Below are positions 1-64,000 of a stretch of 64,000 nucleotides of DNA, piece by piece. The notes under the pieces are model-generated. The model was not told the origin of the DNA. It ran no database searches and was given only the letters and a program-made list of their open reading frames with translations. The stretch is from the NCBI GenBank assembly GCA_036375715.1, contig DASVBS010000065.1, positions 1 through 64,000 on the forward strand, read 5' to 3'. The translations under genes were made by a program, and so were the position numbers. The stretch is from Longimicrobiaceae bacterium. GTDB taxonomy: Bacteria; Gemmatimonadota; Gemmatimonadetes; Longimicrobiales; Longimicrobiaceae. Every line of letters begins with the position of its first letter. Position 1 is the first letter of the stretch.

Positions 1-851
1 GACCCACCGATGTCCAGGAAGTTGGCCGGCTCCCCGCCGTAGTACTTGACCAGATCCATGGTGGCCATCGCCAGGCCGGCTCCGTTGACGCAGCAGCCGA
101 CGTTGCCGTCCAGCTTGATGAAGGTGAGCCCAGCCTGTCGCGCTGCCACCTCGGAGGGCGCCTCGGCGCTCTCGTCGCGCAGGGCCTCGATCTCCGGCCG
201 ACGGAAGAGCTCGTTGTCGTCGATGTTCATCTTCGCGTCGATCGCCTTCACCTCGCCGTCAGGCGTGACGATCAACGGGTTGATCTCCGCCAGCGAGGCG
301 CCCGAGGCGAGGAACGCCTCGTAGAGCTGGCTCATGATCTTCGCGGCGGCACGCTGCTGCCTGGCGTCGTCGTAGAGCTCCGTGGCGAGCCAGTAGGCCT
401 GGTGAGGCAGAAGCCCGTAGCGCGGGTCGACGGCGAGCTTGCGGATCGCCTCGGGATTGGTGGCGGCGACCTCCTCGATGTCGACGCCACCCTGTGCCGA
501 GACCATGAAGACCGCGCGCTTGGAGGCCCGATCGACCACGATGCCGACGTAGGCTTCCCTGGCGATGTCCTCAGCCGGTGTCACGAGCACCTTCTGCACC
601 GGGAGGCCCTTGATCTCCATGCCCAGGATCCGCCGGGCGTGCTCGGCAGCCTCTTCCGGCGAGCGAGCGAGCTTCACGCCGCCTGCCTTGCCGCGTCCCC
701 CCGCGTGTACCTGGGCTTTCACCACCACCGTCCCGCCATACTGACGGGCCAGCCTCTCCGCCTCCTCCGGCGTCGCCGCGACCTCCCCGGGCGGCACCGG
801 TATCCCGTGCGAGCGAAGGATCTCCTTCGCCTGGTACTCGTGGATATTCAT
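1..851 (-). CDS. sucC: Succinate--CoA ligase (ADP-forming) subunit beta, truncated by the window edge
   Basis: The first about 283 residues of the beta subunit of succinyl-CoA synthetase are present; the C-terminus lies beyond base 1. The enzyme interconverts succinyl-CoA and succinate with ATP or GTP formation in the TCA cycle, together with SucD. The N-terminus [12 protein letters not shown] is the family signature of the ATP-grasp domain, followed by a glycine-rich nucleotide loop ([13 protein letters not shown]) and the metal/nucleotide region [19 protein letters not shown]. The ATG at 849-851 is preceded by AAGGAG at good spacing. A promoter-like pair lies at 1087-1115. Because the gene is cut by the window, its 3' neighbour (normally sucD) cannot be seen. 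Identification is very secure. Confidence 0.96.
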
Positions 852-1086
852 TCGGCTCCTTGGTAGTTGAGCAGACGGCCGCCGGCGCTCACGCTCCAGG
901 CCGTTCGGGATCTACATACGCACGCCGCCACCTGGTCGCGGGCGGCGGCGTACTGCCGGCCGCTCGAGGCAGCGCGGCTGTGCCCGTGTTTCCGCTCCGA
1001 TGCGCCCGAGATGGGCCGCTGCGGACCACGCCGCGAAGCGGATCCCGCGGCAACGCTAGATCGCAGGGAGCGATAGAAACCGCGCA

Positions 1087-1115
1087 ATGATAATCCCTGG
1101 CAGGGGGAGCGGCAA
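1087..1115 (-). promoter_or_regulatory. Candidate sigma70-type promoter for sucC
   Basis: On the minus strand a TTGCCG box (1110-1115) and a TATCAT box (1087-1092) are separated by exactly 17 bp. Transcription would begin near 1080 and give a leader of about 230 nt. No recognisable riboswitch is seen in that leader (852-1086), which has no credible gene. Confidence 0.4.
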
Positions 1116-1128
1116 GCGGCGGCTGGAC

Positions 1129-3813
1129 TTAGGGATCGGCGGTAGAATCGGCTTCGGCGAGCAGTTGCTTGAGCGCTCTCCAGCTCTCGCCGAAGCCCGC
1201 CCAGTCGCCCGCACGCAGTCGCGCTTCGGCCTGTTCAACCAGCCTCCGGACGCGCTGGATGGAGGGGTCGCTCCGAGGGCCGGTGGGCTGCGGAGGCAGG
1301 GTCACAACCGGCTGCGGAGGAGGCGGCGTAGTCGCCGGAGCATCCTCGCTGAAGAGCGCCGAGACCGCTTCCTCCAGCGTGGGACGCATCACCACGTTCC
1401 GTCCGCTCGAGAGGATCACCCGCTCGAGCTGAGGGGTCGCCGCCTGGTTGGCCTCCAGGAAGAGGGGCTCCACGTAGATCAGCGTGCTGTCCACCGGGAC
1501 GACCAGGAGCCGCCCTCGGATCACCTGGCTTCCCCCCTCCTTCCAGAGGGAGAGCTGCTGCGAGATCTCGGGATTCTGATCGATCTGCGCTTCGATCTGC
1601 TGCGGCCCGGGGACGACCTCCTCGCGGGGAAGCTCGAAGAGATACAGCTCACCGTACACGTCCGAATCGTTCCTGGCTATGAGGAGCGCCGCCAGGTTCG
1701 GACGGCCGCGGGCGGAGAGGGGGAGGGTGAGCAGGAACTCAGGTTCGTCAGTGCCGGGCAGCGGCAGCGTGGCGTAGGTCGCCCCCACCTGCTGCTCCTG
1801 TGCGCGGTAGATCTCCATGGACGCTGCCCAGACGTCCTGGCGCGCGTAGAAGAGGTTCGGATCACGCAGGTGGTAATCCCCGAGGACGGCGGCCTGCAGC
1901 TCCAGCAGAGGCGCAGGATAGCGCAGGTGGGCGCGGAGGCCCTCCGGCATGGAATCCAGCGGCTCCAGCAGCCCGGGAAAGAAGCGCGCGTAGGTCCGCA
2001 GGATCGGATCGTCGGGATCGACGACGTAGAGCCGTACCTCGCCGGTGATCGCGTCGACCGTGGCCTTGACGCTGTTGCGGACGTAGCGGACCTGGAGGTC
2101 CTCCAGAGCCCCCCGCCGCGACAGCGGGAAAGAGGTGGTGGCCGTGTACCCGTCCACGATCCACACCACGCGGCCTTCGTGGATCACGGGAAGCAGCCCG
2201 CGGGTCGGCAGCAGACGCAGAAATGGAGCGACACGGTGCACGCGGTCGGCGATAGAGCGACGGTAGACCAGCTTGCTCCCCTGCCCCACGCTGCTCGACA
2301 GCAACAGGTTGCGGCTCTGGAACGCCCAGGCGAAGACCAGCTTCCGCCAGAAGGACGTGAGGGGGATCCCCATCGGCTCGGCGTCCGGCTCCACCACCAC
2401 GTAACCCAGTGTCCGCTCGCCGAAGTAGATCTCCGGCTGCTCGATCTGCAGTGATAGCGGCGCCCCCGAAGCGAGGCTCGGCGGGCCCAGGTCGCGGACG
2501 TAGTAGACGGGGCTCCCGTCTTGCGCCATCGCCGCCATGGAGGCCACCACCACTCCCTGCCCGCTGACGTAGGTCAGGTGCAGGTTCTGCCAAGTCTGCG
2601 CGGTGCTGGGAAGCGCGCTCGGATCCAGCTCGCGCACCCCGATGGCGACCTGCTCCCCTTCATAACGGTCCGGATGGACGGAGGAGAAGGTGTAGTACGC
2701 GTAGAGGGCTTCCTTCTCGTTGAAGGTCGTATGCAGCGGGCGGGGGTCCCAGAGGGGTGCCTCCGAGATGGCCCGCAGCACCGCCGAGTCGGACGGCGGG
2801 GACGAACCCCCGTACGGCAGGCGTGCGGTGCGCATGTCGTCGAGCTGGTACGCACGACGGGTGAACTCGATGTGCCGGGCGATGTACGGGCGCTCCCGAG
2901 CGGCCTCGTTCGGCTCCACCACCAGTTTCTGCACCAGCGCTGGCACGACGATTCGCGACAGGACGCCCGCGGCGACCAGGACCGCCAGCGAGATCAACGC
3001 GATGTGACGGCGGTCTCGCCAGAGCCCCACCAACACTGCCCCGGCCGTGGCGACAGAGAGGAGCGACATCACCAACAGGCCCGGCTGGCGGGCGTGCACG
3101 TCGGTGTAGCCGATCGCCCCGCTCACCCCGTTCCCCGAGAGGAGCAGCCCGTAACGATCCATCCAGAGGTCCCAGGCGACGATCACCAGGAAGATCGCCG
3201 CGAGGACCCCCAGGTGCCGGAGGGCGATCTGTGAGAACTGGAGCTGGCCGCCAGCGATCTTGATTGCACCCGTCACCGCGTACGCGGAGACCACCAGGAT
3301 CGCCGCCCACGCCACCAGCAGGCCGCAGAGCACCTGGAGCTGGTCAAGGATGGGCAGCACGAAGACGTAGAAGGAGACGTCGTGTCCGTGGAAGGGATCG
3401 TTGAGGCCCCACGGCGAGTGGCGGAGGGCCGCGAGCACCGCCATGGGATCGGAGATGCCGGCTGAGAGCCACCAGCCTGACAGGCCCGCGATGAAAAGGA
3501 GGACGGCGACGATGTAGGGCTGTGGGAGTTGCTCGGCGATTTCGATGTTGCCGACCCGGCGCCGCACCCGGATCGCCCCGAGCGTTCGCGTGACGACTGC
3601 GAGGTTGATGTAGATGCCGACCGCGAAGAGCAGCGCCAGGGTAACCCGGACGGCCACCGTGGCCGTCCAGCGCACCCAGAAGACGCCCTGCATGTTCAGC
3701 GTCCGGTACCAGAGCAGGTCCTCCACGAACTCCGCCCCCAGGCGCCCGCCCACCAGGACGAGCACCAGCAGGACGAAGCCGATGACCGCGATCCGGCGCC
3801 GGCGCGGCATCAT
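1129..3813 (-). CDS. UPF0182 family integral membrane protein
   Basis: This 894-residue protein matches the UPF0182 (COG1615) family in length and layout. It has a short basic start, then about seven hydrophobic segments in the first 310 residues (for example near 8-24, 50-72, 100-118, 165-185, 205-222, 245-265 and 275-292). A large soluble extracytoplasmic domain follows, including NEKEALYAYYTFSSVHPDRY and a LTYVSGQGVVVASMAAM segment. The C-terminal 80 residues are proline-rich, then a short helical tail. The function of the family is unknown. The ATG lies 4 nt downstream of the phosphomannomutase stop, so the two genes are probably co-transcribed and translationally coupled. The first two codons are both ATG, so the start may be 3 nt shorter. 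Confidence 0.88.
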   Translation of the reverse strand: MMPRRRRIAVIGFVLLVLVLVGGRLGAEFVEDLLWYRTLNMQGVFWVRWTATVAVRVTLALLFAVGIYINLAVVTRTLGAIRVRRRVGNIEIAEQLPQPYIVAVLLFIAGLSGWWLSAGISDPMAVLAALRHSPWGLNDPFHGHDVSFYVFVLPILDQLQVLCGLLVAWAAILVVSAYAVTGAIKIAGGQLQFSQIALRHLGVLAAIFLVIVAWDLWMDRYGLLLSGNGVSGAIGYTDVHARQPGLLVMSLLSVATAGAVLVGLWRDRRHIALISLAVLVAAGVLSRIVVPALVQKLVVEPNEAARERPYIARHIEFTRRAYQLDDMRTARLPYGGSSPPSDSAVLRAISEAPLWDPRPLHTTFNEKEALYAYYTFSSVHPDRYEGEQVAIGVRELDPSALPSTAQTWQNLHLTYVSGQGVVVASMAAMAQDGSPVYYVRDLGPPSLASGAPLSLQIEQPEIYFGERTLGYVVVEPDAEPMGIPLTSFWRKLVFAWAFQSRNLLLSSSVGQGSKLVYRRSIADRVHRVAPFLRLLPTRGLLPVIHEGRVVWIVDGYTATTSFPLSRRGALEDLQVRYVRNSVKATVDAITGEVRLYVVDPDDPILRTYARFFPGLLEPLDSMPEGLRAHLRYPAPLLELQAAVLGDYHLRDPNLFYARQDVWAASMEIYRAQEQQVGATYATLPLPGTDEPEFLLTLPLSARGRPNLAALLIARNDSDVYGELYLFELPREEVVPGPQQIEAQIDQNPEISQQLSLWKEGGSQVIRGRLLVVPVDSTLIYVEPLFLEANQAATPQLERVILSSGRNVVMRPTLEEAVSALFSEDAPATTPPPPQPVVTLPPQPTGPRSDPSIQRVRRLVEQAEARLRAGDWAGFGESWRALKQLLAEADSTADP

Positions 3814-3816
3814 TGG

Positions 3817-5193
3817 TCAGGTGCTGATACCCTGGTCCCGGAGCCAGCTCTCCATCTGGTCCCGGATCTCCCCGAGCCGCTCAGGGGTGCGGGCCTCGAA
3901 CCGTCCCACCAGAACCGGCTCGGTGTTCGACGCGCGGATCAATCCCCACCCGTCGCCAAACAGCACCCGAGCACCGTCCACGTCGACGACCTCGTAGGAG
4001 CCGCGGAAGTGCTCCACCGCCCGCCGCACGATATCGAATTTTTCTTCTTCGGTGGTGGCGTAGCGGAGCTCCGGGGTCGAGTAGTACCTGGGGAACTCCT
4101 GAAGCCTCTGTGAGAGCGGCTGCTCCATGCGCGAGAGAATGGAGATGAGTAGCGCCGCGGCATACAGCGCGTCGTCGAAACCGTAGTAGTCCTCGCCGAA
4201 CATGATGTGGCCGGAGAGCTCGCCCGCCAGGGGCGCGTTCTCCTGCTTCATCCGCTGCTTGATGAGCGAGTGCCCGGTCGCGGACATGATCGGAACTCCG
4301 CCGGCGGCAGAGAGCACTTCGGGGAGCGCCTGCGAGCACTTGACGTCGAAAACCACCTTCTGACCCGGTCCCTTGCGTTCCAGCAGGTCAAGGCCAAAGA
4401 GCAGCACGAGGATGTCGCCCCGCACGATCTCCCCCCGGTCGTCGACGGCGCCGATCCGGTCGGCGTCGCCGTCGAAGGCGATGCCGAGGTCCGCGTGGGT
4501 CCGCCGCACCTCAGCGATCAGGTCCTGGAGATTGGCATCCACCACCGGATCGGGGTGGTGGTTGGGGAAGGTGCCGTCCGATTCGCAGTAGAGCGGCACG
4601 ACCTCGACCTGGGGACCCATCGCCCGCAAGAGGTCGACGCCCACCAGGCTCCCGGTGCCGTTACCGCAGTCGAGCACCACTTTGACCGGACGCTGCACGG
4701 GGAACCGCTTGGCGACCGACTCGATGTACTGCGGCATCATGTCGCGCCGTTCCGTCGTCCCCTCCCCGCTGACGAAGCCCTCCGACTCGATCAGCGCTCT
4801 CAGGTCCTGGATCGCCTGTCCGTACAGCGACCGGCCGTCGATCGTGAGCTTGAAGCCATTGTACTCCGGAGGATTGTGCGAGCCGGTCACCTGGATCGCG
4901 CCGTCGGTGCCGAGCTCCGCCGCCGCAAAGCTGAGCACCGGGGTGGGTACGGTCCCGACGTCGATCACGTGAATGCCGGCGGCCACCAGACCGCGACGGA
5001 TCCCGGCTGCCAGGTCGTCGGAGGTCACGCGGTTGTCCCGCCCGAGCGCAGTCGTGTAGCCGCTGCCGCCTCCGCGTCGACGGACCAGCATGGTGCCGAA
5101 GGCGCGACCCAGAGCCTCGGCAAAGCCGGTGTCGAGATCGCGCCCGACCACACCACGGATGTCGTACTGCCGAAAAACGTGAGGATTCACCAT
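3817..5193 (-). CDS. Phosphomannomutase/phosphoglucomutase (alpha-D-phosphohexomutase family)
   Basis: A 458-residue four-domain phosphohexomutase interconverting hexose 6- and 1-phosphates for envelope sugar synthesis. The diagnostic motifs appear in order: the phosphoserine loop VTGSHNPPEYNGFK (about residue 102), the metal loop DGDADRIGAVDD (about 240), the sugar-specificity loop GELSGH (about 325) and the phosphate loop RASNTEP (about 420). The GELSGH loop with Glu and Ser is typical of PMM/PGM enzymes that accept both mannose and glucose phosphates. The protein begins MVNPHVFRQYDIRG, the usual family opening. It sits in a run with ridA and hldA, consistent with LPS or nucleotide-sugar supply. 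Exact substrate preference cannot be settled from sequence. Confidence 0.93.
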   Translation of the reverse strand: MVNPHVFRQYDIRGVVGRDLDTGFAEALGRAFGTMLVRRRGGGSGYTTALGRDNRVTSDDLAAGIRRGLVAAGIHVIDVGTVPTPVLSFAAAELGTDGAIQVTGSHNPPEYNGFKLTIDGRSLYGQAIQDLRALIESEGFVSGEGTTERRDMMPQYIESVAKRFPVQRPVKVVLDCGNGTGSLVGVDLLRAMGPQVEVVPLYCESDGTFPNHHPDPVVDANLQDLIAEVRRTHADLGIAFDGDADRIGAVDDRGEIVRGDILVLLFGLDLLERKGPGQKVVFDVKCSQALPEVLSAAGGVPIMSATGHSLIKQRMKQENAPLAGELSGHIMFGEDYYGFDDALYAAALLISILSRMEQPLSQRLQEFPRYYSTPELRYATTEEEKFDIVRRAVEHFRGSYEVVDVDGARVLFGDGWGLIRASNTEPVLVGRFEARTPERLGEIRDQMESWLRDQGIST

Positions 5194-5233
5194 GAAGGTT
5201 ACCAGAATTCCCGAGAAGGTTGGAGGAGTGTGA

Positions 5234-5638
5234 TCAGCCCTGGCTCCCGCTCTCAGGGACGGCGGCGACGAGCTCGATCTCTACCGCCACGTCCCGCGGG
5301 AGCCGGGCCACCTGCACGGTCGCACGTGCGGGGCGGTGGTCGACAAAATAACGGGCATAGACTTCGTTCATCGCCACGAAGTCGTTCATGTCACGCAGAA
5401 AGACGGTGGTCTTGAGGACCGTGCTGAACGACGCTCCGGCCGCTTTCAGCACCGCCCCCAGGTTCCGCAGCACCTGTTCGGTCTGCTCGGCGACGCTCTC
5501 TCCCACGATCTCTCCGGACTTCGGATCGAGCGCGATCTGACCGGCCGTGTAGAGGACGCCCCCGTGCACGACCCCCTGGCTGTAGGGCCCGATCGCGGCC
5601 GGCGCGTCGGGCGTCTGGATCACCTGCATGGACGCCAT
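5234..5638 (-). CDS. ridA: RidA family reactive intermediate/imine deaminase
   Basis: A 134-residue YjgF/YER057c/UK114 protein that hydrolyses reactive enamine/imine intermediates such as 2-aminoacrylate released by PLP enzymes. The family hallmarks are visible: APAAIGPYSQGV near the N-terminus, YTAGQIALDP, and the C-terminal RATVQVARLPRDVAVEIE segment, whose Arg (RATVQ) is the substrate carboxylate-binding residue in the family. Its size is typical of a trimeric RidA. It lies 13 nt downstream of hldA and 40 nt upstream of the phosphomannomutase gene, so it is part of the same minus-strand operon. No biosynthetic partner enzyme sits next to it. Confidence 0.94.
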   Translation of the reverse strand: MASMQVIQTPDAPAAIGPYSQGVVHGGVLYTAGQIALDPKSGEIVGESVAEQTEQVLRNLGAVLKAAGASFSTVLKTTVFLRDMNDFVAMNEVYARYFVDHRPARATVQVARLPRDVAVEIELVAAVPESGSQG

Positions 5639-5651
5639 GCCACTCCTTTGC

Positions 5652-6665
5652 TCAGGATAGCGATTCGATGAGTTCGCGGACCTCTTCCCGCAGCTCCTCC
5701 GGACTGACCGTGGCCACCCCTGGCTTCCCGACTTCGATCCCCGCGGCGACGTTCGCCATTACCGCCGCTTCCTGGATCGAGGCCCCCGCCGCGATCGCCA
5801 CCGCGACGCAGGCCGTGACGGTGTCGCCCGCCCCCGAGACGTCGTAGACCTCCCGCGCCACGGTGGGGATGCGGAAAGTGGCCGACCCGGCCGACTGCAA
5901 CGCCATCCCCTCCTCACCGAGGGTCACGAGCAGGTGCTCGCACCCGAAGCGCTGCCGAGCGTCCTCCAGCCAGGCGTCGTCATGGGGCCGGATCGGCACA
6001 CCGAGCGCGGAGGTGAGCTCGAAGGCGTTGGGCTTGAAGACCGTGGCGCCCCGGTACTCGAAGATGTGGCGAAACTTCGGATCGACCACGACCGGGATTC
6101 CCCGCTCCCGAGCAGCCTCCATGGCGGCGCGGATCACAGCCGGGGTGAGGACCCCCTTGTTGTAATCCTCCAGCACGATGACATCGGCCGCGCGGGCGCT
6201 ATCGCGAACCAGCTCGCAGAGCTCGTGGGCGGCCTCCGGCGGCAGATCCTCTTCCGCCTCCCGGTCGAAGCGGACCACCTGCTGCTTGCGGGCCATCACC
6301 CGCGTCTTGGTGGTGGTCGGCCGTTCCGCGTATTCGACGAGCAGAGGACGAACCACGCCACTTCCGAGGACGGCGAGCGCCTCCCGGATGGCCCGGGCAC
6401 CGGCGTCACGACCCACCACTCCGAGCACATCGCAGTGTGCCCCGAGGCGAACCACATTCGCCACCACGTTCGCCGCGCCACCCAGCGCACTGCGCTCCTC
6501 CTGCACGTGCACGACTGGCACCGGAGCCTCGGGCGAGATCCGGGAGACGGTTCCGCTCAGGTAGACGTCCAGCATGAGGTCCCCGACCACCGCAACACGG
6601 ACGTGTTCCGCCTGCTGGAGGATGGTGTCGAGGCGCTCGGCACTCAGCGGATGGGTCGGCGACAT
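5652..6665 (-). CDS. hldA: D-glycero-beta-D-manno-heptose-7-phosphate kinase (RfaE domain I type)
   Basis: A PfkB/ribokinase-fold kinase of about 337 residues, equivalent to the N-terminal half of E. coli HldE, without the cytidylyl- or adenylyltransferase half. The motifs seen are VAVVGDLMLDVYLSGTVSR, ISPEAPVPVV, GGAANVVANV and the catalytic DVSGAGDTVTA anion hole with its Asp. It phosphorylates heptose-7-phosphate at C1 for ADP-heptose and LPS core synthesis, so it supports a diderm host. Reading could open further upstream, at an ATG at 6798-6800 overlapping the previous stop, but those extra 45 residues look non-homologous. The internal ATG at 6663-6665 gives the normal family length, although its ribosome-binding site is weak. 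Confidence 0.9.
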   Translation of the reverse strand: MSPTHPLSAERLDTILQQAEHVRVAVVGDLMLDVYLSGTVSRISPEAPVPVVHVQEERSALGGAANVVANVVRLGAHCDVLGVVGRDAGARAIREALAVLGSGVVRPLLVEYAERPTTTKTRVMARKQQVVRFDREAEEDLPPEAAHELCELVRDSARAADVIVLEDYNKGVLTPAVIRAAMEAARERGIPVVVDPKFRHIFEYRGATVFKPNAFELTSALGVPIRPHDDAWLEDARQRFGCEHLLVTLGEEGMALQSAGSATFRIPTVAREVYDVSGAGDTVTACVAVAIAAGASIQEAAVMANVAAGIEVGKPGVATVSPEELREEVRELIESLS

Positions 6666-6796
6666 GGCGGCAATACGGACTGCGGCAGAGGCTTCGATCA
6701 GAGGCGGCGAACCGCCGCCAGCGAGCCGCGGAATGTACCCCGGGGGCGAGGGAGTGTAAAGGCGCAGCCAGCGCCGATTTCCGCCCCTCCAGGCGG

Positions 6797-7651
6797 TCAT
6801 TCTTCGGAGATCAGGAGCTCCAGCAGATCGAGCAGGCGGCGCTTCTCGCTCGACGGGAGGCGCAGAGGGACCTCGATGCGCGCGGCGGCGTTCCCAGAGA
6901 GAGGGACGGTGATCCGGTTCACCGGGACTTCCACCCGACCACCCGCGCTGGAGCGGGGTGCCTCCACCCGGCCCGCACCATCTGGGCGTGCGGGCGGCCG
7001 CGCGTGCGCCTCGGGGAACTCGCGTGGAACCGGGTGAGACGGCGTGGGGATCGCGCGGATCGCTTCCCGCGTCGCTCCGGGGGCGTCGAACAGGTCCGGG
7101 GCCTCCTCTGCTCGGGGCCGTGGCGGACGCGCTGCGGGGGCGGCGGTGCCGCGGCCATCGGTTCGCTCAACCCACCGGATGCGTGTCGGGCGGCCGCGCC
7201 GGCCCTGGACGTATTCGCCAAGCCCCGCGAAATCCACCAGCCGCCCGAATGCCGCCGCCCCCTCGCGGCGATTGCTCTCGCTCCCGCCGTGGCCTCGGGT
7301 GGCCCAGAACGCCTCGATCCAGCGCACTTCGGTCTCTACCGGCTGGCCCCGGTCGGCGAGCGCGTCGATCACTTCCCGATACGGCGGATACGCAAGGACG
7401 GCCCGCCGCAGCAGCCGCCGCCGCTCCTCCGCGCCCCCGAGGGCGAACTGTTCCCCCAGCGCAGTCAGCCCGCCGTGCAGCGGCTCCACGAACCCCAGGG
7501 CCGCCGCAGCCGCAGCCGTCCCTTCCACCGCCTTCGGCGAATCCGCTGCGCTGCGCAACTGCTCCGCGCTGCGGCCCCGCGCCCGCGCCTCCAGCCATTC
7601 GCTCAGCGCCAGAGCATCAGTGCGATAAGGTAAGACGGACGCGTCGCTCAT
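6797..7651 (-). CDS. Uncharacterised protein with winged-helix-like (DUF5343-like) N-terminal domain
   Basis: About 284 residues, not identified with certainty. Residues 1-95 have the pattern of a small helix-turn-helix domain seen in DUF5343/AAA-associated proteins: an LPY start, three helices, then ALGFVEPLHGGLTALGEQFALG. A second helical block holds WIEAFWATRGHGGSESNRREGA and a conserved-looking FGRLVDFAGLGEYVQGRRGRPTRI. A proline- and arginine-rich linker follows, then a C-terminal unit with short strands (RITVPL, RIEVPLRLPS) and a final helix, a layout also common in DUF5343 proteins. The start chosen is the ATG at 7649-7651 (after GAGAAAC); an in-frame ATG 39 nt upstream is possible. 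It heads the hldA-ridA-phosphomannomutase run and is divergent from the CDC48-like gene. Confidence 0.6.
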   Translation of the reverse strand: MSDASVLPYRTDALALSEWLEARARGRSAEQLRSAADSPKAVEGTAAAAAALGFVEPLHGGLTALGEQFALGGAEERRRLLRRAVLAYPPYREVIDALADRGQPVETEVRWIEAFWATRGHGGSESNRREGAAAFGRLVDFAGLGEYVQGRRGRPTRIRWVERTDGRGTAAPAARPPRPRAEEAPDLFDAPGATREAIRAIPTPSHPVPREFPEAHARPPARPDGAGRVEAPRSSAGGRVEVPVNRITVPLSGNAAARIEVPLRLPSSEKRRLLDLLELLISEE

Positions 7652-8082
7652 ATTGAGTTTCTCTGGCGTATACTTCGGCGCAAACGACATGACATGCTAT
7701 TTAGTGTGGCGCCCGGGGAACGGCAAGGCCTTGTTGACCCCGGCGCGGCCGGCTACTTCCTCGGCGTCGTGGCCGGAAGATGGACGGCGGAAGCAGGAAA
7801 AGGACGCGCCAGGATTGCCTGGCATGCAAGGGGCGCGGCCCCTCCTTGGTGCAAGATCGGCGCACGTCGCGCAGGTCCCTCATAAAATCCGGACGCCAGA
7901 CGACGCCGAGGCAATCGCCCTTAGCGTCAAGGAATAGATGTTAGGTAGCCTAATATTCTGGCGTCACGCCATGCTATTCCGGTGTGGAAAACAGTGTGGA
8001 GAACCGGTGCGGAGGGCCGCACGAAAATTGCTCGCTACCCGCGCGGCATAGTTCACCTCAGAGAACTAGGGAAGCGACTGCG
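7652..8082. other. 431-bp divergent intergenic region, structured, no gene recognised
   Basis: This gap separates the DUF5343-like gene (leftward) from the CDC48-like gene (rightward). I see no credible coding sequence; an open frame over 7653-7937 lacks any recognisable protein signal. It holds several inverted repeats: CCAGG-ATTG-CCTGG near 7811-7824, a GC-rich hairpin AGGGGC-GCG-GCCCCT just after it, and the three-armed palindrome at 7931-7980. The ribosome-binding site of the downstream gene (AGGGAAG, near 8068-8074) is at its right end. Promoters for both genes must lie here, but I could not assign boxes confidently. Confidence 0.5.
7931..7980. repeat. Nested three-stem palindrome (three-way-junction-like)
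   Basis: A perfect 7-bp outer inverted repeat, GGAATAG (7931-7937) with CTATTCC (7974-7980), encloses two perfect 5-bp hairpins with 3-nt loops: TTAGG-TAG-CCTAA (7941-7953) and TGGCG-TCA-CGCCA (7959-7971). Because every arm is palindromic, the same fold is possible on either strand, as RNA or as extruded DNA. It lies about 100 nt upstream of the CDC48-like start codon. It is not a tRNA, because it has only two inner arms and no T-loop or anticodon features. Confidence 0.7.
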
Positions 8083-10386
8083 ATGGCCGAGAGCGAAGAG
8101 CGGGTAGTCCGGCTCCAGGTGGCCGGCACGAAGCCGGAAGATGCCGGCAAGGGGGTGGCCCGATTGGGACGCCGCGCGTTCGAGACGCTGGGGATCCAGG
8201 AGGGGGAGATCATCGCGATCCAGGGAAAGCGGCTCACAGCCGCGATCGGCCTCAACCCCTACCCCGAGGACGTCGGCGTGGAGGTCATTCGTCTGGACGG
8301 CCTACAGCGCGCAAATGCGGATGTCACCATGGGCGACATGGTGGAGGTGCGGAAGGCGGACGTCCGTCCGGCGCGGCGGATCACCATCGCCCCCGGACAG
8401 AAGAACGTGCGGCTCTCCGGGTCGCCGGAACTGCTGCGTCGCACGCTCTTCCGCCGGCCGCTGGTCGCGGGCGACCACATCTCCACCGCCGTCTACCAGC
8501 GCACCCTCAGCCCCTCCGCCGCCGGTCGGTACCCGGAGGACATCTTCAAGACCTTCCTACAGCAGCCTGCCTTCGCACTCCAGGAGATCCGGCTGATCGT
8601 GGTCTCCACCCTGCCCCGCGGCATCGTGCAGGTGGCGGAGGACACCGAGATCGAGCTCCTCCCGGAGTACACGGAGCCGGAGGAGATGCGTCGCACAGAC
8701 GTCACCTACGACGATATCGGAGGTCTCGGCGACAGCATCGAGCAGGTGCGGGAGATGATCGAGTTGCCGCTGAAGCATCCGGAGCTCTTCAATCGGCTGG
8801 GGATCGATCCGCCCAAGGGGGTCCTTCTCCATGGTCCACCAGGCACCGGGAAGACGCTCCTGGCGCGGGCCGTCGCCAACGAGGCCGACGCGGAGTTCTT
8901 CAGCATCGCGGGCCCGGAGATCATGGGGCGCCACTACGGGGAGTCGGAGGAGCGGCTTCGGGAGGTCTTTCAGCAGGCCCAGGAGAAGGCCCCCTCCATC
9001 ATCTTCATCGACGAGATCGATTCGATCGCCCCCAAGCGCTCCGAGGTCACCGGAGAGCTCGAGCGACGGGTCGTGGCTCAGCTACTCACCCTCATGGATG
9101 GCCTGCAGCCGCGCCAGAACGTGGTGGTGATCGGTGCCACCAACCGCGTGAACGCGATCGACGAGGCACTCCGGCGACCCGGCCGCTTCGACCGCGAGAT
9201 CGTCATCGGCGTGCCCGACCAGCAGGGACGGCGGGAGGTGATCGCCATCCATACGCGCGGCATGCCGCTGGCCGAGGACGTCAGCATCGACGAGCTGGCG
9301 CGCGTCACCTTCGGGTTCGTCGGCGCGGACCTCTCGGCCCTCACCCGGGAGGCCGCCATTGAGGCGCTGCGCCGTACCCTGCCTCAGATCGACCTCGATC
9401 GCAACGAGATCCCGCCGGAGGTGCTGGAGAACCTGCGGGTCTACCGGAACGACTTCCTCAACGCTCTGAAGCGGGTCCAGCCCTCCGCCATGCGGGAGAT
9501 CATGATCCAGGTTCCGGACGTCTCCTGGGACGACATCGGGGGCCTCGACGAGGCCAAGGAGACGCTGCGCGAGGGGATCGAGCTCCCGCTCAAGCACCCG
9601 GAGGCCTTCCGGCGGCTCGGTATCCGGCCCGCGAACGGATTCCTCCTCTACGGCCCCCCGGGAACCGGCAAGACACTGCTGGCGAAGGCGGTGGCACGGG
9701 AGTCGGAGGCGAACTTCATCGCCACCAAGTCCTCCGACCTACTCTCCAAGTGGTACGGCGAGTCGGAGCAGCAGATCGCCCGCCTCTTCCAGCGAGCGCG
9801 CCAGGTGGCGCCCACGGTGATCTTCATCGACGAGATCGACTCGCTGGTCCCGCAGCGCGGCGGGATGCTCGGCGAGCCGGCGGTGACGGAGCGGGTGGTC
9901 AACACCCTGCTGGCGGAGATGGACGGGCTGGAGGAGCTTCGCGGCGTGGTGGTGATCGGCGCCACCAACCGTCCCACGCTGCTGGACCCGGCATTGCTTC
10001 GCCCGGGACGCTTCGACGAGCTGGTCTACGTGCCTGTGCCCGGGGTCGAGGGGCGCCTGCAGATCCTTAAGATCCACACCTCCGGGATGCCGCTGGATGA
10101 CGACGTGGACCTGCAACGGCTCGCCGACGCCACCCGCGGGTACACCGGCGCCGACCTCGAGGACCTGGTGCGTCGCGCCGGATTGCTCGCCCTGCGGGAG
10201 AGTCTCGAGATCGAACGGGTGCCGATGCGCCTCTTCGAGGCCGCGCTCAAGGACACCCGTGCGTCGGTGACTCCGGAGATGGAGAAGGAATACGAAGAGC
10301 TGGCGGATTCGCTGAAGCGCGAGTACCCGCGCGGTCGCACGATCGGATTCCAGGCCGCGATGGAGGCTGCGGCGGCGAGGAGCTGA
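8083..10386 (+). CDS. CDC48/VAT-like double AAA+ ATPase
   Basis: A 767-residue type II AAA+ unfoldase resembling archaeal VAT and eukaryotic Cdc48/p97. Residues 1-about 90 form the double-psi barrel N-subdomain ([20 protein letters not shown]), and about 90-185 the second N-subdomain. D1 has Walker A GPPGTGKT at 251-258 and Walker [14 protein letters not shown]2 has Walker A GPPGTGKT at 524-531 and Walker [13 protein letters not shown], and both carry ATNR sensor and RPGRFD arginine-finger segments. Both ATPase sites look intact. The likely role is ATP-driven protein unfolding or remodelling in the cytosol. The ATG at 8083 follows AGGGAAG; an upstream in-frame ATG (7984) would add 33 unrelated residues. 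The gene stands alone, divergent from the minus-strand operon and with a terminator soon after. Confidence 0.93.
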
Positions 10387-10449
10387 GCGTCCGGTCCTTG
10401 TCCACTGCCCTGCACCGCGCGACCCCGCCACAGCGGCGTCGGAGGCCAC

Positions 10450-10488
10450 AAAAAACCCGCGCCTGGAGCGTTCCCAGGCGCGGGTTTT
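10450..10488. terminator. Bidirectional intrinsic terminator between the CDC48-like gene and ssrA
   Basis: A perfect 11-bp stem, CCCGCGCCTGG (10456-10466) with CCAGGCGCGGG (10474-10484), is preceded by six A and followed by TTTT. It can therefore stop both the plus-strand ATPase transcript and the minus-strand tmRNA transcript, whose 3' end lies 4 nt away. Confidence 0.88.
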
Positions 10489-10491
10489 CAG

Positions 10492-10865
10492 TGGAGGTGA
10501 GGGGAGTCGAACCCCTGTCCGCCTATCGATCCCTCCCGGTATCTACGTGCGTATCTCGCTGTTCCTTTCTCCTCGCCCGTTCGTCGGCCAGCGAGCGGCC
10601 TCTCACGAGCCAGCCATGTAAGTCTCACTCATCCGGTCATGGCCCCGGAATGAGCCAGGCTCGAATTTGCGACGCCTGCCGCCCCGACTCGAGCGGGCCT
10701 GAACGACAGACGGGTGCGAAGGAACCGCCTATGGGTTCGACTTACGCAGCCAGAGCGAAGTTATCGTTCGCAGTTACTGATAGATTCCGCTTATTTTACG
10801 AGGCACTCGGAGACCTCGGCACGCAACCAGGACTTCACAATACGCGTCGAAGCCAGGTCACCCCC
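10492..10865 (-). ncRNA. ssrA: Transfer-messenger RNA (tmRNA), one-piece
   Basis: A 374-nt tmRNA for trans-translation rescue of stalled ribosomes. The 5' end GGGGGTGACCTGGCTTCGAC (from 10865) is the conserved tmRNA opening. The 3' end carries the T-arm GGGGTTCGACTCCCC and the acceptor strand CACCTCC, which pairs with GGGGGTG at the 5' end. The discriminator A is at 10492 and CCA is not encoded. The tag reading frame at 10742-10771 is GCG AAC GAT AAC TTC GCT CTG GCT GCG TAA, giving ANDNFALAA. A consensus promoter at 10887-10915 starts transcription about 15 nt before the mature 5' end. Identification is firm from both ends and the tag. Confidence 0.96.
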
Positions 10866-10886
10866 AGTTGTCAAACAGCGTCAAAC

Positions 10887-10915
10887 AATCTAGCGAAAGA
10901 AGAGCCACGAGTCAA
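10887..10915 (-). promoter_or_regulatory. ssrA promoter
   Basis: On the minus strand TTGACT (10910-10915) and TAGATT (10887-10892) are separated by exactly 17 bp. The start point predicted near 10880 is about 15 nt upstream of the mature tmRNA 5' end at 10865, as expected for a short RNase P-processed leader. Confidence 0.75.
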
Positions 10916-11180
10916 GGTCCGGAAGCGGCTCGACGCGGGGCTTAAGTCATTGTTCTGCAAGGCCTTTTTCGATGTGCCGCTCGGTACGGCACGTGACCGG
11001 CCCGTAAGGGCGCCCCTTGCGGGCGCAAGCAGGACAGAATCCGCGTTCCGCCTCGTCAACCGCTGCTTTCTCGTGCGCGCGGCCACAAGGCTGCCACAAG
11101 GGGCGACCCTACAGTTGGATTTCGCGCAGGGCGCACGAAGCGCGAACCGAAAGGCCGCGTCAAGTGCCAGCGCCCACGCG

Positions 11181-11206
11181 GGATCCTTCGCTGGCCTCAG
11201 GATGAC
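11181..11206. repeat. REP-like interspersed palindromic repeat
   Basis: The segment GGATCCTTCGCTGGCC plus TCAGGATGAC contains ATCCT (11183-11187) inverted against AGGAT (11199-11203). Sequences of this form, ATCCTTCG followed by CTCAGGATGAC, recur as short intergenic repeats in many environmental bacterial genomes; that is recalled, not searched. A second partial copy (CTTCAGGATG) follows about 10 bp later. Confidence 0.35.
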
Positions 11207-11283
11207 GGGGTCTGGCTTCAGGATGCCACGGTCGGACTCGGAACGGCAACGAGCCCCTGCGGCGTCGTGGCACGTCCGGCGCC

Positions 11284-12279
11284 CTACGCCGCCACCCCCA
11301 GCTCCTGCTCCTCGTACGCCCGGAGGAGCGCTTCCGCCTCCTCCAGGCGGGTGACCGAGAAGAGCTCCTGGCGGAGCATCCGGCCGTTGGGCAGGCCCTT
11401 CGTGTACCAGCCCAGGTGCTTGCGGAACTCGATCATCGCCTTCTCTTCGTCCCGCTCGTAGGCGATGGCGAGCTGCGCATGCTCCCGCACGATCCGGAAG
11501 CGCTCGGCCACGTCGGGATCGGCGGGCACCGGCTCACCACTCAGCGCGGCGCGCGCCTGGCGGAAGATCCAGGGAGAGCCGTGCGAGCCCCGCGCGATCA
11601 TGATCCCCGCACAGCCGGTATGCTGGTGCATCCGGCGGGCGTCCTCGCCCGTCCACACGTCCCCGTTGCCGATCACCGGGATATCCAGCGCCTCCACGAC
11701 GGCTGCGATCTCGTCCCAGTTGGCGCGACCCCCGTACATCTGCGTGCGCGTGCGCGCGTGCAGGGTGAGGACCTCGGCTCCGGCGTCCTGGCAGCGGAGC
11801 GCGATCTCCACGGGATTGCGCATCTCCTCGCTCCAGCCACTGCGGACCTTCACCGTCAGCGGGATGGAGATCGCCGCCCGCACCGAGCGGATGATCCTCT
11901 CGACCAGATCGAGGTCGCGCAGGCACCCGGACCCGCCGTTGCGGTTCACGACCTTTTTCACCGGGCAGCCGAAGTTCAGGTCCAGGAAGTCCGGGGCATA
12001 CACCTCCTCGACCAGCGCCGCCGCTTCGGCCATCGCCTCCGGGTCGGCCCCGAAGATCTGGATCCCGATAGGCCGCTCCGCGTCATCGAAGCGCAGATAC
12101 TCGTGGGTGCGGCGGTCCCTGCGCCGGATTCCCTCCGAAGAGACAAACTCGGACACCACCACGTCCGCCCCGAAGCTGCGGCAGAGTCGCCGGAAGGGCG
12201 ACTCGCTCACACCCGCCTGCGGAGCGAGGTACAGGGGTACGCGACCCGAGCGAAGCTGCTGAAAGAAATCCAGGTGCAT
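11284..12279 (-). CDS. dus: tRNA-dihydrouridine synthase (DusB-like)
   Basis: A 331-residue FMN-dependent enzyme reducing specific uridines in the tRNA D-loop. The TIM-barrel signatures appear in order: LYLAPQAGVSESPFRRLCR, the catalytic-Cys segment DLNFGCPVKKVVNRNGGSG, the KVRSGW strand, LTLHARTRTQMYGG, and the FMN-phosphate loop VIGNGDVW...GIMIARGS. The C-terminal helical domain includes FRKHLGWYTKGLP, which favours the DusB branch. The ATG at 12277-12279 matches the family start; extra upstream codons are non-homologous. A promoter-like pair ends 6 nt before this ATG, so the transcript may be leaderless. It is divergent from the ptsN-like gene. Confidence 0.92.
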   Translation of the reverse strand: MHLDFFQQLRSGRVPLYLAPQAGVSESPFRRLCRSFGADVVVSEFVSSEGIRRRDRRTHEYLRFDDAERPIGIQIFGADPEAMAEAAALVEEVYAPDFLDLNFGCPVKKVVNRNGGSGCLRDLDLVERIIRSVRAAISIPLTVKVRSGWSEEMRNPVEIALRCQDAGAEVLTLHARTRTQMYGGRANWDEIAAVVEALDIPVIGNGDVWTGEDARRMHQHTGCAGIMIARGSHGSPWIFRQARAALSGEPVPADPDVAERFRIVREHAQLAIAYERDEEKAMIEFRKHLGWYTKGLPNGRMLRQELFSVTRLEEAEALLRAYEEQELGVAA

Positions 12280-12285
12280 CCTGTA

Positions 12286-12314
12286 AATATAGCCTCGGTG
12301 CAGGGCTATCTCAA
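12286..12314 (-). promoter_or_regulatory. dus promoter, apparently leaderless
   Basis: On the minus strand TTGAGA (12309-12314) and TATATT (12286-12291) are 17 bp apart. Only six nucleotides separate the -10 box from the ATG at 12279, so the mRNA should start at or next to the start codon. Only AGG directly abutting the ATG resembles a ribosome-binding site. Confidence 0.55.
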
Positions 12315-12402
12315 CCTCGCCCACGCCCAGCGAAGCCGCCTCCGCAGCCTTGTCGGCGCACGGCTCGAAAGTGTCTAACCCGCGTTGCGGCGCGGGATTG
12401 CT

Positions 12403-12431
12403 TTGACACAATCCGAGCAGGGGCGTACATT
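12403..12431 (+). promoter_or_regulatory. Promoter of the ptsN-like gene
   Basis: A consensus TTGACA (12403-12408) is followed after 17 bp by TACATT (12426-12431). A perfect GC palindrome, CCCGCG-TTGCGG-CGCGGG (12379-12396), lies just upstream and could be an operator. The leader to the ATG is about 50 nt. Confidence 0.75.
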
Positions 12432-12487
12432 CCGAACTCCAACTTTTGAACTGCTACCGTTCCGGCGACCCCGGGAGGATATTGCAC

Positions 12488-12940
12488 ATGGAGCTTCGGG
12501 AATTTTTTACGGAAGACGTTGTACAGCTCAACCTGCAAGGGGAGTCGAAGGATGAGGTACTGAAGGAGCTGATCGGCGTCCTCGGCCTCGACGAGAAATC
12601 CGAGGGCATCCTCTACAAGATGTTGAAGCGGCGAGAGAATCTGGGCTCCACCGGGATCGGCAAAGGGATCGCCATTCCCCACTGTCGATCCCTGGTGGTC
12701 AACCGCCTGCGAGTGGCCTTCGGCCGCAAGCCCTCCGGGCTGGACTTCAAGGCGATCGACGAGCAGCCCGTCTACTTCATCTTCCTCATCGTCGCGCCCC
12801 CGCTGGAAGTATCCAATCAGTACCTCCCCGTTCTCGGCAAGATCGCGCAATTTTCGAAGGAGCCCGACGTGGCCGCCCGGCTGCGCGAGATCCAGAGTCC
12901 GCGTGAGTTCCTGTCGCTGCTCGAAGAAAAAGGCATCTGA
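12488..12940 (+). CDS. ptsN: PTS IIA component, fructose/nitrogen-regulatory (PtsN-like) type
   Basis: A 150-residue stand-alone PTS EIIA type-2 domain. The phosphorylated histidine is in GIGKGIAIPHCRSLV (His65). The protein opens MELREFFTEDVVQLNL and ends in FLSLLEEKGI, the usual single-domain layout of IIA-Ntr proteins. As no IIB or IIC is fused or adjacent, a regulatory role in a PTS relay is more likely than sugar transport. The phosphate donor could be the EI/HPr pair encoded at 17640-19694. The ATG at 12488 follows GGGAGG at good spacing; an earlier in-frame ATG (12446) lacks homology. The gene has a consensus promoter and is followed 16 nt later by a zinc-ribbon gene. Confidence 0.88.
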   Translation: MELREFFTEDVVQLNLQGESKDEVLKELIGVLGLDEKSEGILYKMLKRRENLGSTGIGKGIAIPHCRSLVVNRLRVAFGRKPSGLDFKAIDEQPVYFIFLIVAPPLEVSNQYLPVLGKIAQFSKEPDVAARLREIQSPREFLSLLEEKGI

Positions 12941-12956
12941 GTCCCTGGAGGAAGGC

Positions 12957-13316
12957 ATGAATCCGCAGTTGGAGATGCTCCTGGAGATCCAGGATTTGAA
13001 GTCGCAGCGACGGGAGCTGGAGCAGCGAACCGAGGAACGGGAGGTGGAGGAGGGGCTCTTCGCCATGCAGGTCGACAACGCGCTGCAGGAGCTAACTCGC
13101 AAGATCGAGGAGATGGAAGCGGCGCTCGACCCCCGGGTCCAGAGCCGCTATCGCCGGCTCGCGGGACGACGCGGAAGGGTCGTGGTCCCGGTGATCCGGG
13201 GGATCTGCTATGGCTGCTTCGTGTCGGTGCCGACCGCGCTCGCCTCCGATGCAGAACGCAACGAGGAACTTCGCTTCTGCGAGAGCTGCGGCCGTTTCCT
13301 GTACCTGATCGACTGA
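12957..13316 (+). CDS. Coiled-coil C4-type zinc ribbon protein (COG1579-like, short)
   Basis: A 119-residue protein. Residues 1-60 are a charged heptad-rich helix (coiled coil), and the C-terminal half carries two CxxC knuckles, CYGC (about residue 83) and CESC (about 107). This resembles the C-terminal part of COG1579/zf-RING_7 zinc-ribbon proteins but is about half the usual length of about 240 residues. It may bind nucleic acid or a protein partner; the function is unknown. A strong ribosome-binding site, GGAGGAAGG, precedes the ATG. It is co-transcribed with the ptsN-like gene and followed by a terminator. Confidence 0.78.
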   Translation: MNPQLEMLLEIQDLKSQRRELEQRTEEREVEEGLFAMQVDNALQELTRKIEEMEAALDPRVQSRYRRLAGRRGRVVVPVIRGICYGCFVSVPTALASDAERNEELRFCESCGRFLYLID

Positions 13317-13341
13317 CCCGCTGGCCCCTCGCGAAACGAAA

Positions 13342-13375
13342 GAGGCCGGTCCGTGCATCGTCGCGGACCGGCCTC
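13342..13375. terminator. Intrinsic-type terminator hairpin between convergent genes
   Basis: A perfect 12-bp stem, GAGGCCGGTCCG (13342-13353) with CGGACCGGCCTC (13364-13375), lies between the plus-strand zinc-ribbon gene and the minus-strand exported-protein gene. Its right edge overlaps the stop codon of the latter. The flanking T-tract is poor (ATTCATT) on the plus side. Confidence 0.65.
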
Positions 13376-13877
13376 ATTCATTGCCGAACCAGGGAATGAT
13401 CGTGCGTCGTCTCCTCGGATTCAGTACGATGATTTTTCGAGTCTGGGGCTCGGGTTCGCCCCGAATCTCGAGCTGACAGTAGTAGACTCCCGAGGGGAGT
13501 GGTTGGCCGGCCTCGTTCCTGCCATCCCAGTGCGCGATCTTCCGCCCCGGCTCATGGAAGGCCAGGTTGATGATCGGCATCCTGCCACCGCGGTCCTCGT
13601 CCACCAGGTCCGGAATTGCGACCACCTGGCGCAACGGATTGAAGATCCGCAGTGAGACGACGACGCTGTCCCGATTCTGGAACAGATCGCCGTGGAGCGT
13701 AAATGGGATGTACGTTTCCGAGCTGACCGGGTTCGGGTAGTTCGGCTCGAGCTGGAAGGTTCGACCGCGCTCCAGCGGCGGTGACGATCTCAGCTCCTGC
13801 TCCTGCGCTCCGGCCGGCGGCGAGAGGGAGCCGGCGAGCAGCACCAGGATGAGCAGAACAGACCGGGTGCGCCCCAT
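13374..13877 (-). CDS. Secreted single-domain FlgD/T9SS-type C-terminal Ig-like protein
   Basis: A 167-residue exported protein. Residues 1-23 are a clear signal peptide with an AGA-type cleavage site. The mature part is essentially one beta-sandwich module of the FlgD-like / type A C-terminal sorting domain class: LEPNYPNPVSSETYIPFTL at the front, VSLRIFNPLRQVV in the middle and HWDGRNEAGQPLPSGVYYCQL toward the end. Such modules normally form the C-terminus of large secreted proteins; here one is nearly the whole protein. It ends in an unusually basic tail (RRRRTIIPWFGNE). The start at 13877 (ATG) follows GAGGTG; a GTG six bases upstream is an alternative. Function unknown. Confidence 0.75.
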   Translation of the reverse strand: MGRTRSVLLILVLLAGSLSPPAGAQEQELRSSPPLERGRTFQLEPNYPNPVSSETYIPFTLHGDLFQNRDSVVVSLRIFNPLRQVVAIPDLVDEDRGGRMPIINLAFHEPGRKIAHWDGRNEAGQPLPSGVYYCQLEIRGEPEPQTRKIIVLNPRRRRTIIPWFGNE

Positions 13878-13997
13878 CGGCACCTCGCTGTTCGCGGGTA
13901 AATACTTGCTGCGCTATGACCATGCGCTTGATCGGTGTTACGGCGGCGGCAGCGGTAGACCTCCGCCCGCCAGTATAGAGACGCCGATCAGGTAAGG

Positions 13998-14792
13998 TCA
14001 AGGAACAGTTGAAGATTCGGCGTTCGTGCCGCCTCCGGCCGCACCGCCCTGGTGGGGCAGCAGCTCTACGAAAAGGTCCAGCGACCGAAGCCGGTGCTCT
14101 GCCGAGAGATGCGCCGTCACGAAGGCCCTCAGCAGGGCACGATGCAGTCCCCAGTCCGACCCTGCGTCGACCGCGGGAACTCCCTGGCACATCCGCGCGA
14201 GCTCATATCGGGACCGCGCATCCACCATGCGGCCCTGCGGACGGCACAGCGTACAGGCCACCCCCCCGGCCTCGACATCGAAGCGGCTCGCCTCGTCTCG
14301 CCCGATCGGACGCCCGCATCCCGCGCATGCATCCAGCCGCGGCTCGAATCCGAGTCGCGCGACGAGCTGCCAGACCGCCGCCAGTGCCACGCCGGCCGCC
14401 GCGTCCTCATCGACAGAGCCCAACCGGTCCAGCTCTCGGACGAGGAGATGAAAGAGCTCCGGATCGGCCTCGGTGGTGGCGAAGCGTAGCGCCAGCTCCG
14501 CCAGCAGGGACGCGCCAGCGAAAGAGACGAGGTTCCTCCCCAGCGACTGGCGACTGCGCAGCAGGTCGAACCCGCTGAGCGTGTGCATCTCGCGGCCGTC
14601 CTGGAGGTGGAACTGAACTCTCCCTTCGGTGAAGGGCTCGAGCACGCCGCCAAAACGGCTCTTGGGACGCATGGCCCCCTTGGCAATCACCGTACGCAGC
14701 CCATGTCGCTCACAGAACAACTTCAGGATGCGACTGGTGTCGCTGTACGGAAACCCCTGAAGAATCAGAGCCCGATCGTCTACCCGAGACAC
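13998..14792 (-). CDS. recO: DNA repair protein RecO
   Basis: A 264-residue RecO, which anneals SSB-coated single-stranded DNA and loads RecA with RecR in the RecFOR pathway. The N-terminal OB fold shows RALILQGFPYSDTSRILKLFC and KGAMRPKSRFGGVLEPFTEG, the family hallmark. The C-terminal helical domain carries a zinc knuckle pair, CAGC (about residue 155) and CTLC (about 182). The start is GTG at 14790-14792 after AGGATG. It lies 6 nt downstream of an exported-protein gene, so it is probably co-transcribed. The last 15 residues are low-complexity. Confidence 0.93.
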   Translation of the reverse strand: MSRVDDRALILQGFPYSDTSRILKLFCERHGLRTVIAKGAMRPKSRFGGVLEPFTEGRVQFHLQDGREMHTLSGFDLLRSRQSLGRNLVSFAGASLLAELALRFATTEADPELFHLLVRELDRLGSVDEDAAAGVALAAVWQLVARLGFEPRLDACAGCGRPIGRDEASRFDVEAGGVACTLCRPQGRMVDARSRYELARMCQGVPAVDAGSDWGLHRALLRAFVTAHLSAEHRLRSLDLFVELLPHQGGAAGGGTNAESSTVP

Positions 14793-14798
14793 TTCGAA

Positions 14799-15794
14799 TC
14801 ATCCTGACGCAGGCGTTGCCGGCGCAGTCGAACGGCGCGAAGAACGGGCACGAGCGGCGAACCAACTCCCCGCCAGCAGAACCAGGAGCGCGGCGCCCGC
14901 CCCGGCGGCCTCGGGCGAGATCGGTGGAGTCAGAGGGGCGTCCCAACGCAGCGCGATCTCCGAACCGGCCTCCAGCCCCGTCACTCCGTACTGCACGAAC
15001 CGCTGACCCTGCACCTCCACCACTTTGGTCGTGGCCATCCCCTCCACCTCGAGGCTCGGAGACGGTTGCCCGACGAAGACGTGGAAGGTGTCGGTGGCAG
15101 TGCCGAGCGGAAGCACGGCCTCCTCCAGCTCGGGCGGGATCCGGTAGCGGATGAAGAGTTCCCGGTCGCCGGGGAGGATCGAGGAGAGGAGGAGAACCCG
15201 GTCGCCCATGCGGGCCACCTCCGGTGCCGTCATCTCTCCCTCCCCCGCCTGGAAATCCGTGACCCCGGCCGGAAGCCGCATCTCCCAGGTCGGCATCCCG
15301 TCGGCGGAGACGAGCGTGCGGTCCGCCGAGTTGTGCAGCCGGATGATCTCGTTGGCCTCCCACCCCCCGGTCGTCTCGGGGAGGAGCACCATGTCGCGGC
15401 GCGCCACGCGGATGGCTCCCGGGAGCACCGAGGTCGTATCGTAGACCGCCACCGAGTAATCGGCCGGGACTACGCCCCCGTGCACCGGTTGCCCGAAGTA
15501 GCGCACGGTGTGGTACTCGGCCGTTACGAGGAAGACCTCGAAGGCGCTGGTATCCGGCGCCGGCAGGTCGAAGCTGAAGCGCCCCTCGCTGTCGGAGACC
15601 TGCGTTCCGATCGGCCCGGACTCCTCCGCGGTGACGCGGTGCAACGTTACCGGAACCGAGGGTACCGGCTCATCCTCGAGCAGGACGGTTCCCGTGAGGG
15701 TGCGCCCGGGCGTAGACTGCGCGAACGCGGACACGACAGCCATGAGAACGGCGGCGAAAGCCGCCGCCGCGCCGCGGAAAATCGAAGACTTCAC
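14799..15794 (-). CDS. Exported, membrane-anchored protein with carboxypeptidase-regulatory-like domain
   Basis: A 331-residue protein of unknown function. It has a signal peptide (1-25, ending SAFAQ), then an Ig-like domain at about 30-115 of the carboxypeptidase regulatory/TonB-plug type (LTGTVLLEDEPVPSVPVTL, SDSEGRFSFDLP). A beta-rich middle follows, then a C-terminal transmembrane helix (about 292-312, GAGAALLVLLAGSWFAA) with a basic tail. The topology predicts a periplasmic domain anchored at its C-terminus in the inner membrane. The likely start is GTG at 15792-15794, four nucleotides after the nuclease stop, and it leads directly into recO. No functional assignment is possible. Confidence 0.72.
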   Translation of the reverse strand: MKSSIFRGAAAAFAAVLMAVVSAFAQSTPGRTLTGTVLLEDEPVPSVPVTLHRVTAEESGPIGTQVSDSEGRFSFDLPAPDTSAFEVFLVTAEYHTVRYFGQPVHGGVVPADYSVAVYDTTSVLPGAIRVARRDMVLLPETTGGWEANEIIRLHNSADRTLVSADGMPTWEMRLPAGVTDFQAGEGEMTAPEVARMGDRVLLLSSILPGDRELFIRYRIPPELEEAVLPLGTATDTFHVFVGQPSPSLEVEGMATTKVVEVQGQRFVQYGVTGLEAGSEIALRWDAPLTPPISPEAAGAGAALLVLLAGSWFAARARSSRRSTAPATPASG

Positions 15795-15798
15795 GAAA

Positions 15799-16320
15799 TC
15801 AGGGATTGAAGCGACCGAGGTCTTCCGGCTTGAGCTTGCGAAGGTAGTCCTGGAGCTGCTCCGCCGAGAGCGACGATCCCTCGCCGGGGCTGCGTGGGAA
15901 CTGCGGCGTATCCTCCTCCGACACCATCTCGATCGGCGTCGGGCTGAGGAGCTCCTCCGAGGTGAACACCCGCGCCTTCATTCGCAGGGCGATCGCGATC
16001 GAATCCGAGGGCCGGGCGTCGATGGAGAAAAGCTCCGATCCACGCTGGATCACCATCTCGGCGTAGTAGGTGTTCTCCTGCACCTTGGTGATGACCACGC
16101 GCGTCAGCGCGCCGCCGAGGCCACGAATGAGGGAGGCCGCCAGATCGTGCGTGAGCGGGCGGGAGAACTTCATGCCCGCCAGCTCCATGGCGATGGCGCT
16201 GGCCTCCCCGGGCCCGATCCAGATCGGCAGCATACGATCGCCGTTCAGCTCCTGCAGGATGACGACCGGGCTTTTTGTTCCCTGGTCGATTCCGAGGCTC
16301 TGTACCCGTACTTCGATCAT
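15799..16320 (-). CDS. Bifunctional nuclease family protein (BFN/DUF151)
   Basis: A 173-residue DUF151 protein. The domain covers about 1-130: MIEVRVQSLGIDQGTKSPVV, LPIWIGPGEASAIAMEL, RPLTHDLAASLI, and the family-defining IDARPSDSIAIALR. Members have DNase/RNase activity in plants and unknown roles in bacteria. The C-terminal 40 residues end in an AEQLQDYLRKLKPEDLGRF tail resembling the UvrB/UVR-type helices that often follow this domain. The start at the ATG 16318-16320 fits the family; longer reading adds unrelated sequence. It lies between metK and an exported-protein gene in the same orientation. Confidence 0.9.
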   Translation of the reverse strand: MIEVRVQSLGIDQGTKSPVVILQELNGDRMLPIWIGPGEASAIAMELAGMKFSRPLTHDLAASLIRGLGGALTRVVITKVQENTYYAEMVIQRGSELFSIDARPSDSIAIALRMKARVFTSEELLSPTPIEMVSEEDTPQFPRSPGEGSSLSAEQLQDYLRKLKPEDLGRFNP

Positions 16321-16406
16321 GGCGAGGCCCCTGTGCCGCGGGTTCCCGGATGGAGTGAGCGCGCCACCCACTCGGTACCGAGGATTACGGAGAATGTTTC
16401 CACCGA

Positions 16407-17588
16407 TCAGCCCTTCACGATGGAGCGAAGGGCCTCCGCGCGGTCGACCTCTTCCCAGGGAAAGAGCCGAACCTCGCGGCCGTCCACGCGGCGCGCCTGC
16501 GGCTCGCGACCAAAATGGCCGTAAGACGCAGTCGCGCGATAGATCGGGTTGCGCAGGGCGAGGTCTTCGATGATCCCGCCGGGGCGGAAATCGAACACCT
16601 CCCGCAGTGCCCTGGAGATGGCCTCCTCGGCCACCTGACCGGTGCCGAAAGTATCGACCCGCACGGAGACGGGGTCTGCCACCCCGATCGCGTAGGCGAG
16701 TTGGATCTCGCAGCGCCGGGCGAGTCCGGCCGCAACCACGGTCTTGGCCGCCCATCGAGCGGCGTAGGCGCCGGAGCGATCCACTTTGGTCGGGTCCTTG
16801 CCGCTGAAGGCGCCGCCGCCGTGTCGGCCCATCCCTCCGTACGTGTCGACGATGATCTTTCTGCCCGTCAGTCCGGCGTCTCCGTGCGGTCCGCCGATTA
16901 CGAAGCGTCCGGTCGGATTGATGTGGAAGGTGCAGCGACGCGCGTCGTAGAGTTCCGGGGGCATGACCGGATCGATCACCCGCTCGATCACCTCCCGGCG
17001 AATTCGCTCCAGGCTTACGTCGGGGGAGTGTTGCGTGCTGACGACCACCGTGTCGACTCGTACCGGTCGATCATCCTCGTATTCCACCGTGACCTGGGCC
17101 TTGCCATCGGGCCGCAGCCAGTCGACCTCTCCACTCTTGCGCAGCTCCGCCAGGCGGTACGTGAGCCGATGAGCGAGGAGGATGGGCGTGGGCAGGAGCG
17201 CCTCGTTCTCGTCCGTCGCGTAGCCGAACATCATCCCCTGGTCGCCCGCCCCACCCGTGTCGACGCCGGCCGCGATGTCCGGCGACTGTTGGCCGATCGT
17301 GGTCACCACCGCGCAGGTATCAGCGTCGATGCCGTAAGCAGCGTCGGTGTAGCCGATCGACTTCAGGATCCCCCGGACGATCGAGGGGATGTCGACGTAG
17401 GTGGTCGTGCTGATCTCCCCGGCGACCACCGCGAGCCCCGTTGTCACCAGCGTCTCGCAGGCGACCCGCCCGTGCGGATCGTGCAGCAGTATGGCGTCCA
17501 GCACGCCATCCGAGATCTGGTCGGCGATCTTGTCGGGATGGCCTTCGGTGACGGACTCGGAGGTGAAGAGGGCGCGGTTGTTGGGCAC
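16407..17588 (-). CDS. metK: S-adenosylmethionine synthetase
   Basis: A 393-residue methionine adenosyltransferase making SAM from ATP and methionine. Family signatures: [20 protein letters not shown] at the start, [12 protein letters not shown] (about 118-129), the P-loop-like [16 protein letters not shown] and the C-terminal YGHFGR. All expected catalytic segments are present. The start is GTG (17586-17588) with GAGGATC upstream. It lies 51 nt after ptsI in the same direction. No SAM riboswitch can be seen in that short gap, so any control must come from the upstream operon promoter. Confidence 0.96.
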
Positions 17589-17639
17589 GAGATCCTCGGC
17601 CGCTGGTGACGATATTCGGCCGTTCGCAGCGGCCGGGAA

Positions 17640-19424
17640 TCAAGGCGCGGAGATGCTCCAGGAACCGGTGAAGCGCTCCAGATCGACGTCTTCGCTCAGG
17701 GCGCGAGTCAGTCCCTCGATGACCTCATCGGCATCCGTGGCAAGCATGGCTTCTTCCGTGGCGATACGCGCACGCTCCTGGTTGACCGAGCGAATTACCT
17801 TCTTGATCTCCGCAAGAGAGGAAGGGCCCACGCTGAGCGAATTCACACCCATGCCGATGAGGAGGAATGCACCCAGGGGATGTGACGCCAGCTCCCCGCA
17901 GACGCTCACCTCACGGTTCGCCTCGATCCCCGCCTTGGCGATCTGGTGCATCAGCCGCACCACGGCCGGATGGAAGGGGTTGTAGAGGGCAGCCAGTCGG
18001 GAATTCCCGCGGTCGACCGCCAGCGTGTACTGCACCAGGTCGTTGGTACCGATCGAGAAGAAGTCGACGTACCGGGCGAGCTCCGCGGCCATCATTGCGG
18101 CGGCCGGCGTCTCCACCATCGCCCCCAGGGTGTAAGCGCGACTCACCGGCTGCCCTTCAGCGGCGAGCCGCTCCACCTCCTCGTCCAGGAGCTCGCGCGT
18201 GCGCGTCACGTCGGAGATGTCGTTCACCATCGGGATCATGATGCGCACGTCTCCCAGCTCCATCGCGCGCAGTAGGGCCCGAAGCTGTGTTCGGAACATC
18301 TGCGGCTCGTCAAGGCACACGCGAATCGCCCGCCAGCCGAGGAAGGGGTTCTCCTCCTTCGGCATGTGCAGGAAGGCCGGGAACTTGTCGCCGCCCAGGT
18401 CATAGGTGCGGATGATGACCGGCTTGTCGGGGAAGACTTTCAGGACCTCCCGGTAAGCCGCGAACTGCTCGTCCTCGGAGGGGAAGGAGTTGCGTCCCAC
18501 CACGAGGAACTCGGTGCGGAAGAGACCGATGCCCTCGGCGCCGTGATCGGCGGCCGACTGAGCCTCGCCGGGGAGGTCGATGTTCGCCCGCAGCGCGACG
18601 CGCACGCCGTCCTGCGTCTGCGACTCGAGGTGGGCGAGCAGGAGCAGCTCCTGCTCCCACTCGCGGACCTGGAAGTCGATCTCGCGATATTTGCGCTTTT
18701 CCTCTTCCGTGGGATGGATGATCACCCGGCCGTTGCGGCCATCGAGGATGAGCTCGTCGCCGGTCTGCACCTCCTCGGAGAGATTGCCGAGGTTCACGAC
18801 CGCCGGGATCTTCAGCGAACGGGCGAGGATCGAGTTGTGAGAGGTGCGGGTCCCGGTATCGGTCGCGAGCCCGATGACGCGTCCGACGTCGAGCTGCGCG
18901 GCCACGCTCGGGGTGACTTCACGGGCAACCAGAATGACCCGATCGTATCCGCCCAGGCTGTCCAGGTCCGGCCCGGGCAACCCCATCAGGTGGCGCAGCA
19001 CCCGGCTCTGTACGTCGGCCAGATCGTTGAGCTTGTCGAGCACCATCGGGTGGGCAGTATGGGACCACTGCGCCTCCCACTCCAGCACGCGCCACTCGAA
19101 GGCTCGCTCGGCCGTGAGGTTGTTCTCGCGAATGTAGGAGATGGTGGATCCGATCAGGTCCGAATCCTCGAGCATCAGCAGCTGCGGATCGAAGATCTGC
19201 GCCTCGACCGGCCCGAGGGTCTCACGCGTCCGCTCCTGCAGGGCGCGGATCTGCTCCTTGGCGGCTTCGCACGCTGCGACGAAGCGCTCGACTTCCGCCT
19301 CCGTGTCCGACGGGGAGATCATCCCCCCGTGCGGGACCGGGGGGGCCTCCGTGCGGAGCACCCAGGCGGGACCGATGACGATCCCTGGGGAAGCGGCAAT
19401 TCCGTCGCGGGTGCGCGACACCAT
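17640..19424 (-). CDS. ptsI: Phosphoenolpyruvate--protein phosphotransferase (PTS enzyme I)
   Basis: A 594-residue enzyme I that autophosphorylates from PEP and passes the phosphate to HPr. The N-terminal HPr-binding helices are followed by the phosphohistidine segment TGTRTSHNSILARSLKIPAVV; the active His is residue 196. The PEP-binding barrel shows GIGLFRTEFLVV, RTYDLGGDK, MVETPAA and the catalytic Cys509 in VSVCGELASHP. The residues around the histidine differ from the usual GGRTSHTAI in two positions, with Thr for Gly before it and Asn for Thr after it. The ATG directly abuts the HPr stop and has GGGGAGGAA upstream, so translation is coupled to ptsH. Confidence 0.95.
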   Translation of the reverse strand: MVSRTRDGIAASPGIVIGPAWVLRTEAPPVPHGGMISPSDTEAEVERFVAACEAAKEQIRALQERTRETLGPVEAQIFDPQLLMLEDSDLIGSTISYIRENNLTAERAFEWRVLEWEAQWSHTAHPMVLDKLNDLADVQSRVLRHLMGLPGPDLDSLGGYDRVILVAREVTPSVAAQLDVGRVIGLATDTGTRTSHNSILARSLKIPAVVNLGNLSEEVQTGDELILDGRNGRVIIHPTEEEKRKYREIDFQVREWEQELLLLAHLESQTQDGVRVALRANIDLPGEAQSAADHGAEGIGLFRTEFLVVGRNSFPSEDEQFAAYREVLKVFPDKPVIIRTYDLGGDKFPAFLHMPKEENPFLGWRAIRVCLDEPQMFRTQLRALLRAMELGDVRIMIPMVNDISDVTRTRELLDEEVERLAAEGQPVSRAYTLGAMVETPAAAMMAAELARYVDFFSIGTNDLVQYTLAVDRGNSRLAALYNPFHPAVVRLMHQIAKAGIEANREVSVCGELASHPLGAFLLIGMGVNSLSVGPSSLAEIKKVIRSVNQERARIATEEAMLATDADEVIEGLTRALSEDVDLERFTGSWSISAP

Positions 19425-19694
19425 CTATTCCTCCCCGAATCCGTTCGCGACCAGCGCCTGAAGTGCCTCCAACGCCTCGCCGCTGTCCTCGCCGGCAGCC
19501 CGGATGACGATGGTAGAGCCGTGCTCCGCCGCGAGCATCATCACCCCCATGATGCTCTTGCCGCTCACCTCCACATCGTCCTTTCTCACCCAGATATCGC
19601 TGGAGAACCGGTTCGCCAGCTTCACGAACTCCGCGGCTGGGCGCGCGTGGAGCCCGTATTTGTTGGCGATCTTCACCTCGATACTGCGTTCCAT
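19425..19694 (-). CDS. ptsH: Phosphocarrier protein HPr
   Basis: An 89-residue HPr. The catalytic histidine lies in NKYGLHARPAAEFVKLA (His16), phosphorylated by EI. The regulatory serine lies in VSGKSIMGVMMLAA (Ser47), the target of HPr kinase, and hprK is encoded in the same operon. Both sites are intact, so this HPr can serve catalytic and regulatory roles. The ATG at 19694 overlaps the TAA stop of the IID gene (TAATG), showing translational coupling; a second ATG 12 nt upstream is possible. Next comes ptsI with no gap. Confidence 0.95.
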   Translation of the reverse strand: MERSIEVKIANKYGLHARPAAEFVKLANRFSSDIWVRKDDVEVSGKSIMGVMMLAAEHGSTIVIRAAGEDSGEALEALQALVANGFGEE

Positions 19695-20443
19695 TACCGA
19701 ATCCATTCGAAGACGATAGCGAGGAGCCAGGCGGTCGTGAGCACCGTTCCGAAAAGGAGACGGGCGCGAGGGCCCAGCCAGGCGCCGGCGACGATGGCTG
19801 CGGCCGCGGACACGATCGCAATCGGGTTCCAGTGTGAGTCCTGCAGCAGGTCGGCCGTGGCCACCGCCACTCCGAAGCCCCCGCACAACGCCCCCACGTC
19901 GCCCGAGCGCCGGGCGATCTTCTGGATCGGAGCGTCCCTCAGAATCCGGCCGACTTCCAGCCCGCAGGAAATCCCGATCTTCAATCCCCAGATCCGGATG
20001 CCGAAGTGCAGGATGTTGTAGGTTACCAGGAAGGCCGCGAGGACGAGCCCCCACGCCATCCCCGCCACTGCGAGTACCAGCCCGATCATCACCGTGGCGG
20101 GCTTCCAGGCCGTCCAGACCAGCTGATCGCCGATCGAGCCGAGTGACCCGCGGAGCGCGCTCTTGAAGCGCTGAATGATGATCGGGTCGGCACCTTCCGA
20201 CTCCAGCCGCGCCACCGCGCCCACCGCCACGGTCGCCAGGTACGGGTGGCTGTTGAACACCTCCGTATGCCGTGACAGCGCCGCCCGGAAAGCCGCGGTA
20301 TCTTCGGGGTAGATGTACCGCAGCACCGGGAGTATCGTGAACGCGAAGCCTGTCCCGATCAGCGTTTCGTAGTTCCACGATCCTTGCACCATCAGGCTGC
20401 GGAGAAGGACCCGCAGCGTCACGCTTCTCGGCAGTCTCGTCAT
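19694..20443 (-). CDS. PTS mannose/fructose/sorbose family IID component
   Basis: A 249-residue IID membrane protein, partner of IIC in mannose-type permeases. Typical segments are QGSWNYETLIGTGFAFTILP near the N-terminus, the PYLATVAVGAVARLE stretch, GDQLVWTAWKPATVMIGLVLA and membrane segments toward the C-terminus. It is shorter than the roughly 270-280 residues of classic IID proteins. The start overlaps the IIC stop (ATGA). The substrate cannot be told; this divergent subgroup is seen in several non-enteric phyla. Confidence 0.88.
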   Translation of the reverse strand: MTRLPRSVTLRVLLRSLMVQGSWNYETLIGTGFAFTILPVLRYIYPEDTAAFRAALSRHTEVFNSHPYLATVAVGAVARLESEGADPIIIQRFKSALRGSLGSIGDQLVWTAWKPATVMIGLVLAVAGMAWGLVLAAFLVTYNILHFGIRIWGLKIGISCGLEVGRILRDAPIQKIARRSGDVGALCGGFGVAVATADLLQDSHWNPIAIVSAAAAIVAGAWLGPRARLLFGTVLTTAWLLAIVFEWIR

Positions 20444-21108
20444 CCCCGCAGGAGCACGAAGAGTAGTCCCGCCGCCACCCCGCTCAGGAAGAGGCGCACC
20501 CTGCCGGGGAAGATGCCGAATGTGGCCGCGAAGAGCCCCACCGCCACGGCACCGGTCGCCAGCCGCGCCACCTCCGGGGCGACTCCCCAGTAGTTCGCGG
20601 ACACGGCAAGGAGGGCAGAGAGGCAGAGCATCCCCACCCCCACCAGCAACATTCCACGGAAGAAATCCAGCATTATGGCAGCGAAGTGCCTCAACTGGAT
20701 GTGCTCCGCACGACCGCTGCCATCAGGTCCCGCCACCACCCGCACATTGATCTGGCGCATCACGCGCATCGTCTCCCCGCCCACCCACTCCCAGAGCAGC
20801 GCGAAGGCCACGGTGACCAGGAGCGCCCCGGGCACGCTCTCGGACAACGCATAGAGCGACCCCGCCAGCACCGACGCCGGGCCCCCCTCCGGGTAACGAG
20901 CCGCCCCGACCGGGAGTACGGCGAGATGAAAAAGCTCCAGCAGGACCCCTGCCGTCAGCCCCGCGAGCGGATCGCCGACCACCCAGCCGGCGAGCGTCGC
21001 GGCTACCAGAGGGCGCGAGACCATGATCTGGCCCACGCTGGTGCCATCCACGGCCATCCACCCGCCGAGCAGCAGCAGCCAGACGGTCGTCACCGGGCCC
21101 GGGAGCAT
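20440..21108 (-). CDS. PTS mannose/fructose/sorbose family IIC component
   Basis: A 222-residue polytopic membrane protein forming the translocation channel with IID. Hydrophobic segments are interrupted by the conserved WMAVDGTSVGQIMVSRPLVAATLAGWVVGD region and the GVLLELFHLAVLPVGAARYPEGGP loop typical of mannose-family IIC. It is about 40 residues shorter than the usual IIC. The start at the ATG 21106-21108 is just past the IIB stop; longer reading would overlap IIB without homology. The substrate is unknown. Confidence 0.87.
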   Translation of the reverse strand: MLPGPVTTVWLLLLGGWMAVDGTSVGQIMVSRPLVAATLAGWVVGDPLAGLTAGVLLELFHLAVLPVGAARYPEGGPASVLAGSLYALSESVPGALLVTVAFALLWEWVGGETMRVMRQINVRVVAGPDGSGRAEHIQLRHFAAIMLDFFRGMLLVGVGMLCLSALLAVSANYWGVAPEVARLATGAVAVGLFAATFGIFPGRVRLFLSGVAAGLLFVLLRG

Positions 21109-21109
21109 C

Positions 21110-21598
21110 TCAGTGTCGATGATCCGGCAGCTCCGCCAGGGGGATCGCTCGCGAAGCAGGGACATCCCGGGCGCTAATGGCCACGCCCCGGTCCGCGATG
21201 CGTCGCAGATCCAGCATCTCCTCGTCGCTCAGGAAGAGGTACGGCAGCACTCGGTGCCTTCCAGGCGCCGAATGGATGCCGCCGAGATTGACTTCCAGCC
21301 CGTCCAGCAGACCGGCCTCGGCGAGTCGGGCCAGGGTCGGCACGTCGCGGACGAGCACGAAGGTATGCTTCGGGTCGGAGTGCCATTGAGGGAGCAGCGA
21401 CCGGGCCTCCTCCACGTCCACGAAGGCGGCGTCCACGTTCGGCGGCACGCCGAGGCAGTAGAGCTCCTGCTCCCACTCGCTCCGGCGCAGCTCGTCGTCC
21501 ACCACTACGATCCGGTCGACGTGATACCGCTCTCCCCAGCCGACCACGACCTGGCCGTGGATCAGCCGTTCGTCAACGCGGAGCAGTGTGATCGGCAT
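21110..21598 (-). CDS. PTS mannose/fructose/sorbose family IIB component
   Basis: A 162-residue IIB that takes phosphate from IIA on the histidine in RVDERLIHGQVVVGW (His14) and hands it to the sugar. The remaining family features are VVDDELRRSEWEQEL and LFLSDEEMLDLRRIADRG. The ATG lies 26 nt inside the end of the IIA gene and has a GAGGGG site upstream. All residues needed for phosphotransfer appear present, so the pathway is probably functional. Confidence 0.92.
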   Translation of the reverse strand: MPITLLRVDERLIHGQVVVGWGERYHVDRIVVVDDELRRSEWEQELYCLGVPPNVDAAFVDVEEARSLLPQWHSDPKHTFVLVRDVPTLARLAEAGLLDGLEVNLGGIHSAPGRHRVLPYLFLSDEEMLDLRRIADRGVAISARDVPASRAIPLAELPDHRH

Positions 21599-21992
21599 GT
21601 GCCGTCCCCTCCGTACACACCGCCGTGATGCCCCGCCGCCCGCTCTCCACGAGCCGATCGACCAGCTCCGGCAGTGGGAGGTCCCGATGGAAAACGAACT
21701 CCAGCAGTATCGGGAGGTTGACTCCCGAGACCAGCGCCGTCGCCGGTCGTTGTGCCACGACCTTGCGGGCCGCCAGGGCGCAGCTCCCGGAAGGCATGTC
21801 GGTGAAGAGGATCACCGCGTCGGTACCGCAGCCACCGCGAATCGACTCCAACAGCTCATCGGGGCCACGCCCCTCGTTCGAGAGCGACGAGAGCGCCTCC
21901 TCCCCCACCCCGGTAATCTTGCGGACCGCAGCGGCCATCCCCTCCGCCAGCGAGGAGTGGCTGATGATCAGCCCGCGAACCCCGTCACTCAT
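21573..21992 (-). CDS. PTS mannose-type IIA component
   Basis: A 139-residue stand-alone EIIA-Man domain. The phosphorylated residue is His12 in RGLIISHSSLAEGM. Further on are the LFTDMPSGSCALAARKVV segment and the NLPILLEFVF helix common to the family. The start is ATG at 21990-21992 with a very good GAGGAGG site, overlapping the hprK stop by 8 nt. IIA and IIB are separate genes here, unlike the fused ManX of enteric bacteria. Confidence 0.92.
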   Translation of the reverse strand: MSDGVRGLIISHSSLAEGMAAAVRKITGVGEEALSSLSNEGRGPDELLESIRGGCGTDAVILFTDMPSGSCALAARKVVAQRPATALVSGVNLPILLEFVFHRDLPLPELVDRLVESGRRGITAVCTEGTAHADHTAPR

Positions 21993-22950
21993 AATCCTCC
22001 TCGAGATATTCGGCCGTACCACCCATCCGCCGGATGAGTCGCTGATTGAATAGGGCGGCCGAATCCACGCCGGAATACTTCAACAGGTGGTTCATGGCGA
22101 CCACCTCTGCAATTACCGTGATATTCTTGCCCGGGTTCAGGGGAACCACAACCCTCGGCAACTTCACGCCGAGGACCTCCATGGACTGCGCCTCCAGCCC
22201 CGTGCGGTCGTAGTTCGCGGTCTCCTCCCACACCTCGAGCTGCACGATCACCTCGATCCGCTTCTGCTGCCGGATGGCGCGGATGCCGAAGAGGTGCGCG
22301 ATGTCGATGATCCCGACGCCGCGGATCTCCATGTGATGACGCTGGAGCTCGTGCCCGCGCCCGATCAGCACCTCGTTGCCGCGGCGCGAGATGATCACCA
22401 TGTCGTCGGCCACCAGACGGTGACCGCGCTCGATCAGGTCGAGCACGGCCTCGCTCTTCCCGATCCCGCTCTTCCCGACGAAGAGCAGCCCCACTCCGTA
22501 CACGTCCGCCAGCGATCCATGCATGGTCACGGTCGGGGCGAAATATTCGTCGAGGAAGGGCTTGATTCGATCGTAGAACTCCGAGGTGCGGAGCTGCGAC
22601 TGGATTACAGGCGTCCCGCGCCCGATGGCGATCTCCAGCAAAGGATCGGGAGGCGCCTGACCCTTGGTGACGAACACCGCCGGAATGTTGAACGAGAAGA
22701 AGACCTCGAGCGCCCGCCGCCGATCCTCCGGGTTCAGGTGGTTGAGGAAGGCGATCTCGGTCTCGCCCAGTACCTGGATACGCTCGGAAGGAAAACGTTC
22801 GGTGAACCCGGTGAGAACCAGTCCGGGGCTGGAGATGTCCGGCCCGCGGATGACGCGCGTGAGTCCACGTTCGCCGGTCAGGGGCTCCAGGAGTAGCCGC
22901 TCCTTCTTGAGGCGGAGCAGGTGCTCGATCGTCAGCGGCTGTTTCTGCAT
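21985..22950 (-). CDS. hprK: HPr kinase/phosphorylase
   Basis: A 321-residue bifunctional kinase/phosphorylase that controls HPr at its regulatory serine. The N-terminal DRTGG-like domain is followed by HGSLADVYGVGLLFVGKSG; Walker A is GKSGIGKS at 159-166. Next come LVADDMVII and the signature MEIRGVGIIDIAHLFG. It should modify Ser47 of the HPr encoded in the same operon, linking energy state to PTS flux. The start has GAGGATC upstream. It leads directly into the IIA gene and follows a glycosyltransferase gene by 7 nt. Confidence 0.95.
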   Translation of the reverse strand: MQKQPLTIEHLLRLKKERLLLEPLTGERGLTRVIRGPDISSPGLVLTGFTERFPSERIQVLGETEIAFLNHLNPEDRRRALEVFFSFNIPAVFVTKGQAPPDPLLEIAIGRGTPVIQSQLRTSEFYDRIKPFLDEYFAPTVTMHGSLADVYGVGLLFVGKSGIGKSEAVLDLIERGHRLVADDMVIISRRGNEVLIGRGHELQRHHMEIRGVGIIDIAHLFGIRAIRQQKRIEVIVQLEVWEETANYDRTGLEAQSMEVLGVKLPRVVVPLNPGKNITVIAEVVAMNHLLKYSGVDSAALFNQRLIRRMGGTAEYLEEDYE

Positions 22951-22957
22951 ACGATCC

Positions 22958-24082
22958 TCATGCGTGCGGCAGGCGTGATCCCAGCAGCTCTAGCAGATGG
23001 TCCTCGGTTTCCTGCGCGGCGCGGTCCCAGCTGAAGCCCAGCGCGAACTCGCGCGCGCGCTCGCCGAGGCGGCGCACCTCTTCAGGGCTCCGGGCAAGGC
23101 GGCGGAGCGCCTCCGTAAGCGCAGGGATGTCGCCGTGGGGAACGAGGATCCCGGTCTGCTCGTGGCGCACCGACTCCCGCAGCCCCGGGGAGTCGCTGGC
23201 AATGGTCGGCGTGGAGCAGGCCGCCGCCTCCAGGTTGGTAATTCCCCAACCTTCCTTGGGGGACGGGAAGACGTTGGCCCAGACCTGTCGAAAGAGCCGA
23301 CGCTTCTGTTCCTCGGTGACGAACCCCACGAAATCGACGCGGTCGGAGAGGCCAAGCTCTGCCGCAAGCGAGCGCAACGCCTCCAGATACTCGCCGCGGC
23401 CGGCCACGATCAGCCGCGCCGGAACGCCCTCGTTTGCCAGGTTGGCGATGGCGCGAAGGATCAGGTCGACTCCCTTGTAGCGCTTAAGCCTTCCGAGATA
23501 GAGGAAGGTGGGCTCCTCCAGTCGGCCTTCCGACGGGTCGGGGGTGAAGAAGTCGAGATCGACGCCGGGGTGGATCACACGGATGTCCTGCGCCCGCAAA
23601 CCCCTCCGGACGAGATCTTCGGCCGTGCTCTCCGAGATCGCCTCCACGGGGAGCCCGCGGTAGACCCGCGCCAGCGGACGCTCCAGCAGCCAGGTCGCCG
23701 CCGCCAGCGGAAAGGCCGCCTCGCGAAAGGCGGTGGTTCCGAAGAGATGGTGAACCACCAGCATGGTCGGCCGCTCGCTCCAGCGCGGAGAGAAGAGGGG
23801 AACCTTGTTGAGGGCTTCGACGACCAGATCGAACGACCGTCCGCGCAGGGCCCGGCGATAGAAAGCCGGGGCGGCGGCGGAAAAGGTGTATCGGCTGCCC
23901 GTGCGCAGCACCTCCATCCCGTCGATCCGCTCCCGGGGCGCCGCGCCCTCCCAGCTCGACACCAGGAAGGTGATCTCGAACCCTCGCTGCGCCAGGCGCC
24001 CGAAGATCTCGTGCAGGTGCGCCTCCGCCCCGCCCGCGAACGGATTCATCCGGTCCTGCCAGTTGAGCAGCAGGAGCTTCAC
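22958..24082 (-). CDS. Glycosyltransferase family 4 protein
   Basis: A 374-residue GT-B fold enzyme. The N-terminal half has the donor-site loop NPFAGGAEAHLHEIFGRLA, and the C-terminal half shows FLYLGRLKRYKGVDLIL, RLIVAGRGEYLEAL and FPSPKEGWGITNLEAAACSTP with the E-x7-E signature. It probably adds a hexose to a cell-surface glycan on the cytoplasmic face of the membrane; acceptor and donor are not known. The start is GTG, overlapping the nusB stop as GTGA. Its place between nusB and hprK is unusual and does not reveal its substrate. Confidence 0.85.
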   Translation of the reverse strand: MKLLLLNWQDRMNPFAGGAEAHLHEIFGRLAQRGFEITFLVSSWEGAAPRERIDGMEVLRTGSRYTFSAAAPAFYRRALRGRSFDLVVEALNKVPLFSPRWSERPTMLVVHHLFGTTAFREAAFPLAAATWLLERPLARVYRGLPVEAISESTAEDLVRRGLRAQDIRVIHPGVDLDFFTPDPSEGRLEEPTFLYLGRLKRYKGVDLILRAIANLANEGVPARLIVAGRGEYLEALRSLAAELGLSDRVDFVGFVTEEQKRRLFRQVWANVFPSPKEGWGITNLEAAACSTPTIASDSPGLRESVRHEQTGILVPHGDIPALTEALRRLARSPEEVRRLGERAREFALGFSWDRAAQETEDHLLELLGSRLPHA

Positions 24083-24492
24083 CTGGGGGCCCGCATCACC
24101 GCATCCAGGACGCCGTTCACGAAGCGAGGGCTCTCCGGCGTCGAGTAGCGCTCGGCGAGGTGCATCATCTCGCGGATGGTGACGCGCGGTGGCACGTCGT
24201 CCACGTAGAGAAGCTCCGCCACGCCGATGCGAAGGATGTTCCGGTCGATCACCGAGAGTCGCGGCAGGCTCCAGTTGGTGAGATGCTGCTGAATGGTCCG
24301 GTCGATCGTCTCCAGGTTGTTGGCGATCAGCCGCAGCAGGATCTCCGCATAGAAGCGGTTCCGGGGGGAGATACGTAGTTGGTCCGCCAGCTCCTCGAAG
24401 GCGATGAGGAGCGCGTCGGCCCCTTCCCCCCTCGCCTCCCAGGCGTAGAGTGCCTGCAGCGCCCAGCCGCGGGCACGGCTGCGTTCCTTCAC
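24079..24492 (-). CDS. nusB: Transcription antitermination factor NusB
   Basis: A 137-residue all-helical NusB, which binds boxA RNA with NusE (S10) to assemble rRNA antitermination complexes. Family features: [17 protein letters not shown] at the start, [18 protein letters not shown] in the middle and the C-terminal [19 protein letters not shown]. The start is GTG at 24490-24492, overlapping the ribH stop as GTGA; this ribH-nusB order is very common in bacteria. Its stop overlaps the glycosyltransferase start. Confidence 0.93.
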
Positions 24493-24968
24493 CGCTCGTC
24501 CGCTCCAGCGAGTCGGGGTATCAGGTCCGCCATCTCGAGCGCTGCGAGGGCCGCGTCCCAGCCCTTGTTCCCCGCCTTGGTTCCCGCCCGCTCCAGCGCC
24601 TGCTCGATCGTGTCGGTGGTCAGCACCCCGAAGATGACTGGCAGGCCGCTCTCCAGGCCGACGCTGGCCACCCCGTTCGCCACACCCCCGGCAACGTAGT
24701 CGAAATGCGGCGTCGATCCCCGTATCACCGCTCCGAGTGCGATCAGGGCGCTGAAGCGTCCCGAGCGGACGAGCGCGCGCAGCGCCACAGGGATCTCCCA
24801 CGCGCCGGGTACCCACACCGCCTCGATCCGGTCTTCGGGAACACCATGCCGGATCAGGCAGTCGTGCGCCCCCTCCAGCAGGCGTCGCGTGATGCTCTCG
24901 TTGAACCGGCTGACGACGATCCCGAATCTCCCGTCACCCGCCTGAAGCCTGCCGATGTGCTCGATCAT
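24489..24968 (-). CDS. ribH: 6,7-dimethyl-8-ribityllumazine synthase
   Basis: A 159-residue lumazine synthase, the penultimate step of riboflavin synthesis, forming icosahedral or pentameric shells. Motifs: [50 protein letters not shown] (His for acid/base chemistry) and [21 protein letters not shown]. Start chosen at the ATG 24966-24968, whose spacing to the RFGIV core equals that of B. subtilis RibH; an ATG 9 nt upstream with a better AGGCGA site is possible. It overlaps ribBA by about 35 nt. Confidence 0.94.
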
Positions 24969-26238
24969 CGTCCGCATTCGCCTGTCGAGGGTCGCGCGCG
25001 GCCGCAGTGCCGCTCGCAATCTCCATCGCGTCCCCGATGGGGAGCAGATGGCCCAGCTTTTCACGCTTGGTGGAGAGATAGCTCACGTTGTGCGGGTTGG
25101 GCACCGCGCGAATCGGCACCTGCTCCACTACCGTCAGGCCGTACCCCTCCAGGCCGACGATCTTCTTGGGATTGTTGGTCAGGATCCGGATGGACGACAG
25201 TCCGAGGTCGATCAGGATCTGCGCGCCGATGCCGTAGTCACGCAGGTCCGCTCGGAATCCGAGCGCCTCGTTGGCCTGCACCGTGTCGAGCCCTTCGTCC
25301 TGCAGCGCATACGCTTTGAGCTTGTGGACGAGCCCGATTCCCCGCCCTTCCTGGCGCAGGTAGACGATCGCCCCGGCGCCCTCCGCCGCGATCATCTGCA
25401 TCGCCGCGTCGAGCTGCTCTCCGCAGTCACAGCGCAGGGAGTGGAAGACGTCGCCGGTCAGACACTCGGAGTGCATGCGCACCAGCACGTTTTCGCGGCC
25501 GGCGATCTCCCCCTTGATCAGCGCGACGTGCTCGAACTGGTCCACGTCGTTCCGATAGGCAACGATCTTCCATTCTCCGTGAGGAGTGGGAATGGTGGCC
25601 TCCGCCTCGCGGTGAACCAGCCGTTCGCGCGCCAGGCGGTAGGCGACCACCTGTGCGACGGTGATGAACTTGAGGCCGTGGGTCCGGGCGAAGACTTCCA
25701 GTTCGGGCCGGCGCGCCATGGATCCGTCTTCGTTCAGGATCTCGCAGATCACCCCCGCAGGAGGGAAACCGGCCATGCGGGCGAGATCGACCGAAGCCTC
25801 GGTCTGGCCGACCCGTCGCAGCACGCCGCCGGGACGCGCCCGCAGCGGGAAGACATGCCCCGGGCGACGCAGGTCCGACGGTTTGGTGTTGGGATCGACA
25901 CAGACCTGGATGGTGCGCGCGCGGTCGGCTGCGCTGATCCCGGTGGTGACCCCGAAGCGCGCGCTCGCATCGACCGAGACGGTGAAGGCGGTCTGCTGCG
26001 CCTCGGTGTTCACGTCCGTCATGGGACGGAGGTCCAGCTCGTCCGCCCGCTCCGGCGTGAGCGCCAGACAGATCAGCCCCCGACCATGCGTGGCCATGAA
26101 GTTGATGATCTCCGGGGTCACGGCCGCCGCCGCACAGACGAGGTCGCCCTCGTTCTCCCGGTCCTCGTCGTCGGCGACGATGACGATGCGCCCGGCCCGG
26201 ATATCCTCGATGGCGGCTTCTATGGTGTCGAAGGACAT
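24934..26238 (-). CDS. ribBA: Bifunctional 3,4-dihydroxy-2-butanone-4-phosphate synthase / GTP cyclohydrolase II
   Basis: A 434-residue fusion making both riboflavin precursors. Residues 1-about 205 are the RibB domain ([50 protein letters not shown]). Residues about 210-405 are the RibA domain, with the zinc site [20 protein letters not shown] and the catalytic [10 protein letters not shown]. The C-terminal 30 residues are low-complexity and overlap the ribH start. The ATG at 26236-26238 has no Shine-Dalgarno; the upstream side is the heptanucleotide repeat element. Confidence 0.96.
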
Positions 26239-26254
26239 AAGATACTTTTGAGAA

Positions 26255-26414
26255 AGAAGTTAGAAGCTAGAAGCTAGAATGGGGTTCGCCAACATCGAGC
26301 GTTCCGGCGCTATCCTGTCTGGACCCCGACTCGACCGGCCTGGCGACTCCCAACTTCCGGCTCCTGGCTCCTGGCTTCCAACCTCTATTTCTAGCTTCTA
26401 GCTTCTAGCTTCTC
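26255..26414. repeat. Heptanucleotide inverted-array element between ribBA and ribE
   Basis: The left arm (26255-26279) consists of 7-nt units of the form TAGAAGC. The right arm (26389-26413) is its reverse complement in 24 of 25 positions, with units GCTTCTA. The arms flank a 109-bp spacer. The right side continues inward in phase as about nine drifting heptads from 26352 (AACTTCC, GGCTCCT, GGCTCCT, GGCTTCC, AACCTCT, then the GCTTCTA units). It fills almost the entire ribBA-ribE gap. It resembles cyanobacterial STRR heptamer arrays in style, not in sequence. Confidence 0.75.
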
Positions 26415-26416
26415 AG

Positions 26417-27061
26417 CTAATACCCCCATCCTCGCAACAGATCCTCCGCCCCGGCGGAGCGCTCGCGGGCAGGGCGGCCGAGGAGCTGACGGACGTACTT
26501 CCCGATGAGGTCGCCTTCCAGATTCACGCGATCGCCCGGCTGAAGATCGGAGAGGGCCGTGTGTTCCCATGTATAAGGGATGATCGACAGCCCCACCACG
26601 CCCCGCTCCGGTAGATCGTTGACGGTCAGACTCACCCCGTTCACGGCGATCGAACCGTGCAGCACCGTCAGTTCCACGACCTCGTCCGGCACCACCACGT
26701 CGATCAGCACCAGTTCGCCGAGCGGCGTGACGGAGCGCACCGTTCCCACCCCGTCCACGTGCCCCTGAACCAGATGTCCCCCGAGTCGGTCTCCGAGCCG
26801 CAGCGCCCGCTCGAGGTTGACCCGCCGTCCGGGCTCGTACTCGCCCAGCGTGGTGCGCTCCAGCGTCGTGGCCACCGCCTGAACCTCGAAGCCGTCGCGC
26901 GCCAGCGCTGTAACCGTAAGGCAGACGCCGTCCACCGCAACGCTGTCCCCCAGGGCCATGCCTTCGAGCACGGCGGACGCCTGCACCTGGAAGGCGCGCC
27001 CATTCTCGAGGGGACGGGGATTGCGAATGTGGCCGACTTCTTCAACCAGTCCGGTGAACAT
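26417..27061 (-). CDS. ribE: Riboflavin synthase, alpha subunit
   Basis: A 214-residue riboflavin synthase dismutating two lumazines to riboflavin. It shows the internal duplication of two barrel domains: the N-terminal MFTGLVEEVG with SVAVDGVCLTV and GGHLVQGHVDGVG, and the second repeat with SIAVNGVSLTV and IPYTWEHTAL. The length and motif order are standard. The ATG at 27059-27061 is 1 nt after the ribD stop, so it is coupled to ribD. The stop is followed almost at once by the heptamer repeat element that separates it from ribBA. Confidence 0.95.
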   Translation of the reverse strand: MFTGLVEEVGHIRNPRPLENGRAFQVQASAVLEGMALGDSVAVDGVCLTVTALARDGFEVQAVATTLERTTLGEYEPGRRVNLERALRLGDRLGGHLVQGHVDGVGTVRSVTPLGELVLIDVVVPDEVVELTVLHGSIAVNGVSLTVNDLPERGVVGLSIIPYTWEHTALSDLQPGDRVNLEGDLIGKYVRQLLGRPARERSAGAEDLLRGWGY

Positions 27062-27062
27062 C

Positions 27063-28208
27063 TCAGTCAGGCTTCGCGAGGGAGATCAAGGTGTCGGGCC
27101 CGAAGGCGGCCGTCCGGAAGCGCCGCCAGCGCGGGGCCTCGCCAAGCTCCCATCCCTCCAGGGTGAAGGGCGACAGCGCCTCCGCGCCGAGCAGCACCGG
27201 CGCATAAAACAGTGTAAGGCGATCCACCATCCCCTCGCGCAGCAACTCCCCCGCGATTCCCGCGCCTCCCTCCACGAAGGCGGAGCCGATTCCGCGCTCC
27301 CGGAGCGCCCGAAACCCCTGACGCAGGTCCTCCGCCTCCACCAGGGCGATGCCACGCTGCTCGAGCACCTCGCGCCGCGCCGGATCCGCCTGCGGAGCAC
27401 AGACGATCCAGACCGGCACTTCGTTGGCCGTGCGCACCAGGGTGCTGTCCGTGGGAAGGCGAAGGGAACGGTCGAAGACGACACGGACGGGCGGCACCCG
27501 CGGCTCGATGGCACCGCGGACGGTCAGCCTGGGATCGTCCGCGAGCGCCGTGCCGACCCCGACGCAGATCGCGTCGTGTCCCGCTCGCAGGCGGTGGACC
27601 TCGGCGCGAGCCTTTTCGTCGGTGATCCACGAGGACTGCCCACGCCGGTCGGCGATGCGGGCGTCGAGCGAGAGGGCGAGCTTGAGCTCGATCCAGGGGC
27701 GCTCGTTCCCCAGGGGGGAGTATCGATGGAAGAAGGATGCGTTCTGGTCGCGCGCCACCGCCTCCTCCACGCCGCCCACGACTGGAATCCCCGCCGCCCG
27801 CAGCACCTCCGCACCTCCGCGCGCAGCCGGGTGAGGATCGGACGCCGCGTAGACGACCCGCGCCACCCCAGCCTCGATCAACGCTGAGGTACACGGTGGT
27901 GTCTTGCCGTGGTGTGAGCAGGGCTCGAGCGTGACATAAGCGGTGGCGCCGCGCGCCCTCTCGCCGGCGGCGAGCAGCGCCACAACCTCCGCGTGGGCGC
28001 GCCCGTACTCGGCGTGCCATCCCTCGCCCACGACTTCGCCGTCCCGCACGAGCACGCAGCCGACGAGGGGATTGGGCGCAACTCTCCCCCAGCCGCGCTC
28101 CGCCAGCACCAGCGCTCGACGCATGTAGGCATGGTCGGCCGGCGAGGCCGCCGCGGCAACCTCAGAGCGCGACGCGGATCCCGAGACTTCCGAAGAAGAT
28201 TCCATCAC
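27063..28208 (-). CDS. ribD: Bifunctional diaminohydroxyphosphoribosylaminopyrimidine deaminase / 5-amino-6-(5-phosphoribosylamino)uracil reductase
   Basis: A 381-residue two-domain enzyme for steps 2 and 3 of riboflavin synthesis. The deaminase domain (about 25-165) carries APNPLVGCVLV, the zinc His-Ala-Glu in RAHAEVVAL, and PCSHHGKTPPC. The reductase domain (about 170-375) carries KLALSLDARIA, SSWITDEKAR and FVEGGAGIAGELL. The start at 28208 overlaps the preceding exported-protein gene by 47 nt. It is required because the conserved DHAYMRRALVLAE segment lies just downstream with no intermediate start. The first 25 residues are serine/alanine-rich. Confidence 0.94.
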   Translation of the reverse strand: MMESSSEVSGSASRSEVAAAASPADHAYMRRALVLAERGWGRVAPNPLVGCVLVRDGEVVGEGWHAEYGRAHAEVVALLAAGERARGATAYVTLEPCSHHGKTPPCTSALIEAGVARVVYAASDPHPAARGGAEVLRAAGIPVVGGVEEAVARDQNASFFHRYSPLGNERPWIELKLALSLDARIADRRGQSSWITDEKARAEVHRLRAGHDAICVGVGTALADDPRLTVRGAIEPRVPPVRVVFDRSLRLPTDSTLVRTANEVPVWIVCAPQADPARREVLEQRGIALVEAEDLRQGFRALRERGIGSAFVEGGAGIAGELLREGMVDRLTLFYAPVLLGAEALSPFTLEGWELGEAPRWRRFRTAAFGPDTLISLAKPD

Positions 28209-29280
28209 CCGGCTCGAAGTCGCTGACCGATGCGGGATACCCCCTCAACGCATCACCACCCTGCATCCACCCCAGCTCTGCGGCGAAGGTCGTGACTAGC
28301 ACGGAATAGGAGCCACCGACGGAGGCCATCCACCGCCCCTCATTGAACTCGACCTGGCGAACGCGCGCGAACGCATCGGTGGAAATGATCTCGCCGGAGC
28401 CGGGAGCCCGCGCGCCCGCCTCTGCGTCGCTCGAGAACCGATCGTAACCGACGGCCGCGGAGAGGCCGAGGCCGCGCAGGTGCCGGCTCACCGCGAGACG
28501 AGAGCTCCATCCGCTGAGGTCGAAGGCGAAGTCTCCCAGCGTCCCCGGATCGGTGGAACCCGTATCGACGAGAAAGCACGTCCCCTCTTCCAGCGTGTAG
28601 CCGGGGCCCCGACGCGAAGCGGCGATTGAGCCGTCCGGACAGGCCTCGCCCCACTCGACAGTACCCAGGCGATGGTACATCAGCGAGAGGGCGACGCCGG
28701 GCGTGGTGAAGGACTCCCGCAGGATGCCCAGGCGTGCCCCCGCGCCGAAGCCCACCTGGGCCGACCCGCTGTGGAAGCCTTCGTCGCCGAGCGCGTGCAG
28801 CGGCACCCAGGTGGCGCTTGCGAGCAGATCGACCGCTCCGATACCGCCGACGGTCGGCGCGATGCTGGAGCCGGGCAGGACGGCAACAGTACCGGTCGCG
28901 GAGAGCGAGACCGTGGGGAACGCGAGCTGACCGAAGCTCATCGCGTCGGTCGAGCTGGTGCGCACCTCCCGCAGATCGGGCATACGCGCCCCGTACAGGT
29001 TGACCTTCGCGGTCGCGCTCACTCCCGGCAGGATTCGCAGGCGAAAACCGCCCGTGGAGGCGGTCCCGATAGTCGGGTTGCCCCCGGTGAGCAGCAGGGC
29101 CACCTGCGGGGCGACGGACCGCGCCGCCTGCGCGGCGACGTAGCACGGGGTGCCCACCGGACCACCCTCCAGCTCCGCGCAGGCACCCTCGAAACCTCGC
29201 TCCTGCGCGTGCACCGAGGCCGGAGCGAACGCCAGAAACAGCGCCAGTACCGCCCCGAACCACCGCTGATGCATGCGCAT
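28162..29280 (-). CDS. Exported outer-membrane-like beta protein
   Basis: A 372-residue protein with a signal peptide (1-25, ending SVHAQ). The mature part is rich in alternating polar/hydrophobic strands with glycine and aromatic turn residues, as in an outer-membrane beta-barrel (for example GSAQVGFGAGARLGI, GLSAAVGYDRFSS and the terminal GSLGIRVAL). No named family is recognised. A disulphide is possible, as it has four cysteines. The ATG at 29278-29280 has GAGGGGA upstream and lies 5 nt after purM; its end overlaps ribD. An envelope protein within a purine/riboflavin operon is unexpected. Confidence 0.65.
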   Translation of the reverse strand: MRMHQRWFGAVLALFLAFAPASVHAQERGFEGACAELEGGPVGTPCYVAAQAARSVAPQVALLLTGGNPTIGTASTGGFRLRILPGVSATAKVNLYGARMPDLREVRTSSTDAMSFGQLAFPTVSLSATGTVAVLPGSSIAPTVGGIGAVDLLASATWVPLHALGDEGFHSGSAQVGFGAGARLGILRESFTTPGVALSLMYHRLGTVEWGEACPDGSIAASRRGPGYTLEEGTCFLVDTGSTDPGTLGDFAFDLSGWSSRLAVSRHLRGLGLSAAVGYDRFSSDAEAGARAPGSGEIISTDAFARVRQVEFNEGRWMASVGGSYSVLVTTFAAELGWMQGGDALRGYPASVSDFEPGDGIFFGSLGIRVAL

Positions 29281-29285
29281 TCCCC

Positions 29286-30320
29286 TCAGACCAGCTCGAC
29301 GGAGCGGTTCCCGGCGACGATCTCGCCCGCGATCCATGCCTGCTCTCCCGCCTCGTGGAGCTCGTGCACTACAGCCTCGGCGTCGGCGGGCGCGACCACT
29401 GCCACCATCCCCACTCCCATGTTGAACGCCCGGAACATCTCCGCCTCCTCCACCCCTCCCTCGCGCTGGAGAACGCGGAATGTCGCCGGCACATGCCACG
29501 AATCTCGCCGGATACGCGCCGACAGCCCTTCCGGGAGAACGCGCGGCACGTTCTCCACCAGGCCACCGCCGGTGATGTGCGCCAGCGCATGGATCCGGTC
29601 CCCCTCCAGGAGCGGCAGCAGTGCTTTCAGGTAGGAGCGATGTACCCGGAGGAGCACCTCCGCCACCGTTCCCTCCTCTTCGGGGAAGGGATCGTCCACC
29701 CCCAGCCCCATCCGCTCGAAGACGATGCGGCGCGCCAGTGAGTACCCGTTCGTGTGCAGCCCGGAAGAGGGCAGCGCGATCACCACGTCTCCGGCGGTCA
29801 CCCGCGAGCCGTCGAGCACCCGGTCCTCCTCGACGATCCCCACGATCGTGCCCGCCAGGTCGTACTCTCCGGGCGCATAGAAATCCGGCATCTCCGCCGT
29901 CTCGCCGCCGAGCAGGGCACACCCGTTCGCCCGGCACCCCCGGGCGATGCCGCTTACCAGCGCCTCGACCGTACCCGGCTCCAGCCGGCCCATGCCCACG
30001 TAGTCCAGGAAGAAGAGGGGACGGGCGCCCTGCACGAGAATGTCGTTCACGCAGTGGTTGACCAGGTCCTCGCCCACGGTGTCGTGACGTCCGGTCAAAA
30101 AGGCGAGCTTCAGCTTAGTCCCCACTCCGTCCGCGCTCGCCACCAGCACCGGCTTCCTGAATCCCGAGGGGACGCGGTAGAGACCGCCAAAGGAGCCCAG
30201 CTCGGACAGCGTATCCTCCGTGCGGGTGGAACGGAGCAGCTCGGCGATGCCGCCCTTGGCCCGGTTGGCGGCGTCGATGTCGACGCCAGCATCCCGGTAA
30301 GAGAGGCCGCGCTCAGTCAT
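29286..30320 (-). CDS. purM: Phosphoribosylformylglycinamidine cyclo-ligase (AIR synthetase)
   Basis: A 344-residue enzyme for step 5 of purine synthesis, forming AIR from FGAM with ATP. Signatures: YRDAGVDIDAANRAKGGIAEL, the nucleotide-binding SADGVGTKLKLAF, NDILVQGARPLFFLDY, GGETAEMPDFY and GGGLVENVPRVLP. The ATG overlaps the PfkB kinase stop by 8 nt, so it is translationally coupled. Neighbouring purine genes are absent from the window. Confidence 0.96.
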   Translation of the reverse strand: MTERGLSYRDAGVDIDAANRAKGGIAELLRSTRTEDTLSELGSFGGLYRVPSGFRKPVLVASADGVGTKLKLAFLTGRHDTVGEDLVNHCVNDILVQGARPLFFLDYVGMGRLEPGTVEALVSGIARGCRANGCALLGGETAEMPDFYAPGEYDLAGTIVGIVEEDRVLDGSRVTAGDVVIALPSSGLHTNGYSLARRIVFERMGLGVDDPFPEEEGTVAEVLLRVHRSYLKALLPLLEGDRIHALAHITGGGLVENVPRVLPEGLSARIRRDSWHVPATFRVLQREGGVEEAEMFRAFNMGVGMVAVVAPADAEAVVHELHEAGEQAWIAGEIVAGNRSVELV

Positions 30321-31242
30321 CGAGATCCCCCTGCAGCGGAAGCTGGAAGCTGGTCATCTCCAGAAACTGACGAACACGCTCGTCGATCTCGGCGATCTTC
30401 AGATCACGGAAGCGCTCGACCGAGAAGCGCTCCACGGCGAAAGAACCCATCGCGGAGCCGTAGACGACAGCGCGTCGCAGCTCCTCGTCGTTGATCCGGC
30501 GCCCCTGCGCCAGATATCCCATCAACCCTCCCGCGAACGCATCCCCCGCGCCGGTGGGGTCGAAGACCTCCTCCAGCGGATAGCCCGGGGCAAAGAAGAT
30601 GCTCGTGGGGGTAAAGAGGATGGCGCCGTGCTCGCCCTTCTTTATGATCACGTAGCGGGGGCCCTGCGCCTGGATCCATCGCGCCGCCCGGGCGAGGTTG
30701 AAGTCGCCCGAGAGTTGACGGGCCTCCGCATCGTTCACCAGCAGCAGATCCACCCGCCCCAGCAACTGGATGAGAGCCGCGCGCGACCCTTCGATCCAGA
30801 AGTTCATGGTGTCGCAGGCGACGAAGCGCGGACGCTCGATCTGTTCGAGCACGTCGAGCTGCAGCCGCGGATCGATGTTCCCCAGAAAGACCCAGTCGCT
30901 CGCGCGGAACGCCTCCGGAATGCGCGGCTTGAAATCGGCGAAAACGCCCAGCCGCGTCTCGATCGTTTCCCGGTTGGAAAGGTCGAAGTTGTAGACGCCG
31001 GACCAGCGGAAGCTCTCGCCCGGGGCGGTCTCCACCCCCGTGAGATCGACGTTGCGGTCGCTCAGGAAGCGCAGTGCGTCAACGGGGAAATCCTCCCCGA
31101 TCACCCCCACCACCTGCACCGGGCCGAAGGCCGAGGCGGAGGCCGCGAAAAAGGTGGCGGAGCCGCCGATCGCATCCTCCGCGCGGCCGAAGGGCGTCTC
31201 CACCGTGTCGAGGGCGATGCTGCCCACCACCAGAAGTGACAT
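30313..31242 (-). CDS. PfkB family carbohydrate/nucleoside kinase
   Basis: A 309-residue ribokinase-fold kinase. The N-terminus MSLLVVGSIALDTVETPFG, the GGSATFFAASA segment and the C-terminal catalytic loop FDPTGAGDAFAGGLMGYL, with its Asp base, are clear. The substrate is not certain; ribokinase, adenosine kinase or fructokinase activities are all found in the family, and its coupling to purM could suggest a nucleoside. It overlaps the purM start by 8 nt and follows argS by 21 nt. Confidence 0.82.
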   Translation of the reverse strand: MSLLVVGSIALDTVETPFGRAEDAIGGSATFFAASASAFGPVQVVGVIGEDFPVDALRFLSDRNVDLTGVETAPGESFRWSGVYNFDLSNRETIETRLGVFADFKPRIPEAFRASDWVFLGNIDPRLQLDVLEQIERPRFVACDTMNFWIEGSRAALIQLLGRVDLLLVNDAEARQLSGDFNLARAARWIQAQGPRYVIIKKGEHGAILFTPTSIFFAPGYPLEEVFDPTGAGDAFAGGLMGYLAQGRRINDEELRRAVVYGSAMGSFAVERFSVERFRDLKIAEIDERVRQFLEMTSFQLPLQGDLDD

Positions 31243-31263
31243 GGAAGCCGAAGAAAGGGGGGA

Positions 31264-32955
31264 TCAGGCTGCTTCGGGTTGACGCTCCATTCGCTCGGGC
31301 GCACTCACGCCCAGAACCCGCAGGCCGTTGGCGAGCACGAGCTGGATGGCGCGGGCGAGGACGAGCCGGGCACGACTGACCTCCGGGGGCACCTCGGTCC
31401 CGACGACGCGAAGCTCCGGGGCGAGGTTGCCGGAGTGGTACCAGGAGTTCACCGCTCCGGCCAGCTCTTCCAGATACTCGCAGACCGAGTGCGGCGTGTG
31501 GCGCTCGGCTGAGGAGGAGATCACTTCGGGGAAACGCAGGAGGAGCTTGATGATCTCCCGCTCCGCCTCGGCGGTGAGCGGCGAGAGGTCAGCGCCGATG
31601 TCGACCTCGTCCCCGCTGGCCATCCCGGCCCGGCGGAAGATCGACGACATGCGGGCGTGGGCGTATTGGAGCTTGTAGACCGGGTTCTTCTCCGAATGAT
31701 CCAGCGCCAGATCGAGGTCGAAGGTGAGCTGCGCCTCGGCCCGCCGCATCAGGAAGAAGTAGCGGGTGACGTCGACGCCCACCTCCTCATAGAGGTCACG
31801 CAGGGTGACGTAGTTCCCCGCCCGCTTCGAGAACTTGACCTCCTCCCCGCCGCGCACCACGAGCACCATCTGGTGCAGCACGTATTCGGGGTACCCCTCG
31901 GGAAGGCCGAGCGCCTGTAGCCCCGCGCGCACGCGAGCCACAGTCCCGTGGTGATCGGACCCCTGGACGTTGATGGCGCGATGGAAGCCGCGCTCCCACT
32001 TGGTGAGGTGATACGCGACGTCGGGAAGGAAATAGGTCGGGTGGCCGCTGCTCTTGACCATCACCCGGTCTTTGTCATCCCCGAAGCGTGTAGTCTCCAG
32101 CCAGAGGGCCCCGTCCTTCTCGTAGACGAGCCCGGTTTCGCGCAGCCGATCGATCGTCTCCTGCACTCGTCCGCTGTCATAGAGGGACGATTCCAGGAAG
32201 AAGTTGTCGAAATGGACGCGCAGCGCGTCGAGGTCGCGGTTCTGCTCGGCGCGTAGCTCGCGCACTGCAAAGCGCCGCATCGCCTCCAGCGCCTCCTGGG
32301 AGTCGTCGCCGCGAAAGCGATCACCCTCCGACTGGATGAGCTGACGGGCGAGATCGACGACGTAGTCCCCGTGGTAGCCGTCCTCCGGGAAGGGGACCTG
32401 CTCCCCGAGCTCCTGCTGGTAGCGAGCCCAGACGCTCCGGGTGAGGCGGGCGATCTGCTCCCCCGCGTCGTTGTAGTAGAACTCGCGGTAGACGCTCCAG
32501 CCGGTCCACGCCAGCAGCTCGGCCACCGCGTCTCCCAGCGCGGCCTGCCGCCCATGGCCGATATGGAGCGGCCCGGTGGGATTGGCTGAGACGAACTCCA
32601 CCATGACACGCTGCCCCGCGCCTTCGTTGGAGCGGCCGAAATCCCGGCCCTGCTCCACGATCGCGCGCAGCCCGTCCAGCAGGTAGTCGCCCGCCAGGCG
32701 GAAATTGATGAAGCCGGGGCCGGCGACCTCCGCGGACTGTATTCCGCCCCCGGTAAGGTCCAGCCGCTCCACCAACTCCTCCGCGATCTGGCGCGGAGGG
32801 CGGCGGAGCGGCCGGGCGAGCGTCATCGCGACGTTAGTGGCGAAATCACCGTGCTCCGGGTTCCGCGGGCGCTCCAGAGAGACCTCCGGGGGCTGCTCGA
32901 CCCCCATCTCCCGAAGCACTCGCACGATCTCATTTCTAAGCTGCTCTACGGGCAT
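31264..32955 (-). CDS. argS: Arginyl-tRNA synthetase
   Basis: A 563-residue class I synthetase. Features in order: an N-terminal additional domain, NPEHGDFATNVAM, the HIGH-type motif SANPTGPLHIGHGRQAALGD, VQGSDHHGTVARV, a KMSKS-like KFSKRAGNYVTL and the DALR anticodon-binding domain ending VLGVSAPERM. The length is standard. The ATG directly follows the fmdB-type gene, whose TAG abuts it, so the two are coupled. No tRNA-dependent T-box is seen upstream. Confidence 0.96.
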   Translation of the reverse strand: MPVEQLRNEIVRVLREMGVEQPPEVSLERPRNPEHGDFATNVAMTLARPLRRPPRQIAEELVERLDLTGGGIQSAEVAGPGFINFRLAGDYLLDGLRAIVEQGRDFGRSNEGAGQRVMVEFVSANPTGPLHIGHGRQAALGDAVAELLAWTGWSVYREFYYNDAGEQIARLTRSVWARYQQELGEQVPFPEDGYHGDYVVDLARQLIQSEGDRFRGDDSQEALEAMRRFAVRELRAEQNRDLDALRVHFDNFFLESSLYDSGRVQETIDRLRETGLVYEKDGALWLETTRFGDDKDRVMVKSSGHPTYFLPDVAYHLTKWERGFHRAINVQGSDHHGTVARVRAGLQALGLPEGYPEYVLHQMVLVVRGGEEVKFSKRAGNYVTLRDLYEEVGVDVTRYFFLMRRAEAQLTFDLDLALDHSEKNPVYKLQYAHARMSSIFRRAGMASGDEVDIGADLSPLTAEAEREIIKLLLRFPEVISSSAERHTPHSVCEYLEELAGAVNSWYHSGNLAPELRVVGTEVPPEVSRARLVLARAIQLVLANGLRVLGVSAPERMERQPEAA

Positions 32956-33264
32956 CTATTCGCCCTTGCTCGACGCCGTCGCCGTGCGGGAGCTGGCCTT
33001 TGAACTCGAATCGGCGCCGCCCTTCTTGTCGCCCTTGGACTCGCCGTTGGCCGAGTCGGCCTGGGCGGCCTTTTTATAGCTCTCGCTACGGTAGTCGGTG
33101 ATGTAGAAGCCCGAACCCTTGAAGAGCAACCCCGCACCGGCGGAAAGAAGACGCTCCGCGGCCGTCCCGCACTGCGGGCAATCCGCCCCCGGCTCGTCTG
33201 ACATTCGCTGGAACAACTCGAACTCGTGCTGACAGGCCGTGCAGCGATACTCGTACGTAGGCAT
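32956..33264 (-). CDS. FmdB-type zinc ribbon protein
   Basis: A 102-residue member of the FmdB/CxxC_CxxC_SSSS family. The N-terminal zinc ribbon MPTYEYRCTACQHEFELFQ is followed by ADCPQCGTAAERLLS, giving two CxxC pairs (about residues 8-11 and 29-32). The middle GSGFYITDY is a family trait. The last 40 residues are a Lys/Ser/Ala-rich disordered tail. The function is unknown; a nucleic-acid or regulatory role is assumed. The gene is co-transcribed with argS from the promoter at 33313-33341. Confidence 0.88.
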   Translation of the reverse strand: MPTYEYRCTACQHEFELFQRMSDEPGADCPQCGTAAERLLSAGAGLLFKGSGFYITDYRSESYKKAAQADSANGESKGDKKGGADSSSKASSRTATASSKGE

Positions 33265-33312
33265 GGACTCTGGTCTCCCGGATACCTGAACGGGCACAAC
33301 GACAAACAAGAA

Positions 33313-33341
33313 AATTTAACTATTCTCTAACTTTCGGGCAA
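33313..33341 (-). promoter_or_regulatory. Candidate promoter of the fmdB-argS operon
   Basis: On the minus strand TTGCCC (33336-33341) and TAAATT (33313-33318) are 17 bp apart in an AT-rich pocket (33301-33332) that contrasts with the GC-rich surroundings. The predicted start leaves about 40 nt of leader to the ATG at 33264. Confidence 0.5.
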
Positions 33342-33354
33342 CGCGCCGACCCCC

Positions 33355-34998
33355 CTACGCCGCCCGATACACTCCCCACACCTCCCGGAACGCGTCGCTG
33401 ACCTCCCCCAGGGTCACGCCATCCTTCACCGCGCCGATGATGAGCGGCACGAGGTTCTCCGAGCCGGCCGCCGCGCTTCTCAGGGCGCTGAGGCGGTCAG
33501 CGACCAGGCGGGCATCGCGCTGCTGACGATGGAGGGCGAGCCGCTCGCGTTGGGCGGCCTCGAAAGCGCTGTAGTCCGGTTGCTCGATCTCAGCAGGACC
33601 GGAGTCCTCCTGGTAGGCGTTGACGCCCACGACGATGCGATCGCCGGACTCCACCGCGAGCTGGTGCTCGTAGGCCGCGCGGTGAACCTCCTCCTGCATG
33701 TAGGCGATCGCGTGAGACGCCCCGCCCAGCTTCTCGATCGCCTCGAGATAGCGCACGGCCTTCTCCTCGATCGCGGTGGTCAGCGCCTCGACGTAGTAGG
33801 AGCCACCCAGAGGGTCCACCGTCGAGGCGACGCCCGACTCGTGCGCCAGGATCTGCTGGGTGCGCAGGGCGAGTGTGGCCGCCTCGCCTGTAGGAAGCGA
33901 GAGCGCCTCGTCGTAGCCGTTCGTGTGGAGCGACTGCGTTCCCCCGAGAATCGCGGCGAGCGCCTGCACGGCAACCCGGACGACGTTGTTGAGCGGCTGC
34001 TGGGCGGTGAGGGTGGAGCCTCCCGTCTGGGTGTGAAATCTCAGGCGCGCGCTCTTCTCCGATCCGCCAAATCTCTCCCGCACCAGCCGTCCCCAGAGGC
34101 GCCGCGCGGCCCGGAACTTGGCCACCTCCTCGAAGAGGTCGTTGTGCGCGGCGAAGAAGAAGGAGAGGCGCGGCGCGAAATCGTCGATGCGAAGGCCAGC
34201 CGCCTGGGCGCGGCGCACATACTCCACGGCGTTGGCGAAGGTGAACGCGATCTCCTGCACGGCGGTGGATCCGGCCTCGCGGATGTGGTAGCCGGAGATC
34301 GAGATCGGATTCCAACGCGGCAGCTCGTCGCGACAGAAGGCGAAGATGTCGGTGACCAGGCGCAGGCTCGGCTCGATCGGGAAGATGAAGGTGCCGCGCG
34401 CGATATACTCCTTGAGGATGTCGTTCTGGGTGGTGCCGGAGAGCTGCGCCCGCGGGACCCCCTGCTCGTCGGCCACCGCCACGTACAGGGCGAGCAAAAT
34501 GGCGGCCGTGGCGTTGATGGTCATCGAGGTGGAGACCTTCCCCAGCGGCACGCCTTGCAGCAGCACCCGCATGTCGTCGAGGGTGTCGATCGCGACACCC
34601 ACTCGACCCACCTCGCCTACCGCCATCGGGTGGTCCGAATCGTAGCCCATCTGGGTGGGCAGGTCGAAAGCGGTGGAGAGCCCGGTCTGTCCGGCGGCGA
34701 GGAGCAGGTGGAATCGCTCGTTGGTCTCCGCGGCGGTGCCAAAGCCGGCGTACTGGCGCATGGTCCAGAGGCGGCCGCGGTACATGGTTGGCTGAATGCC
34801 CCGTGTGTACGGTGGTTCGCCGGGATACCCCAGGTCGCGCGCGTAGTCGACCGGGCTCGACAGCGGATCGTAAACCCGCTCGACCTCGATGTCGCTGGAG
34901 GTCATGAAGCGCTCGCGGCGCTCGGGATGCTGTGCGAGCGCCGGCTTCAGCGTCTCCTCCTCCCAGCGAGCACGCTGGGATTCCGGGTGCTTCTCCAT
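33355..34998 (-). CDS. Methylmalonyl-CoA mutase, catalytic (large) subunit without B12-binding domain
   Basis: A 547-residue protein matching the substrate-binding barrel domain of methylmalonyl-CoA mutase, ending before any cobalamin-binding domain (no DxHxxG follows). Motifs: [58 protein letters not shown] and [19 protein letters not shown]. The Tyr of QYAGF and the Arg of YIARGTF correspond to the residues known to separate methylmalonyl-CoA from isobutyryl-CoA mutases, so methylmalonyl-CoA is the likely substrate. A separate B12-binding small subunit must be encoded elsewhere. The ATG at 34998 follows GGAG. It is last in the propionyl-CoA operon. Confidence 0.9.
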
Positions 34999-35003
34999 GC
35001 GAG

Positions 35004-35501
35004 TCACTCCAGTACGATCAGCACGGCGCCCTTTTCCACCGTCTGTCCCGCGGTCACCTCCACGCGGGCCACTACGCCGTCACCCGGGGCGCGAAGCTCG
35101 TTCTCCATCTTCATCGCCTCGACGATAACCACCCCCTGCCCCGCTCTGACCGCCTGCCCCTCCTCGACCTCTACCCGGACCACCAGACCCGGCATCGGTG
35201 CGGTGACGGTTCGCTCCGTCCGGGTCGCGTGCGTCCCCGCAAGCTCACGTATGGCACGCGTGCGCTCGTCGACGATGGAGGTCGCGAAGCTGCGCCCGCC
35301 CACCCCGACCTCCCATTCCCCTCGGGTTTCGCCGCGGCGAACATCCAGGGTGTGACCGACGCCGTTCACCCGCAGGTGCCTGAGCGTGCTCCCCGGCACG
35401 CTGGCGAGCTCCACATCGACCTCCTGGCCGTCCACCAGGGCTCGCCCGTCCGTGAGCTCGACCTCCACCGTGCGCCCCGCGAGCGTGACGTAGTAGCGCA
35501 T
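35004..35501 (-). CDS. Biotin carboxyl carrier protein (acyl-CoA carboxylase subunit)
   Basis: A 165-residue protein whose C-terminal 75 residues are a biotinyl domain: [18 protein letters not shown], then the biotinylation site [10 protein letters not shown] with its lysine, and a final hydrophobic strand. The N-terminal 90 residues are beta-rich and may be a linker or BT-like portion binding the carboxylase complex. Together with the biotin carboxylase and the carboxyltransferase encoded upstream it would make a split propionyl-CoA carboxylase. The ATG overlaps the methyltransferase stop by one base (TGATG). Confidence 0.9.
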
Positions 35502-36859
35502 CAGGCGAGACCCTGGTCGAGGGTGAGCAGTGCTACGGTCTCCACGTGCGCGGTTTGAGGGAAGAGGTCGAAGGCTCGCACGTCCTGGAGCCGGTAGTGC
35601 GATGCCAGCCGGCTCACGTCCCGCGCCAGGGTGGCGGGATTGCAGGAGACGTAGATGACAGACTCCGCGGGTGACTCGAGCAATGCGTTCACGACCTCCG
35701 GTGCCACCCCACTGCGCGGGGGATTGAGGATCACGAGCGAGGCGGGAAGTACCTCCGGCAGCAGCGCTTCGACCGTCCCCTCGAGGAACTCGGCGCCCTG
35801 CACCTGCGGCTCCCGGGCAGCCGCGATCGCTGCTCGGTCGAGCTCGATGCCGACCACCTGGGCACCCGCTCGGGCCAGGCGGCGGGCATTGATCCCCACG
35901 CCGCAGTAGGCATCCACCACCCGCCGGCCCGCTACGTCACCCGCCAACTCGAGCACGTGGGCCTCCAGCAGCGCCGCGGCCTCGCGATTCACCTGGAGAA
36001 AGGCGTCGGCGGCGACAGCGATGATTTCGCCACCCCACTGTTCCTCGAGGGCGGGTGATCCCGCCAGGAGCCTCGCTCGCCCGTCCGGCGGCCGATGCCA
36101 GATCGCCTTCAGGCCTTCCACGGCCTCCAACAGCTCCTGCGGGCGTCCAGGGGAGAAGCCCCCCTCGACCAGTAGCGACACCGCCCCGGCCGTAGTCGAC
36201 CGCAGCGTCAATCGGAGCTGCTCGCCCGAGGGGAGGCGCTGGGCGTCGGGGCCCCAGTGCTCTCGCAAGAGATCCCATACCCTGGCAATCGCTGGCTCCG
36301 GCAGGAGACAGCGCCCGTCGACATCGACGATCTCGTCAGGTGAGGCCAGGGCGTGAAAGCCGGCGAGCACCCGCCCCCGTTCCGCCCTGCGCAGGGCGAA
36401 GGAGACGCGGTTGCGATACCGCTCGGTGCGGGGCGAAGGGACGACCGCGGGTGGGTCGACGGGAAGGTGCCCGATCCGCGTCAGTGCGTCGGCGACGATG
36501 CGCCCCTTGGCCTCGAGCTGGGCCTCGTACCGCAGGTGCTCCAGAGTGCACCCGCCGCACCGCCGGTAGAACGGGCAGGGCGCCTCGCGACGGCCGGCCC
36601 CGGGGGTGAGCACTCGCAGCAGCCGCCCACGCGCCCAGCGAGCATGGGACTCCACTACCTCTGCTTCGGCCGTGTCGCCCGGGGCCGTTCGATGCACGAA
36701 GACCGCACGCCCATCCGGGAGTCGGCCAACCCCTTCTCCCCCCGCCGCGATCGACTCGATCGACACCTGTGCGCGCGGCGCAGGCCGCCGGCGGGGCACC
36801 ACCCGCCCCTGCATGGGAGCCCGCGGACGGCGACCTCGTCCCCCGCTGTCGCTGGTCAC
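35501..36859 (-). CDS. 23S rRNA (uracil-5-)-methyltransferase, RumA/TrmA family
   Basis: A 452-residue SAM-dependent RNA m5U methyltransferase. It has an N-terminal basic leader, a TRAM domain (about 30-85), a 4Fe-4S binding pattern CPFYRRCGGC (about 95-104) and a Rossmann core with VVDAYCGVGINARRLARAG. The catalytic Cys motif is YVSCNPATLARDVSRL. The iron-sulfur cysteines favour RlmC/RlmD over TrmA. The start is GTG (36857-36859), preceded by GGAGGGG and overlapping the biotin carboxylase stop as GTGA. Its place inside a carboxylase operon is odd and probably coincidental in function. Confidence 0.9.
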   Translation of the reverse strand: MTSDSGGRGRRPRAPMQGRVVPRRRPAPRAQVSIESIAAGGEGVGRLPDGRAVFVHRTAPGDTAEAEVVESHARWARGRLLRVLTPGAGRREAPCPFYRRCGGCTLEHLRYEAQLEAKGRIVADALTRIGHLPVDPPAVVPSPRTERYRNRVSFALRRAERGRVLAGFHALASPDEIVDVDGRCLLPEPAIARVWDLLREHWGPDAQRLPSGEQLRLTLRSTTAGAVSLLVEGGFSPGRPQELLEAVEGLKAIWHRPPDGRARLLAGSPALEEQWGGEIIAVAADAFLQVNREAAALLEAHVLELAGDVAGRRVVDAYCGVGINARRLARAGAQVVGIELDRAAIAAAREPQVQGAEFLEGTVEALLPEVLPASLVILNPPRSGVAPEVVNALLESPAESVIYVSCNPATLARDVSRLASHYRLQDVRAFDLFPQTAHVETVALLTLDQGLA

Positions 36860-38358
36860 CGCCCCCTCCAACCCACCGAACGCTTCCAGGGGGATGGCGC
36901 GCCGGCGGTCCCGCCGCTGGCGGGCCGCACCCGGATTCGCTCACGCTCTTCCTCCTCGAGCAGCGCCACCGCGAGCGCCGCGGCGCGAATGGCCTCGGCG
37001 TCGGGGCCCGCCTCGAGAAGATCTGCCTGGTGACGATCCAGGTAACGGATGTCGAGCCGGCCGGCACGGAAATCCCGCTCGTCCATGACTGCCAGGTGGA
37101 AGGGGATGCTGCTGTGCACCCCGACCAGGCGTGTCTCGCGCAGCGCCCGCTTCATCCGCTCGATCGCGCTCGGCCGATCCGGTCCGTGCACGATCAGCTT
37201 CGCCAACATGGGATCGTAGTGCAGACCCACCTCGAACCCGGGTGCAATCCCGCCGTCCCACCGTACGCCCGGCCCGCCCGGGACGCCGAGCTCGCGGATC
37301 TGCCCGGTCGAGGGCAGGAAGCCGTTGGCCGGATCCTCGGAGGTGATCCGACACTCGATGGCGTGCCCGGTCCAGGCGATTTCCTCCTGGGAGAAAGGAA
37401 GGCGCTCGCCGGCGGCGATGCGGATCTGCCACTGCACCAGGTCGATGCCGGTCACCATCTCGGTCACCGGGTGCTCCACCTGGATGCGGGTGTTCATCTC
37501 CAGGAAATAGAAGTCACCATCCTGGTAGAGGAACTCGACGGTGCCCGCGCCTACGTAGCCTACCGCGCGCGCGGCGGCGACGGCGGTCTCCCCCATGCGT
37601 GCCCGCTCCTCGGGGGTGAGGACCGGGGAGGGGGCTTCCTCGATCATCTTCTGGTGACGGCGCTGGATCGAGCACTCGCGCTCGCCCAGGTGCAGCGTAT
37701 TGCCGTGCGCATCGGCGAGCACCTGGATCTCGATGTGCCGAGGCCCCTCGAGGAACTTCTCGATGTAGATGGAGTCGTCGCCAAAGGCAGAGCGGGCCTC
37801 GTTGCGCGCCGCCTCCAGCGCGCGGGAGATCTCCCCTTCCTCGCGGACCACCCGCATTCCCTTCCCGCCGCCCCCGGCGGCCGCCTTCAGCAGCACGGGA
37901 AAACCGACCTCGCAGGCAACCCGTGCGGCGTCGGTGGCCCCGGCCACGGGCTCGCTGGTGCCCGGCACGACCGGCACGCCCGCAGCCATCACCCGCCGCC
38001 GCGCCGCCGTCTTGTCGCCCATCTCCTCCACCGCCGTCGCGGAGGGCCCGATGAAGCGCAGTCCCGCGTCCTCCACCGCCCGGATGAACGGCGCGCGCTC
38101 GGCGAGGAAGCCGTAGCCGGGGTGCACCGCCTCCACCCCGGAGCGCTGCGCCACCTCGAGCAGCGTATCGATACGCAGGTAGCTCTGCGCCGAGGGCGCG
38201 GGCCCGATCAGGTACGCCTCGTCCGCCGCCAGCACGTGCGGCGCCAGCCGATCCGCCTCCGAATACACCGCCACCGCACGCACGCCCAATTCGTGCGCAG
38301 CGCGGATGATCCGCAGGGCAATCTCACCCCGATTGGCTACTAGAATCTTCTTGAACAA
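36856..38358 (-). CDS. Acyl-CoA (propionyl-CoA) carboxylase, biotin carboxylase subunit
   Basis: A 500-residue biotin carboxylase. Motifs: FKKILVANRGEIALRI, the ATP-grasp glycine loop KAAAGGGGKGM, ECSIQRRHQK, EMNTRIQVEHPVTEM and the C-terminal domain ending in a basic tail. The biotin carrier is separate, downstream. The reading frame has a stop 15 bases before the family start, so TTG (38356-38358) must be the initiation codon, without any Shine-Dalgarno. Upstream are a TATAGA box and a 22-bp palindrome that may control this gene. It should carboxylate biotin with bicarbonate and ATP for propionyl-CoA carboxylation. Confidence 0.93.
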   Translation of the reverse strand: MFKKILVANRGEIALRIIRAAHELGVRAVAVYSEADRLAPHVLAADEAYLIGPAPSAQSYLRIDTLLEVAQRSGVEAVHPGYGFLAERAPFIRAVEDAGLRFIGPSATAVEEMGDKTAARRRVMAAGVPVVPGTSEPVAGATDAARVACEVGFPVLLKAAAGGGGKGMRVVREEGEISRALEAARNEARSAFGDDSIYIEKFLEGPRHIEIQVLADAHGNTLHLGERECSIQRRHQKMIEEAPSPVLTPEERARMGETAVAAARAVGYVGAGTVEFLYQDGDFYFLEMNTRIQVEHPVTEMVTGIDLVQWQIRIAAGERLPFSQEEIAWTGHAIECRITSEDPANGFLPSTGQIRELGVPGGPGVRWDGGIAPGFEVGLHYDPMLAKLIVHGPDRPSAIERMKRALRETRLVGVHSSIPFHLAVMDERDFRAGRLDIRYLDRHQADLLEAGPDAEAIRAAALAVALLEEEERERIRVRPASGGTAGAPSPWKRSVGWRGR

Positions 38359-38375
38359 TATTAATCTATATTAAG

Positions 38376-38397
38376 CAATTACAACGGTTTGTAATTG
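38376..38397. promoter_or_regulatory. Perfect AT-rich palindrome, candidate operator of the biotin carboxylase gene
   Basis: CAATTACAA (38376-38384) and TTGTAATTG (38389-38397) form perfect 9-bp arms with a 4-nt centre. It lies 18-39 bp upstream of the TTG start, where a -35 region would be, next to a TATAGA -10-like box. It is AT-rich in a GC-rich genome, as expected for a dimeric repressor site. The rest of the 38359-38535 gap holds only short degenerate repeats. Confidence 0.5.
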
Positions 38398-38535
38398 TTC
38401 ATCCAGAATTGCTATAACCACGCGCTGAGAGTCGGAGGAATTCCAGGTAGATCGAAACGATCCTCTGCGTCCTCTCCGCAACCCTTCCGTGTCCTCCTGT
38501 GGTAGACTCAGGCTTTTGCCAGAAAGCACGACTCT

Positions 38536-40086
38536 TCACAGCGGGATGTTGCCATGCTTCTTCGGCGGGTTCGAGTCCCGCTTGTTCTGCAGCATGTCCA
38601 GGGCGCTGATCACCCGCGCCCGGGTCTCCCGCGGATCGATCACGTCGTCCACGTACCCTCGCGCGGCGGCGACGTAGGGGTTGGCGAAGAGGTTCGCGTA
38701 CTCCTGCTGCAGCTCGGCGGCCCGCTGGGCGGGGTTCTCGGCGGCGGCGATCTCGCGGCGGTAGAGGATCTCCACCGCGCCCTTCGGTCCCATCACGGCG
38801 ATCTCCGCCGTCGGCCAGGCGTAGTTGATGTCCCCGCGGATGTGTTTGGAGCTCATCACGTCGTAGGCGCCGCCGTAGGCCTTGCGGGTAATCACGGTAA
38901 CCTTCGGCACGGTGGCCTCGCAGTAGGCGTAGAGCAGCTTCGCCCCATGGCGGATGATCCCACTGTGCTCCTGCCCCACCCCCGGTAGGAAGCCGGGCAC
39001 GTCCTCGAAGGTGAGCAGGGGGATGTTGAAGGCGTCACAGAAGCGTACAAACCGCGCCGCCTTCACCGAAGCGTCGATGTCCAGCACGCCCGCGAGCACG
39101 GCCGGTTGGTTGGCGACGATCCCTACCGAATGCCCGCCCAGGTGGGCAAAGCCACAGACGATGTTGGCGGCATAGTCTCCATGCACTTCGTAGAAGATGC
39201 CGTCGTCGACCACTCGGGAGATCACCGCGTGCATGTCGTAGGGCTTGCTGGGGTGATCGGGAACGATGTCGAGAAGTTCCTCGTCGGCCCGGTCGAAAGG
39301 GTCCTGAGTCTCCCGTCGCGGCGGATCCTCCTGGTTGTTCTGCGGGATGTAGTCGAAGAGCTGGCGGATGCGCTGGAGGCAGTCGACTTCGCTCGAGCAA
39401 GCGAAGTGCGCGACGCCCGATTTCGAGGCGTGGGTGGCGGCCCCACCCAGCTCCTCCATGGTGACGTCCTCGTGGGTGACCGTCTTCACCACGTTCGGCC
39501 CGGTGACGAACATGTAGCTCGTCCCCGACACCATGTAGACGAAGTCAGTGATTGCCGGCGAGTAGACGGCGCCCCCGGCGCAGGGGCCCAGGATCGCCGA
39601 GATCTGCGGGACGACGCCGGAGGCCAGGGTGTTGCGCAGGAAGATGTCGGCGTAGCCGCCCAGCGAGACCACCCCTTCCTGGATCCGCGCACCGCCTGAA
39701 TCGTTCAGACCTATGACCGGCGCACCGTTCTTGAGGGCCAGATCGAGAACCTTGCAGATCTTCTCCGCATGCGCCTCCGAGAGTGAGCCGCCGAAGACCG
39801 TGAAGTCCTGTGAGAAGACGTAGACGAGCCGACCCTGGATGGTCCCGTACCCGGTCACCACCCCGTCTCCCAGGTATTTCTCGTTCTCGAGGTTGAAACC
39901 GCTTGCCCGGTGCACCACGAAGCGATCGAGCTCGACGAACGATCCCTCGTCCAGGAGGACGGCGAGGCGCTCGCGCGCGGTCAGCTTCCCGCGCTCGTGC
40001 TGTTGGGCAATCCGTCTCTCTCCCCCACCGAGCTCAGCCTGCCTGCGCAGCTCCTCGAGCTCCTCCAGCTTCCGACGCATCGACAT
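38536..40086 (-). CDS. pccB: Propionyl-CoA carboxylase beta (carboxyltransferase) subunit
   Basis: A 516-residue acyl-CoA carboxyltransferase. Motifs of both crotonase-like halves are present: [41 protein letters not shown] and, in the second half, [32 protein letters not shown] and [20 protein letters not shown]. This form carboxylates propionyl-CoA, with some family members acting on acetyl- or methylcrotonyl-CoA. The gene neighbourhood with methylmalonyl-CoA mutase favours propionyl-CoA. The ATG at 40084-40086 was chosen; another ATG follows 6 nt later. It leads a carboxylase operon that continues with the biotin carboxylase after a 177-bp gap. Confidence 0.93.
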
Positions 40087-40160
40087 GCGGCATTCCGATC
40101 TCGGGTTCCGGTCGTAGAGGACCGCCGGATAATAGCGCCTGCAACGGATCGACCGCAAAG

Positions 40161-40197
40161 AAAAGGGCGCGGAACCCGAAGGCTCCGCGCCCTTTTT
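40161..40197. terminator. Bidirectional terminator downstream of rpsA
   Basis: AAAAGGGCGCGGA (40161-40173) pairs with TCCGCGCCCTTTTT (40184-40197), giving a GC-rich stem with A and T tracts at both ends. On the minus strand it follows the rpsA stop by about 22 nt and precedes pccB, separating the two transcripts. Confidence 0.9.
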
Positions 40198-40218
40198 CCT
40201 GCTCTGACCGGGAAGAGG

Positions 40219-42261
<2,043 letters not shown>

Positions 42262-42368
42262 GAAAAAGATGCTGCCTTCCGTATTCGAACGACCCGGTCT
42301 CTCAGGTCACTCGAATGGGTGAGAGGTGATGGACGTGGAAGACCAGGTCCTCCATAGAGAAACGTTCA

Positions 42369-42397
42369 AATGTACCCATCGGTGACGAGGGTGTCAA
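42369..42397 (-). promoter_or_regulatory. rpsA promoter
   Basis: On the minus strand TTGACA (42392-42397) and TACATT (42369-42374) are 17 bp apart, the same hexamers and spacing as the ptsN-like promoter. The -35 box overlaps the cmk stop codon, so rpsA can be transcribed independently of cmk. No terminator is seen between the genes. Confidence 0.78.
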
Positions 42398-43086
42398 CCT
42401 GACTGGCGGTCGCGCGCGAGGCGGGTGATCGCCCGAACCTGCGTGGGAAAATCGAGGTTGGTGGTGTCCAGCTGCACGGCGTCCGGGGCTCGCAGGAGCG
42501 GTGCAACGGCGCGCGTGGAATCGAGCCGGTCTCGTTCCTCGAGTCGAGCCGCCTCGCCCTCGATCTCCTCCGCGCTCGGAGCCGACACTCCCTGCTCGAG
42601 CAGGCGACGCCGGGCACGCTCCGCGGGATCGCAGACGAGGAAGATCTTCAGCTCGGCATCGGGGAAGACCACCGTGCCGATGTCCCGGCCGTCTGCCACC
42701 AGCCCTCCACCCTCGCCCACCGCGCGGAGCGCCTCCAACAGCCAATCTCGTACCGCTGGAACAGCCGCCATGGCGGAGACGTGCGCGTTCACCTCGGGAG
42801 AGCGCAGATCGGAGGTGACGTCGCGCCCGCGCACGCGCAGGCGAATGCCGTCATCGGTCACCTTCCACTCCACCCCCAGGGAGCGGAGATCGTCGCCATC
42901 GAGACTCGGCCAGCGCTCCGGAGAGATCCCGGCCTCCAGCGCCGCCAGGGTGAGGGCCCGGTAGAAGGCCCCGGAGTCGAGGTGCAGGTAGCCCAGCTCC
43001 GTCGCCACCGCGCGGGCGGTAGAGCTCTTGCCGGAGCCGGCCGGCCCGTCGATGGCGACGATGATCCCCCGTTCTCGACGGCTCAC
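42394..43086 (-). CDS. cmk: Cytidylate kinase
   Basis: A 230-residue P-loop kinase phosphorylating CMP/dCMP. Walker A is GPAGSGKSS (about 14-22); next are the substrate segment LDSGAFYRALTL and the DGRDIGTVVFPDA loop, followed by the LID-like RARRRLLEQG. The start is GTG at 43084-43086, overlapping the aroA stop as GTGA. The cmk-rpsA order is widely conserved in bacteria. The end overlaps the -35 box of the rpsA promoter. Confidence 0.94.
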   Translation of the reverse strand: MSRRERGIIVAIDGPAGSGKSSTARAVATELGYLHLDSGAFYRALTLAALEAGISPERWPSLDGDDLRSLGVEWKVTDDGIRLRVRGRDVTSDLRSPEVNAHVSAMAAVPAVRDWLLEALRAVGEGGGLVADGRDIGTVVFPDAELKIFLVCDPAERARRRLLEQGVSAPSAEEIEGEAARLEERDRLDSTRAVAPLLRAPDAVQLDTTNLDFPTQVRAITRLARDRQSG

Positions 43087-44384
43087 GACCGTCTTCCTCC
43101 CAGCCCCCGCACCGTCTCCCAGAAGCCGGGGAAGGATACGTCCACGATCTCCGGCGACTCGATCTCCAGCTCCACCCCGGGTAAGGCCCCGAGCACCCCG
43201 AAGGCCATGGCGATGCGGTGGTCGTGGTAGGTGCGGACCCGGCCCTTCAGAGGCCGGTCGCTGCCGCGCACTATGAAGCCATCCGGAAGCTCCTCCGCCT
43301 CCACGCCGATCGCCCGCAGGTTGTCGACCACCGCAGTGATGCGGTCGCTCTCCTTCGCCCGCAGCTCCTCCGCGCCGCGAACGATGGTCTCCCCCTCTGA
43401 CCGGGCCGCCAGCGCGGCCAGCACCGGCAGCTCGTCGATCATGCTGGGCACTTCGTCCCCGCCTATCTCGATGCCCCGCAGGCGGGCCGGTCGCGCCAGC
43501 AGGTCCGCCACCGGTTCCCCGCCGGATTCGCGCTGGTTGAGTACCTCCACCCGTCCTCCCATCCGCCCCACCGCCGTCAGGAAGCCGGTCCGGGTGGGGT
43601 TGATCCCCACGTTCGGAACGAGCAGCTCGCCGTCCCGGGCAAGGAGCGCAACGGAGATCAGGAAGGCAGCCGAGGAAGGATCGCCCGGCACGTCCATCTC
43701 CAGGGGGGGCAGCGGACCGGTGGGCGGCTCCAAGCTGACCCGCCAGCCGCCCTCGGCCGGCGCCTCACCCGTGATGCTCACGCCGAGCGAGCGGAGAATC
43801 CGCTCGGTGTGATCGCGCGAGAGCCCCGGCTCCCAGACCTCCACTGGAACGCGACCCGAGATGCCGGCAAGCAGGACCGCGCTCTTGATCTGTGCGCTCG
43901 CCTTTGGCGAGCGGTGGGCGAGCGGCTGGAGGACGCCCCCGCAGAGCTCCACTGGCAGACGATCCGGATCTCCCAGTTCGCTCACTCTCGCCCCCATCCG
44001 GCTCAGAGGCTCGGTCACCCGCCGCATCGGCCTCGAGCGCAGCGAAGCGTCGCCCGTGAGCGCGGCGCAGAAGGGTCTCCCCGCGAGCAGCCCCATCATC
44101 AGGCGGACCGTGGTGCCGCTGTTTCCGCAATCGAGGATCTCGGTTGGCGCCCGCCACGCCTCGATCCCCACGGAGTTGATGCGCAGCTCACCCCCGTCCG
44201 CGGGGAGGGGTGGGATGGAAACGCCGAGGGCGCGCAATACGGCCGCGGTACTCCGACAATCCGCCCCCGCGAGCAGGCCGGAGAGTCGGCTCTCGCCGCG
44301 CGCGGCGGCGGCGAACATCAAGGCTCGGTGCGTCAGGGATTTATCGCCGGGTACGCGAACCTCGGCGGAAATGGTGCTCGTCAT
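43083..44384 (-). CDS. aroA: 3-phosphoshikimate 1-carboxyvinyltransferase (EPSP synthase)
   Basis: A 433-residue shikimate pathway enzyme. Motifs: VRVPGDKSLTHRALM (PEP/S3P-binding Lys), LDCGNSGTTVRLMMGLLAG, TGDASLRSRPMRRV and the C-terminal RTYHDHRIAMAFGV, with the signature AKESDRI just before it. The start at ATG 44382-44384 is preceded by AGGA; a longer reading adds 24 non-homologous residues. It overlaps cmk by 4 nt and lies 131 nt downstream of birA. Confidence 0.95.
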   Translation of the reverse strand: MTSTISAEVRVPGDKSLTHRALMFAAAARGESRLSGLLAGADCRSTAAVLRALGVSIPPLPADGGELRINSVGIEAWRAPTEILDCGNSGTTVRLMMGLLAGRPFCAALTGDASLRSRPMRRVTEPLSRMGARVSELGDPDRLPVELCGGVLQPLAHRSPKASAQIKSAVLLAGISGRVPVEVWEPGLSRDHTERILRSLGVSITGEAPAEGGWRVSLEPPTGPLPPLEMDVPGDPSSAAFLISVALLARDGELLVPNVGINPTRTGFLTAVGRMGGRVEVLNQRESGGEPVADLLARPARLRGIEIGGDEVPSMIDELPVLAALAARSEGETIVRGAEELRAKESDRITAVVDNLRAIGVEAEELPDGFIVRGSDRPLKGRVRTYHDHRIAMAFGVLGALPGVELEIESPEIVDVSFPGFWETVRGLGGRRS

Positions 44385-44515
44385 TCTCGTCCTGGAAGAT
44401 GACAGATCGACACCGGCTGTGGCCGGAAACGTGGCGTCGCCCGGGGATGGAAGCAAGCGATGAGCGCCCTCCGTCGACTCAGGCTACGATTCGGGTTGTG
44501 CGCTGCCGGGAGTCG

Positions 44516-45319
44516 TCAACCTCGAGCTTTCAGCCACACAGTCCCCGACCGCACGGACCGCGTTCCGGAGGGGCCGTGCACCTGGAGGGATCCATCGGCG
44601 AGGATGCCGGCGGCCACCCCTTCCACGATGACCCGCCGGGTCGCCGGATCCGCGACCGCGATCGCTCGCCCCCGCAACTGGTCCCGTCTGGCCAGCCCCG
44701 CAACGTCCAGCGGCTCGGGCAGCCGGGCGGTGGCAACGACCGCCGCGATCACACGGTCGGCCACGTCGAGCCGTTGCGGGGGCAACTCCGCGGCGAGGCG
44801 CAGCGAGGTCGCCAGCGGACGCAGCTCTGGGGGAAAATCGCCCTCGGCGTGAAGTACGTTGAGCCCCACGCCCGCCACCAACGCGCGCAGGACTGTCCCC
44901 TCCCACGCGGCCTCGCACAGGATGCCCCCCAGCTTCCGCCCGGCCACCCCCAGGTCGTTGGGCCATTTGATGCCTACCGTTTCCCCCGGCAGGAAATGGT
45001 CGAGCGCCTGAGCTACGGCAAGCCCGACCCGTAGCGGGAGGACCGCGGTGGAGGCGGCGTCCAGCGGGGTCACCACCACCGAGAACCAGAGGCCGAGGCC
45101 GGACGGAGAAGACCAGACACGCCCCGCCCGGCCGCGCCCGGCCACCTGCTCCTCGGCAATGACCACCGTGCCCGGCTCGCACCCGGCCGCCGCCAGCCCC
45201 CGAGCCACGTCGTTGGTCGATCCCACCCGCCGGAAGAGGTGCACGGCCGGTGCGCCCCACCGCTCCGCCAGCGCTTCCGCCTCACACCCCTCCCATGTGG
45301 CGGCGGGCTCGTCCGTCAT
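44516..45319 (-). CDS. birA: Biotin--[acetyl-CoA-carboxylase] ligase
   Basis: A 267-residue monofunctional biotin protein ligase lacking the N-terminal DNA-binding domain of E. coli BirA. Motifs: STNDVARGLA, the ATP/biotin loop AGRGRAGRVWSSP and the KWPNDLGVAGRKLGGIL lysine segment. It attaches biotin to carriers such as the one at 35004-35501 in this window. The ATG overlaps the nadC stop as ATGA. No HTH means biotin-operon repression is not its job. Confidence 0.93.
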   Translation of the reverse strand: MTDEPAATWEGCEAEALAERWGAPAVHLFRRVGSTNDVARGLAAAGCEPGTVVIAEEQVAGRGRAGRVWSSPSGLGLWFSVVVTPLDAASTAVLPLRVGLAVAQALDHFLPGETVGIKWPNDLGVAGRKLGGILCEAAWEGTVLRALVAGVGLNVLHAEGDFPPELRPLATSLRLAAELPPQRLDVADRVIAAVVATARLPEPLDVAGLARRDQLRGRAIAVADPATRRVIVEGVAAGILADGSLQVHGPSGTRSVRSGTVWLKARG

Positions 45320-46167
45320 CCCTCGATCAACATGGACAGGTCCAGGGCAGGGGCCGAGTGCGTTAGCGCCCCCACGGAGATCAAATCCACCCCGGTGCGA
45401 GCGATAGCGCCCACCGTCTCCAGAGTGACGCCGCCGGAGGCTTCCGTCCGCGTTCCGGTGCCGGATGCTCGCACGCGTGCGACCGCTTCGCGAAGCATCT
45501 CCAGGGGCATGTTGTCGAAAAGGATGACGTCTACCCCGGCGCGCAGCGCCTCGTCCACTTCTTCCAGGTTCCGGGTCTCCACCTCCACCCGGAGCCCCTC
45601 CCGGTTCTGCGCCCGCACGGCTTCCACGGCGGCGGTAATCCCTCCCGCCGCCGCGATGTGGTTCTCCTTGATCAGGACCATGTCGAACAACCCGATCCGG
45701 TGGTTCGTCCCGCCGCCGGCGCGGACGGCCGCCTTCTCGAGGAGGCGCATTCCCGGGGTGGTCTTGCGCGTATCGAGGATGCGCGCGCCGGTGCCCTCGA
45801 CCCGCCGAACGTATTCCCGCGTGAGGGTGGCTACCCCCGAGAGCCGCTGCAGGAAGTTCAGCGTCACCCGCTCGGCGGAGAGAAGGGAGCGCGCGGACCC
45901 ATGCAGCGTCATCACCAGGTCCCCAGCTTCAACCGAATCTCCATCCTTCACCTGGGGGGACATTTCTACGGATCTATCCACGGCGCATACGACCTCACGG
46001 GCGACCTCGATCCCGGCGATCACTCCGGGCGCCTTGGCCACGATCCGCGCCTGCGCCACGGCGCCCGCGGGAACCGTCCACAGCGTGGTGCGGTCGCCAT
46101 CGCCGATGTCCTCCGCGAGCGCCGCCAGGACCAACTCGTGCGTAGAGAGCATGGCGTACGGCTTCAT
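45316..46167 (-). CDS. nadC: Nicotinate-nucleotide pyrophosphorylase (carboxylating)
   Basis: A 283-residue quinolinate phosphoribosyltransferase of NAD synthesis. Typical segments: AALAEDIGDGDRTTL, NFLQRLSGVATLTREYV, DTRKTTPGMRLLEKAAVRAGGG, NHRIGLFDMVLIKENHI and the EVETRNLEEVDEAL barrel strand. Start ATG (46165-46167) overlaps the uppP stop; longer reading adds unrelated residues. Neither nadA nor nadB is in the window. It forms a coupled uppP-nadC-birA run. Confidence 0.95.
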   Translation of the reverse strand: MKPYAMLSTHELVLAALAEDIGDGDRTTLWTVPAGAVAQARIVAKAPGVIAGIEVAREVVCAVDRSVEMSPQVKDGDSVEAGDLVMTLHGSARSLLSAERVTLNFLQRLSGVATLTREYVRRVEGTGARILDTRKTTPGMRLLEKAAVRAGGGTNHRIGLFDMVLIKENHIAAAGGITAAVEAVRAQNREGLRVEVETRNLEEVDEALRAGVDVILFDNMPLEMLREAVARVRASGTGTRTEASGGVTLETVGAIARTGVDLISVGALTHSAPALDLSMLIEG

Positions 46168-46973
46168 AGCGGCCCCCAGAAGACGAACAGCAGTAGCACC
46201 CCGATGGCGATGCGGTACCAGGCGAAGCCGCGGAAGCTGTGATGCGACACGAAGGCGACCAGAGCCCGGATTGCGATCAGGGCCGAGACAAAGGAGACGA
46301 CGGCACCCACCGCGAAGACGGGAACGTCGGCGGGTGTCATCAGCTCCCGGTACTCCCACAGCTTCACCGCGGTCGCACCGACCATCGCGGGAATCGCCAG
46401 AAAGAAGGAGAATTCGGTCGCCGCCACGCGCGAGAGGCCGAGCAGGAGTCCCCCCATGATGGTTGCGGCAGAGCGGGAGAGGCCCGGCCAGAGCATCGCC
46501 AGCACCTGGATCATCCCGACGCCCAGCGCGAGGCGCATCGGAATGTCATCGATGCTTTCCACGAAGCTGCGATGGTGCTTCGCTTCGATCCAGAAGATCA
46601 GCAATCCCCCGACGATGAGCGCGGCGGCCACGGTGGGAACCGTGTAGAGGTGCTCCTCCACCCAGCGGTCGGTGGGAAGCCCCACGACTACGGCCGGAAG
46701 CGTCCCCAGCACCAGGTTGTATGCCAGCCGCCGGCTCTGCCAGCGCGAGGGCAGCGTCCGGATCACCTCCCAGATTTTCTTCCGGTACAGCCACACGACG
46801 GCGAGGATGGCCGGTAGCTGAATGAAGACGATGAAGACGTCGGCCTGGTCGCCTTTCCAGTCCAGCCACTCACTCGCAATGATCAGATGGCCGGTCGAGG
46901 AAACGGGGATGAACTCCGTCGCTCCCTCGACGATGCCCAGGATGAACGCCTTGATGAGCAGGAGATCGATCAC
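46164..46973 (-). CDS. uppP: Undecaprenyl-diphosphatase
   Basis: A 269-residue BacA/UppP integral membrane phosphatase recycling undecaprenyl pyrophosphate for cell-wall synthesis. The two catalytic motifs are clear: EGATEFIPVSSTGHL near the N-terminus and WPGLSRSAATIMGGLLLG in the middle. About eight hydrophobic helices. The start is GTG (46971-46973) with GGAAGG upstream. The gene begins 54 nt after bshA and overlaps nadC by 4 nt. Confidence 0.95.
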   Translation of the reverse strand: MIDLLLIKAFILGIVEGATEFIPVSSTGHLIIASEWLDWKGDQADVFIVFIQLPAILAVVWLYRKKIWEVIRTLPSRWQSRRLAYNLVLGTLPAVVVGLPTDRWVEEHLYTVPTVAAALIVGGLLIFWIEAKHHRSFVESIDDIPMRLALGVGMIQVLAMLWPGLSRSAATIMGGLLLGLSRVAATEFSFFLAIPAMVGATAVKLWEYRELMTPADVPVFAVGAVVSFVSALIAIRALVAFVSHHSFRGFAWYRIAIGVLLLFVFWGPL

Positions 46974-47027
46974 CGGCGCACCTTCCCCACCGGTCCTCCC
47001 GCCGAGGCTCGCGTCGCCGATCCGCGG

Positions 47028-48194
47028 TTAGCCATGCTCCACCCCGCCCTGCACTCTCGTTTCACCATTCCGCTGCAGGATCGTCTCGTAAAACCGCTCG
47101 TAAATCGGGACGATCCGCTCTGCGCTGAACCGCTCGGTGGCGACCGCGCGCGCAGCCGCGCTCATCTGCGACCAGCGCTCGGCGTCCCGCAGGATCTCGA
47201 TCGCCTTTTCGGCCATCGTCTCCACATCTCCCAGGGGGGCGAGGAAGCCCGTGACGCCGTCCTCCACCACCTCCGGCAGCCCGCCCACCGCGGTGGCGAC
47301 CACGGGGGTGCCGCTCGCCATCGCCTCCAGCGCCGCCAGCCCGAACGACTCGGTGGCGGAGGGGAGCAGGAAGAGATCCGAACAGGCGAGCAGCTCCGCC
47401 ACCGTATCCTGCTTCCCCAGAAAGATCACCCGGTCCTCCAGCCCCAGGCGATCCGCTTCCGCGGCCGCTTCAGTGCGCTCCGGGCCATCGCCCACCAGCA
47501 GCAGCTTCGCCGGCACCTGGCGCTGCACCCGCTCGAAGATCGCGATCACGTCACGCACCCGTTTTACCGGACGGAAGTTCGAGACGTGGATCAGCAGCTT
47601 CTCCCCGTCCGCCAGAAAGGCGGAGCGACGGCAGGGATAGCGGTCGCGATCGTAGACCGCCGGATCGATGAAGTTCGGGATCACCTCCACCGCGCGGGAG
47701 GGAATGTGGAAGCGGTCGACCGTTTCGCGCTTGAGGTACTCCGAGACCGCGGTGATCCCGTCCGACTTGGCGATCGAGAAACGCATCAGTTCCCAGAAGG
47801 ACCGCTCCTGCCCGAGCATCGTGATGTCCGTGCCGTGCAGAGTCGTGATGATCTTCAGGCTATGCCCTGGCGGGAGCATCTGCTGCGCGATCCAGGCGGA
47901 GGTCGAGTGCGGGATCGCGTAGTGGACGTGGAGCAGGTCGAGATCGCGGCGCATGGCGACCTCGTACATGGTCGCCGCCAGCGAGAGGGAGTAGGAGGAG
48001 TGTTCGAAGAGCGGATAACGGATCGTCTCCACCTCGTGGAAGTAGACGCGCTCCATGAAGCGCGGCAGACGGAACGGCTGCGCGTAGGTGATGAAGTGTA
48101 CCTCGTGCCCCCGCTCCGCCAGCTCGATCCCCAGCTCGGTAGCAATGGCGCCCGAGCCGCCATATGTGGGGTAGCAGGTGATCCCTATCTTCAT
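47028..48194 (-). CDS. bshA: N-acetyl-alpha-D-glucosaminyl L-malate synthase
   Basis: A 388-residue GT4 retaining glycosyltransferase of the BshA type, the first step of bacillithiol synthesis (UDP-GlcNAc plus L-malate). The N-terminus MKIGITCYPTYGGSGAIATELG, HFITYAQPFRL, LHVHYAIPHSTSAWIAQQM and the C-terminal FLLPSATESFGLAALEAMASG are strongly characteristic of BshA rather than general GT4. bshB and bshC are not in this window. The ATG overlaps the miaA stop as ATGA. Confidence 0.9.
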   Translation of the reverse strand: MKIGITCYPTYGGSGAIATELGIELAERGHEVHFITYAQPFRLPRFMERVYFHEVETIRYPLFEHSSYSLSLAATMYEVAMRRDLDLLHVHYAIPHSTSAWIAQQMLPPGHSLKIITTLHGTDITMLGQERSFWELMRFSIAKSDGITAVSEYLKRETVDRFHIPSRAVEVIPNFIDPAVYDRDRYPCRRSAFLADGEKLLIHVSNFRPVKRVRDVIAIFERVQRQVPAKLLLVGDGPERTEAAAEADRLGLEDRVIFLGKQDTVAELLACSDLFLLPSATESFGLAALEAMASGTPVVATAVGGLPEVVEDGVTGFLAPLGDVETMAEKAIEILRDAERWSQMSAAARAVATERFSAERIVPIYERFYETILQRNGETRVQGGVEHG

Positions 48195-49231
48195 ACCGGA
48201 TCTCGTCCTTCCTGGGTCTCACGGGAGCGGGCCTGGTTCGGGTTCCCGTACCGATCATGCTCTTTGCCTGCGTGCTCCTGGCTGGCGAGCCAGCCCTCCA
48301 CGATCCGCTGGACGGGATCGCTCCCGGGCTCGAGCGGGTCGAGCCACACCGCCCCGGGCGGGAGCTGGTGGCGCAGCCAGGTGAGCTGCCGCTTCGCATA
48401 CGCCCGGGTGTTACGACGCACGAGATCGGCGGCACTCTCCAGATCCCTCTCGCCCCGCAGCACCGGGAGCAGCTCGATGTAGCCGGTGGCGTTCATCCCG
48501 GGGTGCCTTCCGTGGTAGCCGCGCTCCGCCAGCGCTCGCACCTCCTCGAGCAGTCCCCGGCGCAGCATCTCGTCGACGCGCGCATCGATCGCGGCGAATA
48601 GCCGCTCCCGCGGCGGGTTCAGCACGAATACCTGCACCGGGACCGGCGGCGCCTCGGGTTCACCGTGCCGCTGCCACCAGCTCAGCGGGAATCCGGTGAG
48701 CAGTGCCATTTCCAGGCCGCGCAGGATTCGTTGCCTCCCGCCTCCCCCGGTGCCCGCACGAAATCGCTCCCCCAGCTCGGGATCGAGCCGGGAGAGCCAT
48801 CGCTCCAGCTCCTCGGTGGGCTGTTGCTCCAGAAAGCGACGCAGCGCCGCGCGGCGCTCCGGGTCCAGATCGGGCTCGCGGAAGATAGGGTTGGTGAGGG
48901 CGCGGAGGAAGAATCCGGTCCCCCCGACCAGGATCGGCACGCGGCGCCGCCCGCGGATCTCCTGGATCCAGCGGCGCGCACGGCGGGCGAACATTCCGGC
49001 ACTGAAGCGTTCGTCGGGATCGACCAGATCGAGGCCGTGGTGGGGGACCGCGGTGCGCTGCTCGGGCGTCGCCTTGGCCGTGCCGATGTCCATCCCGCGA
49101 TAGACCTGACGGGAGTCCATGGAGATGACCTCACCATCCAGACGGCGGGCCACCTCGATGCTGATCGCGGTCTTGCCCGAGGCGGTAGGGCCCACGATGG
49201 CAAGCGCAGCCGGACTCCCGGGGCCGCTCAT
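48191..49231 (-). CDS. miaA: tRNA dimethylallyltransferase
   Basis: A 346-residue enzyme adding dimethylallyl to A37 of UNN-reading tRNAs. Motifs: the P-loop GPTASGKTA, SMDSRQVYRGMDIGTAK, PHHGLDLVDPDERFSAG, LVGGTGFFLRAL, MNATGYIELLPVL and a C-terminal RAYAKRQLTWLR. The tail of 25 residues is polar. The start ATG (49229-49231) overlaps the mutL stop as ATGA; upstream in-frame codons are non-homologous. The mutL-miaA pairing is widely conserved. Confidence 0.94.
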   Translation of the reverse strand: MSGPGSPAALAIVGPTASGKTAISIEVARRLDGEVISMDSRQVYRGMDIGTAKATPEQRTAVPHHGLDLVDPDERFSAGMFARRARRWIQEIRGRRRVPILVGGTGFFLRALTNPIFREPDLDPERRAALRRFLEQQPTEELERWLSRLDPELGERFRAGTGGGGRQRILRGLEMALLTGFPLSWWQRHGEPEAPPVPVQVFVLNPPRERLFAAIDARVDEMLRRGLLEEVRALAERGYHGRHPGMNATGYIELLPVLRGERDLESAADLVRRNTRAYAKRQLTWLRHQLPPGAVWLDPLEPGSDPVQRIVEGWLASQEHAGKEHDRYGNPNQARSRETQEGRDPV

Positions 49232-51009
49232 CGCCGGAAGCGGTTGTGGATCTCCGCCAGGGGAAGCTGGATGATGGTGGGTCGACCGTGGATGTCGTGG
49301 TAGGGTAGCTCGGTGGCGAAGAGGCGGTCGAAGAGCTCGCTCATCTCCGTCTGGGAGAGCCGCTGTCCCGCCTTGATCGCCCCCTTGCAAGCGAAGGTGA
49401 GCGCCAGCCGCTGGTGCTGGTTTCGCGCCGCGTCGACCAAGGGCGACCCATCCGTGAGCTCGGCGATCATCTCTCGGAGGCAGCGCTCCGCGTCGAAGTA
49501 GGGGTGCGGCTGCGGCACCGCGTGCACGATGATGGTATTGCCGCCGAAGGGCTCGATCTCGAACCCGATGCGAGTGAGAAGGCCCGACAGCTCTTCCACC
49601 AACGCCAGCTCGGCTGGGGTGAGGCGCAGGGTGAGCGGGAAGAGAAGCCGCTGCGACTCACGATCCCCCGCGTCGAAGCTGGCCATGATCTCCTCGTACA
49701 GCACGCGCTCGTGCGCAGAATGCTGATCTACGATGATCAGCCCGGACCGAGTCTCCGCCAGGAGATAGGTATTGTGAATCTGCCAGAGCATCGGGCGGAC
49801 GGCGCCCGGATCGTTCTCCAGCGGTCCGGCCTGAGAGGAGTCCTCGCCCGACGCCTCGCCCGCAGCGGGGTCCACCGCCGGAGCCACGAAGAGGCTCATC
49901 TGGGGGGCCGCCTCGCCCCTGCCGCGCGGCGCCAGCTCTTCGGCGCCGGGGACGGGTGTCGGCACCCGCGGCGGCCGCGTCTCTGCCACCCGGCCTGTAC
50001 GGCCGAGGGTGGGCGAGCTCTCCAACGTGCGCAGCGTTGCCCGCACCGCCTCCTCAACCGCGGCCTCCACCGCGGCGTGCTCGCGGAAGCGGACCTCCGC
50101 CTTCGTCGGGTGGACGTTCACGTCGACCCGCTCCGGAGCGACGTGGAGGAAGAGGAACAGGGCCGGCCGGCATCCGGGGGCAATCGTGGTCACATAGGCC
50201 CGATCGGCCGCCCGAAGGAGGGCTCGATCGGCGAACGAGCGTCCGTTCACGTACAGGTATGCCCGGCGTCCCCCCGGCGTGGCGCTGCGGGGACGCTGCA
50301 CCAGCCCGTCCACCCGGACCGCCTCGGTCACGGCGCTGACCGGAATAAGCTCGCCGGCGTATTCCTCCCCCCATAGCGCGGCGACGCGCACCCGCAGATC
50401 GGCCGTGGGCTCGACGGAGAGAAGCTCCTTGCCGTTCGACTCCAGGTCGAAAGCGACGCCGGGGTGGGCAAGTGCCAGCGTCGTCACCACCTCGCTGACC
50501 GCTCGAGCCTCCGCGGCGGAGCTACGGAGGAACTTCGCGCGCGCAGGCACGTTGTGGAACAGGCTGCGCACCACCACGGTGGTGCCGCGCCGACGGGCGC
50601 AAGCGGCGACGTCGCTGATGCGTCCCGCGGTCACGCTGATGCGAGTGCCCTCGGCGCCGCTCTCGGCAGTCTCCATCGTAAACCGCGACACCGAGGCGAT
50701 AGATGGCAGCGCTTCACCCCGAAAGCCGAGGGTGCGAATGGCGGTCAGGTCATCGCGCTCGTCCAGCTTGCTGGTTGCGTGGCGGTCAAGACTGAGCAGC
50801 GCGTCATCGCGACTCATCCCGCAGCCATCGTCGGCTACCCGGATCTCGGTCTTGCCGCCGTTACGGATGGCGATGGAGATGCGCGTAGCGTCCGCGTCGA
50901 GCGCATTCTCTACCAGCTCCTTCACCACCGACGCCGGGCGCTCGACCACCTCGCCGGCGGCGATCTGGTTGACGAGGCTGTCCGGCAGGATCCGGATTCT
51001 GCGAGCCAT
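49228..51009 (-). CDS. mutL: DNA mismatch repair protein MutL
   Basis: A 593-residue MutL. The GHKL ATPase half has VKELVENALDADATRI, VADDGCGMSRDDALL, RHATSKL and GFRGEALPSIASV. The C-terminal dimerisation domain contains DQHSAHERVLYEEIM, matching the DQH-x3-E-x4-E endonuclease motif, so this MutL is probably an active endonuclease, as expected for a host without MutH. The middle 330-420 linker is disordered. The ATG at 51007-51009 is the start; tatD follows upstream by 11 nt. Confidence 0.94.
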   Translation of the reverse strand: MARRIRILPDSLVNQIAAGEVVERPASVVKELVENALDADATRISIAIRNGGKTEIRVADDGCGMSRDDALLSLDRHATSKLDERDDLTAIRTLGFRGEALPSIASVSRFTMETAESGAEGTRISVTAGRISDVAACARRRGTTVVVRSLFHNVPARAKFLRSSAAEARAVSEVVTTLALAHPGVAFDLESNGKELLSVEPTADLRVRVAALWGEEYAGELIPVSAVTEAVRVDGLVQRPRSATPGGRRAYLYVNGRSFADRALLRAADRAYVTTIAPGCRPALFLFLHVAPERVDVNVHPTKAEVRFREHAAVEAAVEEAVRATLRTLESSPTLGRTGRVAETRPPRVPTPVPGAEELAPRGRGEAAPQMSLFVAPAVDPAAGEASGEDSSQAGPLENDPGAVRPMLWQIHNTYLLAETRSGLIIVDQHSAHERVLYEEIMASFDAGDRESQRLLFPLTLRLTPAELALVEELSGLLTRIGFEIEPFGGNTIIVHAVPQPHPYFDAERCLREMIAELTDGSPLVDAARNQHQRLALTFACKGAIKAGQRLSQTEMSELFDRLFATELPYHDIHGRPTIIQLPLAEIHNRFRR

Positions 51010-51020
51010 CGCTGAACCGT

Positions 51021-51782
51021 TCAGTCGGGAATCCGATAGAAGAGCCGGGCATTTCGAGCCGTGGCCCGGGCGAGCTGCGCGGGCTCCTCGCCCCGGAGCT
51101 CCGCCGCGACCTCGACCACCCGCGTGACGTACGCCGGCTCGTTTCGCTTGCCACGAAATGGCACGGGGGCGAGGTAGGGGCTGTCTGTCTCCACCAGCAG
51201 CCGCTCAAGCGGCACCCGGCGCAGGAGGTCGACGGCATCGAACTTCTTGAAGGTGATCATCCCGGCAAAGGAGACGTACCAGCCCAGCTCGAGGGCACAC
51301 TCGAGCAGCGCCGCACCGCTGGAGAAGCAGTGCAGCACCCCGCGCACCTGTGGCCCTGCTTCGGTGATCAGGCGGGCGACGTCGTCATCCGCCTCGCGTG
51401 CGTGGACCACCACCGGGAGATCGAGCTCACGCGCGAGCCGCAGCTGCGCGCGAAAGCAGTCGATCTGCGCCGCCCGTGGGGCGAAGTCGTAGTGGAAGTC
51501 GAGGCCGGTCTCGCCGATCGCCACGACGCGCGGATGCGCAGCCGCCCTCCTCACCTCCTCGAGCGTGTCACCAGAGCACTCGCCTGCGGAGTGCGGATGG
51601 ATCCCCGCGGTCGCGTACACCGCGGGGTGCTGCTCCGCGAGGCCGATCGCCTGGTGCAGATCGGCCGTGGAGGTAGCCACCGTGACGATCACTTCCACCC
51701 CGGCGGCACCGGCGCGGGCGATGACTTCGTTGACGTCGTCGCCAAAGCGCTCGTCGGTCAGGTGGGCGTGGGAATCGATCAT
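51021..51782 (-). CDS. tatD: TatD family metal-dependent hydrolase
   Basis: A 253-residue TIM-barrel DNase/hydrolase. The metal ligands appear in order: DSHAHLTDERF (HxH), the Glu in AIGETGLDFHYDF, His in PVVVHAREADDD, His in GVLHCFSSG and the final TDSPYLAPVPFRGKRNEP. In the family these bind two divalent cations. Likely a 3'-5' DNase or quality-control hydrolase. It sits between secF and mutL on the same strand. Confidence 0.92.
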   Translation of the reverse strand: MIDSHAHLTDERFGDDVNEVIARAGAAGVEVIVTVATSTADLHQAIGLAEQHPAVYATAGIHPHSAGECSGDTLEEVRRAAAHPRVVAIGETGLDFHYDFAPRAAQIDCFRAQLRLARELDLPVVVHAREADDDVARLITEAGPQVRGVLHCFSSGAALLECALELGWYVSFAGMITFKKFDAVDLLRRVPLERLLVETDSPYLAPVPFRGKRNEPAYVTRVVEVAAELRGEEPAQLARATARNARLFYRIPD

Positions 51783-51865
51783 CCGTTTGCTGGCTTCTCC
51801 GGTCGATACGGCACGAGCCGCCGCGGTCGTCGCGACGGCTCGGGAGGTAACGTCGGGAGCGTCGG

Positions 51866-52834
51866 TCAGACCGTCGCCGACTGCCGGCGCGAGGCCGACG
51901 CCGAACTACCTATCTTCTTCTCGCGATGCGGCCACTTCTGCTCCACGAGGTGCAGGATCGGGGTGGCGACGAAGATCGACGAGAAGGTTCCGACCACCGT
52001 TCCGACGATCAGGACGAGGGCGAAGTCCCGGATTACCGGCCCGCCGAGGAAGGCGAGGGAAAGCAAGGTCGCCAGGACGGACGGCCCGGTGAGCACCGTC
52101 CGCGGGAGCGTCTCGTTGACCGACCGGTTCAGGATCTCTGTATGCGTCTGCCCGCGATGCGGCAGACGGAGGTTCTCCCGGATCCGGTCGAAGACCACGA
52201 TGGTGTCGTTCAGGGAGTAGCCGACGACCGTCAGCATTGCCGCTACGGTCGAGAGCGACACCTCGGTGCGGAAGAGCGCGATGTAACCCAGCGTGAGCAG
52301 CACGTCGTGGGCGGTCGCGATCACCGCCGCCAGCCCGAACCGCCACTCGAAGCGGTAGGCGAGGTAGATCATCGTAGCGCCGAGGGAGAGCAGGATGGCG
52401 AGCAGCGCCTTCCGCTGCAGCTCCTGCCCCACCTTCGGCCCCACCGCCTCGGTCCGCACGACGGTCGCCGCGTTCTCGCCGAACTCCGCGTCCAGCGTGG
52501 CCTTGACGACCTCCGAGGCGTCCTGCTCAGTGCCCTGTGCGAAGGTCGGCATGCGGATGATGAACTCGTCCCCGGTGCCGTACCGGTAGATCTCCCAGTC
52601 ACCCGCCCCCTCGATCGCGCGGATGTCCTCCACGTCCGTCGGATTGGCGAAGCTCACCTGGACGATGGTACCGCCGGTGAAGTCCACGCCGTAGTTGGCC
52701 CAGGACCGGAGCGAGGGATCGAGCACGTTCCTCACCATCGCGCCTATGCTGACCAGGAGCAGGGCGGCGGAAACGATGTAAGCGCGGCGGCGCCAGGCCA
52801 GGAACGGATAGTTCGCGTTCTCGAAGATGCGCAT
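51866..52834 (-). CDS. secF: Protein translocase subunit SecF
   Basis: A 322-residue SecF, partner of SecD in using the proton gradient to pull exported proteins across the inner membrane. It has one N-terminal membrane helix, the periplasmic P4-type domain with ANYGVDFTGGTIVQVSF, then a cluster of five helices including TVAAMLTVVGYSLNDTIVVFDRIRENLRL and the ETLPRTVLTG loop. The length is normal. It starts 12 nt after secD, so the two are co-translated. The final residues are basic. Confidence 0.95.
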   Translation of the reverse strand: MRIFENANYPFLAWRRRAYIVSAALLLVSIGAMVRNVLDPSLRSWANYGVDFTGGTIVQVSFANPTDVEDIRAIEGAGDWEIYRYGTGDEFIIRMPTFAQGTEQDASEVVKATLDAEFGENAATVVRTEAVGPKVGQELQRKALLAILLSLGATMIYLAYRFEWRFGLAAVIATAHDVLLTLGYIALFRTEVSLSTVAAMLTVVGYSLNDTIVVFDRIRENLRLPHRGQTHTEILNRSVNETLPRTVLTGPSVLATLLSLAFLGGPVIRDFALVLIVGTVVGTFSSIFVATPILHLVEQKWPHREKKIGSSASASRRQSATV

Positions 52835-52846
52835 GAGGTGGCCCGG

Positions 52847-54517
52847 TCAGATGCTGAGGGGAGCGGAGGTACCGCGCCGTTCCAGATATAGCATGAAGAA
52901 GGTCCGCGTCACGAAGATCGCGGTGAACATGGACGCGACGATGCCGATGCCGAGCGTCACCGCGAAGCCGCGCACCGGGCCCGTCCCTCCGAACTGGAAC
53001 AGGATCAGGCTGGTGATCAGTGTCGTCAGGTTCGAGTCGATGATGGCCGGTAGGGCGTTCTTGAAACCCTCGTTCACCGCCGGCCGCACACTTCTGCCGA
53101 TGTCAAGCTCCTCCCGTATTCGCTCGAAGATGAGCACGTTCGCGTCCACCGCCATACCCACGGAGAGCACGATGCCGGCGATGCCCGGGAAGGTGAGCGC
53201 CGCCCGGAGGCTGGAGAGGATGCCCAGCATGTAGAGGACGTACAGCGCCAGAGCCAGCACCGCCATGACGCCGGAGATACGGTAGTAGCCGACGATCATG
53301 ATCACGACCAGCGCAATGCCGATCGCCCCGGCGAGCATCCCCTGTTCGATGGAGTCCGCACCCAGCGAGGGACCCACGCTGCGCTCCTCCACGATGGTGA
53401 TCGGCGCCGGCAGCGCGCCGGCCCGCAGCACCAGTGCGAGGTCACGCGCCTCCTCGATGGTGCTCCCCTGCATCTCGATCTGGCCGTTCGTGCCGATCTG
53501 CGACTGGATCACCGGGGCGCTGAACACCCGGTTGTCGAGGACGATGGCCATCTGCTCGCCAATGTGCGCGCCGGTCGCGCGCTCGAATGCGCGCCCTCCG
53601 CGCCGGCTGAGCTGGAAAGTCACGATCGGATAACCGAACTGCGGATCCCGCTGTGCCTGCGCGTCTTCCAGCTCCTCGCCGGTCATCATCTGCTCGGTCT
53701 CGAGCAGATAGAGCGGTCGGAACTGCTCCTCCTCACCCGGAGGCGCTTGCGGATAGCCGAACACCAGCTCGGTGCCGCGCGGGAGCAGCGCCTGCACCTC
53801 GGGATCGGCGAGGTAGCGCTCCATGGCAGGGAGATCCTCGACCGCCACGGCGAGCATCTCGCCCCCGCCCGTCGCCGCCAGCTTCGAGCTGAAGGGCCTC
53901 GCCGACGCGGCGGTATCGCTGCTGGCACGCGCGCCGGTGTCTTCCGCGGCCGTACCTTCGGCAGCGGCGTCGGCCGCGCTGTCGCCCGCGGCGCCGGCCG
54001 CGCTGTCCGCCCCTTCCCCGCCCGGCTCGAAGATTCCGGCGATACCTCCCGGGGCAGCCTCGGCTTCCGCGCTGTCGGCGGTCACCGGGCCCGTCCCGTA
54101 CTTCTGCGCCACGAACCGGTCGATCCGGGGCAGCACATCCTGCAGCTCGGAGATGGGGCGGACGATCCGGAACTCGAGGAAAGCAGAGCGCTGGATGACG
54201 TCCTTCGCCCGCTGCTGGTCCTCGGCAGTCGCGCCGGGGAGCTCGATCAGGATGCGCTGATCCCCGGCCTTTTGAATGGTGGGCTCGGCGACCCCCAACT
54301 CGTCCACGCGCGTCCGGATGATCTGGAGTGCGCGATCGATCGCGTCCGCCCGTTGCTCTGACGAGAGCGCATTGGTCGGATCCAGGATCTCGACCGCCAG
54401 GTGCGTCCCGCCCCTGAGGTCGAGGCCGAGAAGCACACCCTGCTGGACCAGCGTCCAGACGCTCAGCGCCGCGAACGCAAAGATCAGGATGAAGCGCGAC
54501 TTGAGCGATTCGAACAT
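52847..54517 (-). CDS. secD: Protein translocase subunit SecD with an Ala/Asp/Ser-rich insertion
   Basis: A 556-residue SecD. The N-terminal membrane helix (8-26) is followed by GLDLRGGTHLAVEILD, the P1 periplasmic domain, VFSAPVIQSQIGTNGQI and six C-terminal helices with FPGIAGIVLSVGMAVDANVLIFERIREEL. Residues about 142-208 are an unusual Ala/Asp/Gly/Ser-rich low-complexity stretch within the periplasmic P1 region. The start at ATG 54515-54517 fits the family; a GTG 21 nt upstream is an alternative. A promoter-like pair at 54605-54634 and a strong hairpin at 54562-54588 lie in the leader. yajC is not adjacent in the window. Confidence 0.95.
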   Translation of the reverse strand: MFESLKSRFILIFAFAALSVWTLVQQGVLLGLDLRGGTHLAVEILDPTNALSSEQRADAIDRALQIIRTRVDELGVAEPTIQKAGDQRILIELPGATAEDQQRAKDVIQRSAFLEFRIVRPISELQDVLPRIDRFVAQKYGTGPVTADSAEAEAAPGGIAGIFEPGGEGADSAAGAAGDSAADAAAEGTAAEDTGARASSDTAASARPFSSKLAATGGGEMLAVAVEDLPAMERYLADPEVQALLPRGTELVFGYPQAPPGEEEQFRPLYLLETEQMMTGEELEDAQAQRDPQFGYPIVTFQLSRRGGRAFERATGAHIGEQMAIVLDNRVFSAPVIQSQIGTNGQIEMQGSTIEEARDLALVLRAGALPAPITIVEERSVGPSLGADSIEQGMLAGAIGIALVVIMIVGYYRISGVMAVLALALYVLYMLGILSSLRAALTFPGIAGIVLSVGMAVDANVLIFERIREELDIGRSVRPAVNEGFKNALPAIIDSNLTTLITSLILFQFGGTGPVRGFAVTLGIGIVASMFTAIFVTRTFFMLYLERRGTSAPLSI

Positions 54518-54561
54518 CGGAGAGGTTGCCGCTCCCACCGGGGAGGAAGAAGGAAAGCATT

Positions 54562-54588
54562 GGCCCGCCGCCCTGGGGCCGGCGGGCC
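54562..54588. repeat. Perfect 9-bp hairpin in the secD leader
   Basis: GGCCCGCCG (54562-54570) and CGGCGGGCC (54580-54588) pair perfectly around a 9-nt loop. On the minus strand it falls between the candidate secD promoter and the start codon, followed by a pyrimidine-rich tract (no pure T-run). It may be a regulatory leader hairpin or an attenuator. Confidence 0.5.
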
Positions 54589-54604
54589 GCGACCGGAATT
54601 CCGG

Positions 54605-54634
54605 AAGTTACCCGGCACGATCCCTCATTGTCAA
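54605..54634 (-). promoter_or_regulatory. Candidate secD promoter
   Basis: On the minus strand a consensus TTGACA (54629-54634) is followed after 18 bp by TAACTT (54605-54610). The predicted start point is near 54598, leaving a leader of about 80 nt that holds the hairpin described separately. Confidence 0.5.
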
Positions 54635-54803
54635 CTCGCGACCGGGGTTGAGGAGACACGGATTCGGCAGCGTCACTCAAGCTCTTCAGCGAACCGGCCG
54701 ACCCTCCAATGCGGGGGTCCTGCACCCTGTCCTGCACCCGCGAAGGGAGGTGGCCGCCGCGCCACCGGCGCGAGCCAGAGCCCAGCAACCGATCACCGAG
54801 CCC

Positions 54804-57152
54804 GTGACCGCTTTACCCGCCCGATCACTGTCCCCCGAGTCGGACCGCCGCCGCTCCCCGCAGGAGGGTGAGCGAACCGACATCCTGCTGCGGCTGGCGC
54901 GGTTTGCGACCAGCGCACCCTATGCCGGAGTCTACCTGGTGCAGGATGCCGATGACGAGCAGGGCAGAAGCGGAAGCCTGTTGTGCCGCGGCCTACCGGT
55001 CGATGCGGAGGTCGTCGTCGCCCAGCTCGCGCGCCAGGTGGTTCTGCGCGGGGAGCCCTTCGAGCTGATCCGCACAGTCGACAGACCCGACGGGGAGGCG
55101 ACCTTCCCGCGATCTTTCCTCGGCGTTCCCTTCAGCTCTCAGGCTCCCGCGATCCATGGCTGCCTTTACGTGATGGACGTGGTCGAACGCCGCTGGACCC
55201 CCGAGCAGCGGCTGGCCCTCCAGGACCTCGCCACTCTGACGCCCCAGGACCTGCTGGCCGAGGTCGGCGAGCAGGAGCGGCGTGCTCTGGAGACGGTGGT
55301 GAGGGTGCTGGCGAAGGCGGTGGACAACCTGCCGCTGGGGGTCACGGTCACCGACCTCTCCGGCCGGATCGTGTACACGAATCCGGCGGAAGCACGCATG
55401 CACGGCTATTCCGTCGAAGAGATGATCGGGATGCCCGCGAGCGTCCTCGGCCCGCCGGAGCACCGACAGACGGATCCGCTGAAGCCGGAGGAGGCGTTGA
55501 GCTGGACCCGGGAAACGGTGAACGTTCGCAAGGACGGCTCACGATTCGAGGTGCGTCTCTGGTCTGACGTGGTCACCGACGCGTCCGGCGAGCCGGTCGG
55601 CCTGGTCACCTGCTGCGAGGACGTCACCGACCGGCGGCGCACGGAGCGCCGCCTCCTCGACGTGGCCATGCGCGACCCGCTCACCGGTCTGCCGAACCGG
55701 ACGCTCTTCTACGAGCGGCTGTCCAACGCGATCGAGAAGCAGCGGAAGAACCCGCTGCTACGCTTCGCGGTTCTCTTCCTCGATCTGGACCGCTTCAAGA
55801 TCGTGAACGACAGCCTGGGTCATCACGTCGGGGACCAGCTGCTCCGCGTGGTGGCCTCCCGGCTGCTGGACTGCGTGCGTCCGGGCGACACGGTGGCCCG
55901 CTTCGGCGGTGACGAGTTCGCCATTCTGCTCGAGAATACCGGGGCCGGCGACACCGCGATCGATGTGGCCAACCGCACGCTGAGCGCGCTCTCCCAGCCG
56001 GTGCAGCTCGGAGGCTACGAGATCGTGACCTCCGCCAGCGTGGGCGTAGTGCAGAGCGCCACCCACATGACGGAGGCCGACTACATCTGGCAGGCGGCGG
56101 ACATGGCGATGTATCGGGCCAAATCAGCCGGCCCGGGACGGTACGAGGTGTTCGACCGGGAGATGCATCGTGAGGCTGTCTCGCGCCTCCGTCTCGAGAG
56201 CGACCTGCGGCGCGGACTGGAGACCGGGCAGTTCCGGATCGACTACCAGCCCATCATCGAGCTGGGCTCCAACGCCGTGGTGGGGTTCGAGGCGCTCGTC
56301 CGCTGGGATCACCCCGAGCTGGGGGAGCTTCACCCTAACGACTTCATCGCGGTGGCCGAGGAGACCGGCCTCATCCTGAAGCTGGGTCAGTGGGTCCTGA
56401 GCCAGGCCTGCCGGGAAGCACGAAGTTGGGAGGCACAGGGCGACTCTCCCGCTCCCTGGGTCGCCGTAAACCTTTCGGTGAAGCAGCTCGGCCAGCGCGG
56501 CCTGGCGGATCGGGTGCGCGAGGCGCTCAGGGCTGCCGACCTGCCCCCCCGGCGCCTTCGCCTGGAGATCACGGAAGCATCGGTGATGGTCGGCGCCGAA
56601 GCCGCGACCGAGACCCTCCAGGAGCTGCGCGCCCTCGAAACCCCGCTGGTCCTGGACGACTTCGGCACCGGGCTCTCCTCGCTCCGTTACCTGGACCGGC
56701 TACCGATTGCGGGGGTGAAGATCGATCGATCCCTGGTGGAGGCACTGCGCACGGATGGACGCCGGGCGAAGCTGGTGGAAGGGGTCATCCGTCTCGCCCG
56801 TGACGCGGGACTCCGGGTAATCGCCGAGGGCGTCTCGTATGCCGAAGAGCTGGACGAGCTGCGGCGCCTGGGGTGCGACGAGGCGCAGGGCTACCTGATC
56901 TCTCCCCCGCTCGCCGCGCAGGCAGTGCAGGACTTCTTCGCCCCGTCGACCCGTCGCCAACCGGCGAATCCGGCCCCGCTGTCCAGTGTGCTGAAAAACG
57001 AGGACCGCGCGGAGCCGGACGACTCCGCGCGGTCTACTGCGGGACTCGCAGGAGAGTTAGCCCCGCAGCACCCTGTCTCTCAACGCCTCCTCCCGGGCCA
57101 CGTCCCGCGTGCTCCCACAGAGGACACAATCCCCTTTTCCGTTCCAGAGTGA
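54804..57152 (+). CDS. GAF-PAS-GGDEF-EAL cyclic-di-GMP turnover protein
   Basis: About 782 residues; the start is uncertain. GTG at 54804 is proposed because reading upstream runs antisense into secD without protein signal. Order: a GAF-like sensor (about 25-165), a PAS domain (about 185-300, YTNPAEARMHGYSVEEMIG), a GGDEF domain (about 305-465, RFGGDEFAIL intact) and an EAL domain (about 480-730, FEALVRWDHPELG, DDFGTGLSSLRYL, VKIDRSL). Both enzymatic motifs look complete, so it could make and degrade c-di-GMP, switched by a ligand. No membrane helix: cytosolic. The last 45 residues overlap the antisense terminator and the small gene at 57057-57290 and are probably not conserved. Confidence 0.88.
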   Translation: MTALPARSLSPESDRRRSPQEGERTDILLRLARFATSAPYAGVYLVQDADDEQGRSGSLLCRGLPVDAEVVVAQLARQVVLRGEPFELIRTVDRPDGEATFPRSFLGVPFSSQAPAIHGCLYVMDVVERRWTPEQRLALQDLATLTPQDLLAEVGEQERRALETVVRVLAKAVDNLPLGVTVTDLSGRIVYTNPAEARMHGYSVEEMIGMPASVLGPPEHRQTDPLKPEEALSWTRETVNVRKDGSRFEVRLWSDVVTDASGEPVGLVTCCEDVTDRRRTERRLLDVAMRDPLTGLPNRTLFYERLSNAIEKQRKNPLLRFAVLFLDLDRFKIVNDSLGHHVGDQLLRVVASRLLDCVRPGDTVARFGGDEFAILLENTGAGDTAIDVANRTLSALSQPVQLGGYEIVTSASVGVVQSATHMTEADYIWQAADMAMYRAKSAGPGRYEVFDREMHREAVSRLRLESDLRRGLETGQFRIDYQPIIELGSNAVVGFEALVRWDHPELGELHPNDFIAVAEETGLILKLGQWVLSQACREARSWEAQGDSPAPWVAVNLSVKQLGQRGLADRVREALRAADLPPRRLRLEITEASVMVGAEAATETLQELRALETPLVLDDFGTGLSSLRYLDRLPIAGVKIDRSLVEALRTDGRRAKLVEGVIRLARDAGLRVIAEGVSYAEELDELRRLGCDEAQGYLISPPLAAQAVQDFFAPSTRRQPANPAPLSSVLKNEDRAEPDDSARSTAGLAGELAPQHPVSQRLLPGHVPRAPTEDTIPFSVPE
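56994..57034 (-). terminator. Intrinsic terminator of the small Cys-protein gene
   Basis: On the minus strand a perfect 12-bp stem, GACCGCGCGGAG (57003-57014 on the plus strand) with CTCCGCGCGGTC (57023-57034), is followed by CTCG and TTTTT (56994-56998). It lies 23 nt after the stop of the gene at 57057-57290 and inside the C-terminal coding end of the opposite GGDEF-EAL gene. Confidence 0.8.
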
Positions 57153-57290
57153 ATCCGGGAAGGCGTTGTAGTATTCCTGGTTGATGAACGGGCCGCAGTA
57201 CCCGCGCGGACGGCACACGAGCAAGGCATTCTGCGCGGCCACGTGCGGATCTGCGATCGGATGTCGCTCCCGGAGGAGAAGCTTGGACAT
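57057..57290 (-). CDS. Small cysteine-containing protein, unknown function
   Basis: A 77-residue protein. Two cysteine pairs, CRPRGYC (CX5C, about residues 26-32) and CVLC (CxxC, about 55-58), could bind zinc or a cluster; the C-terminus is a charged helix. An ATG with GGGAG upstream and its own terminator support expression. It lies antisense to the tail of the GGDEF-EAL gene over 96 nt. No family recognised. The bases 57291-57554 beyond its start include an AT-rich pocket near 57370-57420 with a TACAAT box on its strand that could be its promoter. Confidence 0.6.
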   Translation of the reverse strand: MSKLLLRERHPIADPHVAAQNALLVCRPRGYCGPFINQEYYNAFPDSLWNGKGDCVLCGSTRDVAREEALRDRVLRG

Positions 57291-57507
57291 CGGCTCCCGT
57301 CCCTGAGGCGCGGAAGAAAGGGTTCTCGAGCTTGCTCAGGAAGGCAGCAAGCCACGGACCACCACCCTACATTTCGCGTCGATTTTCGATAAGTCATTGT
57401 ATTTATTGGCTTTTCTCGGTCACCAACAGCTTCCCGTACTCCCCGCTGCGGTCCCGATATCGCGAATTTTTTTCCAGCAGTCGGAATTCTTTTCACCTTG
57501 GCAGAGA

Positions 57508-57528
57508 CGGTCTTACCATAGCAGACCG
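57508..57528. promoter_or_regulatory. Inverted repeat upstream of the sugar-acid dehydratase gene
   Basis: CGGTCT (57508-57513) and AGACCG (57523-57528) form a perfect 6-bp inverted repeat with a 9-bp centre, 27 bp before the dehydratase ATG. Position and size fit a regulator binding site, perhaps for the two-gene sugar-acid operon that follows. No regulator gene is adjacent. Confidence 0.35.
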
Positions 57529-57554
57529 ATAGGTGTGGTCCTGGGGGGTGCGGG

Positions 57555-58829
57555 ATGGCTGAGGCAGTGGCATTCTATCCCCAGGTTATCCGCATTCGTC
57601 ACCCGATCGAACTGCCAGGCCAGATGACTGCCAGTCCATCCGCCACCGCCGAGTATTTCTCTTCCTCCGACGAGCGCGACCTGAGGGTGCGGTCGCTCGA
57701 GCTTTTCAAGATCCCGCCACGCTGGCTCTTTCTCAAACTCACCACGGAAGGGGGGCTGGTCGGCTGGGGCGAGCCGGTGGTCGAGGGGAAAGCAGATACG
57801 GTGCACGCCGCGGTCCTGGAGATGGCGGACCTGATCATCGGCAAGTCCGCCGCCCGCATCGAGGACCTGTGGCAGACGCTCTACCGGGGCGGATTCTACC
57901 GCGGCGGGCCGATCCTGATGAGCGCGATCGCCGGCATCGACCAGGCGCTGTGGGACATCCGAGCGCGTGCGCTCGGGGTGCCCGTCCACGACCTGTTGGG
58001 GGGAGCGGTGCGCGAGCGCATGCGGGTCTACGGGTGGATCGGCGGCGATCGGCCCGAGAGCGCGGCCGAGGCCGCTCTGCGCCGGGCGGAGGCTGGCTAC
58101 CGCGCCGTGAAGATGAACGCCTGCCCCGAGATGGAATGGATCGACTCGCCCCGCGCCGTTGAAGGGGTCATCGATCGGATGGCCGCCGTGCGCGACGCGG
58201 TTGGCCCCGACTTCGGGATCGGCGTGGACTTCCACGGACGGGTCCACCGAGGGATGGCGAAGGTGCTGCTGCGCGAGCTGGAGTCTTTCCGTCCCATGTT
58301 CGTGGAAGAGATCGTGCTCCCCGAGAACAACGATTCGCTGGCGGCGTTGCAGGGTTACTCGAGCATCCCTATCGCCACCGGCGAGCGGATGTTCTCTCGC
58401 TGGGATTTCAAGGGCGTGCTCGAGGCAGGGGTAGTGGACATCGTTCAGCCCGATGTGAGCCACGCGGGCGGCATCTCCGAAGTGCGTCGGATTGCCGCCA
58501 TGGCCGAGGCGTACGACGTGGCGCTCGCGCCGCACTGTCCGCTTGGACCGATCGCCTTCGCAGCCGCGCTGCAGGTCGACTTCGCCTCCATCAACGCCAT
58601 CATCCAGGAGACGAGCCTGGGGATTCACTACAACGAGGGGGCAGACCTGCTCGACTATCTCGTCTCGCCGGAGGTCTTCGCGGTGCGCGACGGCTGGGTG
58701 GAGCGGCCGACCGGCCCGGGCCTGGGGATCGAGATCGACGAGGCAAGGGTGCGCGAGATGGCGAAGATCGGACACCGGTGGCGCAACCCCATCTGGCGCA
58801 CCGCCGACGGCGCCATCACCGAATGGTGA
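57555..58829 (+). CDS. Mandelate racemase/enolase-superfamily sugar acid dehydratase (galactonate dehydratase-like)
   Basis: A 424-residue enolase-superfamily enzyme, closest in motif pattern to D-galactonate dehydratase (DgoD): LFKIPPRWLFLKLTTEGG, VGWGEPVVEGKADTV, YRAVKMNACPEM, the metal ligands in GVDFHGRVH, FVEEIVLPEN and IATGERMFSRWDF, then LAPHCPLGPIAFAAALQVD with the catalytic His and ETSLGIHYNEGADLLDYL. It has about 45 extra N-terminal residues compared with DgoD; a GTG at 57687 would remove them but lacks a spaced ribosome-binding site. It probably removes water from a hexonate or related aldonic acid to give a 2-keto-3-deoxy acid. Substrate not certain. Confidence 0.82.
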   Translation: MAEAVAFYPQVIRIRHPIELPGQMTASPSATAEYFSSSDERDLRVRSLELFKIPPRWLFLKLTTEGGLVGWGEPVVEGKADTVHAAVLEMADLIIGKSAARIEDLWQTLYRGGFYRGGPILMSAIAGIDQALWDIRARALGVPVHDLLGGAVRERMRVYGWIGGDRPESAAEAALRRAEAGYRAVKMNACPEMEWIDSPRAVEGVIDRMAAVRDAVGPDFGIGVDFHGRVHRGMAKVLLRELESFRPMFVEEIVLPENNDSLAALQGYSSIPIATGERMFSRWDFKGVLEAGVVDIVQPDVSHAGGISEVRRIAAMAEAYDVALAPHCPLGPIAFAAALQVDFASINAIIQETSLGIHYNEGADLLDYLVSPEVFAVRDGWVERPTGPGLGIEIDEARVREMAKIGHRWRNPIWRTADGAITEW

Positions 58830-59929
58830 ACGAGGCTTCCCGCCCTGAAGGCGGTCCGCGGCCGCTGCGTGAACGGGAGGCGGATCCGCTGGGCTCGGTG
58901 TTCAACCTGGAGGATCTGGAGGTGGCGGCCCGGGGCCGCCTCTCGCGGATGGCGTACGAGTACGTCAGCTGCGGCGCGGCGGACGAGATCACCCTCGGCT
59001 GGAACCGTTCGGCCTTCAACACCATCCGCCTGCGCCCGCGCGTGCTGGAGGACGTGCGGCAGATCGATCTGCGCATGTCGCTGCTGGGGCGGACGCTTCC
59101 CTTCCCGATCCTGTTGGCCCCCACTGCGTACCACCGGGTGATCCACCCCGAGGGGGAGATTGCCACCGCCCGCGGAGCCGGTGCCGCGGGCGCCACCTGG
59201 GTGGTGAGCACCGGCAGCAACACGTCCATCGAGGAGATCGCCGCGGCGGCCACCGCTCCCCTCTGGTTCCAGCTCTACCTGCAGAGTGACCACGGGGCCT
59301 CCGAGGCTCTCGTGCAGCGGGTCGAAGCGGCCGGCGTGGACGCCCTCGTGCTCACCGTGGACACCCCCGTGATCGGTGTCCGAGACCGGCAGACGCGCAG
59401 CCGTTTCCGGCTGCCGCCCGGGGTCTCCACCCCTCACCTCGACGACCTGAACCGCGGACGCCGCGAGATCCTCACGCCCGAACGAGTCGTGGCCACCTGG
59501 GAGGACGTGCGCTGGCTGAAGGCGACCGCGCGCGTCCCGCTCCTGCTCAAAGGCATCCTTACCGCCGCCGACGCGAAGCGCGCCGTGTCCGAGGGGGTCG
59601 ATGGGATCATCGTGTCGAACCATGGCGGGCGGAACCTCGATACCCTTCCCGCCACCATCGACGCACTCCGCGAGGTGAGCGCCGCCGTCGACGGCCGCGT
59701 CCCCGTGTTGATGGACGGAGGCGTGCGGCGCGGCACCGACGTGGTCAAGGCGCTCGCGCTGGGGGCCGCCGCCGTGCTCATCGGCCGGCCCTACCTCTAC
59801 GGCCTGGCAGTCGCCGGAGCCACGGGTGTCGAGCGCGCTGTGCGAATACTCGTGCGCGAACTCGAGCTGGCCCTCGCGCTGTGCGGACGGGCGTCGGTGG
59901 GCGAGGTGGATGCGGGAGTGGTGTGGTAG
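58823..59929 (+). CDS. FMN-dependent alpha-hydroxy acid oxidase/dehydrogenase
   Basis: A 368-residue LldD/glycolate-oxidase family protein. It shows AYEYVSCGAADEITLGWNR, LLAPTAYHRVIHPEGEIA, the YLQSDHGASEALVQRVEAAG barrel portion, KGILTAADAK, the catalytic IVSNHGGRNLDTLPA (His) and the FMN-phosphate loop VLMDGGVRRGTDVVKALALGA. It oxidises a 2-hydroxy acid to a 2-keto acid with oxygen or quinone as acceptor. The ATG is inside the end of the dehydratase gene (7-nt overlap, ATGGTGA), so translation is coupled and the two enzymes are probably in one pathway. The substrate is unknown. Confidence 0.85.
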   Translation: MVNEASRPEGGPRPLREREADPLGSVFNLEDLEVAARGRLSRMAYEYVSCGAADEITLGWNRSAFNTIRLRPRVLEDVRQIDLRMSLLGRTLPFPILLAPTAYHRVIHPEGEIATARGAGAAGATWVVSTGSNTSIEEIAAAATAPLWFQLYLQSDHGASEALVQRVEAAGVDALVLTVDTPVIGVRDRQTRSRFRLPPGVSTPHLDDLNRGRREILTPERVVATWEDVRWLKATARVPLLLKGILTAADAKRAVSEGVDGIIVSNHGGRNLDTLPATIDALREVSAAVDGRVPVLMDGGVRRGTDVVKALALGAAAVLIGRPYLYGLAVAGATGVERAVRILVRELELALALCGRASVGEVDAGVVW

Positions 59930-59936
59930 AGGGGGT

Positions 59937-60138
59937 TAGCCGCTAGCCGCTATCCGCTGTCCGTTCGCACCAAATTACGAATTACGAATTACGAATTGTG
60001 CCGGCGTTCCCGCCGGATTGTGCTGGATATTGCCCTACGGAAGAATTGAGGGTCCCGGACGGCGGAAGGCGCCTCACCGCCCCACAGCGTAAGCTGAAGG
60101 GTTCTACGTCCGTAATTCGTAATTCGTAATTCGTATTT
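59937..60138. repeat. Second heptanucleotide inverted-array element
   Basis: Immediately after the oxidase stop come degenerate heptads TAGCCGC, TAGCCGC, TATCCGC, TGTCCGT (59937-59964). Next comes the left arm of ATTACGA units (about 59972-59997) and its reverse complement at 60114-60135, a perfect 22-bp match. The inner spacer is 116 bp. The layout equals that of the element at 26255-26414 (25-bp arms, 109-bp spacer) though the units differ. Nothing else was seen in the 59930-60186 gap. Confidence 0.78.
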
Positions 60139-60186
60139 CCGGCCAAAGGCCAATGCGGACAACGGTCAACGAATCACCGGCCGTTC

Positions 60187-60768
60187 TCAATCGATCGCGA
60201 TCAGATACCCGGAGAAGTGATTCAGATAGAATTCCACCGCCTCACCGGCCTCGCGTACTAGGCTCACCTCGCTGACGGCGGCGCGGTTGGAATCCCAATC
60301 GACCGACTCGGGGTCGGAGAAGTAGCCGCGCGCGCTCGCGCGGACGCTGGTGCCTTCCGCAACGGTTCCTGCCAGTGACTGCTCTGCGGTCACCACGCGG
60401 GCGAAATGCGTCCCGTGCGGCTCGAAGGAATAGGCGACGAGCGTCCCCGCGTGGGCGCGAACGGAGATCTCGGTCGGCCGCTGGAGCGCATTCGCCGGCA
60501 CGGTAAGGCGCAGCCCCGCGGCCGGTAGCTCGATCACACCGCCCGAGCTTCCGATCACCTTCGACACGACGAGGTCCTCGGAGAGGGGAACCGAGCGCTC
60601 CAGTACCCGCACGGTATGCTGCACCGGAGAGAGAGACAGGTACGGACCGCCAACGCGCACATCCAGGGCGGAGCGGACCTCGAGCGGGGAGCCGCCATCG
60701 GCGCAGGCGGATAGCGAGACGACGAGGGTGCCGACCAGCGCGAACAGGCGGAGCGACGTGCGGATCAT
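60187..60768 (-). CDS. Lipoprotein with ZU5-like domain
   Basis: A 193-residue lipoprotein. The signal peptide ends in the lipobox VSLSAC (Cys22). Residues about 72-115 match the ZU5 pattern: VIGSSGGVIELPAAGLRLTV, then PANALQRPTEISVRAHAG. The rest is beta-rich and may be a UPA-like continuation. It is anchored in a membrane, role unknown. A TGGAGG site precedes the ATG. The leader has two overlapping small inverted repeats at 60800-60828 (CCGGGT/ACCCGG and CCGGAT/ATCCGG) that are mutually exclusive. Confidence 0.72.
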   Translation of the reverse strand: MIRTSLRLFALVGTLVVSLSACADGGSPLEVRSALDVRVGGPYLSLSPVQHTVRVLERSVPLSEDLVVSKVIGSSGGVIELPAAGLRLTVPANALQRPTEISVRAHAGTLVAYSFEPHGTHFARVVTAEQSLAGTVAEGTSVRASARGYFSDPESVDWDSNRAAVSEVSLVREAGEAVEFYLNHFSGYLIAID

Positions 60769-60883
60769 CCGAGCCTCCAGGAAGAGTAGAGGAGAACGCC
60801 CGGGTGGATTACCCGGATCGTCATCCGGACAGGCGCGCGGCGATCGTTCGTCGCCGCCACGCTCGCCGGTACGGTAAGAAGGG

Positions 60884-62482
60884 TTAGCAGGGTGCGCTCG
60901 CGGGGCTCGAATCCGGTGTTCGGACCTCAGCCTCGCGACTGCGGATCAGCGCGACGAACAGGTCGAAGAGGTGCGGGTCGAAGATGCGGCCCCGTTGCTC
61001 ACCCATGATGTGCAACGCCTCCTCGAGTCCGTATGCGGGCTTGTACGATCGGGCGGTGGTGAGCGCATCGAACACGTCGGCAACGCACAGGATACGCGCT
61101 GGCAGCGGGATCTCTTCCCCGGCCAGACCGTCGGGATAGCCGGTTCCGGCCCAGTGCTCGTGATGGCTGCGAACGATCGGCCGGATGTCCCAGGGGAAGC
61201 TGAGCCCGGCAACGATTTCGTCTCCGGCGGAGGTATGGGCCTCCATCACCGCCCGCTCCTCAGCCGTGAGCGGCCCGGGCTTGTTGAGGATGTCGGCCGG
61301 GACGGAGATCTTCCCCACGTCGTGCATCATCGCCCCCATCCGGAACCAGGTCAGCTCTCGGCCGGTGATCCCCACCGCTTCGGCGAGCATGCAGGCGAGG
61401 TCCGCTACCCGCTCGCAGTGCCCCGCCGTGTACATGTCCTTGGACTCGATCGTCTCGGCCCACGCCTTCACCGCCTTGAGGAAGGTCTCCTCGAGCAGGT
61501 CGAGGCGCTGATCGAGATCCGCGAGCTCGCGCCGCGCCTGCAGGCTGCTGAGGATCGCATGAGATCGATTCAGGCTGCGCAGGGCGTCGGCGTTGCGACC
61601 GCTCGCGAGGTAGAGGAGGGCGCGCTCGCTCTCCGTCTCTCCCTCCAGTAACCGATCCTCGCAGTGCCGGGCGAGCTCGACCGCCCGATCAAACTCGATC
61701 TCGGCCAGCTCGAGCTGCTTCGTCTCGCGGTAGAGGACGCCGTAGAACTTGTGCGCTTCGCCGAGGCTGGGCAGGGCCCCCAGGGACTTGAAGATCTCCA
61801 CCGCGAAGTCGCAGGTGTCGCGTGCCTCGGTGAACGCGCGTCGCTTGAGCAGCAGCTCGGCCCGATTCAGGGAGACCATGCCCAGGACGCGGGTCTCGCC
61901 GCACGCGTCGGCCAGGTCGAGCGCCTCGCGGAAGCATCGATCGGCTGCCTCGAAGCGGCCGATGTCGACGTGCGCCATCCCCAGGTTGTTCAGCGTGAGG
62001 GCGGCGAGTCGGTGGTCGCCGAGCGCCTCGTGTCGGGCGAGCGCGCTCTCGTAGCGATTGATCGCCTCGACCACGTCGCCCCGGATGTTCGCGAGGACGC
62101 CGCGATTCTGCTCGGCCATTCCCGCGGTGCGCAGGTCGCCGACCGACTGGGCGAGCGCGCCGGCGCGCAGGTACAGATCCTCCGCTTCGTCCAGCTCTCC
62201 GCGCGACTGGACGATCGAGGCGAGGCCGATCAACGCCTTGGCCACCATCGAGGGGAGCTCGTTCAGCTCGCCCACCAGCCGACTGACCTCGAAGAGATCT
62301 GCGGCCACCTCGATTTCGCCGCGGGCGGCGTAGATGGACCCGACGCGTCGCAGGATGTCAGCGACATCATCGGGGCGCGCCCAGCGGCGGGCGTCGGCGA
62401 GCGCCGCCTCGTAGGCGGCCAGCGCTTCGTCCCAGCGCCCGGCGCGGGTGGACTCGTGGGCCGCCTCCACCAGTTGCCTCAT
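60884..62482 (-). CDS. TPR-repeat HD-GYP domain protein (putative c-di-GMP phosphodiesterase)
   Basis: About 532 residues from the ATG at 62480-62482. Residues 1-about 330 are tandem tetratricopeptide repeats (LNNLGMAHVDIGRFEAADRC and others), about 7-8 copies. The C-terminal domain (about 340-500) is HD-GYP: HCERVADLACMLAEAVGI, MMHDVGKISVP, HHEHWAGTGYPDGLAGEEIP, intact HD and GYP motifs. It should hydrolyse c-di-GMP, with the TPR part binding partners. A GTG start 33 nt upstream is possible. It may counterbalance the GGDEF-EAL protein encoded nearby. Confidence 0.9.
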   Translation of the reverse strand: MRQLVEAAHESTRAGRWDEALAAYEAALADARRWARPDDVADILRRVGSIYAARGEIEVAADLFEVSRLVGELNELPSMVAKALIGLASIVQSRGELDEAEDLYLRAGALAQSVGDLRTAGMAEQNRGVLANIRGDVVEAINRYESALARHEALGDHRLAALTLNNLGMAHVDIGRFEAADRCFREALDLADACGETRVLGMVSLNRAELLLKRRAFTEARDTCDFAVEIFKSLGALPSLGEAHKFYGVLYRETKQLELAEIEFDRAVELARHCEDRLLEGETESERALLYLASGRNADALRSLNRSHAILSSLQARRELADLDQRLDLLEETFLKAVKAWAETIESKDMYTAGHCERVADLACMLAEAVGITGRELTWFRMGAMMHDVGKISVPADILNKPGPLTAEERAVMEAHTSAGDEIVAGLSFPWDIRPIVRSHHEHWAGTGYPDGLAGEEIPLPARILCVADVFDALTTARSYKPAYGLEEALHIMGEQRGRIFDPHLFDLFVALIRSREAEVRTPDSSPASAPC

Positions 62483-62515
62483 CGCCGCTCTCGCTCCATC
62501 ACCGGACTGCTTCAC

Positions 62516-62916
62516 CGCAGAACCAGGGTGTCACCACATCCCCTTCCGCATACTTCGTTACGCCCCAACCGCAGAAGCCCGGGAGTCGACTCCGGCCCCC
62601 GCGACCGCATCGTGCCCCTGTCTCCCCAGTATCGTCGCCCTTGGAACGTACCTTTAGGATCACTCCTGTGCGGAGTCCTTGCATTTTGTCGCCTAGGAGG
62701 GGGAGCGTTCGGAAGTGCTCGCCGGTGTCTCGCGCCGAAGAGCGGAGACCCCATGACCCAAGAGAACGGCATCGACCAGCCGGCCCGCGGCCTGACGCTC
62801 GGCCGGATCAGCCGACCGAAACGCGGGCGCGGTAAACCCGCGTTGATCGCGCCCGGCGGTTCTACTATCTTTTTTGAATTGCCGTACGTTGAAGAAAGCG
62901 CGCCTGGTCGCGCCAC
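62516..62916. other. Intergenic region between HD-GYP gene and tRNA gene
   Basis: A 401-bp region with no firm gene. It contains the tRNA promoter (62843-62871), a short hairpin ACGCGGG/CCCGCGT (62821-62843) and a weak 57-codon open frame at 62753-62926 whose first 20 codons have G or C in almost every third position, but whose stop falls inside the tRNA gene. The HD-GYP promoter should also lie here but is not assignable. Confidence 0.4.
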
Positions 62917-62926
62917 GGGCCTGTAG
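62753..62926 (+). CDS. Candidate small protein of unknown function (weak)
   Basis: A 57-residue reading frame beginning with ATG after GGAGACCCC. It has high third-position GC in the first 20 codons, a basic run (RPKRGRGK, about 22-29) and an FFELPYVEE segment. It ends at a TAG inside the tRNA gene and contains the tRNA promoter, so it is more likely to be a chance or decayed frame than a gene. No homology is recognised. Confidence 0.2.
   Translation: MTQENGIDQPARGLTLGRISRPKRGRGKPALIAPGGSTIFFELPYVEESAPGRATGL
62843..62871 (+). promoter_or_regulatory. Promoter of the tRNA-Ile(CAU) gene
   Basis: TTGATC (62843-62848) and TATCTT (62866-62871) are separated by 17 bp. The predicted transcript starts near 62878, about 40 nt before the mature tRNA 5' end. 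Confidence 0.6.
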
Positions 62927-62990
62927 CTCAGTCGGTCAGAGCACGCGACTCATAATCGCTAGGTCGTGGGTTCGAGTCCCACCAGGCCCA
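62917..62990 (+). tRNA. ileX: tRNA-Ile with CAT anticodon (lysidine-modified type)
   Basis: A complete 74-nt cloverleaf: acceptor GGGCCTG/CAGGCCC, D-arm GCTC/GAGC, anticodon loop CTCATAA, T-arm GTGGG-TTCGAGT-CCCAC, discriminator A at 62990 and no encoded CCA. Anticodon CAU could be Met or Ile2. The C4-G69 and C5-G68 pairs are the TilS recognition pairs of E. coli tRNA-Ile2, and the GCGA-loop-TCGC anticodon stem also fits that isoacceptor, so I call it Ile(CAU). Position 27-43 is a C-U mismatch. It is not an initiator because the GGG/CCC anticodon-stem pairs are absent. Confidence 0.85.
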
Positions 62991-62996
62991 TGTTCG

Positions 62997-63029
62997 CCCC
63001 CTGGCGCGCTGAGGCGCGTCAGGGGGTTT
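62997..63029. terminator. Terminator shared by the tRNA gene and upp
   Basis: CCCCCTG (62997-63003) pairs with CAGGGGG (63020-63026), extended by GCGCGC/GCGCGT, followed by TTT. It stops tRNA transcription; its right end overlaps the upp stop codon of the convergent gene. Confidence 0.75.
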
Positions 63030-63666
63030 ATCGTGTGCCGAAGAGCCGATCCCCGGCGTCGCCAAGGCCGGGGCGGATGTATCCGTTTTCATCCAGCTCG
63101 CGGTCCAGGGCAGCGGCGTACACCGGAACGTCGGGATGCTCCTCCAGCATCTTCCGCACGCCCTCCGGTGCGGCGACCAGGCACATGAACTGGACGCGGG
63201 ACGCTCCCTGCGACTTGAGAGCGGCGACGGCGGCCGCGGCGGACCCGCCGGTTGCTAGCATCGGGTCCACCACGATGAACTCGCGTGCTTCCGGGTCCCG
63301 GGGGATCTTGAAGTAGTAGTCCACCGGGAGCAGGGTGTCGTGATCGCGATAGAGCCCGATGTGGCCCACGCGGGCGGAGGGCATCAGACGCACCACCCCC
63401 TCCACCATTCCCAGCCCTGCCCTGAGTATTGGCACCACGGTCAGCTTTTTCCCCTTGAGGCGCCACTGGCGAGTCGCCTCGAGCGGGGTTTCGATCTCCA
63501 CCTCCTCGAGCGGGAGATCCTTGGTGACCTCGTAAGCCATCAACATCGCGATCTCGTCGACCATCTCCTTGAACTTCTTCTTGGAGGTACGCCGATCACG
63601 CAGCACCGTGAGCTTGTGGCGGATCAACGGATGGTCGAGGACCACCAGGTTCGGAAATTCGGTCAC
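63028..63666 (-). CDS. upp: Uracil phosphoribosyltransferase
   Basis: A 212-residue uracil salvage enzyme forming UMP from uracil and PRPP. Motifs: [21 protein letters not shown] at the start, [16 protein letters not shown], the PRPP-binding [19 protein letters not shown] and the C-terminal uracil-binding [17 protein letters not shown]. Start chosen as GTG (63664-63666) with AGGGAT upstream, giving the normal family length; an ATG at 63697-63699 would add 11 residues but has only a C-run before it. It converges on the tRNA gene across a shared terminator and is divergent from the HMA gene. Confidence 0.94.
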
Positions 63667-63801
63667 GGCGATCCCTGGGGAGTGGTTGGCGTGCCGCATT
63701 CTAGGGGGGGACGATCGTTTCAGGCAACGCGCACGGCGACGCGCGCCATCGGTACGAAATCTGCCCCGGCGTCGGGGGTCACCTTCCACACGAGGAGGAC
63801 C

Positions 63802-64000
63802 ATGAGAACAGCTCGCCTGAACGTGGCGGGGATGAGTTGCGGGCACTGCGTCGAGACGGTAGAGAAGGCGCTCCTCAACCAGAAGGGTGTGCGGAACGCC
63901 ACCGTCCACCTCGAGTCCGGGGCGGCTGAGGTCGAGTACGAGGAGTCCGCCGTCGCCCCCGAACAACTCGTCGAGGCGGTGCGGGAGAGCGGCTACGAAG
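63802..64000 (+). CDS. Heavy-metal-associated (HMA) domain protein, truncated by the window edge
   Basis: The first 66 codons are present. The sequence opens [20 protein letters not shown], with the metal-binding CxxC (Cys13 and Cys16) of the HMA fold, followed by the expected beta-alpha-beta elements to GYE. It could be a stand-alone CopZ-type copper chaperone or the N-terminal domain of a copper ATPase; the continuation is outside the window. A GAGGAGG site precedes the ATG at 63802. The 135-bp gap to the divergent upp gene has a G-run but no assignable promoter. Confidence 0.88.

Follow-up and report, generated by a model that had tools for sequence, protein, structure and literature searches.

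Two intergenic repeats that look alike but are built of different heptamers lie in the same 64,000-nucleotide stretch of DNA from a Longimicrobiaceae bacterium (GCA_036375715.1, contig DASVBS010000065.1, positions 1 to 64,000; hereafter the window). This raises the question of whether such elements form a family defined only by architecture, perhaps generated by a common replication or repair mechanism, as the original prediction proposed, or whether the units themselves point to a shared agent. To address this, we re-examined both elements and then followed their units through the rest of the genome, through relatives, and into other phyla. The repeats proved to be as they had been described. 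The proposed interpretation was only partly supported: the two elements do belong to one architectural family with different units, and the cause is probably shared, but neither a constant spacer length nor a purely architectural, sequence-blind replication or repair mechanism was supported.

Structure of the two elements

The second element consists of a left arm, (AATTACG)3.6 at 59973-59997 (+), a spacer of 113 bp at 59998-60110, and a right arm at 60111-60135 (-) that carries (AATTACG)3.6 inverted. The perfect 22-bp match between 59976-59997 and 60114-60135, with 116 bp between, was exact. The spacer contains no gene and is not shared as a whole with other elements. Outside the arms, an outer left array at 59937-59965 (+), described beforehand as TAGCCGC-like heptads, belongs to a third unit family, TTATCCG/TATCCGC (TAGCCGC TAGCCGC TATCCGC TGTCCGT). 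A degenerate inverted partner of this array, GCGGACAACGGTCAACG, can be read at 60155-60171 (-), so that the site looks like two nested layers, although this partner was read by eye and was not tested statistically. The stop codon of an FMN-dependent dehydrogenase gene (58778-59929, +) lies 7 nt before the outer array, and a convergent gene of unknown function with a weak ZU5 match follows at 60187-60768 (-). The first element, at 26261-26413, has a 19-bp perfect match with 109 bp between. It comprises a left arm of GAAGCTA units (26261-26279, +), an inner right array of inverted GGAGCCA units (26359-26376, -), and a right arm of inverted GAAGCTA units (26389-26413, -). It lies between ribBA (DHBP synthase and GTP cyclohydrolase II; 24934-26238, -) and ribE (riboflavin synthase, lumazine-binding domains; 26417-27061, -), whose stop codon is 3 nt from the right arm.

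Within the window, these two elements hold all five period-7 runs and the only perfect inverted repeats of 16 bp or more within 600 bp. The genome was sampled by stretches, and in 464 kb taken without regard to repeats, exact runs with at least 11 matches numbered 36 at period 7 and 9 at period 8, against at most 3 at every other period from 1 to 13. Furthermore, the exact three-unit array (ATTACGA x3) occurred 166 times in the 4.37-Mb genome, while the same pattern read backwards occurred 0 times. The units fell into few families: AATTACG (with AATTTTG and other AATTNNN variants), GAAGCTA/GGAGCCA, TTATCCG/TATCCGC, and octamers of the type GGTGACAA. The octamer family (GGTGACAA/GGGTGAAC/GGGTGACG) showed the same inward pairs and stop-codon placement in sampled stretches of this genome (L039:6158-6218, L043:674-846, L055:883-1008, and L056:7592-7771).

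Clustering of spacer length near 110 bp had been named in advance as a test of the family. In fact, 37 AATTACG pairs had spacers ranging from 13 to 285 bp (median 111, SD 54), and a search for a common spacer sequence in this genome recovered only short shared modules. Specifically, the spacers at L033:18308-18572, L065:391-677, and L067:10158-10383 share inverted modules such as CACAGAGG...CCTCTGCG and TCCTGAGCGAAGCGAAGGATC, as if layers of different hairpins were nested. The perfect arm match is likewise not evidence of pairwise copying here; it arises because both arms are built of the same canonical unit. In this genome, the two arms of an element were no more alike than arms of different elements with the same unit (AATT family, P = 0.34; 8-mers, P = 0.43; GAAGCTA, P = 0.03).

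Orientation, placement, and distribution

AATTACG pairs always pointed inward in this genome, in Chitinophaga solisilvae, and in the other phyla sampled (270 inward, 0 outward), and the other unit families of this genome each keep one inward orientation too. The outer end was phase-locked at AATT while the inner end varied. We considered whether this phase lock might only reflect unit variation, but it held when boundaries were redrawn to tolerate variant units. Elements were found close to stop codons, at a median of 12 nt in this genome, 2 nt in C. solisilvae, and 9 nt in a mixed set, against about 80 nt to start codons, with genes called by a simple codon-usage method. In these three sets, divergent intergenic regions held 1 of 107 elements. 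In C. solisilvae, 27 of 62 arms complete the stop codon themselves (T + AA). A covariance-model search against Rfam returned nothing at the elements, only a tmRNA and a tRNA in 128 kb. The window (10452-10488, 10489-10865, and 62917-62990) holds a tmRNA gene on the minus strand with a 15-bp perfect inverted repeat beside it, and a tRNA gene.

Among 395 genomes of the phylum sample, only this one carried ATTACGA x3. In contrast, the same inverted pair occurred in records titled Chitinophaga, Prevotellaceae, Ignavibacteria, Planctomycetota, Anaerolineae, Pyrinomonadaceae, Endomicrobium, Akkermansia, Desulfocapsaceae, Pseudanabaena, Parcubacteria, and others. Viral contigs gave 0 hits for either orientation. 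In Chitinophaga, counts ran from 1564 array hits in C. solisilvae to zero in 52 of 79 species. At alignable orthologous sites, congeners lacked the heptamer element, and at one such site a congener had a different hairpin. Elements of C. solisilvae are near-perfect palindromes of about 62-64 bp per arm, in which arms within an element differed by 4.5% and arms between elements by 16.4%. There was no preference for G-U over A-C mismatches, even where only one strand is transcribed (22 against 22), which points to homogenization at the DNA level rather than selection on RNA.

Whether units change at one locus had also been put forward beforehand as a test, and here the outcome was positive. At the 3' end of ribE, the site of the first element, four relatives carry arrays of other units (GCACTAG, AAGTGCT, AGTGCGTT, and ACTGGGC), which fits recurrent invasion of one gene end by different families. 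Most relatives, however, lack arrays at ribE.

Association with S23p genes

A search of plasmids with a C. solisilvae element hit two cyanobacterial plasmids, in Nostoc and Dolichospermum, where inward arms of another AATTNNN unit (AATTCGT) bracket a gene for a "four helix bundle protein." This family is PF05635 (23S_rRNA_IVP or S23p). Two PF05635 genes were found in the genome of the window and confirmed by Pfam, one of which matches the solved Xanthomonas campestris protein XCC0516 (2GSC, E = 3.4e-19). The gene on contig C76 (L298) lies between (AATTACG)4 and (CGTAATT)4. The gene on contig C31 (L280) has GAAGCCA/GGAGCCA arms and lies between GGAGCCAGAAGCCAGGAGCC and its inverted counterpart, with its reading frame ending inside the array. 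These are the unit families of the two window elements, which themselves carry no gene. Similarly, the C. solisilvae gene (L286) has the same arms as the gene-less hairpins.

The association is general. Strong inverted flanks were found for 43 of 50 PF05635 genes against 4 of 301 small control genes (Fisher P = 5e-43), using thresholds that were chosen after seeing data, and one of the four controls (L339:8118-8484) overlaps a PF05635 gene. A non-PF05635 small gene of C. solisilvae (L239:1986-2565) also has very strong inverted AATTACG flanks but may just lie between two hairpins. Among 35 proteins below 70% identity, arm k-mers tracked protein identity across phyla (Mantel r = 0.41, P = 2e-4). 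AATTNNN arms go with one subfamily from this genome, Chitinophaga, Flavobacterium, and cyanobacteria, whereas AGTGC-type arms go with another from Chloroflexota records and relatives of this genome. Contrary to a sequence-blind mechanism, the units are not arbitrary: a few families dominate, each of the two window families is also the arm of one S23p gene in the same genome, and arm sequence follows protein subfamily across phyla. The presence of gene and arrays correlated across 79 Chitinophaga species (15/3/7/54, P = 2e-8), although species share ancestry, so the P value is optimistic. In one relative (G013), the arm units of two of its PF05635 genes are also the two commonest heptamers in a 340-kb sample, part of which was chosen around the genes, with gene-less pairs among them.

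The correspondence was not complete in these draft genomes and sampled stretches. Two of the four unit families here have no identified gene: no PF05635 gene was found inside octamer or TTATCCG arms in the stretches of this genome that were examined. Pseudanabaena (genome G065) and three Chitinophaga (G090, G091, and G139) have arrays but no detected PF05635 gene, and G101 has AATTACG arrays but only a TAGCTTT-armed gene. No S23p remnants were found in gene-less AATTACG spacers. In six Chitinophaga, the S23p gene sits at one orthologous locus, so it is not itself mobile there; RAYTs behave likewise while REPINs spread (PMC3116915).

How the elements may arise and spread

The explanation we favor, with moderate confidence, is that the window elements are gene-less, hairpin-forming satellites of a minimal genetic element made of inward tandem heptamer arms around an S23p gene. 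In this view, each unit family has its own protein lineage, the C76 gene going with elements like 59973-60135 and the C31 gene with elements like 26261-26413. Our data demonstrate that arms bracket the genes, that the unit goes with the protein subfamily, that gene and repeats co-occur, that gene-less copies far outnumber gene-bearing ones, that satellites are absent from orthologous sites in congeners, and that elements have inward arms, a phase-locked outer end, and a position close to stop codons. What we infer is that the S23p protein, a ring of five four-helix bundles in its solved relative, binds the arm arrays and mobilizes satellites in trans, as RAYTs are thought to do for REPINs. It would perhaps act with a host nuclease or polymerase, because no catalytic activity is known for the family. 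S23p is the best candidate, not yet proven, for spreading the hairpins across many bacterial phyla; no movement was observed, and the catalytic step is unknown. Array length would then change by 7-nt slippage, and placement just after stop codons would be either target choice or what selection tolerates. Spacers in this genome are mostly unrelated, unlike copies of one satellite.

The separate pieces of this picture are published. In the REPIN/RAYT system (PMC3116915, PMC8049555), inverted doublets form extragenic hairpins of very uneven copy number, each type lies beside its own single-copy gene, and the gene stays at one locus while hairpins spread. Our elements are likewise many-copy inverted pairs in extragenic space, but their arms are period-7 arrays rather than REP palindromes, and the gene is PF05635 rather than a Y1 transposase. 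The 23S rRNA intervening sequence (IVS) of Coxiella has an S23p gene between terminal inverted repeats, a 28-bp terminal stem, and tandem heptamers (GACAGAT) of strain-variable number, and is sporadic and thought to be horizontally acquired (PMC4990558). The C76 and C31 copies share the gene, the terminal inverted repeats, and the heptamers. However, the IVS lies in rRNA genes and is cut out by RNase III, whereas the copies here are intergenic, the window elements lying between protein genes, and are accompanied by many gene-less copies; excision by RNase III was not assayed. Heptamer repeats of Xanthomonas (GGGAATC) and Nostoc (GGGGA[C/T]T) include 70-75 inverted convergent pairs in Xanthomonas, with a strong bias to sit right after stop codons (PMC4692102). 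These are G-rich and were studied for quadruplexes, and we found no link made there to S23p, although X. campestris is also the source of 2GSC. Cyanobacterial tandem heptanucleotides (Calothrix, cited in PMC4692102) and TAACTGA repeats (PMC4679880) are likewise intergenic and scattered over distant phyla, but TAACTGA sets are almost all direct repeats upstream of start codons. PF05635 also resembles the DGR accessory protein Avd (PMC10053308). We found no paper joining genome-wide heptamer hairpins to S23p, in a search that did not extend to subscription papers or preprints, so that priority is uncertain.

Heptamers have been noted as the commonest 5-11-nt tandem repeats in most genomes surveyed (as quoted in PMC4679880) without an accepted cause, and the S23p proteins of rRNA intervening sequences have no known function. 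Linking the two gives both a testable partner, since each protein subfamily predicts a DNA or RNA code and each repeat family predicts a protein. If mobilization in trans were confirmed, it would be a REPIN-like system built on a protein family not known as a transposase. A bolder possibility, which we put forward only tentatively, is that S23p/IVP proteins define a new class of mobile element. A ring-forming protein of roughly 120 residues without known catalytic activity would recognize its own tandem 7- or 8-nt arm code and, with host enzymes, spread gene-less hairpins to gene 3' ends. This class would account for much of the heptamer repeat excess long noted in bacterial genomes and for the rRNA intervening sequences that encode S23p.

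Two alternatives appear unlikely, and about equally so. First, the arrays could be functional 3'-end structures (terminators, mRNA stabilizers, or insulators between genes) kept by selection on each gene end, with units changing over time and S23p genes merely tending to acquire them. The stop-codon placement in every set, the near absence between divergent genes, the different arrays at ribE, and the different hairpin at an orthologous site in a congener are consistent with this idea. However, the mismatches gave no sign of selection on an RNA stem, most relatives lack arrays at ribE, and the idea explains neither unit-protein matching nor the inverted flanks of PF05635 genes. Second, the arrays could be passive products of polymerase slippage and of template switching between hairpin arms, with 7 nt reflecting the polymerase footprint and the link with PF05635 a by-product. 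In favor are the heptamer excess in many genomes together with the polymerase-slippage proposal quoted in PMC4679880, the arm homogenization in C. solisilvae, and variable unit numbers. Against it, the fixed inward orientation and phase-locked outer ends are not expected from slippage alone, the same few units recur in distant phyla, the unit tracks protein subfamily, and array counts differ sharply among Chitinophaga congeners.

Least likely is that these are ordinary MITEs or REPINs of a conventional transposase (Y1/RAYT or DDE) with PF05635 genes as passengers: despite the inverted hairpin architecture, high and uneven copy number, extragenic sites, and terminal inverted repeats shared with gene-bearing copies in the same genome, Y1_Tnp (PF01797) was absent from this genome, C. 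solisilvae, C. rupis, and a Prevotellaceae carrier and reverse transcriptase (RVT_1) was absent from this genome and most carriers tested (other transposase families were not screened), and there was no target-site duplication, with direct flank identity at chance for 2-9 bp in this genome and C. solisilvae.

Some elements departed from a simple inverted pair. In this genome, L062:16107-16204 is a right-hand array of about 12 units without a left partner, preceded by two AACCCGT units. In Prevotellaceae stretches L098, L150, and L170, AATTACG arms enclose GTAGGGGC...GCCCCTAC hairpins, another short palindrome type.
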